Assembly: GCF_008629685.1 (NCBI RefSeq)
Contig: NZ_VWSF01000003.1
Coordinates: 346,795-410,794, forward strand
From: Adhaeribacter rhizoryzae
GTDB lineage: Bacteria > Bacteroidota > Bacteroidia > Cytophagales > Hymenobacteraceae
DNA: 64,000 bases
Reading direction: 5' to 3'
The notes beneath the pieces are model-generated. The model was given only the letters and a program-made list of their open reading frames with translations. It was not told the DNA's origin and made no database searches. The position numbers and the translations under genes were made by a program. Within the stretch, counting starts at the first letter, position 1. Each line of letters starts with the position of its first letter. Shown here one piece after another: positions 1-64,000 of this stretch.

Positions 1-181
1 CCACGCTAAAGAACAAACCCTCATGCATTTTCTGGATGACCTTACGGCCAAGTTTGGAAAAGATACGGTGAAAGTGGCTTGCCAGGGTACGAAGCAGAAG
101 AAAGGCTGGAACCTGAACCGGGAATTTCTTTCCCCCTGCTATACTACCAGGTTTCAAGATATACTGACAATAATTATATAA
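1..181 (+). CDS. UmuC-like Y-family DNA polymerase, C-terminal end (partial)
   Basis: Read from base 2, this is the 3' end of a gene that enters from outside the window and stops with TAA at 179-181. The segments FLDDLTAKFGKDTVKVA and SPCYTTR fit the DUF4113-type tail that closes UmuC, the catalytic subunit of error-prone polymerase V. The polymerase palm and fingers are not visible, so whether the upstream part is intact is unknown. A nearly identical stretch recurs at 4621-4830, where the gene is certainly truncated. The last residues after YTTR differ between the two copies, so at least one end has been altered. Confidence 0.6.
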   Translation, partial: HAKEQTLMHFLDDLTAKFGKDTVKVACQGTKQKKGWNLNREFLSPCYTTRFQDILTIII

Positions 182-845
182 GGCTATCTCTTGAAAGAAA
201 AAATAAAAGACCAACAGCAAAGTAATAGTATTATATAATTATTTTAGCAAGATATAAAAGTCATAATACTTAATTGATTATTAATAATTGTAAAATATTT
301 TTATAAACATTTTAATTAATAATTTTAAAATACCTAAATATAGGTATGGATAAATATTAAATATCCCTCTATATTGCCACTTTCATGCATTCAGAAACTT
401 AACCATTGAAGTGAGCAACTCTTTTTCAAGCCTATTAATTTATTACCTCAAGAAAGTACATCCTAGTTAAAGTACATCCTAGTTTTAGCTGTCTATCTTA
501 ACCTTGGTCTATGGCTCCGCTTTTTATGCCGTAGGGTACTATTCTTTTGTGCTTTCAAAAAATCTAAACCTAAATATTTTTATAACACATGGAACACTTC
601 AACGAAAATTTAAAACGGTACTATCCTGAAAATTCTAATAAAGTAAGGTCTATTGGTTTAACGTGCAGGAGTCCTAATAAATCTAATACAATAGCAATAG
701 GCCTTTCTTGTCTATTTTTTTAATAATAAGGGCAAGCTGCTCATAAAGCTTTAAGCATGCGGTGCAGCTTCCAGCTAAGATTAACTCAATCTAAAAGGAG
801 CAATTTTTCAAATCTTAAATCAATATTAATTTAGTTAGATACTAC
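182..845. other. AT-rich intergenic stretch
   Basis: This 660-bp stretch is very AT-rich and I see no credible gene in it. It contains one short tandem repeat (453-484). It separates the UmuC fragment from the RCC1-repeat gene and should hold that gene's promoter, but I could not pick a convincing TAnnTTTG box. Confidence 0.5.
453..484. repeat. Tandem 16-bp direct repeat, two copies
   Basis: The unit AAAGTACATCCTAGTT occurs twice back to back with no mismatch (453-468 and 469-484). It lies in the spacer after the first UmuC fragment. Its function is unknown. Confidence 0.85.
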
Positions 846-3800
846 ATGAAAATAAAATTTATACCCATATCTCAATTCCTTAACCTAAATATTAACAATA
901 CATTACCCTCTATTTTACTATCCCTAGTTTGTTTTCTTACCTTAAGCCAATCACTTTTTGCCCAGTCATTAGCACAAGGAGGAGGAGGTGTTAGCTTTAG
1001 CTCCTTAGTTGTCACAGCAGATGGCAGAACCTTCACTTGGGGAGGGGAATCTGATGTACAATTAGGAAATGGAACTATAGGTAATAGTACCACCCCTATT
1101 GACATATCAGCTTATGGGGACCTTGCTGGGAAAACTATTGTGAAAATAGCCAGCGGTCGTTGGAATTCCCTAGCACTTGATTCTGATGGTAGTGTTTATG
1201 CTTGGGGAAAAAATAGTCTAGTGGGTTTAACGAGCGGTAATAATGTAGAAAGTGACAAACTGCCCCGGAAAGTGGATGGGCTTTCTGATATTATTGCTAT
1301 TGCCGTAGGCTTTGAACACTCTCTGGCCCTTAAATCTGATGGTACAGTTTATGCCTGGGGATATAGTTCAAAAGGAGAGTTGGGGAACGGCCTTACTTAT
1401 CAAAACAATAATCCCTATTATCCTTATTATTATAGTTTTTACCCAGTGCAAGTGAAGGACCTTGCCGGGGTTACCGCAATAGCAGCGGGTGCCTGGACTT
1501 CTTATGCCGTTAAATCAGACGGTACCGTTTATGCCTGGGGTTATCATACTGGCAATTTATTAGAAGATGGTACTTATGGTAATAGCTCCGTGCCGGTCAT
1601 GGTAAATGGAATCAATGGAGTTACGGCCATAACAGCTGGCCCTGACAACATTCTGGCTCTTAAATCTGACGGAACAGTATATAAATGGGGATACCTAAGC
1701 GAAGTTGGAAGTAATCCATTAGCATTTGGCAGAGTGCCGGAACAAGTTCCTGGTTTAACAGATATTATTAAAATAGCATCCGGCACCTACCATGACTTGG
1801 CCGCTAAATCAGATGGAACTGTTTATGCGTGGGGTAATGGTAGTAGTGGTCAATTAGGGGACGGAATTGTTTACAATGGGCCCGACGTTTATGGCAGTGC
1901 AGTGCCAGTGTTAGTTAAAAATCTAACAGGAGTTGTTGATATTGCTGCTGGCTTTACCCACTCTCTTGCCATCAAGGGAGATGGCAAAATGTATGCTTGG
2001 GGGAATGGATATAATGGTGAATTAGGAGTTGGTACTTCTGAGAATAGTGCCGAGCCTGTGCTGGTACCAGTTTCACTTAAACCTTCGATTGCAACTAATT
2101 CTTTACCGAGTAACATGTTTTACGCGGGACAAAAACTCAATGTAGGTTTCACAACGGACAATTACAAAGATAGTGATAACTATTCGGCTCAGTTATCCGA
2201 TGCAACCGGCAGCTTCAGTTCACCTGTAACAATTGGCACCTCATTTGGATGGACAGGAAATTATTTTCAGATTATCTGTACTATACCTGCTAATACACCT
2301 CCCGGAACCGGGTATCGTATCCGTGTAATAAATTCTAACCCTGCTTTGTATGGCTCTGACAATGGAGTTAACCTCACTGTTCATGCCTCACCTGCAAGTA
2401 TTACCTGGCAAGTACTAGAAGATTTTGAGCGACCTAATCCTTGGTCTTGGTTACCATGGAAGGGGCCTGGGGATAACGTGCCAGTTTCCGGAACAATTTC
2501 CACTTCTGCGGCCCATTCCGGCCAAAATGGAATCAGAGATGTTTATTGGGGTTATAGAGCTGATGTGGCAATTGGAAATTCAGGAGACAAAATTTCGATG
2601 TGGGTTAAAGACAGAGCATCTATTGGATTTCAGGCACATTATTTAGAAACTCATTCCTTTGCTGTAGGCGATAACAAAATTTCCTTTAACTATCTTCCAG
2701 GGTATTTGTGGTACCCATGGCGGGAGCTGAGTTCGAAAGAATTCGAAATGCAGCCTGATAAATGGTATAGGATTGAAGTTACCTTTGTAGGGGGAGCTGT
2801 TGAGGGAAGAGTTTTTGATACGGATGGGGTAACGGAATTAGCCTATTTAAGGTCCAGTTATTACTACAGAGGAACAACAGGTATAGCCATGTCAGGCAAC
2901 TATATAGATGATATTTCCTATTATCTAGCACCTCAAAGTTCAATTGCAACTTCTTCCATATCGGGTGATGCTTTTTGTCAAGGACAGGCCATTCATGTAC
3001 CGTTTGTAGTTACAGGACTTTTCAATTCAGATAATACCTTTACGGCACAATTATCTGATGCGGAAGGGAATTTTAGTTCTCCGGTAACTATAGGAACTAT
3101 CACCGGCACGGCCTCTGGCACTATCAGCGCCACAATTCCGACTAATACACCAGTTGGAGCAGGTTACCGCATTCGGGTAGTAAGTTCAAACCCTGTAATT
3201 ACCGGCACAGATAACGGCGTTAATTTTAAGGTAAACCCTGCTCCAACCTTAAATAGCATTACAGCCCCAATTACACCGGTACAGGTTAATGCCCCTATCA
3301 CAACTAGTGCTACCTTTAACGAGATTAACCTCAAAAATGCTAGTTGGGCTTGGGGAGATGGCCATACGTCTGCGGGAAAAGTAAATGGTTCTGTAATATC
3401 AGGCAATCATTCCTATTCTTCTCCGGGTGTATATACCGTATCATTAACAATTGAAGATGCCTGTGGCAATACCGCCACCAGTGAGTATCAATATACAGTA
3501 GTCTACAACCCGCAGGGCTATTTTGTAACCGGCAGTGGATACATCAATTCTCCGAGCGGTGCTTTAAGAGGCCAAACTGAGGTGAAAGGTAAGGCTATTT
3601 TTGGTTTTGAAGCTAAGTATCAGAAGAATGTGGCTACTGGTCCGGGAACGTTACAGTTTCAGGTTGGCAATTTCAACTTTAAGAGTACCTCTTACGAAGA
3701 ATCTGTAACCACAATTTCCGGCAATAAAGCTTATTACAAAGGTAAAGGGACAATAGCTGGTAGAGCTGGTATTTTTGGCTTTATGGTCTCTATCATAGAT

Positions 3801-4304
3801 GGCCAGTACAATGGCGGTACTGGTCCGGACCGGTTCAGGATTAAGATATACGAATTATTAGCCGGAGGAAAAACTGGCAAAACAGTATATGATAACTTAC
3901 TACCGACTAAAAAAGGGGAACAGGCTGATAATGCTGATTTAACCAAAGATAACAACACCATCATTGGTGGAGGCTCCATTCTGATTCAAAATTCAACTGG
4001 CAAGAAAAACGAGAGGGTGGCTGACCAGGTAGATTTAGGAACAGTAGCGTCCATGCTGACAACCTATCCTAACCCATTTAAAAACAAGACTACCATTGCA
4101 GTTTCATTTAAGCAGGATGAAGAATATACCTTAGATGTCTATGACCTGAAAGGTGGTTTCGTAAAACACCTCCAAGTTGGAAAGGCGAAAGCCGGGACAT
4201 CAATCCAAGTCACATGGGAACCCAAGGAGTCTGTTAAAGGTGTTTATTTAATCCGGTTAGTTACCCAAAATGGTGTTCAGCATTTACGAACGGTGAAAGA
4301 ATAA
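846..4304 (+). CDS. Secreted RCC1-repeat protein with PKD domain and T9SS sorting domain
   Basis: The 1152-residue product starts with a signal peptide that probably ends after LFAQ near residue 40. Seven RCC1-type blades follow to about residue 410, each with the signature G(T/S)VYAWG. Two copies of an Ig-like module sharing AQLSDA and GYRIRV lie near residues 415-515 and 700-800; between them is a domain with the look of a concanavalin-like fold. A PKD domain (WAWGDGHTS) spans about 815-890. The last 80 residues (YPNPFKNKT, YDLKG, KGVYLIRL) are a typical type IX secretion sorting domain, so the protein is exported and probably anchored on or released from the surface. RCC1 blades form a propeller used for binding; the ligand is unknown. 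A hairpin terminator follows at once. Confidence 0.85.
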   Translation: MKIKFIPISQFLNLNINNTLPSILLSLVCFLTLSQSLFAQSLAQGGGGVSFSSLVVTADGRTFTWGGESDVQLGNGTIGNSTTPIDISAYGDLAGKTIVKIASGRWNSLALDSDGSVYAWGKNSLVGLTSGNNVESDKLPRKVDGLSDIIAIAVGFEHSLALKSDGTVYAWGYSSKGELGNGLTYQNNNPYYPYYYSFYPVQVKDLAGVTAIAAGAWTSYAVKSDGTVYAWGYHTGNLLEDGTYGNSSVPVMVNGINGVTAITAGPDNILALKSDGTVYKWGYLSEVGSNPLAFGRVPEQVPGLTDIIKIASGTYHDLAAKSDGTVYAWGNGSSGQLGDGIVYNGPDVYGSAVPVLVKNLTGVVDIAAGFTHSLAIKGDGKMYAWGNGYNGELGVGTSENSAEPVLVPVSLKPSIATNSLPSNMFYAGQKLNVGFTTDNYKDSDNYSAQLSDATGSFSSPVTIGTSFGWTGNYFQIICTIPANTPPGTGYRIRVINSNPALYGSDNGVNLTVHASPASITWQVLEDFERPNPWSWLPWKGPGDNVPVSGTISTSAAHSGQNGIRDVYWGYRADVAIGNSGDKISMWVKDRASIGFQAHYLETHSFAVGDNKISFNYLPGYLWYPWRELSSKEFEMQPDKWYRIEVTFVGGAVEGRVFDTDGVTELAYLRSSYYYRGTTGIAMSGNYIDDISYYLAPQSSIATSSISGDAFCQGQAIHVPFVVTGLFNSDNTFTAQLSDAEGNFSSPVTIGTITGTASGTISATIPTNTPVGAGYRIRVVSSNPVITGTDNGVNFKVNPAPTLNSITAPITPVQVNAPITTSATFNEINLKNASWAWGDGHTSAGKVNGSVISGNHSYSSPGVYTVSLTIEDACGNTATSEYQYTVVYNPQGYFVTGSGYINSPSGALRGQTEVKGKAIFGFEAKYQKNVATGPGTLQFQVGNFNFKSTSYEESVTTISGNKAYYKGKGTIAGRAGIFGFMVSIIDGQYNGGTGPDRFRIKIYELLAGGKTGKTVYDNLLPTKKGEQADNADLTKDNNTIIGGGSILIQNSTGKKNERVADQVDLGTVASMLTTYPNPFKNKTTIAVSFKQDEEYTLDVYDLKGGFVKHLQVGKAKAGTSIQVTWEPKESVKGVYLIRLVTQNGVQHLRTVKE

Positions 4305-4325
4305 AAGCCTACACAAACATTTTCA

Positions 4326-4358
4326 AAATAGCCGTCTGAATTAATTAGACGGCTATTT
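4326..4358 (+). terminator. Rho-independent terminator of the RCC1-repeat gene
   Basis: A 12-bp inverted repeat, AAATAGCCGTCT with AGACGGCTATTT, encloses a 9-nt loop 21 bases after the stop codon. CTTTTT follows directly. Confidence 0.85.
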
Positions 4359-4484
4359 CTTTTTATTTACTATTTTATCTTACAAGGGGTTTGGAATATG
4401 CCCCAATTGATTGGGAAGAATATGTTATTTCCTCAATTATCCTTTCATGAAAAAAGTTAATTCCAACAACTGCCTTTTGCTGAT

Positions 4485-4530
4485 GTTGCAATAGAACAAT
4501 CAATTACGTTGCAATAGAACAATCAAGTAC
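4485..4530. repeat. Tandem 23-bp direct repeat, two copies
   Basis: A 23-bp unit beginning GTTGCAATAGAACAATCA occurs at 4485-4507 and again at 4508-4530 with one mismatch. It sits about 90 bp before the second UmuC fragment. Function unknown. Confidence 0.8.
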
Positions 4531-4620
4531 AAGAACAAGGCAACTGAGGATATTGTTAGGGCTTAATAATAACACAAAATAACCAATAGGGTATTAACGG
4601 ATATTGTGCTGTAAAACAGG

Positions 4621-4830
4621 GTGCAGCTAAACCTGCTGGATACCACCGACCACAGCAAAGAACACATCCTGAAGCAGTTTCTGGATGACCTTACGGCCAA
4701 GTTTGGGAAAGATACGGTGAAAGTGGCTTGCCAGGGTACGAAGCAGAAGAAAGGCTGGAACCTGAACCGGGAGTTCCTTTCTCCCTGTTATACTACCCGG
4801 TTATTAGAAATCTTAACCATCCAGATATAA
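4621..4830 (+). pseudogene. UmuC C-terminal remnant (second copy)
   Basis: About 69 codons can be read, again with FLDDLTAKFGKDTVKVA and SPCYTTR. An in-frame TAA at 4612-4614 stands just upstream and no polymerase sequence precedes it, so this is a detached 3' fragment and not a working gene. It differs from the copy at 1-181 by only a few bases over the central 120 bp, and then diverges after YTTR. The two fragments flank the RCC1-repeat gene as direct repeats about 4.6 kb apart. Confidence 0.75.
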
Positions 4831-5173
4831 AAGAAGATTGTTGCTAAGACAGAAAAACAATTCTTCTGATAGAAGGTAATTAAAAACTCATCCAGCCATT
4901 CCATTGCCAATGTGTAACCTTCTTTAAATACCCGCAGGGGTACGCATGTTCCAACGGGCATGGGCGCTCCACCAAGAATCTCAAGGGAACTCTGCGCGAC
5001 ATCCGTCACCGATGGCATTGTTGCCCTCCGTCCGGGTGGTGCGCCCTGCCAAGTAAACAGCAGCGAACCGAACTCGTTTCAAGAAACACTGTGGCCTGCC
5101 CCGTGGTCGGTCCTAATACAGAGTCGGTCTACCACACAGAGCAACCAAGGTCCATCGGGTCTCCGCAGTTGAT
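4831..5173. other. Junction from AT-rich to GC-rich DNA, no clear gene
   Basis: Up to about 4930 the sequence is AT-rich like the rest of the window. From there to 5173 it is visibly GC-rich, like the redoxin gene that follows. The minus strand stays open over 4788-5018 and includes the string VPLRVFKEGYTLAMEWLDEF, possibly a gene remnant, but I do not recognise it. The compositional switch suggests a recombination junction. Confidence 0.45.
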
Positions 5174-5953
5174 TTACTTAGCGATGAGCCGCTCGATTGC
5201 AGCGCGAACCCGACCCATGTCATTCGCGCACATCGCGTGCTGCTCGGAACCGTTGTTATCGTGGTATTCCATGCCCGGATGGACGAACTGGATAACCCCG
5301 GACTTGTCCAGGATGAACGTCACCGAGGTCGCCGGTCTCTCGGGTCCCGTCAGCCACCACTCCTTGAGGGTTTTAGTCCGCCACTCCCAGTCTATCGCTA
5401 CCGGGAACTGGAATTCCCTGGCATTGACCGCACGCTGAACGCGCTCGACATCGAGCGGATCATCCCTCCCGGCCTTCGGATGGAACACGCCGATTACTGT
5501 AAGGCCGCGGTCTGCGTATTCCTCGTGCAGCGCTCGAAGCGCAGGGGCGCTGCTGGCACAGAAGGGACAGGTGTCCGTCCACCATCGAATCAGCACAACC
5601 CGTCCCTTTAGGTCCTCCAGTGACAAGGGCTCAGAGTTGAGCCAGGCATTGAACTGGAACGGGGGCGCGGCAACACCGATGCGGTCGTCACCGGCAGAGC
5701 GGTCCAAGGCGGCTAGGTCCGTTAGCCCCTTTACGATTTTGGCATCCGCATCAGACGCAGACATTCCACTCGCGATGTAGATCTCCCGTTGGTGCGCCCA
5801 GGACATCACAGGTGTGTATTTGTTACTGGTGGCCGCCTCTGAGTGGTGTGCCTCGTGGTTTTCAATGGTGGGGGCAGGCGTGATACACGAGAGCATCGCA
5901 CTACATAGTGCCAGGACCAAAATTCCCCCGAGTACATCTATTCGCTGTTTCAT
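5174..5953 (-). CDS. TlpA/redoxin-family lipoprotein, probably acquired
   Basis: The 259-residue product has an N-terminal hydrophobic segment ending in a lipobox-like MLSC (Cys 23), then a linker, then a thioredoxin fold from about residue 93. The redox motif is WTDTCPFC with the cysteines at 129 and 132, followed by SAPALRALHEEY, as in TlpA and AhpC/TSA-like proteins. It probably acts as a thiol reductase or peroxidase outside the cytoplasmic membrane. The gene is far richer in G and C than its neighbours and uses codons such as CTC, GCG and CGC that they avoid, which points to recent transfer from a high-GC donor. It stands alone, without a cytochrome-maturation operon. The exact substrate cannot be told. 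Confidence 0.8.
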   Translation of the reverse strand: MKQRIDVLGGILVLALCSAMLSCITPAPTIENHEAHHSEAATSNKYTPVMSWAHQREIYIASGMSASDADAKIVKGLTDLAALDRSAGDDRIGVAAPPFQFNAWLNSEPLSLEDLKGRVVLIRWWTDTCPFCASSAPALRALHEEYADRGLTVIGVFHPKAGRDDPLDVERVQRAVNAREFQFPVAIDWEWRTKTLKEWWLTGPERPATSVTFILDKSGVIQFVHPGMEYHDNNGSEQHAMCANDMGRVRAAIERLIAK

Positions 5954-6314
5954 TGGGTTTTTCTTTTAGATATGGTTAGTCATTTATTCAATTTTTGTCA
6001 CTAATTACCACTTACTTGTGTGTAAACACCATTATTACTTTTAGCTACCCTTATCCTAAAATTTCAACTATATTATACTTACTAATATACAATATTTTTA
6101 TGTTAAAGTACAGTACTAAAGGGTGAGAGGATTATGTTTGATTTTCTAGGGAAAGTACAAGAAAAAGCCATCGAAAAATTGCCGCTCAGAATGCTGGAAA
6201 GAGGTTTCTGCTGATAACTCCTATTATCCTATGTTTGTAATGATGGTTATATTAGGGTAAAAAGAGAAGAAAGGAAGGAGTAAGATTTATCCTTTTATTT
6301 GGCCTGAAGAGCCT

Positions 6315-6458
6315 GTTTAACATGAGAATCCCTTTCCTTTTCTATGGTTACTTTGGACAGTTCCATTAAGCCTTTAGAGCTTGCATCAGGATAGAGAAAG
6401 CCACCATAGTCTGCTCTTTTCAAATTATTTTTCTTCCCTTTACTAAAAACTTAAAGTT
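6315..6458 (+). ncRNA. Candidate bridge (seek) RNA leader of IS110 copy A
   Basis: The 144-bp untranslated leader before the transposase differs from that of copy B at roughly 10 positions, about 93 percent identity by eye, while the coding part differs much more at synonymous sites. A 7-bp stem, CTATGGT (6342-6348) with ACCATAG (6403-6409), is kept in both copies and encloses about 54 nt. Inside are a short hairpin TGGA/TCCA and a GCTT/AAGC pair. IS110-family elements are known to encode a structured bridge RNA in a non-coding end that selects target and donor. Location and conservation fit; transcription and the loop pairing are inferred. Confidence 0.5.
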
Positions 6459-7439
6459 ATGGCTACCCCAGCCAAACCCAAAGTAGTAGGTATTGATGTG
6501 AGTAAAGATTCCTTAGCCATCTGCCACCTGGTAGAGGAGAAGGTGCAGCACTTGGAAATGGAAAACAGCAAAGCTGGCTTCCAGCAGTTGGTTAAGCAAT
6601 GCGGCACGGAGAGCCTTTATGTCATGGAGGCTACGGGTATTTATTACCTACAGCTGGCTTATTACCTGTATGAGCAGGGAGCACCGGTAGTGGTAGTGAA
6701 TCCGGTTATTATCAAGCGCTTCATCCAGATGCATCTGGGTAAGGGCAAGAGCGACAAGAAAGATGCCCAATGGATTAGGCGTTATGGAGAGCAGACCCAA
6801 GTGGCTTACTGGCAACCAGAAGAGCAGGTAATTGTGGAATGCCGGCAACTAGAGCAGCTTACCGAGCAGTTCATCAAGCAGAGGACTATGGTCATCAACT
6901 CCCTGGAGGCGCTGGAGCGGCAACCTGTGGTAAGTGAGCTCGCTGTTAAAAGTCTGAAGCAAACCCTCAAGATGCTGGAAAAGCAAATAAAGCAAATTCA
7001 GGATAAGTTACTGGTCACACTGGAAAAGGCTTTTGCGAAAGAGATAAAATTGCTCTCTTCGATTCCAGGGATTGGCAGAAAAACGGCCGGCATGCTGCTT
7101 TTATTTGCCGGTGGCTTTCGGAACATAACCAACTATCGGCAACTGATTGCCAAAGCTGGTTTGTCGCCTCGGGAGTTTACCTCTGGTTCTAGCATCCGCG
7201 GCAAGGTGCGTATCACCAAGATGGGCGGCAGCTTAATTCGAAGCAAATTGTTTATGTGCAGCTTCTCAGCTAAGGGGTCCAATGCGGCATGCAAAGCGCT
7301 CTACGAGCGGCTGGTAGCCAAAGGCAAGAATGGAAAAGTGGCTTTAATTGCGGTCTGCAATAAGCTCCTCAAACAAGCTTTCGCCATTGTCAAATCTTCC
7401 ATTCCCTACCGCCCTGATTTTGCTAATATTTCGGCCTGA
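6459..7439 (+). CDS. IS110-family transposase (copy A)
   Basis: The 326-residue protein has both halves of an IS110 recombinase. The N-terminal RuvC-like DEDD domain shows GIDVSK (Asp 13), VMEATG (Glu 57) and GKSDKKDAQW (Asp 99, Asp 102). The C-terminal Transposase_20 half begins with SSIPGIGRKTAG and carries SGSSIRGK near residue 242, where the catalytic serine is expected. All key residues are present and the frame is intact, so the element may be active. It differs from copy B at about 36 of 326 residues. The ATG at 6459 follows the conserved leader directly. Confidence 0.92.
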   Translation: MATPAKPKVVGIDVSKDSLAICHLVEEKVQHLEMENSKAGFQQLVKQCGTESLYVMEATGIYYLQLAYYLYEQGAPVVVVNPVIIKRFIQMHLGKGKSDKKDAQWIRRYGEQTQVAYWQPEEQVIVECRQLEQLTEQFIKQRTMVINSLEALERQPVVSELAVKSLKQTLKMLEKQIKQIQDKLLVTLEKAFAKEIKLLSSIPGIGRKTAGMLLLFAGGFRNITNYRQLIAKAGLSPREFTSGSSIRGKVRITKMGGSLIRSKLFMCSFSAKGSNAACKALYERLVAKGKNGKVALIAVCNKLLKQAFAIVKSSIPYRPDFANISA

Positions 7440-7733
7440 AAACCTTGACTTTTAACACAGTTCATGTTAAACAAAGGTGGTTCTCTGGGTTTAGTTATAT
7501 TATAAAGAGGGACATTGGGTGAAGACTTAGAGCCAGGAAGGGCTAAAACACGAGTAGTCGTGCCAACAAGCGTAGCTTAATGGAGAGGTGAACCTTTACA
7601 CTATTTGAAGTTGCCGAAACTTAAAGCAGGTATGTTATTTGAATTACTGAAATATATCTTAAATTACTTCTATTAATATTGAAGGTGCCCAAAATTTGAG
7701 CTTGATTCCTCTTTCTTATTGGCAGATTAACGT

Positions 7734-8162
7734 ATGGAACTACATTCATTATCCGCTGGCATATACGAGTTCCGCAATTCCTATCTGCACCTGGTGGTAG
7801 ATGATGCCATTAAGCTTTTGTATTCAGAGTGGCTCCGCCCGCCCTCCAGTCAGGAATATCGGGAAGCTGCTACTATTTTTGCCGGTTGCCTGCAGCAGAA
7901 AGGTATCAAGTACTGGATTCAGGATACCAATAACTTGGGGGAGGTACCAGTGGAAGACTTAAAGTGGGTGCTCCAGGAGTTAGTACCAGTTGGGGCCGCA
8001 TCCGGCCTCCAGAAATTAGCGCGCATTACCTCGGACGATAGAAATCTAGGAAGATTTATGGAAACAGCTGCCCAAACCCAAGCGAAGCTCAATGCCGCGA
8101 TTGAAGTACAACAGTTTGAAACGTATCGAGAAGCCGCTTCCTGGATTGATGACCAACTATGA
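7734..8162 (+). CDS. Small hypothetical protein, possibly STAS/SpoIIAA-like
   Basis: The 142-residue protein has no signal peptide or membrane segment. The alternation of predicted strands and helices (YLHLVVDD, then REAATIFAGCLQQKGIKYWI, then TYREAASWI at the end) is like the STAS/SpoIIAA-like proteins that are common as orphan genes in Hymenobacteraceae. The next gene (8333-8734) has the same length and layout and looks like a distant paralogue. I do not know the function; the fold is a guess from the pattern. Confidence 0.6.
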   Translation: MELHSLSAGIYEFRNSYLHLVVDDAIKLLYSEWLRPPSSQEYREAATIFAGCLQQKGIKYWIQDTNNLGEVPVEDLKWVLQELVPVGAASGLQKLARITSDDRNLGRFMETAAQTQAKLNAAIEVQQFETYREAASWIDDQL

Positions 8163-8332
8163 TTTACTTTAACCTTAATCCAGTAAAACCCTTAACAATG
8201 TTCGTTAGATTAGTTCTCCAAAGGATAAAGCAATTTGTCTTTATATTTATGCTATTCCTAACATACCTTATTATGGTAATAGGAACAAATTTTTTACTTC
8301 CTTAAAAAAAACTTATTAGTTTATTTAGGGGC

Positions 8333-8734
8333 ATGGTTCTTTTCAATGAAAAACACCTGAAGCTAACTTTAGACCTGAAGGCAGAAATCTTAATAGCAGA
8401 TTGGATAGGCTCTACCGATGCGGAGGAATTTAAACAAACCAACCGCATTACGCTTCTGGTGCTGAAAACCTTTGGAATTAAGAAGTTCCTCATGGATGCC
8501 CGCCAATCAGTAACCCCCTCGCATTTAGCCATGGATTGGGGAAGTGAATTATTTTCTGTGCATTTCAAAGACACTACTTTGCATAAAATAGCCCGGATAG
8601 AATCACCTAATTTGCAAAAAGAAGCCAATCTAAAATCCTTAACCCAGCAGTTTGAAAACAGAGATGGTTTGGGATTGGAGCTAAGGTATTTTTATTCCTA
8701 TGAAGAAGGCTACCAGTGGCTCCTGTTGCCTTAA
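8333..8734 (+). CDS. Small hypothetical protein, paralogue-like to its upstream neighbour
   Basis: The 133-residue product has LKLTLDLKAEILIADWIG near the start, a middle IKKFLMDAR and a final YFYSYEEGYQWL. This repeats the strand/helix order of the gene at 7734-8162, with weak sequence similarity. It is cytoplasmic by prediction. The two genes are 170 bp apart on the same strand and may be an old duplication. No function can be assigned. Confidence 0.6.
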   Translation: MVLFNEKHLKLTLDLKAEILIADWIGSTDAEEFKQTNRITLLVLKTFGIKKFLMDARQSVTPSHLAMDWGSELFSVHFKDTTLHKIARIESPNLQKEANLKSLTQQFENRDGLGLELRYFYSYEEGYQWLLLP

Positions 8735-9082
8735 GCTCTTCTAAGAGACCATTTTGATTTATGCCTCAATCATAACGGGTATTTAAATAAAAATGATGTG
8801 TATACTACATCTTCAAGCTTGTATGAATTAGGCAACCTTGAGAACGGTTATATAGATTAGGGTCTTAGTACATGTTTTTATAAAACTACTTTGCTTTGAC
8901 CAATAAGTAAGAATATGTAAAGTCTCCCCTCCTCATCTCAGTATTCTATAATATAGGATGGTTTTTGAGATGCCCATTTGAGATGGAATTACAGCAAAAA
9001 AGCCCTGACAGCCCCAGGTCTTTTTCAGTATCCTTTTTCCGTCGTTTTATGAGACATATTTCACCTCTTATTTTTTGTTGAC
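8735..9082. other. Intergenic DNA up to the left end of the IS3 element
   Basis: About 350 bp of AT-rich sequence with no gene or convincing structure. It ends with GAC (9080-9082), the left copy of the 3-bp target duplication of the IS3-family element. Confidence 0.5.
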
Positions 9083-9225
9083 TCGTCCTGAAAAAAGTTG
9101 ACAGTTTACATTGTTAATCCTATACCAGGTTGACAGCTGTTTCTTAATCCTGCCAGCCCTTTACACCTTATACCGTCACCCTAGGTAAAGGGTTCTGGCA
9201 ACGGCAAGCCTTCTTGGCCTGCACC

Positions 9226-10098
9226 TTACTGCATGGGCACCTCCTTTCCCTTCTTGGCTGTATAATAGTTTTTCCAGTGTCTCTTCAGCTCGCCGGTCCT
9301 GCCGTGTGCCTCCACCGGCGTGAGCATGTCCACGCTCGAGTGCGGGCGCTGATAGTTGTAGATGCTCACTGCCGTGGCCACGGCTAGCTGAGCCGCCGCC
9401 ATGTCAGGGTACACTGTCTCCAGGAGCTCCTGTTTGAGGACACCGTTCACCCGCTCGGCCAGCGCATTCTCCAGTGGGTCGCCGCTCTGGGTCATGGAAA
9501 TAGCAATGCGCCGATCCTGGAGCAGCCTAACATACCCTTGGCTGCAGTACTGAATACCCCTATCAGAGTGATGGATCAAATAACCTTGCCAGGGACAGTT
9601 AGCAAGGGCCATCTCCAGAGCCCGGATGCATCCCATAGCAGAAAGATCTTCATTGAGAAAGAACCCGACGATCTTGCGGCTGTAGGCATCGGTGATTAGA
9701 CTCAGATAGGCAAAGCCTTCCTCCAGGTGAATGTAGGTAATATCGCTCACCCATAGCTGCCCGGCCGCCTTGGGTACAAAACCCACCGTCAGGTTCTCGT
9801 ACTTGTGCAGCCAGTGACCTGAGAAAGTAGTCTGGGGCTTAGAGCGCCTTCGTTTCCTGACTAGCAGATCGTGCCCACGCAGGAGTTCAAAAAAAGCGTC
9901 TCGGCCTATTTCAATGCCATGATCAGCCATAAAAGAGGACATCATCACCAGCAACTTGCGCGCCCCCAGCCGCTTCTGCGTGCGACGAATTCGTAGTACT
10001 TCTTGCACAAGCAAGTCCTCTTGCAGCGCTTGCTGCTGCCTGGTTTTGAGATGCTGGTAGTACGCCTGTCTACTGTAACCAAACAACCGGCAAAGCAC
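9226..10098 (-). CDS. IS3-family transposase OrfB (DDE integrase)
   Basis: The 290-residue stretch from the first possible start (GTG at 10098) contains HTH_21-like CRLFGYSRQAYYQ and an rve integrase core with the DDE residues in LWVSDITYI, HSDRGIQYCS and DPLENALAERVNG. The same frame is open upstream of 10098 to the slippery site at 10155-10161, so the natural product is most likely the OrfAB fusion made by -1 frameshifting rather than separate OrfB. It cuts and joins the ends of the element. Confidence 0.92.
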   Translation of the reverse strand: MLCRLFGYSRQAYYQHLKTRQQQALQEDLLVQEVLRIRRTQKRLGARKLLVMMSSFMADHGIEIGRDAFFELLRGHDLLVRKRRRSKPQTTFSGHWLHKYENLTVGFVPKAAGQLWVSDITYIHLEEGFAYLSLITDAYSRKIVGFFLNEDLSAMGCIRALEMALANCPWQGYLIHHSDRGIQYCSQGYVRLLQDRRIAISMTQSGDPLENALAERVNGVLKQELLETVYPDMAAAQLAVATAVSIYNYQRPHSSVDMLTPVEAHGRTGELKRHWKNYYTAKKGKEVPMQ

Positions 10099-10133
10099 TC
10101 CAACTACTTGGAAGGGCGTTCTTTGCTCTACTC

Positions 10134-10469
10134 TCAGGATTGCTTGGTACCAGACTTTTTTAAGATGGGAGTTCCGAGTTCTTCCTCGGCTATAAGGATC
10201 GCCTCCTGTAGGGCCTGGTTGTAGAGTCTGGCTTTGCGTAGCTCCGATTGCAGGGTCTCGACATTGGTCGGCAGCTTGTCTGTGGGCAGTTCCCGCAGCA
10301 GCCTGGCTCTTCTGATTTTGTGTGGTTTTTTCATGCGCCCTTGGTACTCTTTAACCCAACGGTGCAGGCTACGGTAATCAACTCCACATCTATCGGCCAC
10401 TTCTCGATAGCTCTGCCCGGAGGTGAGATACTCTGCTACAATACGTTCTCTTAATGCTTTGTCCTTCAT
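10134..10469 (-). CDS. IS3-family transposase OrfA (HTH)
   Basis: OrfA carries a helix-turn-helix with YLTSGQSYREVADRCGVDYR and a leucine-rich coiled segment (LQSELRKARLYNQALQEAIL), as usual for the DNA-binding part of IS3 transposases. I place the start at the ATG at 10469; a TTG 21 bases further upstream lies within the terminal repeat and is less likely. The protein ends at a TGA at 10134, a few codons after the A-AAA-AAG slippery heptamer. Confidence 0.88.
   Translation of the reverse strand: MKDKALRERIVAEYLTSGQSYREVADRCGVDYRSLHRWVKEYQGRMKKPHKIRRARLLRELPTDKLPTNVETLQSELRKARLYNQALQEAILIAEEELGTPILKKSGTKQS
10155..10161 (-). other. Programmed -1 frameshift heptamer A-AAA-AAG
   Basis: On the minus strand OrfA reads TTA AAA AAG, giving the classical X-XXY-YYZ heptamer A AAA AAG. 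Slipping back one base gives KKVWYQAILRVEQRTPF and then runs without a stop into OrfB (GVLCRLFGYS). This is the standard mechanism for making the IS3 OrfAB transposase. Confidence 0.8.
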
Positions 10470-10508
10470 TTTCGTTGACTTTTTTGTCAACCTATTTCAG
10501 GACTAGAC

Positions 10509-10833
10509 ATGTTGTTAAGCGGTGAGCTGCTACTCGAAAGCAATTGATAGAAAATATCAGTTTTGCTTTGAATGTTCCATTTTGAACATAAATTGTTTTA
10601 AAATAATATTTTGCTTATATTCATATGACCTATAACTGCCGGGCTTTGCTTTTAGGTTGAAGAATCCAGGTACTCGTCCAAATTATTTTATAGTATCGTG
10701 ACTATTGGCATGGGATTTCCTAGTGTATACAATGCCTAAATAGAAGTTACTAGTGAAGAACACCCACAAAAGCCGGAAAATCAGATTGCGGAAAATGCCA
10801 TAGCAACCAACTTTAGCTTTACGAAATATACTT
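10509..10833. other. Intergenic DNA between IS3 element and cyclase gene
   Basis: AT-rich spacer of about 320 bp with no gene that I can support and no clear promoter. Confidence 0.45.
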
Positions 10834-12777
10834 ATGCGCCAACTTGCTGCCATAATGTTTTCCGATATGGTTGGTTATACTGCACTTATGCAGCAAAACG
10901 AACAATTAGCAAAAGAAAAGCGTCGCAGGCTGAAAGAAGTTTTGGAACATTCTGTTTCGGGTTACCAGGGAAAAATTCTGCAATACTATGGTGATGGTGC
11001 TTTAAGTATCTTTAACAGCGCTATTGATAGCGTTCATTGTGCGGTGGCAATACAACAAACATTACTACAGGAACCCAAAGTAGAGCTGCGAATAGGTATC
11101 CATACCGGAGATATTTCCATAGAAGAGGAAACGATTTATGGCAATGGCGTTAACCTGGCCTCCAGGGTTGAATCCTTAGCTGTTCCAGGTTCCATATTTA
11201 TTTCAGAAAAAGTGTTTGATGAAATCAGGAACCAGGAAAACCTTTCCGCTCGTGAAATGGGTTACTTTGAATTTAAAAATGTACTAAAGCCTATCCGCAT
11301 TTTTGCTATTGATAACAAAGGTCTTATTGTTCCTTCCCGTGATGCCCTGAAAGGAAAAACCAAAGAGCCTACTAATCGCCTGGCGGTGTTGCCTTTTGTA
11401 AACCTGAGTGCCGATGCGGAAAATGAATATTTCAGCGACGGTATTACCGAAGAATTACTCAATGCCCTTACGAAAGTAGATGGGCTTCAGGTAACCTCCC
11501 GCACCTCAGCCTTTGCTTATAAAGGGAAGAATACCGATATCCGTGAAATTGGCATCCAGCTAAACGTAGACAAAATATTAGAAGGAAGTGTACGGAAAGC
11601 GGGAAACCGGGTCCGCATTACAGCGCAGTTAATTAATGCAGCGGACGGCTATCATATCTGGAGTGAGAATTATGACCGAAACCTGACGGATATATTTCAA
11701 GTGCAGGATGAGATTAGCAGTATTATCGCCAATAAGCTTCGGGAGAATTTAACGACGAAAGAGCATGAGGAAACACTGGTAAAAGTACCCACTCAAAATC
11801 TGGAGGCTTATACGCTTTTTTTGCAAGGCTTACATTTTTATAATAAAATAACGCCCAAGGATGCTATAAAAGCAATAGCCTGTTTTGAAGAAGCAATAGC
11901 CCTTGAACCGGATTATGCCCAAGCTTACGCCATGGCCGCAGCTAGTTATGCTTTTCTGGGGGGAACCGGACAAATGCAACCAAAGGAAGCTTTTGAATTG
12001 GTGCATACCTACAGCGATAAAGCCTTACAACTGGATAGTTCCTTGGCAGGAGGATATGCGGCTAAGGGTGCGGCTTATTTACTTTACGATTGGAAATGGC
12101 AACAGGCCTATGATGCACTGCTAAAAGCGATTGAGCTTAACCCGGCTACCACGGGCGCTCACCAGCTCCTTTCTTTTTATTATATGATTACCGGGCAAAA
12201 GCAAGAAGCAGTGGCTATTATGGAAAAAGCCTTGCAGGTAGACCCCTTATCACTGTTAGTTAACAAGTCCCTTATAGATGCTTACAACAATGCGGGAAGA
12301 ACAAATGAAGCCTCAAAACAAGTGGATTGGTTGTTAGACATGCATCCGCAGTTGCCGGTAGCATTAGAGTTAAAAGGTTGGTGCGCCGGCGTAAAAGGAG
12401 ATTGGCAGCAGGCAGCCGAAATATTTGAAGAAGTCCACCGCTTAATAAAGCATCCCTTAAAAGGGCTTACCCCATTAGGATGTGCTTATGGTAAATTAGG
12501 AGAAGCCGAAAAGGCATTAGCTTGTATTCGAAAGATAGAGCAACGGCAGGCGGAAGAACCGGGAGTTGTTCTGGATGCAGACTTGGCCATGATTTGGTGG
12601 TCATTAGGAGAAAAAGACAAAGCTTTTTATCATTTATTCCAATGCGTTGAAAAAAGGATGGGGCCGGTAGCCATTATAATGGAGCATCTATTGTTCAAAG
12701 TAGCGGCGGATGACCCCAGGTATCAACAACTAAAAGAGAAGCTGAACCTGGTTGAATATACTCAGTCAATTAACTGA
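10834..12777 (+). CDS. Class III adenylate/guanylate cyclase with TolB-like and TPR domains
   Basis: The 647-residue protein begins with a class III cyclase domain: FSDMVGYT (metal Asp 11), YYGDGALSIF (metal Asp 54) and GNGVNLASRVE (Asn 107, Arg 111, transition-state residues). About residues 183-310 match the FlgO/TolB-like segment often found behind such domains (RLAVLPFVNLS, YFSDGITEELLNAL). From about 320 to 630 there are several TPR units (ALEPDYAQAYA, ALQVDPLSLLVNKSL). There is no signal peptide or membrane segment. It should make a cyclic nucleotide from ATP or GTP in response to protein contacts of the TPR part. The gene is alone on its strand. Confidence 0.85.
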   Translation: MRQLAAIMFSDMVGYTALMQQNEQLAKEKRRRLKEVLEHSVSGYQGKILQYYGDGALSIFNSAIDSVHCAVAIQQTLLQEPKVELRIGIHTGDISIEEETIYGNGVNLASRVESLAVPGSIFISEKVFDEIRNQENLSAREMGYFEFKNVLKPIRIFAIDNKGLIVPSRDALKGKTKEPTNRLAVLPFVNLSADAENEYFSDGITEELLNALTKVDGLQVTSRTSAFAYKGKNTDIREIGIQLNVDKILEGSVRKAGNRVRITAQLINAADGYHIWSENYDRNLTDIFQVQDEISSIIANKLRENLTTKEHEETLVKVPTQNLEAYTLFLQGLHFYNKITPKDAIKAIACFEEAIALEPDYAQAYAMAAASYAFLGGTGQMQPKEAFELVHTYSDKALQLDSSLAGGYAAKGAAYLLYDWKWQQAYDALLKAIELNPATTGAHQLLSFYYMITGQKQEAVAIMEKALQVDPLSLLVNKSLIDAYNNAGRTNEASKQVDWLLDMHPQLPVALELKGWCAGVKGDWQQAAEIFEEVHRLIKHPLKGLTPLGCAYGKLGEAEKALACIRKIEQRQAEEPGVVLDADLAMIWWSLGEKDKAFYHLFQCVEKRMGPVAIIMEHLLFKVAADDPRYQQLKEKLNLVEYTQSIN

Positions 12778-13001
12778 GCTAATAAGAGTTAAGTAAGGGA
12801 TAAGCGAAATTAGTAATGCCAAAAGGTAAAAGTGAATCTTCTTCCAAAATGGGGTTGAGCATCCACCTTTGTGTTACAAATGACTGAAGAGAGCTCATTT
12901 TTCCTGTTTTCATTAATACCATTCTGACCCACATCCCTCCAAAAATTAGTTATTCTTTTTTCATCAAGTAGTTTTAGTTTTAACCAAAAATGAGGTAAAA
13001 C

Positions 13002-13688
13002 ATGAAAACAGACAAAAGAATTGGCTACTTGCTGATAGTAGGGGCCATTGGTGTTTTTGTGCCTTACTTCATTCTAACCATTACTTTCAATTATCCCGAT
13101 ATACTCCGGCAGGAAAGTGGTTTTATACTTACCGAATTTCACAAAGGCGGATCAGCGCTTATTTTTACCTGGTTGGCCTTTGCCTTATTCGGGTTACCCT
13201 TACTGGTAGCTTATTCCTTAATTGGTCAAAAGCTAGAATCCAAAGTGCCGAACCTTCGTTGGATAACCACCATTGGCATTATCTCGGGCGTGGTACAAAT
13301 AATTGGGCTTTTACGTTGGGTGTTTGTAGTGCCGGTTTTAGCTACTGATTTTGTAAATACAACTAATCCTAGCGCGCAGGAAGCTATTAAAATTTCATTT
13401 AAAGTAATCCATCAGTTTGGCGGCGTTCTATTGGGGGAACATTTAGGACAACTCTTTACCGTCATCTGGACTGTTTTTATTTCGTCTGCCTTGCTGAAAA
13501 TTAAACTTATTCCTGAATGGTTGGCCTGGATGGGCTTTATTTCCTCCTTTATTTATCTTTTGGCTCAAGCAGAGTTATTGGCAACTGTTATTGCTGGCTT
13601 TCCCATGATTGATGTTGCTGGCTTATTAGGAAGCACACTTTGGTTGATATGGCTAATTTTGGTAGGTGTGAATTTTATTAAAAACTAA
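13002..13688 (+). CDS. DUF4386-family integral membrane protein
   Basis: The 228-residue protein has about six hydrophobic segments: GYLLIVGAIGVFVPYFILTI, LIFTWLAFALFGLPLLVAY, WITTIGIISGVVQIIGLL, the GQLFTVIWTVFISSAL helix, WLAWMGFISSFIYLLA and LGSTLWLIWLILVGV. Length and layout fit DUF4386, a family of unknown role in the cytoplasmic membrane. No partner gene is nearby. Confidence 0.7.
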   Translation: MKTDKRIGYLLIVGAIGVFVPYFILTITFNYPDILRQESGFILTEFHKGGSALIFTWLAFALFGLPLLVAYSLIGQKLESKVPNLRWITTIGIISGVVQIIGLLRWVFVVPVLATDFVNTTNPSAQEAIKISFKVIHQFGGVLLGEHLGQLFTVIWTVFISSALLKIKLIPEWLAWMGFISSFIYLLAQAELLATVIAGFPMIDVAGLLGSTLWLIWLILVGVNFIKN

Positions 13689-13996
13689 CAAATACTGCGA
13701 CATATGCCAACGAATTTACAATACATTTAAAATAAGTAAGACAGAGATATGCTATTCTTTTAATTTAGGAAAAAGTGCAACAATATCCCTACAAGACCTT
13801 TATATATAATGCTGTTGGGCAAATTTAGCCCCTAACAAAGGTTACCGTCCTCCTTCTTTACATAATCCGGTTTATTGGACTATTTGCAACAAATGTCATA
13901 TACTTTTAGATTTATTAAAAAGCTCTCCCTCTCTCCTATTAAGCCTTGTTGAACTTTCTTTTGAAAAGATGGGGCACAGGAAAAGATAATTTTATT
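13689..13996. other. Intergenic DNA
   Basis: A 308-bp AT-rich spacer between convergent units. I see no gene or strong hairpin here. Confidence 0.4.
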
Positions 13997-15157
13997 TCAA
14001 TCCTTTTCTACAAAATAATGAAAGAAGGCTTTGGCAAAATCAGAGGCCAGCAAAGTTTTATTAAGGTTGGAACGAAAGGGATTAAAGAAGCCGAAGCCCG
14101 GTACAGGTTGTACCAGGTGGTAAAAGGGCCGGCTTAAGTCCTGGGAATTGGCCAGCACAATAAAGGTAAGTGCTTGCTCGGGAATTCGGATAAACAAAGC
14201 CGAATAGCCCGTCCACCAACCCGTATGCCATGCCACCTTTACGCCCTTATAGTTTTTCACGTATCAGCCTAACCCGTATTGAATCTCCTTTCCTTTAGGG
14301 GTTACAAATGGTGTAAATACTTTTTCCCAGGTTTGAGGCTGCAAAAATTGTTGCGCATCTAACCCATTGGCGTAAACGGCTAGGTCCGCTACACTGCTCA
14401 TCAGGCCGGCCGCTGGGCCAAAACCATAGGTATATTGCACGGGAACCAGTTGCTTTTTCTGCCAATCATAAGGCTTTGCTACTATGGTTATAAAGCTGTC
14501 CAGCTGGTAGCCGGTTAATTTAAAATTAACACTGTCATCCGTACTGGGAACTGTATTCTGTAAGCCTAGTGGCCGGATGATATTTTGCAGCAGTATTTCC
14601 CCAAACGATTGGCCCGCTGCTTTTTCTATCACCAAACCTAACCGGTTATACCAGTCCCTATTGTGGCGGAAGGTATAGCCCGGTTTGAAGGCATTCAGGG
14701 AATTAACCATGGCCGTATGCGTCAGCAGGTGCTTTACTTTAATCCGTTCATCACTGCCCCAGCGGGCACCCAGGTTAATATTGTATTTGGCAATAGGGTC
14801 ATCCAGACTTACTTTGCCCTTTTCTACTTGTTGCATCAGCAAAATAAAACCAAACGTTTTGGTTACCGAAGCAATTTGATAGACCGTATGTTCGTCCGGC
14901 ACTATTTTTTGTTCTACATCCGCATAGCCAAAGCCTTTCTGCCAAGCTAATTGTTTATCTTTTACAATGCCAACAGATATGCCTGGAATATGATTTCGCA
15001 CCCGCAAGTTTTCTATTTCTTTCTCAAAGGCAGCTAACCTGGCTTGGGTCCAAACGTTATTATTCGCCAGAACAGGCTTTTTACAGGAATGGCTTTGGCC
15101 GTAAATATTGAAAAACGGGAGTAAAAAGAGGATTAAAATAAAGCGCAATTGGTTCAT
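13997..15157 (-). pseudogene. Beta-lactamase-fold serine hydrolase broken by a nonsense codon
   Basis: The gene starts best at ATG 15157 (MNQLRFILILFLLPFF, a signal peptide ending near IYGQ). It encodes a class C beta-lactamase/DD-peptidase-like fold: SVTK in YQIASVTKTF (nucleophile motif), LLTHT, and after the break WHTGWWTGYS, the KTG-like third motif. Translation stops at TGA 14264-14266 in YGLG-stop-YVKNYKG. Relatives read YGLGW here, so one TGG to TGA change cuts off the last 90 or so residues, which stay open to 13997. The usual Tyr motif appears altered (FRHNR), so decay may go further. Readthrough or a sequencing error are the alternatives. Confidence 0.8.
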
Positions 15158-15450
15158 CTTTATTTTGAGAAAAGGTTCCGCTTGGTTAGGCACTTAATGC
15201 AGCCTGAAGCGCAATAGAATAGTAAAAGTCAATATAGAAAGAAATGATATAATTTCCTTTTTGCCATAGTATCATTTATTTAAACAGCCCCACTGGAGAG
15301 CATTAACGCAGTCCTTTCCTGCTGTTCTATAGAGGCAGCCCATTTAGCTTATAACAGATGTTATCCTATGTTTGCTTTAGATGATTAACTTGTATAAAAG
15401 AGAAAAAAGGAAGGAGTAAGATTTAAGCTGTTATTTGGTCTTGAGAACCT

Positions 15451-15591
15451 GTTTAACATGATAATCCCCTTTCTTTTCTATGGTTACTTTGGACAGTTCC
15501 ATTAAGCCTAGAGCTTGCATCAGGATAGAGAAAGCTACCATAGTCTGCTCTTTTCAACTTATTTTCTTCCCTTTACTAAACGCTTAAAGTT
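15451..15591 (+). ncRNA. Candidate bridge (seek) RNA leader of IS110 copy B
   Basis: The leader keeps the 7-bp stem CTATGGT (15478-15484) with ACCATAG (15537-15543) and the inner elements of copy A, including a slightly better AGCTT/AAGCT pair. Differences from copy A are concentrated just after the left inverted-repeat arm and near the start codon, plus a 2-nt deletion in the enclosed region. See copy A for the reasoning; function is inferred. Confidence 0.5.
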
Positions 15592-16572
15592 ATGGCCACC
15601 TCAGTAAAACAAAAAGTAATAGGTATTGATGTGAGTAAAGATTCCCTGGCTATCTGCCACCTGGCAGAGGAGAAAGTGCAGCACCTGGAGACGGAAAATA
15701 ACCAGACTGGCTTCAAGCAGTTAATTAAGCAATGTGGCACCGAGAGCTTGTATGTGATGGAAGCCACCGGCATCTATTATCTGCAACTGGCCTATTACCT
15801 ACATGAGCAAGGAGCGCAAGTAGTAGTGGTGAATCCGGTTATTATCAAGCGCTACATTCAGATGCACTTAGGCAAAGGCAAGAGCGACAAGAAAGATGCG
15901 CAGTGGATTAGACGCTATGGCGAGCAGACCCAAGTAGCTTTCTGGCAACCAGAAGAGCAGGTAATCGTGGAATGCCGGCAGCTGGAGCAGGTTATTGAGC
16001 AACTCATCAAGCAAAAAACCATGATCATCAACTCCCTGGAAGCACTCGAAAGACAACCAGTCAAGAGTCAGTTGGCAGCCAAAAGCTTGAAACAAACGCT
16101 TATGACACTTGAAAAGCAGATAAAGCAATTGGAGGAGCAACTACTTGATAATTTAGAAAAAGCTTTTGCCCAGGAGATAAAACTACTTTCTTCTATTCCG
16201 GGTATTGGCAGAAAGACCGCGGGCATGCTGCTTTTATTTGCCGAGGGCTTTCGGAACGTAACTAACTATCGACAGCTAATTGCTAAAGCCGGTTTATCAC
16301 CCCGGGAGTATACCTCCGGTTCGAGCATCCGAGGGAAGGTGCGCATCACTAAGATGGGCGGCAGCTTAATTCGAAGCAAATTGTTTATGTGCAGCTTCTC
16401 GGCTAAGAAATCCAATGCTGCCTGTAAAGCTTTATATGAACGGTTGGTGGCCAAAGGCAAGAACGGGAAAGTGGCTTTAATTGCCGTCTGCAATAAACTC
16501 CTCAAACAAGCTTTTGCTATTGTAAAATCATCCATTCCCTACCGCCCCGATTTTGCTAATATTTCGGCCTAA
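15592..16572 (+). CDS. IS110-family transposase (copy B)
   Basis: The 326-residue product is intact and has the same DEDD residues (GIDVSK, VMEATG, GKSDKKDAQW) and the SGSSIRGK serine motif as copy A. The C-terminal third is almost identical between the copies (about 4 changes), while the coiled middle segment, about residues 130-185, varies most. The gene is likely functional. Confidence 0.92.
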   Translation: MATSVKQKVIGIDVSKDSLAICHLAEEKVQHLETENNQTGFKQLIKQCGTESLYVMEATGIYYLQLAYYLHEQGAQVVVVNPVIIKRYIQMHLGKGKSDKKDAQWIRRYGEQTQVAFWQPEEQVIVECRQLEQVIEQLIKQKTMIINSLEALERQPVKSQLAAKSLKQTLMTLEKQIKQLEEQLLDNLEKAFAQEIKLLSSIPGIGRKTAGMLLLFAEGFRNVTNYRQLIAKAGLSPREYTSGSSIRGKVRITKMGGSLIRSKLFMCSFSAKKSNAACKALYERLVAKGKNGKVALIAVCNKLLKQAFAIVKSSIPYRPDFANISA

Positions 16573-16717
16573 AAAGCTTGACTTTTAACACAGTTCATGT
16601 TAAATTTCTAAAAACAAGTACTTCGGGTGCTTACTTGCTAAGGTGGATTAATGTATAGCCAGTTTTGCTGTTAACGTACAGAAAAACGGTAAAAGAGACG
16701 AAGTACTACTATTTACA

Positions 16718-17176
16718 TTACATCAAACCCTCATCGGCAAAACTAAAGTAAGTATCATATGGGGTTATGATTACGTGGTCCAGCACTTTGATGCCGAACA
16801 GCTCCCCCGCTTCTTTGAGCTGTTTCGTAAGCTGCTTATCTGCTTCTGAAGGCTTTAGTTGTCCCGAGGGATGGTTGTGAGAAATGATGATGCCCGTACT
16901 CAGGCCTTTAAGCGCAACCGCCAGAATCAGCCGTATATCGGCCACGGCAGCGGTGATACCGCCGCTAAACCCTTTGTATACACCCAGTACTTTGTTGGCA
17001 TTGTTCAGGTAGAGCACAATTATCTCTTCCCGAATGGCCAGATAGTCCTGGTCATAGTGTTCCTTCAAAACCTCATAGGCCTTCTCGGCAGAGGTGATGA
17101 TGGTTTCGTCCGCACCCATTAATTTTGATTTGTATTGCAGCCGTATTTCTCGTACCGTGTTGTTCTTTTTGTTCAT
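16718..17176 (-). CDS. RadC-family JAB domain protein
   Basis: The 152-residue protein is a single RadC-like JAB/MPN domain. The metal motif is visible as ISHNHPSGQLKPSEAD (His 100, His 102, Ser 110, Asp 113) with a Glu near residue 51. Full-length chromosomal RadC has an N-terminal helix-hairpin-helix that is absent here, so this is the short form found on mobile elements, sometimes linked with resisting host restriction. It is the last gene of the minus-strand module, after a strong hairpin. The biochemical role of the family is not settled. Confidence 0.85.
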   Translation of the reverse strand: MNKKNNTVREIRLQYKSKLMGADETIITSAEKAYEVLKEHYDQDYLAIREEIIVLYLNNANKVLGVYKGFSGGITAAVADIRLILAVALKGLSTGIIISHNHPSGQLKPSEADKQLTKQLKEAGELFGIKVLDHVIITPYDTYFSFADEGLM

Positions 17177-17192
17177 GACTTATAATTTAAAA

Positions 17193-17222
17193 AGCCCACC
17201 CCGCTATGCTGCGGGGTGGGCT
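17193..17222 (-). terminator. Strong hairpin between DUF3871 and radC-like genes
   Basis: AGCCCACCCCGC and GCGGGGTGGGCT form a perfect 12-bp stem with a 6-nt loop 30 bases after the DUF3871 stop. On the minus strand TTTTAAATT follows. It probably ends or attenuates transcription before the radC-like gene. Confidence 0.8.
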
Positions 17223-17251
17223 CGTGAGTTAAGGTTTTACATTAAGTTATC

Positions 17252-18244
17252 TCAATTCAGAAACCAGCTGGTATTACCGCCATCCAGTGCCTGCTGTACC
17301 TGGATGGTGAACTCCAGTGCGTTCACCGACCTATCCAGGAACTGGTCAATGTAAGTAGACTTATTGGCTCCGGTAAACAGGTTGTACAAGCGCCAAAGGT
17401 TAATATTCCCGTCCGCTTGCCGGCAGAAGCTGCTATCCTTGTAGTAGTCATGGCACACCGCGTTCAGCTGCTGGTCACCATATAATAGCGATGGAATTTG
17501 CTTCTTCTCCTCCCCTGGTAAATAATGATACATCCGGCAGCGGCCTAATAGATGGGCAAACTGCTGTTCGGTAATGGCGTACTCCGATAAGGTCTGCATT
17601 TGCCGCAGGTGCCGGTGCTGGTCATAGTTATCTAACAACCGGTAAATACCTGACCTTAGTCCGCCTAAGTCCGTTACTTTTAAGTCCGCCAGGTAACCAT
17701 CCGTTCTAACACACAGATTGGTGCACACCAGGTTTTGAAAGCCAACGAAAAGCTTAAAGTGCTCCGCGGCTCCTTTCCTGTTGTAAAGGTTATCCTGGTT
17801 GTAAGCTTTAACCCCACCTACTAATAAGGTTAAGGTATTCCCATCAATGGTATCCATAATCGTGGGAATTTCCAAGCAGAACATCATGCGTTCGTAGTAG
17901 ATGGTGCGCTCCCATTCCTGCAGCTGGTTAGCTGGTTTGTCTTTGGCTTCGGGAATCCGGCCCTTGATGGGGTGAGATACCCGTATCTGTGGCGAGAGTA
18001 TCTCCTCTCCCCGGAACAGCTCCGTTACAATGTCATGGGTAGCGTTGATAAAATCCGCCTGGCTAATCAGGGGTTCATTGTCTTTGACGAACACCGGGAT
18101 GATGTGGTCTTGCCGGAGTTCCCGGTAGCTCATGCAAGTGGTATTCGCCTCGATAAAAGCACGAGAGCTGGATTGTTGGTCCAGCTCTCTATTTACATAC
18201 ATTTGGGCAGGTTGATTAATCCGGCTGAGGGTTGTTGTTTCCAT
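17252..18244 (-). CDS. DUF3871-family protein
   Basis: The 330-residue protein matches the layout of DUF3871, a family found on Bacteroidota mobile elements, with SHPIKGRIPEAKDKPANQL and CLEIPTIMDTIDGNTLTLLV characteristic of its central part. It has no signal peptide or membrane segment. Its start overlaps the end of the Sak4-like gene by 29 bases, so the two are probably translated together and may work together in DNA recombination or replication. The function is not established. Confidence 0.7.
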   Translation of the reverse strand: METTTLSRINQPAQMYVNRELDQQSSSRAFIEANTTCMSYRELRQDHIIPVFVKDNEPLISQADFINATHDIVTELFRGEEILSPQIRVSHPIKGRIPEAKDKPANQLQEWERTIYYERMMFCLEIPTIMDTIDGNTLTLLVGGVKAYNQDNLYNRKGAAEHFKLFVGFQNLVCTNLCVRTDGYLADLKVTDLGGLRSGIYRLLDNYDQHRHLRQMQTLSEYAITEQQFAHLLGRCRMYHYLPGEEKKQIPSLLYGDQQLNAVCHDYYKDSSFCRQADGNINLWRLYNLFTGANKSTYIDQFLDRSVNALEFTIQVQQALDGGNTSWFLN

Positions 18245-19130
18245 TTTGATTTAAGGTTTGGTTTAAAAGTTGATTGGTGAGTAAGGAGGATTGAATAATG
18301 AACTGTTTCTGCTGCTGGAATAAGTTGAGCAAGGTTTTCTTTTGCTCATTGGTGCAGCGGTGAAAGATTTGGGTCAGCTCGTTCAAACTGGTACACTGGC
18401 TTACCTGCTGCTGAATAGCTTCATCTTCCAGGATGGCTATGATAGGCTCTGATTCGGCTGCTTCGGCACTCTGGCACCAGGCTAGTATTTGCTTACCGGT
18501 TTCTACCGAAAGCTTTTGCTCGGGTTTGCCCTGAAACAAGCTGGTGCGGTCCTTAGAAGCGACCGCTTGGTTTTTCATGTCCAGGTCAAAAACTAAAGTA
18601 AACTCGTAATCCATACCGTCCCGCTGAATAGTTTTGAGGCCTACTTTCTCGGGTACCATTTTGCCGTTCTTATCGGTTAAGACATAGTCCTGCTTGGTGC
18701 GGGCGGTGGCAATGACATGACAAGGTGATTGGAGGATGGACTGCACAAACCTGTTGTGCCGGGGGGTGACTTTGCTCCAGTTGGTAAAGCTGTTTCCGGT
18801 TAAATTGGCGTGGTAATCGAGTAAGTATTCCCATTCAAAGGAGATGCCATCAATAACAATGACTTCCATGCCAGCATCCTGGCATAGCAATAAAGCTTCA
18901 ATGTACTTCTCCGGGGAGAACGGCTCTCCTAAGGTGAGCACGTTGTATTCGCCCAGTTGGTTATACAGGGAGGCCGAGCCGTGCTCGGTGTCAATGACAG
19001 CTACCCTGGTCCAGTTGGCACATAGCCCGAAAGAGACGAGTAAGGCACTGTAAGTTTTACCGGAACCAGATGGCCCTTGCAGACACAGGCGTATACGGGC
19101 CTGCGTTCGTTTTGCTTTTTGTAGTTGCAT
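18216..19130 (-). CDS. Sak4-like RecA-fold ATPase (phage-type recombinase)
   Basis: The 304-residue protein has a Walker A GPSGSGKT (19-26), a Walker B-like VIVIDG (about 91-96) and a conserved DTEHGSASLY, as in the AAA_24/Sak4 group of phage nucleotide-binding proteins. Sak4 proteins bind single-stranded DNA and promote annealing with the help of a partner. A glutamine/asparagine-rich tail follows after about residue 230. The gene overlaps the DUF3871 gene downstream, which suggests a partner relationship. Confidence 0.8.
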   Translation of the reverse strand: MQLQKAKRTQARIRLCLQGPSGSGKTYSALLVSFGLCANWTRVAVIDTEHGSASLYNQLGEYNVLTLGEPFSPEKYIEALLLCQDAGMEVIVIDGISFEWEYLLDYHANLTGNSFTNWSKVTPRHNRFVQSILQSPCHVIATARTKQDYVLTDKNGKMVPEKVGLKTIQRDGMDYEFTLVFDLDMKNQAVASKDRTSLFQGKPEQKLSVETGKQILAWCQSAEAAESEPIIAILEDEAIQQQVSQCTSLNELTQIFHRCTNEQKKTLLNLFQQQKQFIIQSSLLTNQLLNQTLNQNGNNNPQPD

Positions 19131-19382
19131 AAAGAGTTAAATTAAGTTGAGAAAAGAGGATAATCCAATACCAGCTACTGGTACTGTTAAGTGATTAGGT
19201 AAAGGCTGAACCGGCTTAATGATTCACTGCTTGCAGGTAGTCAATGACGCGCTAGGCTAGCTTTTCATAGAAAGGCAGCCATAACCTTGGAATAGATAAA
19301 GGAAAGTTGAAGGAGATAGAATAAATGACGAACTCTGCGGATGAGCCTGAAATCTCATAACAAGTTGCCTGAAAAAGAGCTT

Positions 19383-19414
19383 AAAGGTTTGCACCCGTAG
19401 GGGTGCAGACCTTT
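19383..19414 (-). terminator. Terminator hairpin after the 110-residue gene
   Basis: AAAGGTTTGCACCC and GGGGTGCAGACCTTT pair across a 3-nt loop and overlap the stop codon of the gene at 19413. CTCTTTTTC follows on the minus strand. Confidence 0.75.
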
Positions 19415-19745
19415 AGAGCTGAACAATATCACCGATGCCCTGCCAGGTGGGAACCTTTAGGGAGCGCGGTACACCATCCTTGGTGTAGTTCACGCAACGG
19501 GCATCCGGATTAGCGGTATCTAACGTGCATTTGTACTGGGTGTAAATAATGCCGCTGCCAGCATAAGCCAATGAGCTCAGGTCTTTGGGCGACATCTTCT
19601 CAATGTCCGCTTTGTTCCAGGGTTCCGGAGCAGGATACCTCTCGCCTTCCCGGATGCCCAAAGGCAGAATGCCCATTTTACTTTTCACTTCTTTAACTGC
19701 CTTGCGTTGTTCTTCGCTTAGGTTTACTTGAATTGCTCTTGCCAT
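19413..19745 (-). CDS. Hypothetical protein of the integrative element
   Basis: The 110-residue product begins MARAIQVNLSEEQRKAVKEV and is soluble by prediction. I do not recognise a family. It has two cysteines (YTQYKCTLD and DARCVNY). It lies alone between the helicase gene and the Sak4-like gene and has its own terminator, so it is probably a separate transcription unit. Confidence 0.6.
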   Translation of the reverse strand: MARAIQVNLSEEQRKAVKEVKSKMGILPLGIREGERYPAPEPWNKADIEKMSPKDLSSLAYAGSGIIYTQYKCTLDTANPDARCVNYTKDGVPRSLKVPTWQGIGDIVQL

Positions 19746-20273
19746 AACTTTAGTGTTGGTTAAGTTGAAACTGATTTTAAATTCCGACTTGGGTGGGGGG
19801 GTATGGCCAGGTTGGTTGGCCGTCTTGAAAAAATTTATAAATTTTTTTTCTTAGCACCATGGTAGGACTGGATAAAGAATACCCTATGAGCACAGAATTT
19901 TCCTGTTCATAGGGTTTAATTATATTACCTTTTTGAGTCGCTTGGATTTCATCCACAAGACCCAACTACGCATTTCTTTTTATATTCGAAAGCATCAGGG
20001 TACAGGCGGAAGCTCATTCCCCAGAATAGTTTACAAAAAGGGCTAACTGCACATTTTTATTTATTTCCAGAACCATTAGAATTTCTTGTTAGCCTGAAAA
20101 AGGTTAAAAAGGGTGAGTGTCGGACTACTGCCGCGTCGCCTGAGCCAGCATGAACTGTTAACGGTTTTGGTCGGCACACTAGATAAATTCCCGATTCAAA
20201 AGGGACTATGATAATGATGGTCTAGTTTAGAGGGTTAGTAGTTTAAAGTAGTTATAAAAAACTACCTCTTGGA
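19746..20273. other. Intergenic region beside the palindrome
   Basis: About 530 bp with no strong gene; a 62-codon reading frame on the minus strand (19777-19965) has nothing to support it. The right part has motifs echoing the palindrome: CTAGTTTAGAGGGTTAGTAG near 20222 and a small hairpin GTAGTT/AACTAC near 20250-20264. Given the adjoining primase-helicase genes this is a possible replication origin region, which is an inference. Confidence 0.45.
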
Positions 20274-20337
20274 CTAGTTTAGTGGTTTAGTGGTTTACCT
20301 GTATAAATACAGGTAAACCACTAAACCACTAAACTAG
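20274..20337. repeat. 64-bp near-perfect palindrome at the end of the helicase gene
   Basis: Arms 20274-20304 and 20307-20337 are perfect 31-bp inverted copies with only AA between them. Each arm starts CTAGTTTAGTGG and holds the octamer TTTAGTGG twice in tandem. The right arm overlaps the TAG stop of the helicase gene. As RNA it would make a very long hairpin; as DNA it could extrude a cruciform. Terminator, origin or protein binding site are all possible. Confidence 0.9.
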
Positions 20338-21824
20338 ACAGGTACTGGTTCAAGTTGGTAAAAGCAGCCCTTCGTTTTTTCCTTGCCCTGCTTGGAGATG
20401 TGCCCATTACTCTGGTACCAGGTTATGAATTCTTTGGCTTTATTATCCCCTAGGTTGAGCCTGCATATACGGGATGCGTGTTTAACCTGGGTTAGTAATT
20501 CATTATACTTCAAATGAGGATTTTCCCTAAATACCAATTCCAGTAGTTGTTTATGGGTTTCAACAGAAACTTCGCCGGGTTCCTTACTTTTGGCTAAATT
20601 CTGGCTGGAATCTGGCGAGGTACTTTTACCGGGTTTAAAAGCTTCATCCTCTTCTGAACTCATTAACTCTTTTGGGTCTGCAGGTACCGGTATTCCATTT
20701 TCATCTATCCCAAATGCAAATGGCTGAAAATCCATATCCCGGCACAATACCGGCTCAACAAGTGACACTTCATTTTTCTTGGTAATAGAAAGTACCGTTT
20801 CGGCTTTATTCTGCAGTTCGGTACCCAAGTGGCCTCTCGCATTGGTATCACCTTTATTCTGATGCAGAACACTCATAATATGGATGTCGCACTCTTCGGT
20901 CCACTTCAAAAATTTATTAGCAATCATAGAGGCCTGCTCTTCGTCATTGATGGAGCTTGTTAAATCCCGCACCCCATCAATGACTACTAAGCCTAGATTT
21001 TTGGTTTTATAAATAGCTGTTTCTATTATCTTTAATCTTTCCTTAATATCATACTTCCGTAAGTAAACCACCTGTAAATTTTCAGTTGCAGATTTAGCTG
21101 CCATTTTTAAAACTCTTTTCCCAGCTTTCTGCACATCATGCTTACCTTGTTCCGTATCGAAGTACAACACCTTTCTTTTATTAGCCGGCAAGCTTCCTTT
21201 AATTAGGCCCAGTACTGGTTCCGAGTTTAAACTTGCTGCTACCACTATGGACAGAAGAAAGGTTTTTCGGCTCTTGGGTTTGCCAATAAGTAGGGAAAAG
21301 TTACCTCTGGTACCAATAGTTGATTTAATTTGGCCTTGGACTACTTCGAGGCAGACGGGTGGTGGTGCCAGTTCTTCATTCAGGTCAATTGTTGCATCCT
21401 TGAGCAGCTTTAGATAATCTGGTTTAATTTCTTCATTCAGAAAAAATTCGTAATCCCCCTTAGCTGGGGGCTGTCCTACCATTTTTTCTTTTTCTTCCTT
21501 AACTTCAGGCTTCATGTTAACCCAGGCATCATCAGTCACCTTAACAAAGCTATCCCAAGTAATTCTTACCGGGTCAAAGTTTCTCAGGCAATCACTAAAT
21601 TGTGTATCGCTTTTCTCCTGGTTATAAGATGGGTTTAACTTGCTTGCGATATGAAAGATTTCTCGCCCGCTTTCGCCGTAATAGGCCAATGCCATACCTG
21701 CCCTATATATCCAATCGGGAAAATGTGGGGTAATAGCAATACCCCTTCGCTCCAGTGTGGTGAATGAGCTCCGAACAAATACCAATTGCTCCTCCTTACT
21801 ATATAAATGGTTGGCTGCTTTCAT
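20334..21824 (-). CDS. PriCT-2 plus RepA-like helicase/ATPase of the integrative element
   Basis: In this 496-residue protein residues 1-110 resemble a PriCT-2 domain (WIYRAGMALAYYGESGREIF, then QFSDCLRNFDPVRITWDSFV), which normally sits behind a primase. Residues 165-370 form a RecA-fold ATPase of the RepA/AAA_25 type with Walker A GKPKSRKT, DTEQGKHDV, Walker B LGLVVIDGVRDL and a sensor-like SVLHQNKG. A low-complexity linker leads to a C-terminal winged-helix-like part. It probably unwinds DNA during replication of the element. The primase half is a separate gene just upstream, 81 bp away. Confidence 0.78.
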   Translation of the reverse strand: MKAANHLYSKEEQLVFVRSSFTTLERRGIAITPHFPDWIYRAGMALAYYGESGREIFHIASKLNPSYNQEKSDTQFSDCLRNFDPVRITWDSFVKVTDDAWVNMKPEVKEEKEKMVGQPPAKGDYEFFLNEEIKPDYLKLLKDATIDLNEELAPPPVCLEVVQGQIKSTIGTRGNFSLLIGKPKSRKTFLLSIVVAASLNSEPVLGLIKGSLPANKRKVLYFDTEQGKHDVQKAGKRVLKMAAKSATENLQVVYLRKYDIKERLKIIETAIYKTKNLGLVVIDGVRDLTSSINDEEQASMIANKFLKWTEECDIHIMSVLHQNKGDTNARGHLGTELQNKAETVLSITKKNEVSLVEPVLCRDMDFQPFAFGIDENGIPVPADPKELMSSEEDEAFKPGKSTSPDSSQNLAKSKEPGEVSVETHKQLLELVFRENPHLKYNELLTQVKHASRICRLNLGDNKAKEFITWYQSNGHISKQGKEKTKGCFYQLEPVPV

Positions 21825-21905
21825 AATCGAAGATGGTAATTGTGCTCTTAATTTTTGTCTTTCTGAAAAAGCCAGAAAAACACCTTAATGGTTGGTTGCT
21901 ATTGC

Positions 21906-22736
21906 TCATGGTTGAAGGAAAAGAGGATTGATGTATACATTGGGATCATGCGGCAGATAACAGGCCCGGCTTACATGGAAGTACCTTGCATCAATTTTAA
22001 AAGGTGGTAGCCCATATATTTTTCTAAAGTAAGTGGCGTAGTGGTAATAAAATACTTTTTGGGAAAAGGAATGGATGTCCATTTCAAACAGCACCCTTAA
22101 CCCATCACCCTCTGGACTAATAAAGCTCATTACCGTAATGGGTAAGGCATTAAGACTAGTTCTTATATCATCCCGACGCTGGCCAAGCTGGTCAAAGTCA
22201 ATACAAATTAAGTCTGAGTGTTTAACCAGGTTTTGGTCGTGCCGTTTGGAGAAGGTTCCGGAGAAGGTTCCATAGCAGAGATTCTCTTTTTTGTATTGGA
22301 TTCTTTCCTTTTCATCCGTTATTGCTCTTAGGGCAGTTGTTACCGCTACGAATTTCTCACCTTTTATCATTTCCGCAAATTGCGCCAGGTTCAAGTCTTC
22401 CTGCTGACCTAGCCTGATACTAGAAGGATGATACAAAGTGCATTCCTTTTCAAATACTGATGGCCAGGGTTCCACGGGAGCGTTTTTCCCAGTTAAATAA
22501 TTTCTATAGCTGGTTAAAAGTGGATACCGGTGAACCGACCATTCTTTCCATTTACTGTGCTGGTGGGATACGCGCAGATACTGGTTTGCTAAATCAAGAG
22601 CCTGCTCCTCTCCAATTTTTGCGATTAAGTCATTTAATTTGAAAAGGCAATGTCTCTCGGCTTCCAAATGATAGTTTGTACTATTCGAATTGGATGTAAA
22701 ATTTGAATCTTGAAATGTATTATTTTTAATAGACAT
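21906..22736 (-). CDS. VirE_N/BT4734-like primase (AEP superfamily)
   Basis: The 276-residue protein contains the VirE_N signature TFSGTFSKRHDQNLVKHSDL followed by ICIDFDQL, the catalytic DxD pair (Asp 180, Asp 182) of the archaeo-eukaryotic primase fold. SPEGDGLRVLFEM and FKIDARYFHVSRACYLPHDP complete the palm. The first 110 residues are a helical extension. It should make primers for replication of the element together with the downstream PriCT/helicase protein, with which it shares an operon. The family assignment is good; polymerase activity is inferred. Confidence 0.78.
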   Translation of the reverse strand: MSIKNNTFQDSNFTSNSNSTNYHLEAERHCLFKLNDLIAKIGEEQALDLANQYLRVSHQHSKWKEWSVHRYPLLTSYRNYLTGKNAPVEPWPSVFEKECTLYHPSSIRLGQQEDLNLAQFAEMIKGEKFVAVTTALRAITDEKERIQYKKENLCYGTFSGTFSKRHDQNLVKHSDLICIDFDQLGQRRDDIRTSLNALPITVMSFISPEGDGLRVLFEMDIHSFSQKVFYYHYATYFRKIYGLPPFKIDARYFHVSRACYLPHDPNVYINPLFLQP

Positions 22737-23268
22737 GTTTTCCAGCCATTTGCTGTAAAATGATTGTTTTAGCTTTATTTAATGTAACAAGATTTAATTT
22801 TAACCAATCACCCTAGCCTTTGGGATATATACCTTTGCTCCTACATGAAATAGAAGAAATCTCCGCAACTGCCGTTGCAGGCATAAAATCCAGTGAGCAC
22901 TTGTAAATTGAAAGACCTAATCAGCAGGTCCGCTGTGGTTCAGGTATTATGCTAGGGTGCAACGGTTGAACAGAGAAATATTCCTATTCAATTGAGTATA
23001 CATTTATCCAAATAACTACCTGATTTAGTATAGAAGGTCTATTTTTAGGTTAAGGTTAAGGCTTACAAAACAGACATAGGGGATCTAAACATGGTCTTAA
23101 ACGCCTTTTTCTGATAAGCTGCTATAAGTAGTTCTATTGAAAAATTACTGAACCTTTAATATTTTTCCGACCTATATGGAACAAGGTGAGGCAAGGAAGG
23201 CTGACATGAAAAAGGTGTATTCCTCTTCTTTGACTTCATTAAATAAAATCTCTGGAGAGTTATTATGC
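22737..23268. other. Intergenic region upstream of the primase gene
   Basis: About 530 bp of AT-rich DNA between the HTH gene and the primase gene. I see no gene and no clear repeat. It must hold the promoter of the primase-helicase operon. Confidence 0.45.
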
Positions 23269-23619
23269 TTAAACATTTTTAGCTCCTTTCTTTTTCCTGG
23301 CAGACCTAGCTAATGCTAATTCAATAAGGCTAGTTTCGTTTTTGTCAATTGTTTTAGATTCAATCCAATCAAGCAATTGAAGGCGGGAAAATATGAGTTT
23401 TCTACCAAAGGTTTTAAAAGGTACTTGTTTTAAAGATGTGCTTTTATAAAATTGGGATCTACTTAATGGGAATCCTTGTTCGTTTACAAATTTCAAAGCT
23501 TCCTTAAAATCAAGATGGTCTGGTCGAGGGGGTTTGGCTGGCCTGAAGTCTTGTAATCGGCTGATTTCTTCCCTAATCAACCGAGATAATTGTTCAGCTG
23601 AAGTTACTATAATTTCCAT
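23269..23619 (-). CDS. Small helix-turn-helix (excisionase-like) protein
   Basis: The 116-residue protein has a central winged-HTH of the HTH_17 type: FKEALKFVNEQGFPLSRSQF followed by VPFKTFGRKLIFSRLQLLDW, where the second part is the typical wing and DNA contact. Such proteins on integrative elements act as excision factors or as regulators of the replication genes downstream. It lies between the integrase unit and the primase. Confidence 0.7.
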   Translation of the reverse strand: MEIIVTSAEQLSRLIREEISRLQDFRPAKPPRPDHLDFKEALKFVNEQGFPLSRSQFYKSTSLKQVPFKTFGRKLIFSRLQLLDWIESKTIDKNETSLIELALARSARKKKGAKNV

Positions 23620-23775
23620 AATCTACTTTGTTAATTTTTTACAAAGGTCAGAATGGAACATGTGGGAAATCTTGTGGGTTGCTGAAAAATTACAAAATAT
23701 AAGATATTGATTTCAAGGGTGTTGATACAAAAAAACAAAATAGTTTGTGGGTAGTATGTGGGTTTACTTTCTATT

Positions 23776-24297
23776 TTATTTCAAAAGTTTATCTATCTTA
23801 GCCATTAACTTTTTATGTTTAGAATTGGAGGAATTTATTCGATTAGGTATTATATTATCAAAGTTACTGGCTGCTCCACCTCCACGCTCCAATAAGGGTT
23901 TAATGGATTTTTCTTGTGTTCTATCTGTCTGTGAAACATTATACATTTTCCATAGTAATGCACAAAAATCGTTGATTTTTCCTTTTAAAATTTCATATGA
24001 AATTTCATCACTATTATTCATGTCAAATAAGGTACAAAAGTTTGGAAATGCAATACACTTCCATAGCTTGCCATCAAACTCTTGGTAGATTTTTATTAAA
24101 GTTGGTAATGGTAATAAATAGTCCGGCTCTGTCAGATTTGGGATTTTTTTATTTCCATATAAGCCATTCTCCTCCGTGGCATCATATTCACCATAAACCT
24201 TGTAGATTGTAGATTTACATTCTTTCTCAACAAAGGAGATATTCCGTAAGCGTTTATAAATACGTGTATATTTTCTTAAATTATTTAATTCTTGCAT
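23776..24297 (-). CDS. Unknown protein co-transcribed with the integrase
   Basis: The 173-residue protein is soluble by prediction and I do not recognise it. It has two tryptophan/cysteine-bearing stretches (GKLWKCIAFPNFCTLFDM and FCALLWKMYNVSQ) and a low-complexity loop LERGGGAASNFD. It starts 5 bases after the integrase stop, so both come from the same message. Position suggests a role in control of integration, exclusion or defence; this is not shown by the sequence. Confidence 0.65.
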   Translation of the reverse strand: MQELNNLRKYTRIYKRLRNISFVEKECKSTIYKVYGEYDATEENGLYGNKKIPNLTEPDYLLPLPTLIKIYQEFDGKLWKCIAFPNFCTLFDMNNSDEISYEILKGKINDFCALLWKMYNVSQTDRTQEKSIKPLLERGGGAASNFDNIIPNRINSSNSKHKKLMAKIDKLLK

Positions 24298-24302
24298 TAG
24301 TT

Positions 24303-25571
24303 TTAAAAGTTAATTAATAAGGCTGCATTTTTCATCCGTTCTTCCTGCTCAAAAGATGCAAGGTAGTTTTCAGTTGTTTTAAGGTCATTATGGCCTAGGC
24401 TCTCTGATATAAAGGCTATTTTAGCACCTGATCGTTTTAATACACTGGCGTAACTATGACGTGCCGTGTAGGTACTAATGTTGCCAATTCCTAGGCGCTC
24501 TCCTAACCATTTCATTTTGTCATTAATAAGATGGGTAATATTTTTTATAACCCTTCTTTCGTCTAATGGTGTTTCATTACCTTTCAGAAATGGAAAAATA
24601 AAGTTCTCTGGTGCTTGTGTCTGATTTCCCCACCTTTTAATAATAACCTGCATTTCAAAGGTTAAAGTAGCTTGGATTAATTTTTTCTTTTTAGCCTTGG
24701 CTAAAGTCTTTTGTCGGTAAAAACATACTTCGCCATTCTGGATATTAGAAAATCTAAGCTTACAAATATCTGTTATGTTCGCACCGTTGCAGAGGTAAGA
24801 GAAAAACCACAAATCCCGGCACATAGCCAAACTGTCAGTTTCGCAGGTGTAATTGAAAATCAGGGAGATTTGATTAATGGTTAGTGCTATGTTCCGGCCT
24901 TCGTGTTGCGGTATCTCATATTTACCTTTTCCAAATGGGTGACTGGATGCTTTTACAAGTCCAGAAGCTTTACCTTCATTTATTATTACTTGTAAAGCCC
25001 GCATGTACATAGAAATGGTGGTATAGCTTTTACCTTCTGTTAATAAGTGCTGCTCGTATTTTTTAAGCCAATCTACAGTAACCCGTGTAAATTCAATGTT
25101 GTTGCCGGCAAAAAGTTCAATACTTCGCAAGGTGTATTTATACCAATCCGATGTACTTACTTTACCTTTTTCGCTCAAATCTTCAACTCTGGCCCTGAAG
25201 GTAATGTTGATCGTATTACCTGTAGCTTTACCTAGCCATACATTTAAAGTATCGAGAGAGAAATTGTCATTTTTAAGCAGTTCTTTTATAATCTCCTTTA
25301 TTCTTTCTACCATGATTTGCACAAAGCTTTTTATTTCAGTAAAAGCTTTACTTTTTGCATCTGGTAGCTTTTTCCAACCCTCTTTCGATATATATTTTCC
25401 AGTAGGATAATACCTCGAATCTCTTTTAAAAGTAACGCGAATTCTTATTGGATATAAGCCGTCCCCATTGGCTCGGCGTCCATCTATTCCCGCAGATAAG
25501 GTTACACCTCCTTCTGAAAAATTAAGCATAATATTATCCTGTATTTTTAGAGCAGTATTGTTCGCAATCAA
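24303..25571 (-). CDS. Tyrosine-type site-specific integrase
   Basis: The 422-residue protein has an arm-binding domain, a core-binding SAM-like domain (about 120-215) and a catalytic domain. The box-II motif TARHSYASVLKRSG (His and Arg), the second HxxH-like SLGHNDLKTTENYL and the nucleophile Tyr in that segment are clear. At the place where most relatives have the first catalytic Arg (G-x-R-F-x-D) it reads GANITDI, that is Asn. Bacteroidota integrases with a changed first Arg are known, IntDOT being one. The gene points away from the tRNA-Ala attachment site 133 bp upstream, the usual layout of an integrative element. Confidence 0.9.
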   Translation of the reverse strand: MIANNTALKIQDNIMLNFSEGGVTLSAGIDGRRANGDGLYPIRIRVTFKRDSRYYPTGKYISKEGWKKLPDAKSKAFTEIKSFVQIMVERIKEIIKELLKNDNFSLDTLNVWLGKATGNTINITFRARVEDLSEKGKVSTSDWYKYTLRSIELFAGNNIEFTRVTVDWLKKYEQHLLTEGKSYTTISMYMRALQVIINEGKASGLVKASSHPFGKGKYEIPQHEGRNIALTINQISLIFNYTCETDSLAMCRDLWFFSYLCNGANITDICKLRFSNIQNGEVCFYRQKTLAKAKKKKLIQATLTFEMQVIIKRWGNQTQAPENFIFPFLKGNETPLDERRVIKNITHLINDKMKWLGERLGIGNISTYTARHSYASVLKRSGAKIAFISESLGHNDLKTTENYLASFEQEERMKNAALLINF

Positions 25572-25703
25572 TTCGCAAACAAAAGTATAAAATAATAGTG
25601 AATAAAAGAAACAAGATAAAAAGAAAAAACAGCCTTAAAAGGGTTTAAAGGCTCATTTATAGATGAGCTGAAAAAGATAACAAATTAATAAAATATAAAT
25701 ATT

Positions 25704-25749
25704 TTGCATGGCATGCAAGAGGTCATCGGTTCGACTCCGATATTCTCCA
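25704..25749 (+). other. tRNA-Ala(GGC) 3' fragment: attachment site
   Basis: The sequence from TTGC through the anticodon loop ATGGCAT (anticodon GGC at 25710-25712), variable loop AGGTC, T arm ATCGG-TTCGACT-CCGAT and acceptor strand ATTCTCCA is the 3' part of tRNA-Ala. The 5' part (D arm and acceptor strand) is missing; AT-rich integrase-side DNA stands in its place. CCA is not encoded. This is the junction left when an element integrates into the tRNA 3' end; the restored whole gene should be at the far end of the island. Confidence 0.85.
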
Positions 25750-25752
25750 CTT

Positions 25753-25793
25753 AAAAAAAGCACTTATGAGGTAAAACTTGTAAGTGCTTTTTT
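25753..25793 (+). terminator. Terminator of the original tRNA-Ala transcript
   Basis: AAAAAAAGCACTTA and TAAGTGCTTTTTT form a hairpin of 13 bp just after the tRNA fragment. It presumably ended the tRNA-Ala gene before the insertion. Confidence 0.8.
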
Positions 25794-25891
25794 GTTGGGT
25801 TACCTAGTAGAATATTCGTTCTTAACGTTCATCCAGCATAATATTAAAGTAAAAAGAAAAAAGCACCAGTTACTCCAGTGCCTTTATACTT

Positions 25892-26806
25892 TTAAACAAA
25901 TAATCCTTCTACCGATAAATATCGTTCGCCGGTATCGTAACAAAACGTAAGCACCCGCGAACCACTTGGCATATCGGGTATTTTTTTGGAAACAGCGGCC
26001 AACGAAGCCCCCGAAGAAATACCCAAGAAAATACCTTCCTCGCGCGCAGCCCGACGGGTAAATTCAAAAGCTTCCTGGTGCGATACCTGAATGGTGCCGG
26101 TTAATACCGACGTATCCAGAATGGCCGGAATAAAACCGGCACCGATGCCCTGAAGCGGATGCGGTCCGGGCGCACCACCACTAATAACCGGCGACAAAGC
26201 TGGTTCTACGGCAAAAGTTTTCAGTTCAGGAAATTTTTCTTTCAATACGCGGGTAACAGCCGTAATGTGGCCGCCAGTACCTACACCGGTAATATGGTAA
26301 TCAAAGCCTTCCGGAAAATCTTCTAATATTTCGCGGGCCGTGGTTTCTACGTGAATACGGGTATTGGCTTCGTTCTCAAACTGCATCGGCATCCAGGTAT
26401 TCGGCAATTCCTGTAATAACTCATTGGCCCGGTCGATAGAACCCCGCATGCCTTTTTCGCGGGGAGTAAGCTCCAGGTTAGCGCCATAAGCAATCATCAG
26501 GCGCCGGCGCTCCAGCGACATGGATTCGGGCATAACTAATATTAATTTATAGCCTTTTACTGCTGCTACCATTGCCAGACCCACCCCGGTATTACCCGAA
26601 GTAGGCTCAATAATTACACTCTCGGGATTCAGCAAACCTTTGGCTTCCGCATCTTCAATCATTGATAAGGCAATCCGGTCTTTAATACTGCCACCCGGGT
26701 TTGCCCGCTCCAGTTTAGCCCAAACTTCTATGTTTTCCGGAAATAACTTATTAATGCGTACTATAGGCGTTTTACCAATGGTTTCTAAAATATTATTATA
26801 TCTCAT
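25892..26806 (-). CDS. cysM: Cysteine synthase (O-acetylserine sulfhydrylase, CysM type)
   Basis: The 304-residue PLP enzyme joins O-acetylserine and sulfide to make cysteine. Visible are [11 protein letters not shown], the PLP lysine in GGSIKDR (Lys 42), the substrate loop [12 protein letters not shown] and the PLP phosphate site [11 protein letters not shown]. The motif [11 protein letters not shown] closes the active site. The length fits the short CysK/CysM group without regulatory domains. The serine acetyltransferase gene lies 357 bp upstream on the same strand, so the two steps of cysteine synthesis stand together. CysK and CysM are hard to separate by eye. Confidence 0.9.
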
Positions 26807-26830
26807 TTTTAGTGATTAGTTGTAAGGAAT

Positions 26831-26851
26831 AGTAGTTAGTAGTTAGTAGTT
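26831..26851. repeat. Heptanucleotide tandem repeat AGTAGTT
   Basis: Three exact AGTAGTT units in a row, followed by related AGTTATTAG. A looser copy in inverted orientation (ACTAACTACTAATAGC) lies at 27115-27130, so most of the cysM-cysE spacer is framed by such heptads. Similar degenerate heptads occur at 51545-51590. These look like a genome-wide spacer satellite. Confidence 0.7.
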
Positions 26852-27163
26852 AGTTATTAGGAATTAGAATTTAATGCTTTTAGCGGTTTTTCCCTCAGTT
26901 AGTCGGTCGCTTGGTTGGCAGCAATAGCATAATGGCTTCAACAGCAATAAATTAAACAGGTATTGTCCGGATGCCAATTTATAATTGATAATACATTAGC
27001 CCCTAAGTTCCTACCAATATCCAAGCAACTATTTACCATATGTTGTTTTTACGTTTAGATTTCTCCTACTATTACTCAAAATCGCCAAAACGCACCAGCC
27101 CAAAATACGAAAGACTAACTACTAATAGCTAATAACTATTCACTAACCACTATTCACTTAAAC

Positions 27164-27997
27164 CTAAATACTAAATACAATACTATCTTCAGGATCTTCG
27201 CTGCGACTTACCCGAATTTGGGCTTTGTGGTATAGCCGCGAATAAGGCGGCACACTTTCGGTTAGCCACACATTACCACCAATAATGCTGTTGCTGCCTA
27301 CTACGGTATTGCCGCCCAAAATAGTAGCGCCGGCGTAAATAACTACATAATCTTCGATGGTAGGGTGCCGTTTAATCCGGGCCATTTCCTTGGCCACGCT
27401 CATAGCGCCTAAGGTTACGCCCTGGTATATTTTAACGTGGTTTCCAATTACGGTAGTCTCCCCAATTACAATGCCGGTACCGTGATCGATGCAGAAATAA
27501 GACCCGATTTTAGCACCCGGATGAATATCTATACCGGTTTTGGTATGGGCTGCTTCGGAGAGGATACGTGGCAATAATGGTACCTGAAGTTGGTGCAAAG
27601 CATGAGCCAGCCTATGAATGGCAATGGCCAGGAAACCAGGATACGTGCGAATTACTTCGTCTATGTTTTGTGCGGCCGGATCTTCGCTGGCAATAGCCTC
27701 GGCGTCTTTTAACAGCAAATCGTAAATAAAGGGCAGTTGGGTAATAAAATTTTTGGCCAGTAAGGCCGGCACCAAATGTTGGGGCAAAGGCATGCCCGTT
27801 AATATTTTTATTAAATCCTGCTCCAATAAATCCAGGTGCAGTAAAATATCTTTTTCCGAATTAAACTTTTGCTCGGCCAATTCCGGAAACAGCAACTGCA
27901 AGGTATTATCCATAAACTGGCAAATAGCCGACCGGGGCACAGACGAACTGGCCTGCGCATGAGCGGCAAATAATTGCTGGGCAAATTGTTTTTTCAT
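27164..27997 (-). CDS. cysE: Serine O-acetyltransferase
   Basis: The 277-residue protein acetylates serine with acetyl-CoA, the first step of cysteine synthesis. The N-terminal helical part ends with IAIHRLAHALHQL; the C-terminal left-handed beta helix shows hexapeptide repeats with the catalytic stretch GIDIHPGAKIGSYFCIDHGT and IGETTVIGNHVKIYQGVTLG. The long N-terminus fits the EpsC/plant-like serine acetyltransferases of Bacteroidota. It should form the cysteine synthase complex with the enzyme encoded downstream. Confidence 0.9.
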   Translation of the reverse strand: MKKQFAQQLFAAHAQASSSVPRSAICQFMDNTLQLLFPELAEQKFNSEKDILLHLDLLEQDLIKILTGMPLPQHLVPALLAKNFITQLPFIYDLLLKDAEAIASEDPAAQNIDEVIRTYPGFLAIAIHRLAHALHQLQVPLLPRILSEAAHTKTGIDIHPGAKIGSYFCIDHGTGIVIGETTVIGNHVKIYQGVTLGAMSVAKEMARIKRHPTIEDYVVIYAGATILGGNTVVGSNSIIGGNVWLTESVPPYSRLYHKAQIRVSRSEDPEDSIVFSI

Positions 27998-28253
27998 GTA
28001 AGAATTTACGTCTTAGAATTGAACCAGGTAAATTTCTGATTAAAAAATTTATTTATTGTTAAAAATATTAATTCTTAATTCTCTTCTACTGGTGCTGGCA
28101 TTTTGTAAAGCCTAAAGGATAATAAGCTTTAATAATTCGTATTTAACATATTAATTTAAATAATGTAAATATTTTTTAAAATCTAAAGGCACGTATTTTA
28201 AGTATATTAGATTTAAAATAATAGCCAGGAAAACTTTAACCTACTTTAACTTA

Positions 28254-29018
28254 ATGGATGCAGCCTACGAAGCAAATGCCTTATTTGAATTAGCCAACTG
28301 GCAAAAGAAAATGCTGAAGCCTCCTTCTTTGCTTAACCACGTAACCCGTAAAATGCAGGTTAAAATAAATAACCTGATTCCGGAAAAAATACACCAGGCA
28401 GTTACCGCCACCATAAAGCAAATGATTCGGGCTACTTTGTTTGGCGCTAAGTTAACCACCCTTAAAACGGTGCCTTACCAAAGCTTAAGAATAAAGGAGG
28501 CAGTAGCTTTAGACCGCATAGCCTTTTATAAAAAGTTAGCCGCCGCCGAAGGTGGCGTTACGGGTGCAGGAGGCATATTATTGGGTTTAGCCGATTTTCC
28601 GTTGTTGCTGGGTTTAAAATTAAAATTATTGTTTGATATAGCTGCTATTTACGGCTATCCGGCAGATGATTACCGCGAACGGGTTTACCTGTTGCACATT
28701 TTTCAGTTGGCGTTTAGCAGTCAGGAACACCGCCGCCAGGTATATTTGCAAATGGTAAACTGGACTGAAAAAAGCAAAACCTTACCCGACGATATTCACC
28801 AGTTTAACTGGCGCTCTTTTCAGCAGGAATACCGCGACTACATTGATTTAGCTAAAATGGCCCAACTAATTCCCGTAATCGGCGCGCCCGTAGGCGCGGT
28901 GGTAAATTACAGGCTATTGCAAAAATTAGGGATAACGGCCATGAATGCTTACCGCCTGCGCTGGCACGAAGAAAAAATAGCCTCCGGAACCGCACCCACG
29001 CTTTTGCCCCCGCTGTAA
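28254..29018 (+). CDS. EcsC-family protein
   Basis: The 254-residue protein matches the EcsC family: GGVTGAGGILLGLADFPLLL followed by LKLKLLFDIAAIYGY is the glycine-rich amphipathic core, and IPVIGAPVGAVVNYRLLQKL is the second one. In Bacillus, EcsC is linked with an ABC transporter, but here no EcsA/B genes are near. It probably sits on the inner face of the membrane. Role unknown. Confidence 0.8.
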   Translation: MDAAYEANALFELANWQKKMLKPPSLLNHVTRKMQVKINNLIPEKIHQAVTATIKQMIRATLFGAKLTTLKTVPYQSLRIKEAVALDRIAFYKKLAAAEGGVTGAGGILLGLADFPLLLGLKLKLLFDIAAIYGYPADDYRERVYLLHIFQLAFSSQEHRRQVYLQMVNWTEKSKTLPDDIHQFNWRSFQQEYRDYIDLAKMAQLIPVIGAPVGAVVNYRLLQKLGITAMNAYRLRWHEEKIASGTAPTLLPPL

Positions 29019-29334
29019 GCTATGCTCAACTGCTAAATCCAATATTTAACCTGACTTGCTATATTTTGCCTAATCTGCCCAAAGTACCGCAACCGGTTAC
29101 AAACTTAAACCTATCTGTTAAGAATCAGTAAACAGGTTTATTGCATTTACAACGGCAGTTGGTTTAGCCCATAACGAATAAGTAAAATATTCAGGTATTT
29201 GCTATAATAGGCGCAACAAGCATTATAGCTTTTGTCTATAGCAAAATTTAAAACGTACAGTTAGCCTGTTTTAAATGCTGCTATTTTGCTAATTCTGGTA
29301 AAAACAACTGCAAAAAATTAACTTAAATTTTTAA
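29019..29334. other. Intergenic DNA
   Basis: A 316-bp AT-rich spacer between two same-strand genes. I see no hairpin strong enough to call and no clear promoter box. Confidence 0.4.
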
Positions 29335-30219
29335 ATGAAAAAGCTACAAACACTTTGGGTAACAATGGCTTTGGTAACGGGCTTGTGTGCCTGTGATGCA
29401 TCGCAGGCAGATAAGCCGGGTAAAAAAAATAAAAAAGATAAAAAGGAAAAGAGCCAGGATGCTGCCAGCAGCAACGTAAAAGTTTTAGACAAATGGGATC
29501 TGCCTAATATTTTGCAGGAAGTATCGGGCATTGCTTATATAGATGAAAACCGCTTTGCCTGCGTGCAGGATGAATCGGGTGTAATATTTATTTATAATAC
29601 CAACACCAATAAAATTGAATCTGATATTTCTTTTGGTGCTACCGGCGATTACGAAGGCATTGCCCTGGCAGATAAGATTGCGTATGTGGTGCGCAGCGAC
29701 GGCAAAATATTTGAAGTTAATGATATTACCACTAAATCGCCGCAAGTTAAAGAGTACGCCACGGCTTTAACAGCCAAAAACGATGTAGAAGGAATAACCT
29801 ACGATAAAAAACAGAACCGTTTGCTGGTAGCTATTAAAGGCAACGAAACAAACAATGCTACTTTTAAAGGCATTTATGCTTTCGACCTGAAATCGAAAAA
29901 GTTAAGCAATAACCCGGTAATCAAAATAGATTTAAACGATTCCGTTTTTGCCAATGCTAAAGCTAAAAAACTAAGGTCGCGCATTCAGCCCTCCGAAATT
30001 GCCGTACATCCGGAATCTGGCGATATCTACGTACTGGAAGGATCCAACCCGCAGCTCCTGATACTCGATTCCGGTGGCGCTATTAAGAACCGTTATAAGA
30101 TTAAGGGGCCTGATTTTCCGCAACCCGAAGGTATGAGCTTTAGTCCGGGGGGTGAACTTTTTATTTCAAACGAAGGGAAAAAAGCGAGTGGCAATATTCT
30201 TAAAGTTGAAATAAACTAA
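29335..30219 (+). CDS. SdiA-regulated-type beta-propeller lipoprotein
   Basis: The 294-residue protein has a signal sequence ending in a lipobox-like GLCAC, then a lysine-rich linker (KKNKKDKKEK) and a propeller domain. EVSGIAYIDENRFACVQDE, GDYEGIALADKIAYVVRSDG and QPEGMSFSPGGELFISNEGK fit the SdiA-regulated family of phytase-like propellers. It is probably a lipid-anchored envelope protein that binds a ligand. Function unknown. A strong terminator follows. Confidence 0.75.
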   Translation: MKKLQTLWVTMALVTGLCACDASQADKPGKKNKKDKKEKSQDAASSNVKVLDKWDLPNILQEVSGIAYIDENRFACVQDESGVIFIYNTNTNKIESDISFGATGDYEGIALADKIAYVVRSDGKIFEVNDITTKSPQVKEYATALTAKNDVEGITYDKKQNRLLVAIKGNETNNATFKGIYAFDLKSKKLSNNPVIKIDLNDSVFANAKAKKLRSRIQPSEIAVHPESGDIYVLEGSNPQLLILDSGGAIKNRYKIKGPDFPQPEGMSFSPGGELFISNEGKKASGNILKVEIN

Positions 30220-30255
30220 ACACTTCTTAACCGTATTTACACGGCATTAATCTAA

Positions 30256-30301
30256 AAACAGGTAATTTATTGCTTTACTTAAAGTAATAAATTACCTGTT
30301 T
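30256..30301 (+). terminator. Terminator after the propeller lipoprotein gene
   Basis: A perfect 16-bp stem, AAACAGGTAATTTATT with AATAAATTACCTGTTT, whose inner part can pair further (CTTTA/TAAAG). It lies 36 bases after the stop and is followed by a T-rich run. Confidence 0.8.
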
Positions 30302-30378
30302 CATTTTAATACTATTATCAAATTGAAAATGCGCCTTAGTTTCTTTTCCAATATTTTCTAAAGCATACCCACTCAACC

Positions 30379-30437
30379 CGGTCATTCTGAAAGAATCTTA
30401 TCGGTCACCTACTAATAAGATTCTTTCAGAATGACCG
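30379..30437. repeat. Intergenic inverted repeat with 23-bp perfect arms
   Basis: Arms 30379-30401 (CGGTCATTCTGAAAGAATC...) and 30415-30437 are perfect inverted copies around a 13-nt loop. A related, looser structure built from GTCATTC and GAATGAC is at 32467-32589. This looks like a dispersed REP-like family; it lies between convergent genes and could also stop transcription. Confidence 0.8.
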
Positions 30438-30577
30438 CTATGAGAGATAAAGCCTTTGCTTAATTCAAAAGCGCAGTATTCATTTGATAATCGTATAAGA
30501 ATGTAGTTCATGCAGTAGCGGTAATAAATTTAAAGCTTGGTTCATACATCCAGCGCAAACTTAAAACCTTTGCAATC

Positions 30578-30617
30578 AACAAAAGCGCCTGAGAGATAAC
30601 TTTCAGGCGATTTTGTT
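30578..30617 (-). terminator. Hairpin after the M48 protease gene
   Basis: AACAAAAGCGCCTGA and TCAGGCGATTTTGTT form a 15-bp stem with one mismatch, 39 bases after the protease stop codon on the minus strand. Confidence 0.7.
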
Positions 30618-30656
30618 AAACCCGATTGCTAAAATTTAATTACACCGCAGCAATTA

Positions 30657-32129
30657 TTAATGCTCAATTACTTTAATAAGCATTCCTTTTTCTACCCGGT
30701 CGGTTAATTCCATTCCGTTCAAAATGGCTAAATCCTGCATATCGGCGCTTCTGGCTTTGTAAGTGCTTAGCGCCTGCGACAAGGTTCCGCTTTGGTTTAC
30801 CGGTTTAATCCGAATACGGGCGGGTTGCCGGTTTAATTTCTCAGAATCGGTCAGTTGCCGGAAATTTTGCATAGAACTGGCAAACACATTACCGTAACTA
30901 TTAAAATTCTGAGCTGTGGATATTCCCATTAAATTATAAATATTACCTCCGTATTGAATTAAATAAATCAGCGCCCGGATTGCTGGAGATTGCTGCTGCT
31001 GTTGTTGCTGCTGCTGTTGTTGCTGGGCTTGTTGTTCAGCAACCAGCGCAAAAGCCGGCAAACCATTTACACTTACTTCTTTAGATTCCAATACAGTTAA
31101 CTGGTAATTTTGCACCAGTTGCTGAGCCGCAGTTTGCAGCGAAGTGCCTTGGGCCAAGGTAAGCATCATCATGGCCTGACCGTCTTTAGGGGCCATTTGT
31201 ACCTGCTGCGGCGTATTTTGCACGGCCCAACCAGTTGGTACCGGAAACTGAAACTTCATTACCGGATGATAAAATACATTATTCTCAACAAAGCCCTGTT
31301 TGGGGTCTTCTCCGTAAATAATGCCATCAATCATGCGCAGGTAAGAGTCGCGGTTCACTTTTAAATTGGTAGCATTTAATTTCTGCTTCATATCGGCCGC
31401 CAACTTAGATACGGTTTCGAAACGTTCGCCGGGCGAAGGGTGCGTAGACATAAAATTTGGAATTTCGGCAGCGCCGCTTTTCTCACCCTCCCGCTCCAGC
31501 GTATGAAAAAAGCCGGCCATTTCCTGGGCATCGTACCCAATTTTCGTAGAATATTCCACGCCTAATCTATCTGATTCGCGTTCATCGTCGCGACCAAATT
31601 TAAGAAAAAGCATACCTAAGCCTTGCTGCGCCGCTTCGGCAAATTGCCCAAACTGCGGCGATACCACCATACCGGCAATTAAGCCCACCTGGGCCAGCAT
31701 AGATTTACTTTGCTGCTGCGCCGAATGGCGAGCCGTAATATGACCAATTTCGTGCCCCAATACCCCGGCAAATTCGGCCTCGTTGTTAAAGTGAGCCATA
31801 ATACCGCGGGTAAAATATACATAGCCTCCCGGCACCGCAAAAGCATTAATTACCGGCGAATCCACAATCTTAAATTCATATGGCAAATCGGGCCGATGCG
31901 AAACAGCCGCCATAGCTTTCCCTTTTTGGTTAATAAAACTTTGCAGTTTTGCATCGTTATAAAGCCCTAAAGAAGCTACAATCTGGGGGTCCGATTCTTT
32001 ACCCATGGCTAGTTCCTGGCCTTCCGATACCAGCATAATATCTCTTTTACCGGTAACCGGGTTGGTAGCGCAGGAATTTGTCAGTAATAGCACTACCGCT
32101 AAATAAGACGTAATTACATATTTTTTCAT
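30657..32129 (-). CDS. M48-family metalloprotease lipoprotein with a glutamine tract
   Basis: The 490-residue protein has a lipoprotein signal (Cys 20, TNSC), and the zinc motif HEIGH at 126-130 with the third ligand Glu near 185 (ERESDRLG). It resembles periplasmic BepA/LoiP-type proteases that help outer-membrane protein quality control. After about residue 290 it has a segment EFVENNVFYHPVMKFQFPVP typical of the Bacteroidota form, a run of 12 glutamines near residue 370-381, and a final module LSTYKARSADMQDLAILNGM that recalls LysM-like ends. The gene stands alone with its own terminator. Confidence 0.88.
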   Translation of the reverse strand: MKKYVITSYLAVVLLLTNSCATNPVTGKRDIMLVSEGQELAMGKESDPQIVASLGLYNDAKLQSFINQKGKAMAAVSHRPDLPYEFKIVDSPVINAFAVPGGYVYFTRGIMAHFNNEAEFAGVLGHEIGHITARHSAQQQSKSMLAQVGLIAGMVVSPQFGQFAEAAQQGLGMLFLKFGRDDERESDRLGVEYSTKIGYDAQEMAGFFHTLEREGEKSGAAEIPNFMSTHPSPGERFETVSKLAADMKQKLNATNLKVNRDSYLRMIDGIIYGEDPKQGFVENNVFYHPVMKFQFPVPTGWAVQNTPQQVQMAPKDGQAMMMLTLAQGTSLQTAAQQLVQNYQLTVLESKEVSVNGLPAFALVAEQQAQQQQQQQQQQQQSPAIRALIYLIQYGGNIYNLMGISTAQNFNSYGNVFASSMQNFRQLTDSEKLNRQPARIRIKPVNQSGTLSQALSTYKARSADMQDLAILNGMELTDRVEKGMLIKVIEH

Positions 32130-32764
32130 AGTTTAAAGTAGTTAAGCCAATCTCTTCTCAAGAGCCTCTTAAAAATTATATATCTCAAAAATGTTATATA
32201 CTACTAGCAACGAGAATATTTTAGAATGGTTACTACCCGGAGATGGGGAACTTTGCGGATATTACGTACAAGCCACGGCAGGCCATTTTTTACTTAACCT
32301 GCTTAATAAAAATTATTTTTTAGGCAGATTTCCTTACCGGCCTTAAAAACCTGGAAATATTTGGCGCTTACTATAACCTTAGCCTTGCGTTAGCTGTCAG
32401 AATAAAATAATACCAGCTAGTATGAAGGTTCTTCCATAGTTGATAAAAGAAATCTCCCTATCAGCTGTCATTCCGCAGGAATCTTCTGCTTAGAAGGTGT
32501 TACAGGTAAATGCCAGACTAGGTTTATTAACTGTTTACCCAACTTATGCAGAAGATTCTTTTGGAATTCTTCGAATTCTATAGAATGACTGGGTGTGGAG
32601 AAAAGCTGTTTGCTGGGCTGCTATGGAACACAATATTTACTTCTTGGTAATATTTACTGCGCGCAATTGTTGAACCCCGTATCAGCGTACGCCTGAAAAA
32701 TAAAGCGCATACGCTACACGGCGTTCCCTTTAACGTTGAATATTTATAAAACAGCAATTTACCG
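32130..32764. other. Long intergenic region with a repeat
   Basis: About 635 bp without a gene I can support. Its middle holds the inverted repeat at 32467-32589. The left part should contain the promoter of the M48 protease gene on the minus strand. Confidence 0.45.
32467..32589. repeat. Dispersed inverted repeat (GTCATTC/GAATGAC family)
   Basis: The left arm GTCATTCCGCAGGAATCTTC starts at 32467. The right arm, 32548-32589, contains GCAGAAGATTC, then GGAATTC twice in variant form, and ends TAGAATGAC. It is a looser relative of the perfect repeat at 30379-30437. Confidence 0.6.
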
Positions 32765-33535
32765 CTACCGGCTTGGCTGCTTTTCGGTGAGGTATTTCCA
32801 GTAGCGAAGCGGAATATGGCGGAGGTGCAGTTTACGGTTTTTGCGCTCCGGAATAGTGGCGTGGCGATAATATGTTTGCCACAGCTCCTGATACAATAAT
32901 TCTTGTTGCGCCAGAATATCGGCGGGTAAATTGCCGCTACGGTCGGTTACTTCTTTTTCCAGGTTAACCTGGCTTACTTTTTCCAGGTCGTAGTACAGGC
33001 CGTAATGGCGCTTGGTGTCGTAAATAAGCCAGCGCTGATCGGCGTAGCGTTTTTCGAAATGCTTGGAAATAATAGGCAGAACATTAAAATCCGGCGCAAC
33101 GGTAGCGTAATACAAATCGTCGGCGGTTTTCTGAAACCGGATAAAGGCTTCCATGCGGTGGCTCTCCCGGAACACTTGTTTATTCAAGTGCGCCAATTCC
33201 CGGACACAATCAGCCGCAAAATTATCTTCGATGCTGATGGTGCTGGCAAACGCCAGTTGAGCATACTGGTAAATCAGCATTCCGATTTGCGGCTGCTCCG
33301 ATAAAAAAGCTTTATACAAGTGGGTTTGGGCCGTAGCCGATATTTTTTTACCCAAACCTTGCCAAACCCTATCGGCTTTAACCTCATTGGTTACAACCAG
33401 AATAGTTTGGGTAAAAAGCCCGGGCAACTCCGCCGTAGCATGTACAATTTGGGCGGGTGCCGCCTTGCGTTCGTAAATCTCGAAAATAACGGTAAGTAAG
33501 CCCTCAAATGTGCCATCGTAAAGGTAATTAACCAC
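32765..33535 (-). CDS. TIGR03915-type putative DNA metabolism protein
   Basis: The 256-residue protein begins YLYDGTFEGLLTVIFEIYER and has ENFAADCVRELAHLNKQVFR and YYATVAPDFNVLPIISKHFE, features of the TIGR03915 family, whose genes are almost always paired with a radical-SAM protein of type TIGR03916. It probably acts with that enzyme in DNA repair or modification, possibly feeding an uracil-glycosylase-like step; the reaction is not known to me. It is the last gene of the three-gene minus-strand unit 35043-32765. Confidence 0.85.
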   Translation of the reverse strand: MVNYLYDGTFEGLLTVIFEIYERKAAPAQIVHATAELPGLFTQTILVVTNEVKADRVWQGLGKKISATAQTHLYKAFLSEQPQIGMLIYQYAQLAFASTISIEDNFAADCVRELAHLNKQVFRESHRMEAFIRFQKTADDLYYATVAPDFNVLPIISKHFEKRYADQRWLIYDTKRHYGLYYDLEKVSQVNLEKEVTDRSGNLPADILAQQELLYQELWQTYYRHATIPERKNRKLHLRHIPLRYWKYLTEKQPSR

Positions 33536-33544
33536 CTACAGCTT

Positions 33545-33709
33545 TTAAAGACAACGTTTGTATACAGCGCTGTTATAATTATGAGCGGCTTCAAGGTCTT
33601 GAACCGGTATAGCAGTTTTCTTAGCCGATAAGCTTTTCAGGTGCGGAATTAACACACTCAGTTTGCAATAGCACGACATAGGGGCCAGTTTGTGATTAGC
33701 TTTCATCAT
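33545..33709 (-). CDS. Small 54-residue protein inside the radical-SAM operon
   Basis: An ATG at 33709 opens a 54-codon frame ending in TAA at 33545, 9 bases before the start of the next gene and 68 bases after the radical-SAM gene. The product begins MMKANHKLAPMSCYCKLSVL (counting one extra ATG at 33709 as first) and has a CYC motif and a basic middle. It resembles nothing I know. The close fit into the operon argues for translation; the short length argues for caution. Confidence 0.45.
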   Translation of the reverse strand: MMKANHKLAPMSCYCKLSVLIPHLKSLSAKKTAIPVQDLEAAHNYNSAVYKRCL

Positions 33710-33777
33710 GGTAGTATATAATGTATTATATATTAATAGTTTATACTCTTAATTAGTTAAAAAAGATACACCTGGCA

Positions 33778-35043
33778 TTAACCAACCTGCTGAAATAAAT
33801 CCAACTGTTGCTTTACCAGGGCACTACGGTGCGAATTTTCGCCAAATATTATTTTTCTTCGAATTACTTCTTCGGCATAATCTTTTTGTTCGAGGCTGCG
33901 GCCGTTGCAGGTAATAAAATATTTGGCCCGTTTTAGTACCACCCCAATTTTGTGCAGATGGTCGAACGAAAGGGACGTGAAACGCCGCGCCGAAACAATT
34001 TTTTTGGCCGATTTAACGCCAATACCGGGAACTCGTAAAATAAATTCGTAATCGGCGGTATTAATATCTATAGGAAATAAGTAGCGGTTGCGCAGCGCCC
34101 ACGCCAGTTTCGGATCAATTTGCAGATCCAGGTTGGGGTAAAACTCGTTTACCAGTTCGTTTACATTAAAGCCGTAAAAGCGCAAAAGCCAATCGGCCTG
34201 GTAAATGCGGTTTTCGCGGATTACCGGCGTTGCCGCCAGCACCGGCAAGCGATTATCGCTAGATACCGGCACATAACCCGAGTAATAAACCCGTTTCAGT
34301 TTATAATCCTGGTACAACTGGCTGGAGAGGTGCAATATTTGTTGGTCGCTTTCGGCGGAGGCACCCACAATTAATTGGGTGCTTTGTCCGGCCGGGGCAA
34401 AACTTGGCGCCAGTTTAAACAACTTGCGCTCTTCTTTATTTTGCACTAGTTCGCGGCTAATAGCGCCCATAGGTTGCAGAATTTGCGGGTAATTTTTCTC
34501 GGGGGCTAAAGCTTGCAAACTCAACTCCGTCGGTAGTTCAATATTTACACTCAGGCGATCGGCATACAAACCGGCTTCTTTTATTAATTCTTCGCTGGCA
34601 CCGGGTATGGTTTTTAAATGAATGTAGCCGTTAAACTTGTGTTCTTGGCGCAGCTTTTTGGCAATGCGTACCAGCCGCTCCATGGTATAATCCGAATCCT
34701 TAAAAATACCCGAACTCAGAAACAACCCTTCGATGTAATTGCGGCGGTAAAAATTTAAAGTCAGGTTTACTACTTCGTCTACGGTAAAGGCCGCCCGCTT
34801 TATATCGTTGCTGCGCCGGGTAACACAATACGCGCAATCAAAAATGCAGTAGTTAGTCAGTAATATTTTAAGCAGCGATACACAACGCCCGTCTTCGGTA
34901 TAGCTGTGGCAAATACCCATGCCTTCGGCGTTGCCCAAGCCCTTGTTCTCGTTCTTGCGTTTACCACCGCTCGACGAGCAAGACACATCGTATTTGGCTG
35001 CATCGGCTAATATTTTTAGCTTTTCCTGAACTTTGTCATTCAT
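33778..35043 (-). CDS. Putative DNA repair radical-SAM protein (TIGR03916 type)
   Basis: In this 421-residue protein the 4Fe-4S motif CIFDCAYC (Cys 66, 70, 73) marks a radical-SAM enzyme. Three further cysteines precede it (residues 22, 45, 54; SCSSSGGKRKN, GICHSY, GRC). Near residues 345-375 a helix-hairpin-helix, VPGIGVKSAKKIV, gives a DNA-binding part. This combination is the TIGR03916 family, which resembles spore photoproduct lyase in layout and is thought to act on DNA damage. Its usual partner TIGR03915 lies downstream. Confidence 0.88.
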   Translation of the reverse strand: MNDKVQEKLKILADAAKYDVSCSSSGGKRKNENKGLGNAEGMGICHSYTEDGRCVSLLKILLTNYCIFDCAYCVTRRSNDIKRAAFTVDEVVNLTLNFYRRNYIEGLFLSSGIFKDSDYTMERLVRIAKKLRQEHKFNGYIHLKTIPGASEELIKEAGLYADRLSVNIELPTELSLQALAPEKNYPQILQPMGAISRELVQNKEERKLFKLAPSFAPAGQSTQLIVGASAESDQQILHLSSQLYQDYKLKRVYYSGYVPVSSDNRLPVLAATPVIRENRIYQADWLLRFYGFNVNELVNEFYPNLDLQIDPKLAWALRNRYLFPIDINTADYEFILRVPGIGVKSAKKIVSARRFTSLSFDHLHKIGVVLKRAKYFITCNGRSLEQKDYAEEVIRRKIIFGENSHRSALVKQQLDLFQQVG

Positions 35044-35298
35044 ATGGTCAATATTACTAAATTAATTTAGAATATCCCAAACTATTTAGCTAATATTTTT
35101 AGCTTATACTTAAAAATCTTTACTGGTTAGTACCTCATTAATTTGGTGTAGAAATAATATACCGGGTAAATTAGAACTGCGTAATACTAGAAGTAAGGGC
35201 TATTGTCGTTATTAGGTAAATAATAGCAAATTCCCCATATTTGTTCTTTATCCGCAGCAGATGAAGCGTTTAGTGGCGATACCGGATTTAATGTTAAT

Positions 35299-37188
35299 AT
35301 GATTTTTTTAAAAGGGTTATTGTTCGCTTTACTCCTCCTGGTAGCAGGAAGTAGTTTACCCATTGTTGCCCTGGCCCAAAATCCCGTTATAGTCGCCGAT
35401 TCGGTTAAAAGCAAGCCATTGCCGGATACGGTATTAAAGCCTAATACTTCGGATAGAATTCTGGAAAACCTGAAACAATTATCGAAGAAAAAAACTTTCT
35501 GGGGTCGGGTTACCAAATCATTGCTCCGGTTCGATAAAAAGGCTACGACTAATTACAACAGCCCCATCTTGTTAAACACGCCTACCGAAAAGCATAACTA
35601 CAAAGTAATCCGGCGCATTGATTATAAAACCCTGAACAGTTTTGGCTATTCTATTTCGGATACCACCCGCCGTCCGCGTAATTTCCTGGAAAAAGCCGGC
35701 AATTCGGTACACATTAAAACCCACCGGGGCCGCATCCGGAATACCTTACTTTTTAAAACGAATGGCATTCTGGAGCCCCTGCATTTATCGGAATCGGAGC
35801 GTTTACTGCGCCAGAAAGAATATATTCTGGATGCCCGCGTGTTGGTGAACGAAAAAACCACGACCCAGGACAGTGTAGATATTATTGTTATTACCAAAGA
35901 TGTATTTAGCTTAAGCGGTTCGGTGGCGTTAAACCCAAGCCAGGCTTATGGGCGCATTGGCCTCAACGATATTAATTTCCTGGGGTTAGGTCACCAGTTC
36001 CGGAACCTGTATACGTTTGGTGTAGACTCAGTAATTAACAACGGCAACACCCGGCGCACCTGGATGTATACGGGCAGCTATACCATCGAAAATATTTACA
36101 ACACGTTTGCCTCGGCCCAAGTACTTTATCGCAACGAAGCCAACTACCAGCAGCGTGGCCTGAATTTATACCGCGATTTTTATACCGCCAATACCAAATA
36201 CGCCGGTGCAGCCAGTGTAAATTATTACATGCACCCCATTTATATTAAAAATGATGCTGATACCCGTCAGCGGATGAATATTGAATATATGCGTCAGGAT
36301 TACTGGCTGGGTAAAGCCCACAAATTAAAATCGTATGACTTGGGGTTCGAAAATAGAGCGCGTATTATTACGGCCGGCCGTATTATTTCTACCAATTACC
36401 TCAACTCGCCTAATCAGGATTACCAAAACAACACCTTGTATATAGCCGGCATTGGTTACAGTTTCCGGAAATATTACCGGTCGCAATATTTGTTTGGTTT
36501 CGGCCGCACCGAAGATATTCCGGCCGGCAATTTATTTTCTTTGTCGGCGGGCTACGAAGCCGGGCAGTTTTATGACCGCCGTTATTTTGGCGCTAAAATG
36601 GCTTTTGGCAAGTACCGGACTAACTTCGGTTATTTATACCTGGATGCGCAATACGACACTTATCTGCGGGGTAAGCGTTGGGAACAAGGCGAATTTGCGA
36701 GCGAAATACTATACTTTACCAAATTGCTTTCGGTGGGCACCTGGCAATGGCGGCATTTTATCTGGAACCGCACCAGCATAGGCCTGAACCGGAAATACGG
36801 CGAAAATTTATTGAGCATTAATCGCCAGGAAGGTATCCGGGGTTTTCGCACACCCGAACGGGGTACCAAACGCGTTGTGCTTAATTACGAAAGTAGTTTA
36901 TTTACGCCAATTTCTTTCCTGGGCTTCCGGTTGGCGCTGGTTTCTTTTGCCGATGTGGCCTGGCTGTCGCAAACCGATAAAGGCAATCCGTTTAAGCACT
37001 TGCCTTACCAGGGTTATGGTTTTGGCATCCGGTTCCGGAACGAGTATATGGCTTTTAACACCATTCAGTTATTATTGGGCTACTACCCGCAAGGCTCAGC
37101 CCCGCTCCGCAATTTTAATTCTACCCGCCCTTACTACGATTTCAACGATTTCCGCTTTACCCAACCGCTGGTACCGGATTTCAGGTAG
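35299..37188 (+). CDS. BamA/Omp85-like outer-membrane barrel protein
   Basis: The 629-residue protein has a signal peptide ending near VALAQ. Residues 100-190 look like a POTRA-type domain (RLLRQKEYILDARVLV), and the rest consists of alternating aromatic strands with DINFLGLGHQF and the final GYGFGIRFRNEYMAFNTIQ, as in the bacterial surface antigen (Omp85) barrel. It ends with a strand, then a short tail. It probably inserts into the outer membrane and helps protein or lipid assembly; it is smaller than true BamA (one POTRA-like unit), so it is an accessory paralogue. Confidence 0.7.
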   Translation: MIFLKGLLFALLLLVAGSSLPIVALAQNPVIVADSVKSKPLPDTVLKPNTSDRILENLKQLSKKKTFWGRVTKSLLRFDKKATTNYNSPILLNTPTEKHNYKVIRRIDYKTLNSFGYSISDTTRRPRNFLEKAGNSVHIKTHRGRIRNTLLFKTNGILEPLHLSESERLLRQKEYILDARVLVNEKTTTQDSVDIIVITKDVFSLSGSVALNPSQAYGRIGLNDINFLGLGHQFRNLYTFGVDSVINNGNTRRTWMYTGSYTIENIYNTFASAQVLYRNEANYQQRGLNLYRDFYTANTKYAGAASVNYYMHPIYIKNDADTRQRMNIEYMRQDYWLGKAHKLKSYDLGFENRARIITAGRIISTNYLNSPNQDYQNNTLYIAGIGYSFRKYYRSQYLFGFGRTEDIPAGNLFSLSAGYEAGQFYDRRYFGAKMAFGKYRTNFGYLYLDAQYDTYLRGKRWEQGEFASEILYFTKLLSVGTWQWRHFIWNRTSIGLNRKYGENLLSINRQEGIRGFRTPERGTKRVVLNYESSLFTPISFLGFRLALVSFADVAWLSQTDKGNPFKHLPYQGYGFGIRFRNEYMAFNTIQLLLGYYPQGSAPLRNFNSTRPYYDFNDFRFTQPLVPDFR

Positions 37189-37293
37189 TTAGTTTATAAC
37201 TTTTATTTCCTGAATATTTAACCCATAGGCACCCTCCCTCCTTCTCTATTTGCAACACCATTAATTACAATCGTTAAAAGAAACGGGCCTTTT

Positions 37294-37513
37294 CATAAGC
37301 CCTGAAGGGGCGTAATAACCTAGCCCAGGGTGCAGCCCTGGGTCCTGGGCAACAAACCAATATATTCAAAAGCCCTGAAAGGGCGAAATCCCTTCTCTAC
37401 TCACGCCATCTCAATATTAAATATTCTGCCCATTAAGGGCTTATAAAATATGTTTGCCTTTTTCGATGGGCTACACCCATCGCTGGGTTATTACGCCCAC
37501 TTCGGGGCTTATG
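37294..37513. repeat. Cluster of dispersed repeats with inverted outer arms
   Basis: The outer arms are CATAAGCCCTGAAGGGGCGT at 37294 and its inverted counterpart ending CGGGGCTTATG at 37513, over about 27 bp with two mismatches and one gap. Inside are AGCCCAGGGTGCAGCCCTGG (37322) and AGCCCTGAAAGGGCG (37371). This pattern is familiar from many Bacteroidota genomes as an intergenic repeat of unknown origin. The rest of the 37189-37758 spacer is AT-rich with no gene. Confidence 0.75.
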
Positions 37514-37758
37514 GGTAGTTGTTTAACTTCATTCTTTCTGGTGAAAAAAGGATTCTCGTTATTCTGAAAAGAATATTTATAAACTAAAGAATCTTTGCAA
37601 ACTATTATAACCGCGGTAAATCAAACAAGATCTAGCTAAATTTTTAGGTTTATGCCTTTCGAACACCATATAATTTCACCACTATCCTACCCCCAATACA
37701 ACCAATCCGGTTAAATATAGATATAAGGAATAATTAGAATAAAACACTTCCTTAAAGA

Positions 37759-39099
37759 TTGGGAACCATGGCCAATTGCGCGCGAATAGAAGACAACGGT
37801 AAAAAACGAATAGTAATTATAGGCGGTGGGTTTGGGGGCCTGGAACTGGCAAAAAGCTTGAAAGATGCCGATGTACAAGTAGTACTGCTTGATAAGCAAA
37901 ATTTCCATACGTTTCAGCCTTTGCTGTACCAGGTAGCTACGGCCGGCCTCGAAGGCGAGTCCATTATTCATCCGTTCCGGCAAATATTTGAGGCGCAACC
38001 TAATTTTTATTTTCGCTGGGCCGAGGTGCAGGCCATAGATACTACCACCCAAATGGTAGAAACCACCATTGGGTTGCTCCGCTACGACTTGCTGGTAATG
38101 GCTACCGGGGCCACCACCAATTATTTCGGCGATAAACTAATGGAGAAAGCCGCTCTGGCCATGAAAAATATTGACGATGCCCTGGAACTGCGCAACACCG
38201 TTCTCAGCAATTTTGAAAAAGCGCTGCAAATCGACGACGAAGAACAACTCAACAGTTTAATGGATTACGTAATTGTAGGTGGCGGCCCCACCGGCGTAGA
38301 GCTGGCCGGTGCTTTAAGCGAATTGCGCAAACACGTATTTCCGAAAGATTACAAAGAGCTCGATTTTATTAAAATGGATATTCATTTAATTCAGAGCGGG
38401 CCGCAACTGTTGAAAGGTATGTCGGAAGAAGCTTCGCGCAAAGCCCAGCAGTACCTCGAAGATTTTGGCGTTAAGATCTGGCTCAACCGTCGCGTGCAGT
38501 CTTACGATGGCTATACCGTTACGTTAGATACCGGCGAAACCCTGATTACCCGCACCTTAATTTGGGCAGCCGGGGTAAATGGTGCTCCTATTGCGGGTAT
38601 TAAGCCCGAAAGCATTTTAAAAGGCAACCGTTTACAGGTAGATGTTTACAACCGGGTAATAGGCTACGAGAATATTTTTGCCCTTGGCGATGTAGCCGCC
38701 ATGGTTACCGACGAAAATCCGCAGGGCCACCCCATGATGGCGCAACCGGCTATACAGCAGGGCAAGTTGCTGGGCAAAAATATAATTAATTTATTAGCCG
38801 GTAAATCACTGACGCCTTTCCAATACCACGACCAAGGCGCTATGGCTACTATTGGCCGCAACCACGCCGTAGCCGATTTAAAAATATTTAATAAAGAAAT
38901 AAGAACGCAGGGCTTCCGGGCTTGGGTAATCTGGATGTTTATTCACCTTATTTCTATTGTGGGCTTCCGGAACCGGTTTGTGGTCCTTTTTAACTGGATT
39001 TGGAGCTATTTCAGTTTTAACAAAGGCATCCGGTTTATTCTGGGCAAAACCCACGAAAATATTCCGGTAGAAGCCGTTACGCAAAAAGCGGTAATATAA
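37759..39099 (+). CDS. ndh: Type II NADH dehydrogenase (NDH-2)
   Basis: The 446-residue flavoprotein has an FAD motif VIIGGGFGGLELAKSL near residue 17 and a second nucleotide motif YVIVGGGPTGVELAGALSEL near residue 172 for NADH. NFHTFQPLLYQVATAGLE and QPAIQQGKLLGKN are typical of NDH-2. The C-terminal hydrophobic AWVIWMFIHLISIVGFRNR anchors it to the inner membrane. It passes electrons from NADH to menaquinone without pumping protons. It is a single gene. Confidence 0.9.
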   Translation: MGTMANCARIEDNGKKRIVIIGGGFGGLELAKSLKDADVQVVLLDKQNFHTFQPLLYQVATAGLEGESIIHPFRQIFEAQPNFYFRWAEVQAIDTTTQMVETTIGLLRYDLLVMATGATTNYFGDKLMEKAALAMKNIDDALELRNTVLSNFEKALQIDDEEQLNSLMDYVIVGGGPTGVELAGALSELRKHVFPKDYKELDFIKMDIHLIQSGPQLLKGMSEEASRKAQQYLEDFGVKIWLNRRVQSYDGYTVTLDTGETLITRTLIWAAGVNGAPIAGIKPESILKGNRLQVDVYNRVIGYENIFALGDVAAMVTDENPQGHPMMAQPAIQQGKLLGKNIINLLAGKSLTPFQYHDQGAMATIGRNHAVADLKIFNKEIRTQGFRAWVIWMFIHLISIVGFRNRFVVLFNWIWSYFSFNKGIRFILGKTHENIPVEAVTQKAVI

Positions 39100-39338
39100 A
39101 TAAGGGTTAGTTATAGTTTGGTTAGCCCCAGCAATGGTTTATTCTGCTTTCTGCAGGCATAAAAACTTTTTTACTTTTGAAAGCTATAATTCCGGTTGCC
39201 TGTTTCGGTTTAAATAATTTAAAAATAACATGCTATAAATGAGCCCTTTGAATTGATTTATTTAGATAAAAAATCATTATTTATAAATAAATAACAGTTA
39301 AAACCCAACCAGGTATATCTCACTCTCTTTTCTTTCCG

Positions 39339-39346
39339 TAGGTTTG
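39339..39346 (+). promoter_or_regulatory. Bacteroidota -7 box TAGGTTTG
   Basis: TAGGTTTG matches TAnnTTTG exactly and stands 21 bases before the start codon of the CvfB-like gene. No clear -33 TTTG was found at the right distance. Confidence 0.45.
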
Positions 39347-39367
39347 TACATAAAATATTAAAAAGAA

Positions 39368-40195
39368 ATGGTAGCCCTCGGCGATTACAACGAACTGGAA
39401 ATTATTAAGCAGGTTGATTTTGGTGTTTACCTCGATTCGGAGGATGGGGAAATATTGCTGCCCCAGAAATATTTACCCGAAGATTACCGGGTAGGCGATT
39501 TATTACGGGTTTTTATTTACCGCGATTCCGAAGACCGCATTATTGCCACCACCCAGCAGCCCAAAGCCAAAGTAGGCGATTTTGCGGCGCTGGAAGTAAA
39601 ACAAACAAGTAATTACGGCGCTTTTCTGGATTGGGGCCTCGAAAAAGATTTGTTTGTACCGTTTCAGAACCAGCGCGACAAAATGCAGGCAGGCCGCAAA
39701 TACGTGGTGTATGTTTACCTCGACGAGAACTCGGACCGGATTGTAGCCACCGCCAAGTACGAAAAATACCTGGATAAAGACCCCGTAACTTTGCGCGAGG
39801 GCGAGGAGGTAGATTTACTTGTAGCCGGCTTTTCCGATTTGGGTATTAAAGTAATTATTAATAGCCGCTACCAGGGCATTCTGTATAAAAACGAAGTTTT
39901 CCGGCAACTACACCTCGGCGATAAAACTACCGGCTACATTCGCAAGATTAGAGAAGACCAAAAAATTGATGTAAGCCTGCAGCGCAGTGGCTACGCCGAA
40001 GTGCCCGATGCCGCAGAACAAATTCTGCAAAAGCTAAAAGCCGGCGGCGGCCAACTACCTTTATCGGATAACAGCACGCCCGAAGCTATTTACGAAATAT
40101 TGGGTATGAGTAAAAAAACCTTTAAAAAAGCCTTAGGCAGCCTTTACCGGAATGGCAGGGTAAGCTTAAACCCTGATTCTATTATTTTAAAATAA
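39368..40195 (+). CDS. CvfB-like S1 RNA-binding protein
   Basis: The 275-residue protein has serial S1-like beta barrels (VDFGVYLDSEDGEILLPQKY and TSNYGAFLDWGLEKDLFVPF) and a C-terminal winged helix (TPEAIYEILGMSKKTFKKAL). This order is that of CvfB/YitL, an RNA-binding regulator that affects virulence gene expression in Staphylococcus. Probably cytoplasmic and constitutive. Confidence 0.85.
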   Translation: MVALGDYNELEIIKQVDFGVYLDSEDGEILLPQKYLPEDYRVGDLLRVFIYRDSEDRIIATTQQPKAKVGDFAALEVKQTSNYGAFLDWGLEKDLFVPFQNQRDKMQAGRKYVVYVYLDENSDRIVATAKYEKYLDKDPVTLREGEEVDLLVAGFSDLGIKVIINSRYQGILYKNEVFRQLHLGDKTTGYIRKIREDQKIDVSLQRSGYAEVPDAAEQILQKLKAGGGQLPLSDNSTPEAIYEILGMSKKTFKKALGSLYRNGRVSLNPDSIILK

Positions 40196-40318
40196 GCACA
40201 ATACGGCTGCTAAAAATATTTAAAAGTAAAATTAAATATTATATATAAAATTAAATATTCATCTAAATTGCAGACAGTAAGTTGCTTACCCTCATAATCA
40301 GAAATTTTAAAATATAAT

Positions 40319-40999
40319 ATGACCTTGCCTCAAAAAACGGCTCTGATTGCGGGAGCCAGCGGGTTGGTTGGCAGTTATTGCCTGCGCTTGTTATTACAAA
40401 GCAACCGGTACGATAAAGTAATTGCCATTGGCCGGAAAGCCTTGCCCATGCAGCATCCTAAACTTAGGCAGTTAATAATAGATTTTAATAAACTAGATAC
40501 CTATAAGCACAGCCTGATTGCCGATGATATTTATTGCTGCCTGGGTACTACCATTAAAGAGGCTGGTTCTAAAGAAAATTTTTATCAGGTAGATCATACC
40601 TACGTGGTTAATTTTGCGGCTATTACTTCGGCTAATTTTGCTTCTCAGTTTTTGGTGGTGTCTTCACTGGGAGCTAACGCCAACTCACCTATTTTTTACA
40701 GCCGGGTAAAAGGCCAGATGGAAAACACCGTTCAACCTATGCCGTTTTTAGGCGTTCATATATTTCAGCCTTCCTTGTTGCTGGGTCCGCGCCAGCAAAA
40801 ACGTTTTGGTGAAAATATTGGTGCAGTGCTCATGAAAACAGTTGGCTTCCTGTTGGTAGGGCCTTTAAAGAAATACAAAGCCATTGCAGCCGAAGATGTA
40901 GCCAAAGCCATGTTGTACGCCGCCACGCAAGACGGTGCCGGCATTAAAATGCACGATACCGAAACTATCCGGAAAGAAGCCTCTTTACTGAACCTTTAG
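40319..40999 (+). CDS. NAD(P)-binding short-chain oxidoreductase, TIP30/YwnB-like
   Basis: The 226-residue Rossmann protein has IAGASGLVGSYCLRLLL at the start and VVSSLGANANSPIFYSRVKG in the place of the active-site Tyr/Lys. ADDIYCCLGTTIKEAGSKE and GVHIFQPSLLLGPR are typical of the HTATIP2/TIP30-like group. The substrate is unknown. It lies 123 bp after the CvfB-like gene and may be co-transcribed. Confidence 0.8.
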   Translation: MTLPQKTALIAGASGLVGSYCLRLLLQSNRYDKVIAIGRKALPMQHPKLRQLIIDFNKLDTYKHSLIADDIYCCLGTTIKEAGSKENFYQVDHTYVVNFAAITSANFASQFLVVSSLGANANSPIFYSRVKGQMENTVQPMPFLGVHIFQPSLLLGPRQQKRFGENIGAVLMKTVGFLLVGPLKKYKAIAAEDVAKAMLYAATQDGAGIKMHDTETIRKEASLLNL

Positions 41000-41214
41000 C
41001 CCGCAAATTCAACCTTACATAAAAAACAACACAACTTATCGGAATTAATTATTAGAGAAAAAATATCTTCTTTCCTCGCCTAAGTCTAAAATGGTTTAGA
41101 ATTGATTGTTTTTTTTGATTGATTGCCGGCAAGTACTGTTCCTATCTATACCAAGTATAATTTTATAACCACCTTTAATTACCTGCGTATTGTTGGGTTA
41201 CCAAACCTAAACGC

Positions 41215-41994
41215 ATGAGCCCTTACCCACCGGTACGTTTAAAATCATTATTCCCCAGAGCCACCAAATACGACCAGAAATGGGTTACGCAGCACTCCAT
41301 GGGTGAGAATGTACTTTTTAACCTGGAGAGTTTAACGGCTATTCTGCCCTTAAAAGCCGGTATGCGGGTTTTGGATTTAGGCTGCGGCAAAGCCATTAGC
41401 TCTATTTTTTTAGCCAAAGAATTTAAGGTGCAGGTTTGGGCCGTTGACGAAGCCATCTCCCCCGCCGATAACCTGGCCCGCATTACTGAAGCTGATTGTG
41501 AAAATCAAGTTTTTCCGTTGCAGGCCGATGCGCGCAGTTTACCTTTTGCCGAAGGTTTTTTTGATGCCATAATCGTGATTGATTCTTACACCTATTTTGG
41601 CACCGACGAAAAGTACCTGCCATATATTTGCCGTTTTTTAAAACCGGACGGTTACATAGCTATTGCGGATGTTTGCTTTAAAGAAGAAATTGAAACCCTG
41701 CACCAGGTACCGGCCTTTTTACGCAAAGATTTTCAGGATTACTGGTATTTTATACATTCGGTAGATTGGTGGCGCAAGCTTTGGGAAAAAACCGGCCTGG
41801 TTACCATTAAAGCTGCCGAAATATTGCCGGCCGCACCAGTTATCCGGGAACAATATATTAAAGATTTTGCCGCTTCGGGTAAAAAAGATCCTTTTGCCAA
41901 AGCCCTACAGAAAGATACCAAAGAGGTTATTTCCTTTTTCCGGTTGGTTGGGCAGCGTACTTCCAAAGAAGTTTACCTCCAGTCTTACAAGTAA
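41215..41994 (+). CDS. Class I SAM-dependent methyltransferase
   Basis: The 259-residue protein shows motif I MRVLDLGCGKAISSIFLA, an acidic loop VWAVDEA and motif LPFAEGFFDAIIVIDSYTYF. The fold is a cytoplasmic small-molecule methyltransferase, Methyltransf_11/25-like. The substrate cannot be told from context; the neighbours are unrelated. Confidence 0.85.
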   Translation: MSPYPPVRLKSLFPRATKYDQKWVTQHSMGENVLFNLESLTAILPLKAGMRVLDLGCGKAISSIFLAKEFKVQVWAVDEAISPADNLARITEADCENQVFPLQADARSLPFAEGFFDAIIVIDSYTYFGTDEKYLPYICRFLKPDGYIAIADVCFKEEIETLHQVPAFLRKDFQDYWYFIHSVDWWRKLWEKTGLVTIKAAEILPAAPVIREQYIKDFAASGKKDPFAKALQKDTKEVISFFRLVGQRTSKEVYLQSYK

Positions 41995-42499
41995 ATATTC
42001 ATTACTAAGCTTATTCTTAAAGCTTTTTAGCATTTAAAAAATGCATGAATGCATTGTTCTTGCTGCGGAGACACCAGCAAGTAGTTTGGCAGTAGCATTA
42101 AAATTGGCGGTGATAACACCATAGCCGTTAGGCTAAGAGAAAAGAATTACGACATGCATCTTACCTCAATCGCCTGCCTTTGCATTGCCCCTGACTTTAG
42201 TCAGAGGTACGGAATATTTCCCCTGATCGGCCCTTAAATCCGGGGCTAAAGCACCCGGGCAATACATTGCTGCGCTTAACCTGCATGCCATTGGTGATAA
42301 CGCCATTAATGACACCAGATTCTGTTCGAAACAGAAAAACCCATTTTAAACCTTCCCTCAGTTAACCCAACTGGCTTTAAAATATTAACTTAATATTTTT
42401 AAGGCCGTTATACAAATATCAAGACCTCAAGAGTTCCACACAAACAACTAGATACTAACTAAAACTAAGAGCAAGCAAATGACATAAAGCTACAAAATA
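41995..42499. other. Intergenic region with an inverted repeat
   Basis: A 505-bp spacer with no gene. GCATTGCCCCTGACTTTAG at 42182 and, inverted, CTAAAGCACCCGGGCAATAC ending near 42264 form loose arms around CCCCTGATCGGCCC, another GC-rich dispersed repeat in otherwise AT-rich DNA. Confidence 0.5.
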
Positions 42500-43675
42500 A
42501 TGCTTAACAGAACTTGGCGATTAACGCTAGTAATGGGTTGGTGTTGGTTGGTTTTGCCATTTTGGACGATAGCGCAAACGATTCACCCGCAAGTACCGCG
42601 CTTACTGCAAGCGCTGGAACATTACCGCCAATTGGCGGCGCAAAACACCTGGGCCAGCTTCCCGGCAGATATTTTTTTGCTTCCCGGTACCAGTAGTCCG
42701 CACATTCCTAATCTCCGGCATAATCTTTTATTAACCCACGACCTGCCCCAGCCCGATACCAGTTCGCTTCTTTTGTATGATAATGCTTTACTAGCGGCGG
42801 TTATTAAATTTCAGGAGCGGCACGGCCTAAAACCCGATGGGAAAGTAGGAAGATTAACCATAGAAGCGCTGAATATTACACCAACCCAGCGCATCCGGCA
42901 ACTAGAGTTTAATTTGCGCCGTTGGCAGGCCGATACCATAGCCCTTACTGCTCAGCGGGTACTGTTAAATATTCCGGATTTTACCTTAAAGTTACTCGAT
43001 GGCAATTACCAATTGGTATGGCAAACCCGCGTAATTGTGGGGCAACCGCAAACCGGCCGGCAAACGGCCTTGCTCACCAGCAAACTTGCTTACCTGGTTT
43101 TAAACCCAACCTGGAATATTCCGGCCAGCATCATCCGGAAAGAAATTATACCGGTACTTAAGAAAGACCCATATTACCTGGCCCATAACCAGATGCGCGT
43201 GTACAAAATTAAGCAAGGTAAAAAATATCCGGTTTCGGTTAGGAGTATAAACTGGCAAACCGCCAACCCGGAGCGCGATTCTCTTATGATAATACAAGCC
43301 CCCGGCAAAGACAATGCCCTGGGCCGTATTAAGTTTATTTTTGATAACGCTTACCAGATTTACCTGCACGACACTCCGGATAAAGATTTATTTAACCAGG
43401 AAGTACGCCATTACAGCCACGGGTGCGTTCGGGTACAAAACCCCGAAATGCTGGCGGCTTACCTGCTTAACCAAAACTGGCAACAAAAACTACCCAAACC
43501 ACTAGAATTTAAAGAAAGTCGCGCAGAAAAGATTGTTTACCTGCCCAAGCCGCTGCCCATTAAAATTGGTTATTTTACCAGTTGGGTAAACGACAAAGGG
43601 TTGGTGCAGTTTCGGGCCGATATTTATAACCTGGACCACTTTAATCCGGCTTTTGAAATTTCTGGCACTAAATAA
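42500..43675 (+). CDS. L,D-transpeptidase (YcbB type)
   Basis: The 391-residue protein has a signal peptide (LVMGWCWLVLPFWTIAQT), a peptidoglycan-binding domain (AVIKFQERHGLKPDGKVGRL, about 108-130) and a YkuD domain with the catalytic motif HYSHGCVRVQNP (Cys near 308). It makes 3-3 cross-links in the cell wall in the periplasm. Length and order fit the YcbB/LdtD group but somewhat shorter. Confidence 0.9.
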   Translation: MLNRTWRLTLVMGWCWLVLPFWTIAQTIHPQVPRLLQALEHYRQLAAQNTWASFPADIFLLPGTSSPHIPNLRHNLLLTHDLPQPDTSSLLLYDNALLAAVIKFQERHGLKPDGKVGRLTIEALNITPTQRIRQLEFNLRRWQADTIALTAQRVLLNIPDFTLKLLDGNYQLVWQTRVIVGQPQTGRQTALLTSKLAYLVLNPTWNIPASIIRKEIIPVLKKDPYYLAHNQMRVYKIKQGKKYPVSVRSINWQTANPERDSLMIIQAPGKDNALGRIKFIFDNAYQIYLHDTPDKDLFNQEVRHYSHGCVRVQNPEMLAAYLLNQNWQQKLPKPLEFKESRAEKIVYLPKPLPIKIGYFTSWVNDKGLVQFRADIYNLDHFNPAFEISGTK

Positions 43676-43741
43676 AAACCGGCAACTTCATTCTTTAGCC
43701 CTCAAAAATAGAACGCCAAAAGCTATTATCTTTTGTAAAGA

Positions 43742-43749
43742 TAAATTTG
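43742..43749 (+). promoter_or_regulatory. Bacteroidota -7 box TAAATTTG
   Basis: TAAATTTG lies about 55 bases before the start of the sensor kinase gene and matches TAnnTTTG. The -33 part is not clear. Confidence 0.4.
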
Positions 43750-43803
43750 CACTACCAACTTTCTTTTTTATATTTAGTGTGCGTTTTTATATTTTAAGCA
43801 GTT

Positions 43804-46734
43804 GTGCGACAGAAAAGCTACCTTATTACCCTGTTTATTTTCTTACCATTTTTTTGCCTGGCCCAATTGGCCCAACAGCTTAATTTTCAAAATTCCCTTA
43901 CCGATCAAGGCATTATTAATTCTACCGTTTACCATTCCCTGCAGGGTCCGCAAGGCTTTATCTGGTTTGCTACTGAGTCGGGTGTACTGCGGTTCGATGG
44001 CAACGAGTACAAACACTTTACCGTAGACGACGGCCTATCTGATAACGAAGTCCTAAAAATACACGCCGATTCAAAGAACCGCATCTGGTTTCTGACCTTA
44101 TCGGGGAAGTTAAGCTATTATTTAAATGGCAAATTTTACAACGCCGGCAACGACGAACTGATTCGTAAAACCAGCATCAACTCGGCTTTTACTTCTTTTT
44201 ACGAAGACAAACAGCACAATATCTGGTTTTTAGCCCTCGATAATATTTGTATTAAAATATCGCCGCAAAATAAAGTTACCCGGCTCGATTTGGGCAATAA
44301 ACTACAGGGGCGTGAATGCTTTTTTTACGAAGATGCGCAGGATGGCTTAATAATAGTATCCAGAAGTGGGTTTTATCAGATAGCCGGCGATAAACAAATG
44401 CTGCTCAAATACCCTTTTAGCCTTTCTAAAAGCAAGAGTTATGCTTATACCTCCGGTGGTGGTATTTTATTTTTAGCAGCCGAAGGCATTGTACACATGC
44501 AGAATGGCGAGCAGCAATTAATGATCCCGGCCCGCTACCTGCCAGCTACCGATTTGTTAAGCTATTTACTGCTGGATAAACACAACAATTTATGGATAAA
44601 TACACTGGGTACCGGCACTTACTTATTCGCTGATTTATTTAATTACCCTAAATCTTACAAGCAATATTTGCCCGGCTCCATTATTACCGGGGCGTTGCAC
44701 GACAACGAAGACAATATCTGGTTTACCACCATCGGCGAAGGCACCTATATGTTACCGGCTAATTATTTAAAGGTAGTTTCGTTAACCACTGCCCAGGGTT
44801 TATCTTCCAACAAAATATATTCGATAACCAAAGATAGTGATAACAATATTTGGCTGGGTATGGAAAAAGGCATTATAAATGTGCTAAAACCCAATGGCAT
44901 TACGAAACTAGATGCTAATTACCAGAAAGATATTTACAACCGGGTAAACCAAATGATGGAAGATAAAGCCCGTAATATTTGGTGTGCTACCGATAAAGGC
45001 ACCATTGTTTTCCTCAAAAATAAAAATTATAAAAAAGCCGTCATTCGCAGTTCGGTGGGGTACGATTACCCGGCTAAGGTTGTAGGCCAGGCAGCAGACA
45101 AGGATATTTATTATGTATATTCTTCCGGCATTCAGAAAATATCAAAAGAAAACCTAAACCAAGGGCATTTTCAATCCGAAACCATACCCGATTTCCCGCG
45201 GGTAAGAACTTTTACGCATTTTCTGGATCAGGCAGATAGTACTTTGTGGTTCGCCAATGTGCGGGGGCTGCACAGTTACAAAAAAAACCAGATTACTTCC
45301 TATGGCCGGCTAGATACCTTACTTACCCAACGCATTACCCAAATTACCCAAACCCCCGATAAAATATTAGTACTGGCAACCCATGGCTACGGTATTATAC
45401 TTTTTAAAAACAATAAAATAATCAGGCGCATAACCCGGCAACATGGCCTGCCCGATAATATTTGCAAAAAAGTGTTTGTGAAAGATAGTATTATCTGGGT
45501 TGCTACTAATAATGGTATTTGCCACATTAATTACAAAAGCAACAGAAAACCAGAATTATTAACAGTTTCGGATGGTATTATCAGCAATGAAATAAATGAT
45601 ATTTACGTAGATGCCGAAAAAATTTATATTGCTACCCCTTTAGGGCTGAGTATATTAAATAACAGCAATAATTTAAAAAGAATAGAATCGAAACCGCCTA
45701 TGGTGCAAATAAGCCAGGTTAGCACCAAGACCGAAACGTTAAACCTAAACCGCAAAGTTAACCTCTCTTACGACGACAACCAGCTCTTTATTAAGTTTAT
45801 AGCCATTACGTTTCAGGACCCAAAAAATATTACTTATCAGTACCGGCTTAAAGATGACAAAGCGGGCTGGATAGAAACTAAAAATAATTATGTAGACTTT
45901 TCGTCGCTGAGTACCGGTAACCACATTTTTGAAGTACGGGCCAGAAAAATAAATAGTAAGTGGAGCGAAACTGCCAGTTTCCGGTTTAGCATTACGCCGC
46001 CTTTCTGGCATACCTGGTGGTTTGTTGGCTTGGTGCTATGCTTGATAACTTTACTAATAGTGGGCCTGGTACGCTATGTAACGGCTTTTCAGTACCGGCA
46101 GCAATTACGCAAAATGGAAACCGAACAGCGGCTACAGCACGAACGGGAGCGAATTGCCCGCGATCTGCACGACAATGTAGGTTCGCAATTGGCCTATATT
46201 ATTAACTCGCTCGACGATACCCCAGCTACCAACGAGGTTTTAACCAGTACTAAAACCAATCACCTGCGCGAATTTACCAAGCAAACCATTAACCAGCTCC
46301 GCGAAACCATTTGGGCCATTAGGCAGGAAAATATTAGCATTGGCGAGTTGGTAACCAAAGTGCAAAAGCTAATCTGGCAGCTCACCCGCTATAAATCTAA
46401 TTTTAAGCACGAAATAAAGGTTGATGGCGACCAGGAAATAAAGCTATCGCCGTTGCAGGCCTTAAATCTTTACCGCATTGTACAGGAAGCCATTAACAAC
46501 GTTTTTAACCACAGTTTAGCCGATACCATTAAAATTACTTTTAATGTAAATGCCCCCAAGTCGCTCGACATTACCATTGCCGATAACGGCATAGGCTTTG
46601 ATACCGGTAACACCCATCTGGATAGTTACGGATTGCTGAACATGCAGGAAAGAGCCAACGAAATACCAGCGCAGTTTTCTATTATTTCGGCTAAAGGCAA
46701 GGGTACCCGCATAAAATTAAAAGTAGATCTGTAA
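43804..46734 (+). CDS. Two-component propeller sensor histidine kinase
   Basis: The 976-residue protein starts at GTG (43804), just before a signal sequence (LITLFIFLPFFCLAQ). About residues 30-630 form a double beta-propeller of the two-component regulator type (SLQGPQGFIWFATESGVLRF, TKDSDNNIWLGMEKGI), then a Y_Y_Y domain (ITYQYRLKDDKAGWIE), one membrane helix near 740, a HisKA_3 domain with the phosphorylated His in ERERIARDLHDNVGSQLAY, and an HATPase with NVFNHS and DNGIGFD. It senses an outside ligand and phosphorylates the regulator at 46969. No other kinase is near. Confidence 0.92.
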   Translation: MRQKSYLITLFIFLPFFCLAQLAQQLNFQNSLTDQGIINSTVYHSLQGPQGFIWFATESGVLRFDGNEYKHFTVDDGLSDNEVLKIHADSKNRIWFLTLSGKLSYYLNGKFYNAGNDELIRKTSINSAFTSFYEDKQHNIWFLALDNICIKISPQNKVTRLDLGNKLQGRECFFYEDAQDGLIIVSRSGFYQIAGDKQMLLKYPFSLSKSKSYAYTSGGGILFLAAEGIVHMQNGEQQLMIPARYLPATDLLSYLLLDKHNNLWINTLGTGTYLFADLFNYPKSYKQYLPGSIITGALHDNEDNIWFTTIGEGTYMLPANYLKVVSLTTAQGLSSNKIYSITKDSDNNIWLGMEKGIINVLKPNGITKLDANYQKDIYNRVNQMMEDKARNIWCATDKGTIVFLKNKNYKKAVIRSSVGYDYPAKVVGQAADKDIYYVYSSGIQKISKENLNQGHFQSETIPDFPRVRTFTHFLDQADSTLWFANVRGLHSYKKNQITSYGRLDTLLTQRITQITQTPDKILVLATHGYGIILFKNNKIIRRITRQHGLPDNICKKVFVKDSIIWVATNNGICHINYKSNRKPELLTVSDGIISNEINDIYVDAEKIYIATPLGLSILNNSNNLKRIESKPPMVQISQVSTKTETLNLNRKVNLSYDDNQLFIKFIAITFQDPKNITYQYRLKDDKAGWIETKNNYVDFSSLSTGNHIFEVRARKINSKWSETASFRFSITPPFWHTWWFVGLVLCLITLLIVGLVRYVTAFQYRQQLRKMETEQRLQHERERIARDLHDNVGSQLAYIINSLDDTPATNEVLTSTKTNHLREFTKQTINQLRETIWAIRQENISIGELVTKVQKLIWQLTRYKSNFKHEIKVDGDQEIKLSPLQALNLYRIVQEAINNVFNHSLADTIKITFNVNAPKSLDITIADNGIGFDTGNTHLDSYGLLNMQERANEIPAQFSIISAKGKGTRIKLKVDL

Positions 46735-46968
46735 AAAAGCGAACATTTTAGGGTGCAACAAATGTTGTACATACACCTATAAATAGAATATAAATAAATG
46801 ATGTTTTGCTGAAGTAACTTATAACCCGGATTTAAAGATTATATTAGAAAAAATAAATTAAGTAAATCTGCTGCGAACCAGCCAACTTTCATTATTTCGA
46901 GCTTTAGGGCTTCACAACAGATTAATTTAAAAATAAAAACTTGGTTTAAACTTTACTTAAAATTACGC

Positions 46969-47652
46969 ATGCCCCGACTGGCTATTGTTGAAGATAATTT
47001 GTTGCTGCGGAAAAACTTAATCCAGCGTTTATCTGGTTACCCGGATTTAGAGATTGTATTGGTTTGTACGCACGGCAAGCAATTTGTGGAAGCTTTACCT
47101 GCTTTGCCGCCGGATAAGATGCCCGAAGTAGTGCTGATGGATGTAGCCATGGACGTGATGAACGGCATTGAAGCTACTATAATTGCCAAAGAAAAATATC
47201 CTAATCTGCATATTTTAATGCTCAGCGTTTTCGACGATGACGACCGGGTTTTTAATGCCATTCAGGCCGGCGCCAGCGGGTATTTATTAAAAGAAGAAAC
47301 GGCCGCTGCCCTGGTTTCGGCTATTCAGGGGGCTATGGAAGGAAAAGCTTATATGTCGCCGCCTATTGCAAAAAAAACCCTGGAATTTGTGCGGCAATCG
47401 CTAATGGTGGCCGCTACCCGTAAAGCCCAAATTCAGGATACGCCTAACCTGAGCAAACGAGAGCTGGAAATATTACAGATGCTATCGCAGGGCCTAACGT
47501 ACCAGCATATTTCTACTTGCTTGTATTTAAGCGAATATACGGTGCAAACCCACGTAAAAAATATTTACAGTAAAATGCACGTTTCCAATAAGGTAGATGC
47601 CATTCGTAAAGCCCTGGAAAATAAGTGGTTCGAAAAATCTAAAAACTACTAA
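46969..47652 (+). CDS. LuxR/NarL-family response regulator
   Basis: The 227-residue protein has a receiver domain (VLMDVAMDVMNG, Asp 58; Lys in LLKEE) and a C-terminal LuxR-type HTH (LSKRELEILQMLSQGLTYQH, about 157-220). It lies 234 bp after the HisKA_3 kinase on the same strand and is its expected partner. HisKA_3 kinases pair with NarL-type regulators. The target genes are not known. Confidence 0.92.
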   Translation: MPRLAIVEDNLLLRKNLIQRLSGYPDLEIVLVCTHGKQFVEALPALPPDKMPEVVLMDVAMDVMNGIEATIIAKEKYPNLHILMLSVFDDDDRVFNAIQAGASGYLLKEETAAALVSAIQGAMEGKAYMSPPIAKKTLEFVRQSLMVAATRKAQIQDTPNLSKRELEILQMLSQGLTYQHISTCLYLSEYTVQTHVKNIYSKMHVSNKVDAIRKALENKWFEKSKNY

Positions 47653-47674
47653 TATAAATTCGTACTGCGTTATT

Positions 47675-48619
47675 TTAAAGTATTCCCAGATGCAGCAAGG
47701 CATCGCCCTGGTTTACCACCGGCATCCGGTTTAACCCAATTACATAACCGGCTTTAGGTGCTTTTATCCGCACAGACATTAACCCGTACGGATCGGCAAT
47801 GCTGCCAATAATTTGGTTCTTTTGAATAAATTCGCCTAAAGCAATCTGGCACCAGAACAAGCCCGCTACTTTGGCCCGCACCCAGGAAGTTTTCTGGCAA
47901 ATAATGGCCGGTTTCGCCGGCGCCGCCGTACTTTTTTGCATCTGTAAATAACTCAAAATCCTGGCGGTGCCGTCTATGCCTTCCTGAATACCAGTTTCAT
48001 CAAACCGCAACGATTCCCCGGCTTCAAAAACAATAATATTTTTACCGTATTTAGAGGCTTCTTTGCGCAACGAACTGGGCCGGAGACTTGCGTTAATAAT
48101 AAAAGGTGCGCCAAACGCATCGGCCAGCTTGGCGGCTTTGGTGTTAGCTAGTAAACACCGCACCTGCGGATAATTGGCCCGGCTGGCGCCACCCGTATGA
48201 AAATCAAGACCGTAATCAACCCAAGGTAATATTTCTTTCACAAACTTATGGGCCACGCGGCTGGCCAAAGAACCTTGCTCATTTCCCGGAAAACTCCGGT
48301 TCACATCCTTGCCATCGGGTACTTCTCTTGAAAAATTTAAAAAGCCGTAAATATTAAGAACCGGTATGGCTATAATGGTGCCGCGCTCCGGCCGCAGCAT
48401 TTTCCGGCGTAGCATCCGGCGCACAATCTCAATGCCGTTAACTTCGTCGCCGTGCATGCCGGCCATCAGCAATAAAACCGGGCCGTCTTCAGCTCCCCGG
48501 AAAACATGCACCGGAATATCAATAACTGTACCGCTGGGCAGTCGCGAAATATTCAGGCGAATTAACACCTGCTGGCCTAAACCAATTTCCTGCTTGTTAA
48601 TGGTAATTACCTGCGGCAT
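47675..48619 (-). CDS. Succinylglutamate desuccinylase/aspartoacylase-family protein
   Basis: The 314-residue zinc hydrolase shows MAGMHGDEVNGIEIVRRML (His and Glu ligands), PDGKDVNRSFPG and DFHTGG, the third zinc histidine, as in AstE/aspartoacylase. Its ATG abuts the stop of rimK. In many genomes this gene stands next to rimK, and a role in trimming poly-glutamate tails or a small acyl-peptide is possible but not shown. Confidence 0.85.
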   Translation of the reverse strand: MPQVITINKQEIGLGQQVLIRLNISRLPSGTVIDIPVHVFRGAEDGPVLLLMAGMHGDEVNGIEIVRRMLRRKMLRPERGTIIAIPVLNIYGFLNFSREVPDGKDVNRSFPGNEQGSLASRVAHKFVKEILPWVDYGLDFHTGGASRANYPQVRCLLANTKAAKLADAFGAPFIINASLRPSSLRKEASKYGKNIIVFEAGESLRFDETGIQEGIDGTARILSYLQMQKSTAAPAKPAIICQKTSWVRAKVAGLFWCQIALGEFIQKNQIIGSIADPYGLMSVRIKAPKAGYVIGLNRMPVVNQGDALLHLGIL

Positions 48620-49525
48620 TTATTCGCGTTGTTTTTGCTTAGCTTTTTTCTTTAACACCAGTGCTTCGGTATACTGAATTATTTTACTCGCAATATCGAG
48701 GTTGGTAGATTTTTCGATACCTTCCAGGCCCGGCGAAGAGTTTACTTCCAGAATTAAGGGTCCGCGTTTAGATTGCAGCATATCTACGCCGGCAATTGCC
48801 AGGTCCAGGGTTTTGGCGGCAAGTAAAGCGGCGGCTTTCTCGGCCCGCGAAAGTTTTATGAGCGTGCCCGTGCCGCCCCGGTGTAAGTTAGACCGGAACT
48901 CGCCTTCTTTGCCCTGCCTTTTCATGGCGCCTACTACTTCGCCGTTCACAATAAACGCCCGTATATCGGCTCCCTTCGATTCCGAAATAAATTCCTGCAC
49001 AATAATACGGGCCTTCAGGTTATGAAACGCTTCAATTACCGATTCAGCCGCTTTTTCGGTTTCGGCCAGCACCACGCCCAAACCTTGTGTTCCTTCGAGT
49101 AATTTAATTACCACCGGCGCGCCGCCTACCTGGTTTACCAGTTGTTTGCTGTCTTTAGAATAATTGGTAAAAGCCGTTTTAGGCATGCCTAAACCCGCCC
49201 TAGATAAATTTTGCATGGTACGCAATTTATCTCTGGAGCGAACTATGGCCTGCGACCCGACCGCACTTTTTACTTTCATCATTTCGAACTGGCGCACTAC
49301 GGCCGTACCGTAAAAAGTAACCGAAGCCCCAATGCGGGGAATTACCGCATCTATACCCGTTAATAAATTTCCTTTGTACATAATAGCCGGCTGCCCGGCT
49401 TCAATAATTAAATCGCACTTAAGATGGTCTAGTACCACCACCTCGTGCCCGCGGGCCTGCGCCGCCTCTACCAAACGCCGGGTAGAATACAACTTTGCAT
49501 TACGGGACAGAATGGCTATTTTCAT
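48620..49525 (-). CDS. rimK: RimK-type ATP-grasp glutamate ligase
   Basis: The 301-residue protein adds glutamate residues to the C-terminus of ribosomal protein S6 in Escherichia coli. ATP-grasp motifs are visible: [38 protein letters not shown] and [18 protein letters not shown] (metal site). A basic tail [10 protein letters not shown] ends it. It overlaps the RimB-like gene by 4 bases and touches the next gene, so all three are one operon. Confidence 0.9.
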
Positions 49526-50001
49526 AAATTATTCTTTTTCTTCTTTTTATTAGCTTTCTTTTTTCTTTTCAGGGCTACGTTCTTTTTAGAAACATCTACA
49601 ATAAAATTATTCTGCAGCAGCGAACGCCCAATTAATACCGGATATTTTAAATCGCGCCTATCCGATAAAGAAAAGTCCGTTTGAATTATTTCTTCGTACA
49701 ACTGAATCTGCGTTCGGATAACGTATCTTTCCTGTACATCGCCGAACGAACTTTTAATATCGCGCAAGGTAAATTCTTTAAACTCAAATAATTTATTATT
49801 GTACTGCGGATGCGAGGGGTCGAGCAACTGAAACCGGATTACCCGGCTGCCATCGGCCAATGTAGCTTCCTGAATGTTAGAACAATGGATAGCCGAGGTA
49901 TATGCCCCGGTATCTATTTTGGCTTCTACCTCGAACAGCTGCAAAACCGGGAAATTTACCATTTCCCGCCGGCCAATTAATTTTTTTGTTTCTTCGTCCA
50001 T
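49522..50001 (-). CDS. RimB-like retropepsin-type protease
   Basis: The 159-residue protein has the aspartic motif [13 protein letters not shown] near residue 30 and a second half with [10 protein letters not shown]; this is the putative ATP-dependent zinc protease / RimB family (retropepsin fold) that removes glutamates added by RimK. It is translationally coupled to rimK by a 4-base overlap. The C-terminus is a very lysine-rich tail ([14 protein letters not shown]) that could bind rRNA. Confidence 0.85.
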
Positions 50002-50167
50002 GAGCGAGCCCGAATGTAAGAATTATTTATTCAATCTTTTATTATGGTTATTTAACCTTTTCTTTTAGCCAAACACCGCCTTACGCAGGATTTACGTATA
50101 GTAAAATGATAATCTGGCAGATCTGGATTTTAAGCAGATTGCCATTCACGCTTTAATTATCTGCACT

Positions 50168-50719
50168 ATGAAAAAACTTTGGCTTTCCGCTGTTCTCTTA
50201 CTGGTTGTTCTGTTGCGGGCAGGCTTGCCAGATACTTCCCATGCTGCTCCGTATTATAATAAATATGCTTCCCCCATAAACGTACTAGCCCGTGGGGCAG
50301 CTACCCCGGATGAGCTCGCAAAATCTTTGTTATTAGCGATACAGGAAAATAATACCAGTGGGTTAAATGCCTTTTTACTCGACGAAAAAGAAATGGTTCT
50401 GTTAAAAAATAAAGGCTCGGAAGATATGAAAGCTTTCCTGGAAAATAGGACGGCTACCGATTTACAGGACAACTTCCGGCGTAATTACCAAACCCTGGTA
50501 GAACAAGGTGTTAGCCAAACCATTAACTGGTCGGAGTATGCCGTAAGCGAAGCCCGGCTGGGTAAAGGCTCGGCTAAAAATGCCTTTCTGCAACCATTAA
50601 CCGTACTTTTAACCAATAATCAGCAACAATCGGTTGAGCTTTTATTAGAAACAATAAAACTAAATAACCGCTATTACCTGTTCCGGCAGCTAGAACTTAA
50701 GTCGCAGAAGAAAATTTAA
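50168..50719 (+). CDS. Secreted hypothetical protein
   Basis: The 183-residue protein has a signal peptide (LWLSAVLLLVVLLRAGLPD, cut near HAA). The mature part is mostly helical with strands at the end (SVELLLETIKLNNRYYLFR), like a small lumazine-like or nuclear-transport-factor-like fold, but I do not recognise the family. It ends 12 bases before the converging hydrolase gene. Confidence 0.65.
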   Translation: MKKLWLSAVLLLVVLLRAGLPDTSHAAPYYNKYASPINVLARGAATPDELAKSLLLAIQENNTSGLNAFLLDEKEMVLLKNKGSEDMKAFLENRTATDLQDNFRRNYQTLVEQGVSQTINWSEYAVSEARLGKGSAKNAFLQPLTVLLTNNQQQSVELLLETIKLNNRYYLFRQLELKSQKKI

Positions 50720-50731
50720 AAAAGTTAATAT

Positions 50732-51541
50732 TTAACGAAAAACTTCTTGGTGGCGGCGCAGGTAACCGGCTACATCGTGCAGCAAAAAGGTATGGCCGGT
50801 TTTCAGAAGCACCAACTCGCAATTTTGTAAAGCTTTGATAAATATCTGTAAGCTGTGCTGCGGAATTACTTTATCGAACTCGCCCAGAAACAGGTAAACT
50901 TTGGTGTTGTGCTGGTTAAGTAATTTTACAATGGCGCGAATATCGAAAGTAAGCTGGCTAAAGCCCATCCAGCTTTTGTAAATGCGCAAGCGTTTGGGCG
51001 TTGATTCCATGTGCCAGTTGGCAAAGCGCAGCAGCCCTTTATCTACTACATTATACCTATCGAGCAATTTCACAAACCGGAAAAAAGGTACCGGCCGGAG
51101 TACGGTACGTTTAAACATGCCTTGCAGCCAACCCGGATACGTAGCCATGCTGTACCAGAAATTTGTTTTAATGCCATCGGGCGCTACCAGCAATACTTTT
51201 TCTATCAACTGCGGAAATCCTTCGATTAACGTAAGCGCAAATTTACCACCCATGCTAAAAGCCATTACCGAGAACCGGGTAATATTTTCTTCCTCTAACA
51301 ACTGCTGAATCATGGCACACAAAAATTCTTTACGCAAAGGCCATTTAGACTTGGGCAGCTTGCTTTTAGCATGAAAAAATAAATCGAAGGCGTAAATGGT
51401 GCAGTCGGGTTTTAAAGCATCGGCCAGCACATGAAAATGGCTCCCCTCCTGTCCGTATCCGTGAAAAGCAAATACAACGTGCTTACCCCGGCCAAAAACC
51501 TGGTAATGTAGCTTCGCATTTTCCCGCTGAATGATTGGCAA
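50732..51541 (-). CDS. Alpha/beta hydrolase
   Basis: The 269-residue protein has VVFAFHGYGQEGSHFHVLAD (oxyanion region), the nucleophile elbow VMAFSMGGKFAL, FLGEFDKVIP (acid) and the His in LLKTGHTFLLHDV. It has no signal peptide. The substrate is unknown; the closest groups are esterase/MenH-like hydrolases. Confidence 0.85.
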   Translation of the reverse strand: MPIIQRENAKLHYQVFGRGKHVVFAFHGYGQEGSHFHVLADALKPDCTIYAFDLFFHAKSKLPKSKWPLRKEFLCAMIQQLLEEENITRFSVMAFSMGGKFALTLIEGFPQLIEKVLLVAPDGIKTNFWYSMATYPGWLQGMFKRTVLRPVPFFRFVKLLDRYNVVDKGLLRFANWHMESTPKRLRIYKSWMGFSQLTFDIRAIVKLLNQHNTKVYLFLGEFDKVIPQHSLQIFIKALQNCELVLLKTGHTFLLHDVAGYLRRHQEVFR

Positions 51542-51677
51542 TGGTTAAGTAATGAGTTATAAGTGGTAAGTAATAAGTTTTAAGCAGGCCGATGGCCGAG
51601 GTAGCAATACGGGAATATTAAGGTGGTAGTTAGTTTTACTGCCTTTGATAAAAATTATTATTTGTGAAGTATTTTTT

Positions 51678-52007
51678 TCACTTATAATATTTAGGCTTCA
51701 AATACAAGTATGATAAAGTCAGGATTAATGCTGGAACCAGCATTAAAGACCAATTTATTATGTCTATATTTTTCCTATACGGCAAATTATTGATAATTAA
51801 AAACATTATCAGAGTCGTCAGGATGTAGATTGCAGTTAATAATCCTTTTCCTTTTAGATTTAAGTTTATTGTAATGAGTACGATAACAAAGCAAATAATT
51901 GAAACTATTTCAATAAGCAATGTATAGATAACTTCTTCTCCGTGAGCAAATGAAAGCGTTGGGATTAATAGTAGAATTGTTAAAAGAGCAGCTATATTAT
52001 TTCTCAT
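51678..52007 (-). CDS. Small membrane protein
   Basis: The 109-residue product has a signal-like start (ALLTILLLIPTLSFAHGEE) and three further hydrophobic segments (LIEIVSIICFVIVLITI, LTAIYILTTLIMFLIINN and SLMLVPALILTLSYLYL). I do not recognise a family. The gene is more AT-rich than its neighbours. Confidence 0.6.
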   Translation of the reverse strand: MRNNIAALLTILLLIPTLSFAHGEEVIYTLLIEIVSIICFVIVLITINLNLKGKGLLTAIYILTTLIMFLIINNLPYRKNIDIINWSLMLVPALILTLSYLYLKPKYYK

Positions 52008-52056
52008 CTAAACTTATTCTTAAGTTTATGGTTTACCGCTAACTAGGATATAAATA

Positions 52057-52656
52057 CTATATCTTCGACACGCCACCCGAAACTACAAACTTCATTACTT
52101 CGCTGCTGGGCAGTTCCAGGAAAGTAATGTTTTCTTTAGGTACTACCCACAGTTTACCCGAAAAATTATAGGAGTCCGGGAAGTAGACGGCCATGTTATC
52201 GTCCATGTTGATGACTACGAGGCTATCCTGGGTAACAAAGCCTACGCTGTACAAAAGTGGTTCGGCTTGCATTTTAACCAACACCGGCCGGCTAAACTTC
52301 TGGTTATCGCCGACAAAGGCATCGAATAAATCTTTTATAGAAGAGTATATAATGCTAACAATGGGCACCCGATTGAAGATGCGCTCGGTAATAATAAAAA
52401 AAGGCCTTACCAGAAACGAGCTTCCAATAAAGCCTATGAGCGTGAGCATTAAAATCATGACCAAAATACCCAGGCCCGGAATGTGGTAACCGGCAATATT
52501 CAGGTCGAATAAATCATCCAGCCAGTTAAGCATGGCCAGAATAATATAAATCGTAAGCGCAATGGGAGCCATAATCAGGAGCCCATTCAGGAAATATCGG
52601 AAGAATCGTTTCATCTGTTTGGAGGAGCGTTTTTTAACACCCTTGGCCCGGCCCAT
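52057..52656 (-). CDS. DUF502-family membrane protein
   Basis: The 199-residue protein has a basic start, two membrane helices (LNGLLIMAPIALTIYIILAM and GLGILVMILMLTLIGFIGSS) and the family motif RVPIVSIIYSSIKDLFDAF. It follows ispH with a 2-base gap and is surely co-transcribed. Role unknown. Confidence 0.85.
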   Translation of the reverse strand: MGRAKGVKKRSSKQMKRFFRYFLNGLLIMAPIALTIYIILAMLNWLDDLFDLNIAGYHIPGLGILVMILMLTLIGFIGSSFLVRPFFIITERIFNRVPIVSIIYSSIKDLFDAFVGDNQKFSRPVLVKMQAEPLLYSVGFVTQDSLVVINMDDNMAVYFPDSYNFSGKLWVVPKENITFLELPSSEVMKFVVSGGVSKI

Positions 52657-52658
52657 AA

Positions 52659-53555
52659 TTATTTTACAGGCTCAAGCACCGGCTGCTCCAGCGCCTGGAT
52701 GCTATCGGCTACCTGCTGCATGAGCCACATGGGCGTAGAAGTAGCGCCGCAAATTCCTACCGATTGGTAACCCTGAAACCAGGCTGGGTCCAGTTCATCC
52801 TCGTTCTCCACAAAATAACTCCGGGAATTTACCTGCTGGCACACACTGTATAGGGCCTTGCCGTTAGAACTTTTTTTGCCGCTCACAAACACAATAACAT
52901 CGTGCTCAGTAGCAAATTTATTGAGCTGTGGTTCGCGGTTAGATACCTGGCGGCAAATACTGTCGTTGGCATCAAACTCGGTTAAATCGCCTTTAGCCTG
53001 CGCAATGCGTTCTTCTATCTGGGCTTTAATATTGTAAAAACCTTTGGTGCTTTTGGTGGTCTGGCTGAAAAGAGTAACCGGGCGGGTAAAATCTATTTTG
53101 TCTAGATCGGCTTCGGTGGTAACAATAATGGCTTCGTCGTGGGTTTGCCCGGCAATGCCAATTACTTCGGCGTGGCCCTGCTGACCGTAAATAACTATTT
53201 GCCCGTTCTGCGCCCGCATGTCGTCGTAGGCGTGCTTAACCCGGTTTTGCAGTTTTAATACTACCGGGCACGAGGCATCAATCAGTTCAATATTATTTTT
53301 TAAGGCTAACTGGTAGGTTTCGGGTGGTTCGCCGTGCGCCCGTATCAGCACTTTGCAATCGTGTAATTCTTTTAACTGATCCCGGTCTATTATGCGCAAA
53401 CCTTTCTTATATAGCCGGTTTACCTCCATGCTGTTGTGCACAATATCGCCTAGGCAATATAATTCCGGAACGTTTGCCATTTCGTCTTCCGCCATCTGAA
53501 TGGCAAATTCAACGCCGAAGCAATATCCCGAATTTTTATCTATGGTTATGGTCAT
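52659..53555 (-). CDS. ispH: 4-hydroxy-3-methylbut-2-enyl diphosphate reductase
   Basis: The 298-residue iron-sulfur enzyme makes IPP and DMAPP in the last step of the MEP pathway. The three cluster cysteines are in SGYCFGVEFA (Cys 12), DASCPVVLKLQ and NDSICRQVSNRE. Substrate histidines lie in IVHNSMEV, RAHGEPPE and YGQQGHAEVIG; GATSTPMWLM is also typical. It lies between cmk and the DUF502 gene. Confidence 0.93.
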   Translation of the reverse strand: MTITIDKNSGYCFGVEFAIQMAEDEMANVPELYCLGDIVHNSMEVNRLYKKGLRIIDRDQLKELHDCKVLIRAHGEPPETYQLALKNNIELIDASCPVVLKLQNRVKHAYDDMRAQNGQIVIYGQQGHAEVIGIAGQTHDEAIIVTTEADLDKIDFTRPVTLFSQTTKSTKGFYNIKAQIEERIAQAKGDLTEFDANDSICRQVSNREPQLNKFATEHDVIVFVSGKKSSNGKALYSVCQQVNSRSYFVENEDELDPAWFQGYQSVGICGATSTPMWLMQQVADSIQALEQPVLEPVK

Positions 53556-53655
53556 TTTCTGTATTACGAAGCTGCTGCATTATTTTAAACCAGAAAGAAA
53601 TAGTCAATAATTAAGCCAGGTTCGGGTAAAATATTGGTTTACTATTTATATAAGA

Positions 53656-54357
53656 TTAATTCGTTTCGGATAATTCCCGCTGAAATATTTGCGATGCAAC
53701 CATTTCCAAAACAAAATCAACTTGCTCATCTATGGTAATAAAAGTGGTATCGAGTAACCTGGCATCGGGAGCTTGCACCAACGGACTTTCTTTCCGGGTT
53801 GAGTCAATTAGGTCGCGTTTCTGTAAATTCTGAACAATTTCGTCTATCGGCACCAGCTCGCCTTTGTCCAGCAACTCATCCTGACGCCGTTTGGCCCGGG
53901 TATACACTTCGGCGGTCATAAACACTTTCACTTCGGCATCCGGAAAAACGGTAGTACCAATATCGCGACCATCCATTACCACGCCTCTTTTCTTAGCCAT
54001 TTTCTGCTGCTGCTTTACCAAACAATGGCGCACTTCCGGAATAACACTTACCTCGCTTACTTTATTGGAGATATACATTTTCCGGATTTCGTCTTCTACG
54101 TTTAAGCCGTTCAGAAAAACTTCGTTGCGTTGAGTTTTGGCGTTCCGTTCGAAAGTAATGTGAATATCGGATAAAGCCTGGTTTATTTTTTTAGGATTGG
54201 TTAAATCAATATAATGTTCGAGAAAATAAAGGGTAACCGCCCGGTACATAGCGCCGGTATCTATGTATGCGTAATGCAGCTCTTTGGCTACTATTTTCGC
54301 AGTAGTACTTTTTCCACACGACGAATATCCGTCAATAGCTACTACAATCTTTTTCAT
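53656..54357 (-). CDS. cmk: (d)CMP kinase
   Basis: The 233-residue kinase has the P-loop IDGYSSCGKSTTAK, the CMP-binding YIDTGAMYRAVTLYFL and MDGRDIGTTVFPDAEVKVF. It phosphorylates CMP and dCMP for nucleotide synthesis. It starts a minus-strand unit with ispH (100 bp further) and the DUF502 gene. Confidence 0.93.
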   Translation of the reverse strand: MKKIVVAIDGYSSCGKSTTAKIVAKELHYAYIDTGAMYRAVTLYFLEHYIDLTNPKKINQALSDIHITFERNAKTQRNEVFLNGLNVEDEIRKMYISNKVSEVSVIPEVRHCLVKQQQKMAKKRGVVMDGRDIGTTVFPDAEVKVFMTAEVYTRAKRRQDELLDKGELVPIDEIVQNLQKRDLIDSTRKESPLVQAPDARLLDTTFITIDEQVDFVLEMVASQIFQRELSETN

Positions 54358-54382
54358 ATAAAAAGCTGCTGGTTAATCTGAA

Positions 54383-54550
54383 TTATTTTTCGTTGCACGG
54401 ACAAGGCATTGCTTTTCCTTTCCGCATCTTCTTTTTATAAGCCATGGTTTTTTTAGTCAGCGATGCTTTCCGGTTGCAGGCCATTTCGGCCGAGCTGCCA
54501 CCTAAAAACAACAAGAGCATAAAACCCCACCCTATTTTTTTTAACATCAT
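54383..54550 (-). CDS. Small cysteine-containing protein (55 residues)
   Basis: Tandem ATG codons at 54550 open a 55-codon frame ending TAA at 54383, 25 bases before cmk. The product has a hydrophobic start (GWGFMLLLFLGGSSAEMAC), so it is secreted or a lipoprotein (Cys 25), then a strongly basic part (KKTMAYKKKMRKGK) and the ending CPCNEK. It is too short for a standard gene list but has all the marks of a real exported small protein. Function unknown. Confidence 0.6.
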   Translation of the reverse strand: MMLKKIGWGFMLLLFLGGSSAEMACNRKASLTKKTMAYKKKMRKGKAMPCPCNEK

Positions 54551-54833
54551 TTAAAAACTATTTTAAAACAGAACCTGAACCAGTACTGCATTTAAGTATA
54601 GCTGCCAGAAAAACGAACCTAAATTTTAAAAGTTTAAATAAACCGCTAAATAGTAAGTCCTCAGCTCTTTGCCTGTTTTCTGTCCATACGTAATCAATGC
54701 CTCAAAAATACGAAAAGAGATTAACTATTATTGTTTATTTAGCAGTAAGCCGCCGAATAAAGTACTTAACGTGCATTGCTGCCCTATTCTGTTAATTAAC
54801 TGGCACCAGAGCTTCGGTGCTAATTTGTTTTTG

Positions 54834-55340
54834 TTACCAGCCGAAATCTTTGTTGGTTTTGGCAACGTGGCAATTATGGCAAAGCATCTGAAAATTAGAG
54901 AGCCAGCAGCCGCCACCGCCGTATTTTACGGGTATTATGTGGTCTACTTTTAAATCGCGACGAGCCCGGCAAACGGTACATTTCCGGCCCTGGTACTTGG
55001 CCACGTAATATTCAAACGTACCAACCTGCCCATCAATAATGGCCCAAACGGCTGTAGCAAATTTAGTACAATCGTTAGTAGCCCACCGTCTGCGCCGGCC
55101 CGCAAGTACGGCTCCGCAGCCACAAGAACAAAGCCCATCTTTGCGGTCCGGAAACATATCCGGGAAAGCTAAATGGGCCTGAATGCGCCGGTAAGGATTA
55201 ATTTGTACCTGCTCGTAAATTCCACCTGGGTCGAAAAATATTACCCGCTCCTGCCAGCCATATTTTAGTTTAAGCTTTTTAAAAGGTAAAGGTTCTGCCA
55301 GGAATTTGCTATTAGGTGGCAGGTTAATTTCCGCTTGCAT
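54834..55340 (-). CDS. HNH endonuclease
   Basis: The 168-residue protein ends in an HNH domain: CTVCRARRDLKVDHIIPVKY followed by NFQMLCHNCHVAKT (zinc cysteines and the catalytic His). A first part has CSCGCGAVLAGRRRRW, another cysteine cluster. It is a free-standing nuclease with unknown target, sometimes seen as a housekeeping gene in Bacteroidota. Confidence 0.82.
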   Translation of the reverse strand: MQAEINLPPNSKFLAEPLPFKKLKLKYGWQERVIFFDPGGIYEQVQINPYRRIQAHLAFPDMFPDRKDGLCSCGCGAVLAGRRRRWATNDCTKFATAVWAIIDGQVGTFEYYVAKYQGRKCTVCRARRDLKVDHIIPVKYGGGGCWLSNFQMLCHNCHVAKTNKDFGW

Positions 55341-55572
55341 TAATATTTATAAAATCTTTCAATATTTTATTCTAGCGTAAAATTACGGAACCTACGCCCA
55401 AGTGCAACTAACATTCTTAGCTGAAATCACATTTGCAATTCTATAATATTTCTGTAAAAGCATTTGGTACACTCCGGATTTTGGAAGAACCCGTATGGCT
55501 ATTTGTTTAAAATTATAGTTTATTTTGTTTTTACAAACGTATGTAATTACCCAAACCCAGCATTTAAGCCAC

Positions 55573-57225
55573 ATGCCAACTTACCCGAAAGACTTTAGCA
55601 TTAGCGGAAAAATAGTAGATGTTTTGCACCACCAAATTATAGAAGGCACGCTGGAGGTGGTAAACGGCAAAATTCATAAAATAACCCCGGGCCCGGTTAC
55701 GGCACAGCAATATATTTTACCGGGCTTTATTGATGCCCACGTCCACATCGAAAGCTCAATGCTGGTGCCCTCCGAATTTGCCCGGCTAGCCGTGGTACAC
55801 GGCACGGTAGCTACGGTTTCTGATCCGCACGAAATTGGCAATGTACTGGGGCTAAAAGGCGTAGAATACATGATTCAGAACGGGGCTAAAGTACCTTTTA
55901 AGTTTTATTTTGGAGCACCGTCGTGTGTACCGGCTACTTCTTTCGAAACAGCCGGTGCCGAAATCACGCCCGACGACATAGAAGAATTATTTCAGCGGAG
56001 CGAGATTAAATATTTGGCCGAAATGATGAACTGGCCCGGGGTGCTGCACCAGGATGCAACGGTTGTGCAGAAAATTACCTTAGCGCAAAAATTTGGCAAG
56101 CAGGTAGATGGGCACGCGCCCGGTTTGCGCGGCGAGCAGGCGCGGCAATATATTGCGGCCGGCATTAGCACCGATCACGAATGTTTTACTGCCGAAGAAG
56201 CCTTAGACAAGCTGGCCTACGGCATGAAAATATTGATTAGAGAAGGCAGCGCCGCCCGCAATTTTGAAGCTTTAATTGGTTTGTTGCCCGACTACCCGGA
56301 CCGGATGATGTTTTGCTCTGATGATAAACACCCCGACAACCTGGTGGAAGGCCATATAAATACGCTGGTAAAAAGAGCTTTAGCCAAAGAGATTGATTTG
56401 TTTAAAATATTGCAAGCCGCCTGCGTAAACCCGGTGCAACATTACGACCTGGAAGTAGGCCTTTTACAACAGAACGATCCGGCCGATTTTATTGTGGTAG
56501 ATAACCTGAGCGACTTTAATGTGCTGCAAACCTATATTAATGGTTTTCTGGTAGCCGAAAATGGCCGTACAACTATTCCGTACACCGCCAGCGAAATCGT
56601 GAATAATTTTAATACACAGCTTAAAACCCTAAGTCAGTTCCGGGTACCGGCCCCAGCAAATGCCGCCTATTTAAACGTAATAGAAGCAGCCGACGGACAA
56701 TTAATAACCAAAGGAACCCGGGTTAAGGCTACTATACAAATTGGTGCAGCAATAGCCAACGTGGCCGAAGATGTGCTGAAAATAGCGGTGGTTAACCGGT
56801 ACCAAAACACTGAACCTGCGTTGGCTTTTATCCGGAATGTAGGCTTAAAAGAAGGTGCCATCGCTTCCTCGGTGGCCCACGACTCGCATAATATTATTGT
56901 AGTGGGCGTAGATGACGAAAGCATTTGCCGGGCAGTAAACTTAATTATTAGCGCTAAAGGCGGGATTGCTGCAGTGGGTAATGAATTCGAAAAAATATTG
57001 CCTTTGGCGGTAGCCGGTATTATGTCTGATGCGGATGGTTACGAGGTTGCCAAAGCTTACTCGGAACTAGACGGTTTAGCAAAAAAAATGGGTAGTACCT
57101 TGCAATCGCCGTTTATGACGCTTTCTTTTATGGCCTTACTCGTAATTCCGGCCCTTAAGCTAAGCGACAAAGGCCTTTTCGATGGCAATCAGTTCAAATT
57201 CACCTCGTTGTTTGTGCCGGAATAA
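55573..57225 (+). CDS. ade: Adenine deaminase
   Basis: The protein (550 residues from ATG 55573; the open frame begins with a TTG 48 bases earlier, which I reject) turns adenine into hypoxanthine. It is an amidohydrolase with [20 protein letters not shown] (metal histidines), [20 protein letters not shown] and [12 protein letters not shown] (metal Asp), and a C-terminal segment [18 protein letters not shown] typical of bacterial Ade. It is single and full length. Confidence 0.93.
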
Positions 57226-57409
57226 ATATTTCGGCTAAAAGCAACCTTGTATGAATACTCACTAAAAAGCACAAAAATTAGTCTAAAGTAAGTAATTCAA
57301 AACACTTTTGGCTACTTTGAGTAAGTATACAGTAGTAGCTATATATTTCAGAATAGAAGCGTTGCTAAATTTTAGCGCATAAACGCCTAACCGCCGTTGC
57401 CCGTAACTT

Positions 57410-58270
57410 ATGCTGACCGAAACCTTGATTATGATGCTGGTGGGATTGCTGGTAAGTACTTTTGGTACGGTAGTCGGGTTTGGCGGCGGGGTATTTATGG
57501 TACCCATTCTGATTTTATTCTTTCATTTTCCTATTGAAATTGCCATAGGTACCACCATGTCGGCCATGCTTCCGGCATCCTTAATTGCTTCTTTTTTTAA
57601 TTACCGCGAAAAAAATATTGATTATGTAGTCGCCTCCCTCATCCAGTTTCCGGCAATGGCCGGCACCGTAGTGGGGGCTTTTCTGGTGGCTTTTCTGCCG
57701 GTAGTAGAGTTGCAGTTTATCTTTGCTTTTTTTGTAATTATTATAAGCTTCTTAATACTCGGCACCCCCAAGCAGAAAGCAAAACTAAACCGGAAAACGG
57801 GGGTGATGTACCGCGTAACCCACATGCCTACTTCTTTTATCCGGAAAAACCACCACAAGCACTTGGCTTACCGCATTAACGGCGGCGTAGTGGCATTATT
57901 TGGCTTAATAACCGGCACAGTAGCTGGTTTATTTGGTATTGGCGGCGGCTTTTTACAAACCCCGGCTATGATTAAAGTATTTAACATGCCTACCCGCATT
58001 GCTACCTCTACCTCGCTTTTTGTTTTAACAGTAACCAGTTTTACCGGGCTTTGTACGCATTTCTGGCTGGGGCATGTAGATTGGAACAAAAGCGTACCCT
58101 TAATGACGGCTTTCGCCATTGGTGCTGCTTTAGGTCAATATTTTAAAAGAGATGATGTAAATATACCGGCTATTGATTTGTTAATTGGGGTTGGCTTGTT
58201 CCTGGCCGGTATAGCTTTAATAATTAATATTATTATTAAAACCGGGGTGCTGTTTAATTTTACTTTCTGA
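57410..58270 (+). CDS. TauE/SafE-family sulfite/anion permease
   Basis: The 286-residue membrane protein has the two TauE repeats FGTVVGFGGGVFMVPILILF and TGTVAGLFGIGGGFLQTPAM, with eight or so helices. It is thought to export sulfite or organosulfonates. It sits next to no sulfur genes, so the substrate is open. Confidence 0.88.
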   Translation: MLTETLIMMLVGLLVSTFGTVVGFGGGVFMVPILILFFHFPIEIAIGTTMSAMLPASLIASFFNYREKNIDYVVASLIQFPAMAGTVVGAFLVAFLPVVELQFIFAFFVIIISFLILGTPKQKAKLNRKTGVMYRVTHMPTSFIRKNHHKHLAYRINGGVVALFGLITGTVAGLFGIGGGFLQTPAMIKVFNMPTRIATSTSLFVLTVTSFTGLCTHFWLGHVDWNKSVPLMTAFAIGAALGQYFKRDDVNIPAIDLLIGVGLFLAGIALIINIIIKTGVLFNFTF

Positions 58271-58342
58271 AAAAACTCTTTCGGTTTCTAGGGTTTAACT
58301 CCAGGATTTTCAGCCAATAATTACCAGATTATTTAAGCATAC

Positions 58343-58762
58343 TTATTCGGCATTGGCATAATGCATAGAAAGCAGCGTTTCTACTTTTTCAATGGTTAAG
58401 GGTTTGGTAATATAATACGCATTAAAATCGCTGGCCCGGCTGGTATCCTGCGGGTGGTTAGACGTTGATAAAATAGCCACCAGAATATCGCTCCGGAACT
58501 GTTCATCAAATTGGTTATACAATTCCAAAAATTCGAAACCATCTATTACGGGCATATTTATATCCAGTAAAATAAGCTCCGGCTTGGTTTCGGAAGTGCC
58601 GCCATTTGCCTGGCTTAAATTTTCCAGGTATTCGAAAGCAGTTTTACCGTTGCTTAATACTTTTATTTTATCAGTTACGGCCATGCGTCGCAGCAATCGT
58701 TCGTTCAGAAAGTTACTGGTATCGTTATCGTCTACTAATAAAATACTCCTTAATTTTTTCAT
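58343..58762 (-). CDS. Single-domain response regulator (CheY-like)
   Basis: The 139-residue protein is a receiver domain only: LLVDDNDTSNFLNERL (acidic pair), LILLDINMPVIDGFEF (phosphorylated Asp) and AILSTSN, AYYITKPLT (Thr/Ser and Lys). There is no output domain and no kinase nearby. Such regulators are common in Cytophagales and work with distant hybrid kinases. Confidence 0.9.
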   Translation of the reverse strand: MKKLRSILLVDDNDTSNFLNERLLRRMAVTDKIKVLSNGKTAFEYLENLSQANGGTSETKPELILLDINMPVIDGFEFLELYNQFDEQFRSDILVAILSTSNHPQDTSRASDFNAYYITKPLTIEKVETLLSMHYANAE

Positions 58763-59218
58763 GATAATCTTTCGCCCTTCTGCTGAAGGAAATAATATTT
58801 ATGCCTACTCTAAATTTAATAATTACCTCCAGCCGCCTGTATTTTCCAGAATTTGCTTAAATAACAAATCTCGCTGCTTTCAGCAATTTGAGCAAGAACC
58901 AAGACTAAGTACTTATTTTTCTCGGCTTTACTTCAATCAATCCTGGTGCTGTTATCAGCACTGCCCAACACAATGTAGTTACCGGCTTTAAAGGTTGTAA
59001 GTTGCACGCTAATGGCCTATATTTTATCTTTTTACCCGTAATAATTTAATATTGACTTTTTGTTAAAAATTGGCCCTTATAAGCCTGAATAAAGCTGTTG
59101 CCGGCCTCAACCAGAAAGCTTCTCTTAACCTTAAATTAAAGCTAATATTTTTATTAAATCAGATTCTAACACTAATAAACAAATTATATTGCTTAATGTT
59201 TTAAAGGCCAAAAAAAAT
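58763..59218. other. Intergenic DNA
   Basis: About 450 bp of AT-rich sequence with no gene or strong repeat that I can support. Confidence 0.45.
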
Positions 59219-59247
59219 AACGGCCTGGTATAAACTACCAGACCGTT
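59219..59247 (-). terminator. Terminator of the cystathionine synthase-like gene
   Basis: AACGGCCTGGTA and TACCAGACCGTT pair with one mismatch around a 5-nt loop, followed on the minus strand by a run of T (TTATTTTTTTTGG). It lies 22 bases after the stop codon. Confidence 0.85.
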
Positions 59248-59269
59248 ACGTTTCTTCGGGTTGTTTTAG

Positions 59270-60250
59270 TTATTCAATATAGCCTTCGGCCCGCATCCAA
59301 TCATCGTTGTAAATTTTGGCCAGATAACGGGTGCCGTGGTCAGGCAGCAATATTACCAGCACATCGTCTTTGGTTAAGTTTTCTTTGGCATATTCCAGGG
59401 CGCCGTGTACGGCCGTGCCGCAAGACCAACCCACAAACAAACCTTCTTCTTTGGCTAACCGCCGCGTCATTAAAGCGCCATCTTTATCGGTAACCTTAAT
59501 AAATAAGTCAATCAGGTCAAAGTCTACGTTTTTAGGCAGAATATCTTCGCCAATGCCTTCGGTTTTGTAAGGATATATTTCGTTTTTGTCGAAAATACCA
59601 GTCTCTTTATATTTTTTGAAAACCGAGCCGTAAGTATCGAGGCCGATAGATTTTATAGCCGGGTTTTGCTCTTTTAAATATTTAGAAATACCGCAAATAG
59701 TGCCGCCAGTGCCTACCCCGCAGGCAAAATGCGTAACCTTACCCTCGGTTTGCTCCCAAATTTCCGGACCAGTAGTTGCGTAGTGCGCTGCCGTGTTCGA
59801 TAAATTATCGTACTGGTTGGGGTAAAAAGAATTAGGTATTTCGCGGTTTAAGCGTTTAGCCACCGAATAATAAGACTGCGGATCTTCCGGCGCTACGTTG
59901 GTAGGGCACACAATTACATCGGCGCCTACAGCTTTTAAAATATTAATTTTTTCGGGGCTTTGCTTATCGGTAAGCGTAAATATACATTTATAACCCCTGG
60001 CCGAAGCAGCTAAAGCCAAGCCCATGCCGGTATTGCCCGATGTTCCTTCGATAATGGTACCACCGGGCTTTAAAATACCGGCTTTTTCGGCATCTTCAAT
60101 CATTTTAACGGCCATACGGTCTTTCACCGAATTACCCGGATTAAAATATTCTACTTTAGCCAGAATGGTAGCCTCAACCCCAGCGGTAACTTTATTTAAC
60201 TTAGCCAGCGGCGTATTACCAATAGCTTCTGAAATATGATTTAAATACAT
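59270..60250 (-). CDS. PLP-dependent cystathionine beta-synthase-like enzyme
   Basis: The 326-residue enzyme has IGNTPLAKLNKV, the PLP lysine in GNSVKDR (Lys 43), IEGTSGNTGMGLALAA and CGVGTGGTICGISKYL. The segment YKTEGIGEDILPKNVDFDLI is more typical of cystathionine beta-synthase than of plain cysteine synthase, though the regulatory CBS domains are absent. It may condense serine or O-acetylserine with homocysteine. The CysM-type enzyme at 25892 is a distinct paralogue. Confidence 0.85.
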   Translation of the reverse strand: MYLNHISEAIGNTPLAKLNKVTAGVEATILAKVEYFNPGNSVKDRMAVKMIEDAEKAGILKPGGTIIEGTSGNTGMGLALAASARGYKCIFTLTDKQSPEKINILKAVGADVIVCPTNVAPEDPQSYYSVAKRLNREIPNSFYPNQYDNLSNTAAHYATTGPEIWEQTEGKVTHFACGVGTGGTICGISKYLKEQNPAIKSIGLDTYGSVFKKYKETGIFDKNEIYPYKTEGIGEDILPKNVDFDLIDLFIKVTDKDGALMTRRLAKEEGLFVGWSCGTAVHGALEYAKENLTKDDVLVILLPDHGTRYLAKIYNDDWMRAEGYIE

Positions 60251-60441
60251 TATTTCTGTTCAGGTTGTATTTCTTTTCTGTTGTTTCGGGTACGTACTTA
60301 TGCAAATACGTAAGCCGGTATACTATAAATTAAGGCAAAAGTAGTTGTTTTAACCTAAAATCTTTTAATAAAATCCGGGCACCGCAACTTTAAACAAAAG
60401 TATTGCCCCGGAATTGTCTGTTCAGGTACTTAAACTTTATT

Positions 60442-60472
60442 TTTGGTTGGCAGGCAAAATAATCTATTTTTG
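60442..60472 (+). promoter_or_regulatory. sucD promoter (TTTG-N19-TATTTTTG)
   Basis: TTTG at 60442-60445 and TATTTTTG at 60465-60472 are 19 bases apart and match the Bacteroidota consensus TTTG-N19/21-TAnnTTTG. The start codon of sucD is 46 bases after the -7 box. Confidence 0.6.
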
Positions 60473-60518
60473 CAACACTTACTTTAATTGTGCGTCAGAC
60501 ATCTTAAAAAAAGAAAAC

Positions 60519-61409
60519 ATGAGTGTTTTAGTAAATAAAGATTCAAAAGTAATTGTACAGGGCTTTACCGGCTCCGAGGGATCTTTTCATGCCCAGCAAA
60601 TGATAGAATACGGTACTAATCTGGTAGGTGGGGTTACCCCGGGCAAAGGTGGTTCTTCGCACCTGGATCGGCCGGTTTTTAACACTGTAGCCGAAGCCGT
60701 ACAAAAAACCGGCGCCAATGTATCTATTATTTTTGTGCCGCCGGCTTTTGCTGCCGATGCCATTATGGAAGCGGCCGACGCGGGCATTAAGGTAATTGTT
60801 GCCATTACCGAAGGCATCCCGACCAAAGACATGATTTTTGCCAAAGAATATATCAAAAACTTTGATGTTACCCTTATTGGCCCGAACTGCCCAGGTGTAA
60901 TTACGCCCGGCGAAGCCAAAGTAGGTATTATGCCCGGCTTTGTATTTGAACCCGGCCGCATTGGCATTGTTTCTAAATCCGGAACATTAACTTACGAAGC
61001 TGCCGACCAAATTGTAAAAGCTGGTTTAGGTATTTCTACGGCTATTGGTATTGGCGGCGACCCAATTATTGGCACGCCCACCAAAGATGCCGTTGAATTG
61101 CTGATGAACGACCCCGAAACCGACGCCATTGTAATGATTGGCGAAATTGGCGGTAACTACGAAGCCGTTGCTTCTGAATACATTAAATCTACGGGTAACA
61201 AAAAGCCTGTTGTTGGTTTTATTGCCGGCCAAACCGCTCCTAAAGGCCGCCGTATGGGCCACGCGGGTGCTATTATTGGAGGTGCCGATGATACTGCCGC
61301 CGCTAAAATGAAAATTATGCGCGAAAGCGGTATTTACGTGGTAGAATCGCCGGCAAATATTGGCGAAACCATGCTGAAAGCTTTAAAAGGTGAGCCTATT
61401 TCGGCTTAA
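60519..61409 (+). CDS. sucD: Succinate-CoA ligase, alpha subunit
   Basis: I choose ATG 60519 ([20 protein letters not shown]), which gives 296 residues, the family's usual length; an ATG 105 bases earlier would place the promoter inside the gene. Features are the CoA-binding [35 protein letters not shown] and the phosphohistidine loop [13 protein letters not shown]. It makes succinate and ATP or GTP in the TCA cycle. The beta subunit gene is not adjacent. A terminator follows. Confidence 0.95.
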
Positions 61410-61430
61410 ACTTTTATTAATAAGTAACTT

Positions 61431-61460
61431 AAAAGGTGCAGCCCCAAAGCTGCACCTTTT
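61431..61460 (+). terminator. sucD terminator
   Basis: AAAAGGTGCAGC and GCTGCACCTTTT pair perfectly over 12 bp with a 6-nt loop, then TTTA. It lies 21 bases after the stop. Confidence 0.9.
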
Positions 61461-61563
61461 TTTATAACCTTTGGCGGGTAACTACGGTTTAAAAGCTATA
61501 AACATTTATTAACGTTTAAGATTTTTTAATTCTGAACACCATAAAATTATAGCTTACACTACT

Positions 61564-62040
61564 ATGGAAAACCTAACTGATTTGGGGCTAGAAAAAGAAA
61601 CCAATCTGGAACTGGCCGAAAAACTAAATGAACTACTTGCCAATTATCATATTTATTACCAGAACTTACGTGCTTTTCACTGGAATATTAAAGGCGTAAA
61701 CTTTTTTCAGTTGCACGCCAAGTTCGAAGAACTATATACCCAGGCTTTGGTTAAGATTGATGAAATTGCGGAACGTATTCTTACCTTGGGGCATACGCCG
61801 CTGCATACCTTCTCCGATTATGTGCGGGTTTCATCGGTTAAAGAATGTCAGAACCTTACCGGCGATCGCGAAACCGTTAACGCTACCATCGAAAATATCA
61901 GAACCATTATTCAACTGGAACGCAATATTTTAAAATTGGCCGGCGAAAGCAACGATGAAGGAACCCAAGGCATGATTAGCGAAGATTTAAACGAGCACGA
62001 AAAAAATCATTGGATGCTGCGCGCCTTCCTGAAAAACTAA
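61564..62040 (+). CDS. dps: Dps-type ferritin-like DNA protection protein
   Basis: The 158-residue protein has the ferroxidase residues in LRAFHWNIKGVNFFQLHAKF and KIDEIAERILTLG and the family length. Dps oxidises iron and shields DNA during starvation and oxidative stress, forming dodecamers in the cytoplasm. The gene stands alone with its own terminator. Confidence 0.92.
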   Translation: MENLTDLGLEKETNLELAEKLNELLANYHIYYQNLRAFHWNIKGVNFFQLHAKFEELYTQALVKIDEIAERILTLGHTPLHTFSDYVRVSSVKECQNLTGDRETVNATIENIRTIIQLERNILKLAGESNDEGTQGMISEDLNEHEKNHWMLRAFLKN

Positions 62041-62061
62041 AACTTTAATATTTTGATAAGT

Positions 62062-62101
62062 AAAAAGAAAGGCAGCTCTCATGAGAGCTGCCTTTCTTTT
62101 T
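62062..62101. terminator. Palindromic terminator after dps
   Basis: A 40-bp perfect palindrome, half AAAAAGAAAGGCAGCTCTCA. It begins 21 bases after the dps stop and ends in a T run, so it can work in both directions. Confidence 0.85.
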
Positions 62102-62132
62102 TGGTAATTGCTAAAGTTGGGGCAAAAAAAAA

Positions 62133-62150
62133 GGCTTGATAAGTCAAGCC
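62133..62150 (-). terminator. Terminator for the leftward lipoprotein transcript
   Basis: GGCTTGA and TCAAGCC form a 7-bp stem with a 4-nt loop; on the minus strand nine T residues follow. It lies about 275 bases after the lipoprotein gene. No other minus-strand gene lies between, so that gene has a long 3' tail. Confidence 0.6.
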
Positions 62151-62425
62151 CCTTTCCCCTAATAAAAAAACACCATTTATTATCTTTAATCAGGTAAAAA
62201 CCTACCTGCTATTTTCTCAATTTCTTAAGCCCTCACGGCACAGTTCCTTTTACGACAAAGTTGGCAGGAAGTTTAGATTATTTAATAAAATATTTAAAAT
62301 ATTTTTTAACCGCCTGATTGTTAAGGTAAAAATTTAGACAAGCTTATTTCTTACCCTAAATTATTACCAGAACCAACATCCTGAATATTATTTTGCTTTG
62401 AATTTCACCTTCAAAAAAATATTGG

Positions 62426-63208
62426 TTACCGGGCCGGTTTACGGCCTGGAGTATTCCGGTTATTAATATTACGTCCGCCTACATTAACTACAAAACCTAA
62501 ACTAAAAACCGAGTAAGCCGCCGTTAGCGTTTTGCGGTTGCGTAGCCCAAAGTTACTGCCAGTAGTATATTGCAGTTGCACCGCCGGGTTTAAGGTTATG
62601 CGGGTATAAAAAATTGGTTCCAGAAAAATATTATCTTCAATGGGTTGCGCCAGGCCATTCAGGGTATGATCGGTCATGCTTATGTAACTGGCCCGTAGCG
62701 CCGTGCCGTAGTTTAACGGAAAGTCGCGGTTAAATAAATGCCAGGCTTTTTTTCTTTTTGAGCTGTAATTTACCTGCAGAAAATATTTGTTAAAACTACC
62801 TTCGCGTCGCTGGTAATCCAATACGCCTTCGGCTGTTTCGTTTTTCTTTAGCCGGTCGCTGCTGCCTTTCCCAAAACCCGTGTACACCTCAAATACCCGG
62901 TTCTGCTCCGGCCCAAATGAGGTAAAGTACCCTACTCCGCCTTCTAATAAATTATGCCGGAAATCCTGCTTTTTGCGTTCGCTGCTTAACATAGAACCAT
63001 TTAGCAAAACCCCAATATGGTCGGTAACAGCATAGGCCGTATTAAACGTAATATTACCTTTTAAAGTAGTGTGGGCACCGGCACTTAACTCGCCTTTTTG
63101 GGTAAACATGGGCACGTTGGGCACATTGGGCATATAAACCGAAGTACAACCCGATACCAATACAGCCAGACCACCGGCTAGCCCTAAAGCAGATAGAAAT
63201 TTTTTCAT
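62426..63208 (-). CDS. Outer-membrane-associated hypothetical lipoprotein
   Basis: The 260-residue protein has a lipobox LVSGC (Cys 21). The rest is rich in short amphipathic strands (GAHTTLKGNITFNTAYAVTD, FTSFGPEQNRVFEVYTGFGK, GTALRASYISM), like a small beta barrel. I do not recognise the family. It lies between dps and rny. Confidence 0.65.
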   Translation of the reverse strand: MKKFLSALGLAGGLAVLVSGCTSVYMPNVPNVPMFTQKGELSAGAHTTLKGNITFNTAYAVTDHIGVLLNGSMLSSERKKQDFRHNLLEGGVGYFTSFGPEQNRVFEVYTGFGKGSSDRLKKNETAEGVLDYQRREGSFNKYFLQVNYSSKRKKAWHLFNRDFPLNYGTALRASYISMTDHTLNGLAQPIEDNIFLEPIFYTRITLNPAVQLQYTTGSNFGLRNRKTLTAAYSVFSLGFVVNVGGRNINNRNTPGRKPAR

Positions 63209-63454
63209 GTTACTAAACCAGTGGGGCAGAGAATTAACAGATGCTTATCGGTGACTGAAAAGTGCTGACTTTTCCTCCTTTCCCACGCTGCCCACAATCT
63301 GCCAGACTAAAATTGAGCGGTTAAATTGGGATAAATTACTTTAAAAACAAACTTGTTTTCGGCAAAAAAATTACAGTATCGCCAGGGCACTTTATGGCTT
63401 ATTCTCTATAGAATTAGCATAAATAACTAATTGTTGTGCTACATTAATAACTAA

Positions 63455-63486
63455 AAAGCCCCGCCAGAAATACCGGGCAGGGCTTT
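63455..63486 (-). terminator. rny terminator
   Basis: AAAGCCCCGCC and GGGCAGGGCTTT pair with one bulge; on the minus strand TTTTTAG follows. It stands 24 bases after the rny stop codon. Confidence 0.8.
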
Positions 63487-63510
63487 AACTGAATTTTATA
63501 AGCTATTCAA

Positions 63511-64000
63511 TTATTTGGCATAAGCCACAGAACGCATTTCCCGGATTACAGTAATTTTAATCTGACCCGGATACTGCATTTCTTTTTCTATTTTTTGCGA
63601 AATATCGTAAGATAACTGCTGCGCGCGTTCGTCGGTTACATTGTCGGCATCTACCATAACGCGTAACTCACGACCCGCCTGAATGGCGTAGCACTGGTTT
63701 ACGCCATCAAAACCAATGGCGGTTTCTTCTAATTCTTTTAAGCGTTTAATGTACGATTCCATTATTTCGCGGCGGGCACCCGGACGTGAACCCGAAATGG
63801 CATCGCAGGCTTGTACCAGCGGCGAAATCATAGCGGTCATTTCTAATTCGTCGTGGTGGGCACCAATGGCGTTGCACACATCCGGATGCTCTTTGTATTT
63901 TTTAGCCAGTTCCATACCCAAAATAGCGTGCGGCAATTCTGGTTCTTCGGGGGTTACTTTACCAATATCGTGCAGCAAGCCGGCGCGTTTGGCATGTTTT
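63511..64000 (-). CDS. rny: Ribonuclease Y, C-terminal part (partial)
   Basis: The frame stays open to the right edge of the window, so only the last 163 or so residues are present. They contain the HD-domain motifs [20 protein letters not shown] and [12 protein letters not shown] and the ending [19 protein letters not shown], which is diagnostic of RNase Y (YmdA). RNase Y starts mRNA decay at the membrane in bacteria without RNase E. The N-terminal anchor, coiled coil and KH domain lie outside the window. Confidence 0.93.

What the first reader, a model, noticed from the sequence alone, without database searches (positions are those of the whole stretch)
6214..6458. IS110 leader conserved better than the transposase gene: candidate bridge RNA
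Seen: in two related IS110 copies the 144-bp leader before the start codon is about 93 percent identical, while the coding DNA is clearly lower, about 82 percent in the part I compared by eye. A 7-bp stem CTATGGT/ACCATAG is kept in both, with shorter stems inside. Known: IS110 recombinases use a structured bridge RNA from a non-coding end to choose donor and target. Inferred: this leader is such an RNA, with its target loops inside 6349-6402.
Basis: partly seen in the sequence, partly recalled or inferred. Interest (0 to 1): 0.7.

Follow-up and report, generated by a model that had tools for sequence, protein, structure and literature searches.

The report
IS110 bridge RNA aimed at dif-like sites
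The leader of this jumping gene very probably makes a guide RNA that steers it into the sites where the cell's XerC/XerD enzymes recombine DNA; such guide RNAs are already known, but I found no report of one aimed at this kind of site.

Summary
In detail: copies A (CDS 6459-7439) and B (15592-16572) share a 144-bp leader at 95% (ungapped) against 82.8% for coding DNA. Covariation in 48 leaders (97.1% of cells paired, 19 of 28 pairs with changes on both sides, 0/500 shuffles as high) and guides that co-vary with the flanks (0 of 20000 permutations) support an IS110-type bridge RNA. One detail is wrong: the loop inside 6349-6402 is the donor loop; its 5' strand matches the element's own right end (48 of 50 exact). 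The target loop lies just upstream (6269-6341). New: in A, B and many relatives the target is a dif-like XerCD site, ATAA-N6-TTAT^GTTAA (14 of 50 sites within one mismatch, 23 within three). ATAA lies outside the guide, yet is there in 16 of 55 (0.9% at other offsets). The same pattern marks the presumed chromosomal dif (spacer TTTATA, one copy in 49 of the 54 listed genomes). None of 55 insertions is in that form. I found no IS110 element described as targeting dif. Transcription and activity are untested.

The parts
6214..6227 (+). left half of the occupied dif-like target: ATAA (end of XerC arm) + spacer CTCCTA + TTAT (start of XerD arm); last two bases AT = core
   Evidence: sequence; unoccupied relatives of this site in the own genome; presumed chromosomal dif pattern
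6228..7463 (+). IS110-type element, copy A, without the core dinucleotide (one AT at 6226-6227, the other at 7464-7465)
   Evidence: boundaries from alignment of own-genome copies and unoccupied target copies
6228..6237 (+). left end CCTATGTTTG; contains TATGTTTG, a -7-like box of a promoter that would form when the ends join in the circle
   Evidence: CCTATG invariant in 48 leaders (leaders were chosen by this end); spacing to the TTGA of the right end constant in 35 of 36
6269..6341 (+). target-binding stem-loop: outer stem 6269-6278/6332-6341, inner stem 6300-6303/6311-6314
   Evidence: helix 1 99.8% of cells paired with 8 of 10 pairs changed on both sides; helix 2 94.8%, 3 of 4 (coordinates)
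6288..6298 (+). left target guide TATCCTTTTAT; 8 of 10 match to the left flank CTCCTATTAT
6315..6323 (+). right target guide GTTTAACAT, complement of ATGTTAAAC at the right flank
6357..6363 (+). left donor guide ACAGTTC, same letters as the right end of the element (7457-7463)
   Evidence: exact in 48 of 50 elements, three variants in step
6388..6392 (+). right donor guide AGGAT, complement of core AT + CCT of the left end
   Evidence: present in 55 of 55, so no covariation test
6459..7439 (+). DEDD recombinase, 326 aa, D13 E57 D99 D102 S242
   Evidence: PF01548 and PF02371 above cut-off; IS621 8wt6 E=7.8e-38; residues placed by that alignment
7444..7463 (+). right end CTTGACTTTTAACACAGTTC: left donor plus TTGACTTTTAA, which may be a -33/-35-like box and also resembles a XerC arm
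7464..7472 (+). core AT and right half of the target, GTTAAAC (rest of the XerD arm)
15365..16596 (+). copy B of the element; its RNA 15365-15557, CDS 15592-16572, target ATAA-CAGATG-TTAT / GTTAAAT

Best explanation
The leader encodes a bridge RNA of an IS110-group element. Its first stem-loop (target loop, 6269-6341) reads the target: the LTG has the letters of the left target strand and the RTG is complementary to the right one. The DEDD/Ser recombinase uses this RNA to exchange strands at a 2-bp core, mostly AT, without duplicating further target bases. In A, B and many relatives the guide is set to dif-like XerCD sites, so the element enters the XerD arm between TTAT and GTTAA. Part of the specificity comes from the 6-nt spacer between the Xer arms. 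Shown by sequence: the structure, the guide-flank and guide-end matches, and the form of the target. Inferred: that the RNA is made, is bound, and directs insertion, and that XerC/XerD act on these sites.
For: Structure: 28 pairs on 48 leaders, 97.1% of cells paired (shuffled 88.3), 127 double-change cells (shuffled 32), covariation score 0.355 (shuffled 0.180), 0/500 on each measure; sliding partners by 1-3 columns lowers pairing to 43-66%. Target guides: LTG/LT mean 7.15 of 10 vs 5.02 permuted, 55 sites; 7.29 vs 4.98 for 45 distinct guides; 7.50 vs 4.38 for 20 distinct-guide elements at non-dif sites, each 0/20000, real and permuted pairs both scored at the best of three registers. RTG/RT 5.02 of 7 vs 3.63, 50 sites; 4.96 vs 3.14 for 24 distinct guides, 0/20000, with 82-94% identity at the five bases after the core and 20-36% beyond. 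Close pairs change together: L190/L195 and L024/L187. Donor guide exact in 48 of 50, including 7 with CCG and 3 with GAG. A model built on these leaders finds the RNA at full length just upstream of 20 of 23 transposases of 40-48% identity at E<=2.2e-7; the other three are weaker, E 2.6e-5 to 1e-3, one of them partial. dif target: unoccupied sites of the same form in the own genome, 19 vs 5 for the reversed pattern; ATAA outside the guide in 16/55, 13/45 distinct guides, against 0.9% at other offsets; spacer TTTATA once in 49 of the 54 genomes listed; XerD arm TTATGTTAAAT/TTATGTTAATT as in pdif sites (passages of PMC10132070).
Against: No transcript, binding or transposition data. RDG is invariant, so its pairing cannot be tested by covariation. 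Among dif-like elements the spacer match is weaker (7.0 vs 6.23, 12/20000), and 3 of 15 guides fit the chromosomal spacer better than their own site. With three mismatches allowed, the first dif-like pattern is no commoner in the own genome than its reversed control (164 vs 156); only the exact pattern is. The 5' stem-loop of IS621 is not supported (9 of 48 at p<=0.1). The position of the presumed chromosomal dif at the terminus could not be shown by GC skew. The donor covariation rests on few independent changes. Of three relatives at 28-32% identity, the RNA model finds one (L051, E 2.2e-4), one doubtful (L053, E 0.09), one not (L054).
Confidence: 0.9

Rival explanations
1. The leader is conserved because it holds the promoter, ribosome-binding region and end sequences bound by the transposase as DNA; the stems are incidental.
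For: The left end CCTATGTT is strongly conserved and the joined ends would form TTGA-19 nt-TATGTTTG. Folding energies are ordinary.
Against: Double changes that keep pairs, 127 cells vs 32 shuffled; guide segments vary with the flanks rather than being conserved.
Confidence: 0.04
2. One reading: the loop inside 6349-6402 reads the target.
For: It is the best conserved stem-loop between A and B (donor half 98.8%) and has two internal strands.
Against: Its 5' strand matches the element's own right end in 48 of 50 and changes with it, and it is conserved between elements with different targets; the upstream loop carries the variable, flank-matching guides.
Confidence: 0.02
3. The dif-likeness is accidental: the guide happens to read TTATGTTAA-like AT-rich sites.
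For: 27 of 50 sites have four or more mismatches to the dif pattern, and on the tree the kind of site occupied changes often.
Against: ATAA, which the guide does not read, is at the exact XerC position in 16/55 and is rare at other offsets. Window copy A lies in a repeat with unoccupied dif-like copies.
Confidence: 0.07

Closest known systems
IS621 (IS110 group) bridge RNA, E. coli
   Same: RNA in the left non-coding end; target loop before donor loop; 5' strand reads left target/donor, 3' strand reads right target/donor; DEDD + serine recombinase; core dinucleotide; promoter formed by joined ends (abstract, five named sections and the first part of the extended-data legends of PMC11208160; passages of PMC11208158)
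   Different: core mostly AT instead of CT; no supported 5' stem-loop; promoter boxes resemble the Bacteroidetes TTTG/TAnnTTTG type (passage of PMC7366714), the -7 box exact in 20 of 50; target is dif-like
ISEc21 / IS1111 seekRNAs
   Same: same mechanism under another name; for ISEc21 upstream NCR and the same order of target matches (two sections of PMC11187229)
   Different: ISEc21 targets an IS3 transposase gene; IS1111 elements usually carry the RNA downstream with reversed order
IS1202 family (ISAjo2, ISAba71), dif site hunters
   Same: target pdif and dif sites (abstract and passages of PMC10132070)
   Different: DDE transposase with TIRs and 5-bp duplications, 5 bp outside the XerC arm, no guide RNA known to me; ours inserts inside the XerD arm, without such a duplication
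IS1111-attC elements
   Same: IS110-family elements that hunt a site-specific recombination site (seen only as the title of reference 24 in PMC11208160)
   Different: target attC of integron cassettes, IS1111 group

Membership tests
IS110 family, IS110 group | PF01548 + PF02371 recombinase with DEDD and conserved serine | tested here: met
   residues by alignment to IS621 chain 8wt6
IS110 family, IS110 group | long non-coding left end, short right end | tested here: met
   231 nt vs 24 nt in A
IS110 family, IS110 group | no target-site duplication apart from the core | tested here: met
   paralogous unoccupied sites are contiguous TTATGTTAA; the empty form of the very same sites was not seen
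bridge RNA | two stem-loops with large internal loops, conserved by covariation | tested here: met
bridge RNA | first loop pairs with target (LTG bottom strand, RTG top strand) | tested here: met
bridge RNA | second loop pairs with donor (LDG, RDG) | tested here: met
   LDG co-varies, 48/50; RDG complementary but invariant
bridge RNA | 5' stem-loop | tested here: not met
   9 of 48 sequences at p<=0.1; not treated as essential because PMC11208160 describes diverse structures
bridge RNA | promoter formed by joined RE-LE | tested here: inconclusive
   TTGA[CT] in 36 of 50 right ends, 35 at the same spacing; exact TAnnTTTG box in 20 of 50; no expression data
bridge RNA | RNA expressed, bound by the recombinase, needed for recombination | not testable with these tools
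   needs RNA-seq and assays
IS1202 dif site hunters | inserted 5 bp outside the XerC arm with 5-bp duplication | tested here: not met
   insertion lies inside the XerD arm, no such duplication
XerCD dif-like target | two arms around a 6-nt spacer, XerD arm TTATGTTAA-type | tested here: met
   for A, B and, with them, 14 of 50 sites within one mismatch
XerCD dif-like target | recombined by XerC/XerD | not testable with these tools
   needs binding and recombination assays

The most novel reading that the evidence does not exclude
An RNA-guided dif-site hunter that repairs what it breaks: the bridge RNA aims the element at XerCD sites whose spacer differs from that of the chromosomal dif, and the element's right end (TTGACTTTTAA, followed by 6 nt and TC) acts as a spare XerC arm, so that insertion rebuilds a dif-like site, TTGACTTTTAA-CACAGT-TCATGTTAAAY, at the right junction. 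The module carrying it would then stay mobile by Xer recombination. In A and B the arm matches the presumed chromosomal XerC arm at 9 of 11 positions and the rebuilt XerD arm at 8 (A) and 9 (B) of 11. In coding-sequence 11-mers 8 or more of 11 occurs at 0.03%, 9 in none of 6944. The comparison was chosen after seeing the sequence. The arm is also kept in elements at non-dif sites (mean 8.26 vs 7.56, one-sided p 0.03, rows not independent), so a promoter box explains it as well.
Probability: 0.15. Interest if true: 0.85.

Novelty: new variant of a known kind. Interest (0 to 1): 0.55.

Why it matters
Bridge RNAs are the basis of a new class of programmable recombinases. This clade adds about 50 natural guide-target pairs, some with single-base co-changes, from a family whose main genus here, Hymenobacter, is not named in the main text of either 2024 discovery paper. 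A guide set to XerCD sites links RNA-guided transposition with dif modules, mobile gene units described in Acinetobacter plasmids. It raises a question that can be tested: does the guide discriminate by the spacer and so spare the chromosomal dif?

Tried and rejected
Integron attC as the target: considered because GTTAAAC fits the attC core site (motif recalled). An integron-integrase search of the own genome gave nine sub-cut-off stretches, the best two (105 and 98.8 bits, cut-off 265) in one 485-aa frame on contig C36; all 14 control genomes ring below the cut-off too. I fetched part of C36 but did not study it. The two-arm/6-nt pattern fits XerCD better. The target as a MITE or palindrome: not pursued further once the dif pattern was clear.

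Rfam: no family at the leader (the weak Xist/RMST hits are below gathering scores). Viral contigs: none encode a relative. GC skew to place the presumed chromosomal dif at the terminus: 20 samples of one genome, too noisy. 5' stem-loop: not supported. Single-sequence folding: uninformative. First dif-like pattern with up to three mismatches: 164 places against 156 for the reversed control. One listed paper with both 'dif site' and 'IS110' (PMC6053426) was opened at passages only and is unrelated.

Rows dropped: of 59 distinct upstream sequences, 7 had no recognisable left end and L177 and L189 have an altered left end and fell out. Five further insertion sites of leaders already present were added, giving 55. 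Five of these lack a recognised right end, so RT/LD counts are out of 50. L202 (internal 20-nt duplication) was left out of alignment A1 (48 of the 49 listed). In some searches L144 was scored on its inner left end, which is a copy of its own guide; repeat the left-side counts with the outer one. The RTG test was not affected. L155 and L205 were left out of the tree.

Full report
1. Observation. Copies A and B are two IS110-type elements 83% identical in coding DNA. Their 144-bp leaders are 95% identical over aligned bases. In 17 of 17 comparisons of A with others that I picked, the leader core is more similar than the whole CDS; but codon positions 1+2 alone are more similar than the leader in 11 of the 15 comparisons where I could count them. 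The own genome holds these two full copies; three right ends (C13, both ends of C29) and three left ends (C31, C32, C39) that stop at contig ends; and two remnants inside C32. Contigs break inside the element, so more copies are probably collapsed.

2. The set. Relatives came from one scan of genome contigs (best 80 of 96 kept), 204 genomes of the same family (40 with a match at E<=1e-60) and three sets of fetched stretches. After removing duplicates, 55 insertion sites with a readable left end remain, 50 with both ends (rows dropped are listed under Tried and rejected).

3. Structure. On alignment A1 (48 leaders) RNAalifold finds both stem-loops. The structure I named has 28 pairs: 97.1% of cells paired, 19 pairs with changes on both sides, 0 of 500 shuffles as high on each of five measures, and all slid controls far lower in pairing and double changes. 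The outer stem of the first stem-loop is the strongest: ten pairs, 99.8% paired, eight with compensatory changes. A covariance model of this alignment recovers the RNA just upstream of 20 of 23 transposases of 40-48% identity at E<=2.2e-7, in Tenacibaculum, Gramella, Mangrovimonas, Joostella, a Chitinophagaceae and a Cyclobacteriaceae MAG and others; the remaining three score E 2.6e-5 to 1e-3. In the own genome it gives A, B and the three contig-end fragments, then a gap (185.8, 180.3, three at 72.5, next 29 bits).

4. Guides. With the element's edges fixed by unoccupied target copies, the first loop's 5' strand carries the left flank's letters. The match is 69% at the core T, 91-93% at positions 2-4 and falls to 47% at position 10 and 4-7% at 11-12 (best of three registers). 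The 3' strand is complementary to the right flank over the five bases after the core (82-94%; beyond that 20-36%). Permuting flanks among elements never reached the observed means in 20000 trials for all sites, for distinct guides and for non-dif elements; within the 21 dif-like distinct guides it did so 12 times. Close relatives change guide and target together: L190 vs L195 (CGTTTG/CGTTCT on the left, AAAAT/AGAAT on the right) and L024 vs L187 (TTAGAGTAA/TTACAGTAA). The second loop reads the element's own ends: ACAGTTC, ACCGTTC or AGAGTTC in the loop goes with the same letters in the right end in 48 of 50. On the tree the GAG rows form one group and the CCG rows few groups, so independent changes are few. 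AGGAT is invariant and complementary to core+CCT.

5. Target. A's reconstituted site is ATAA-CTCCTA-TTATGTTAAAC; B's is ATAA-CAGATG-TTATGTTAAAT. A sits in a dispersed repeat of which at least six unoccupied copies exist in the own genome; B's flanks resemble it only around the site itself. The pattern ATAA-N6-TTATGTTAA is that of dif/pdif sites (compare TGTTCGTATAA TGTATA TTATGTTAAAT of A. baumannii; passage of PMC10132070). It occurs 19 times in the own genome against 5 for the reversed control, and in 198 of 204 genomes of the family. The list of places is capped and covers 54 of the 204 genomes. By my reading of it, 49 of these 54 have exactly one copy with spacer TTTATA: two have TATATA instead, two have none, one listing is cut. 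I take that copy as the chromosomal dif, consensus TTGTCTTATAA TTTATA TTATGTTAAGT (18 distinct sequences). Its terminus position was not shown. ATAA, which the guide does not read, is at the XerC position in 16 of 55 left flanks (13 of 45 distinct guides) and at about 0.9% of other offsets. Of 50 sites, 9 match all 13 fixed positions, 14 have at most one and 23 at most three mismatches. No left flank reads TTTATATTAT (0 of 55). Among 15 dif-like elements the guide fits the own spacer better than TTTATA in 10, equally in 2, worse in 3, so sparing of the chromosomal site is suggested, not shown.

6. Retargeting. On a transposase tree the label 'at most three mismatches to dif' needs 8 changes, at least 5 forced by well-supported branches. 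Two label differences, L192/L194 and L220/L180, lie between elements with the same guides and reflect the cut-off and the site occupied, so fewer are changes of the guide. dif-like targets occur both among the nearest relatives of A and B and among the Hymenobacter-type elements.

7. Expression. The joined ends would give TTGA-19 nt-TATGTTTG in A (36 of 50 right ends have TTGA[CT], 35 at identical spacing; the left box is TATGTTTG in 20, TATGTTCG in 16, TATGTTCA in 13 and TATGTTTA in 1 of 50), close to the Bacteroidetes TTTG/TAnnTTTG promoter (passage of PMC7366714). The same right-end letters, TTGACTTTTAA, resemble a XerC arm exactly one spacer length before a rebuilt XerD arm. Both readings stay open.

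8. Relation to known systems. The recombinase aligns over its length with IS621 (8wt6, E=7.8e-38) and ISCro4 (9t56, E=3.3e-36), and the DEDD and serine positions correspond. Architecture and guide order are those of IS621 (named sections of PMC11208160) and ISEc21 (section of PMC11187229). I found no IS110 element described as targeting dif in the held library. Searches: 'dif site'+'insertion sequence'+'IS110' (4 papers, all listed), 'dif site hunters' (2), two of 'IS110', 'XerCD', 'bridge RNA' (15 of 21 listed), two of pdif, IS110, IS1111, XerD (12 of 102 listed). The seekRNA paper mentions dif site and XerCD only in its references, and the bridge RNA paper does not use the words 'dif' or 'XerC' in its main text. 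Unlisted hits, supplementary files and subscription papers were not seen, so this is not proof of absence.

Verdict: the RNA is a new member of a known kind. Its use to hunt XerCD sites is, as far as searched, a new variant.

Noticed in passing
L093, L096, L100, L101, L102, L116, L131 (own genome), about 230 bp next to the dif-like site; window copy A left flank: A conserved region lies beside the dif-like sites; in L096, L100, L101, L102 and L116 an unrelated gene starts on its far side, 203-239 bp from the site. This looks like dif modules with an accessory sequence; I know of no description, and did not search for one.
   Followed up: partly
L144/L007 (Pontibacter pamirensis) left end: A 70-bp tandem duplication runs from the left end to the left target guide; guide DNA and target share TACTGTTAT, so guide and target have probably recombined.
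   Followed up: partly
L017/L189 (Hymenobacter roseosalivarius) right end: The right end is followed directly by the left end of another copy, CACAGTTC-TT-CCTATG, a head-to-tail junction like that of the circular form.
   Followed up: no
window 37298-37342 (-): Rfam match to Acido-Lenti-1 RNA, 43.6 bits against a gathering score of 37.
   Followed up: no
window 9226-10490 (-): Two adjacent ORFs that look like an IS3-type transposase pair between the two IS110 copies (by eye).
   Followed up: no
L095, L097, L099, L103 (own genome; C11 both ends, start of C22, C34): Dif-like sites with spacer TTTTTG lie near both ends of contig C11 and the start of C22; L099 and the presumed chromosomal dif (L103) share some 50 bp of left flank. 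C11 may be a circular replicon or an element integrated at dif.
   Followed up: no
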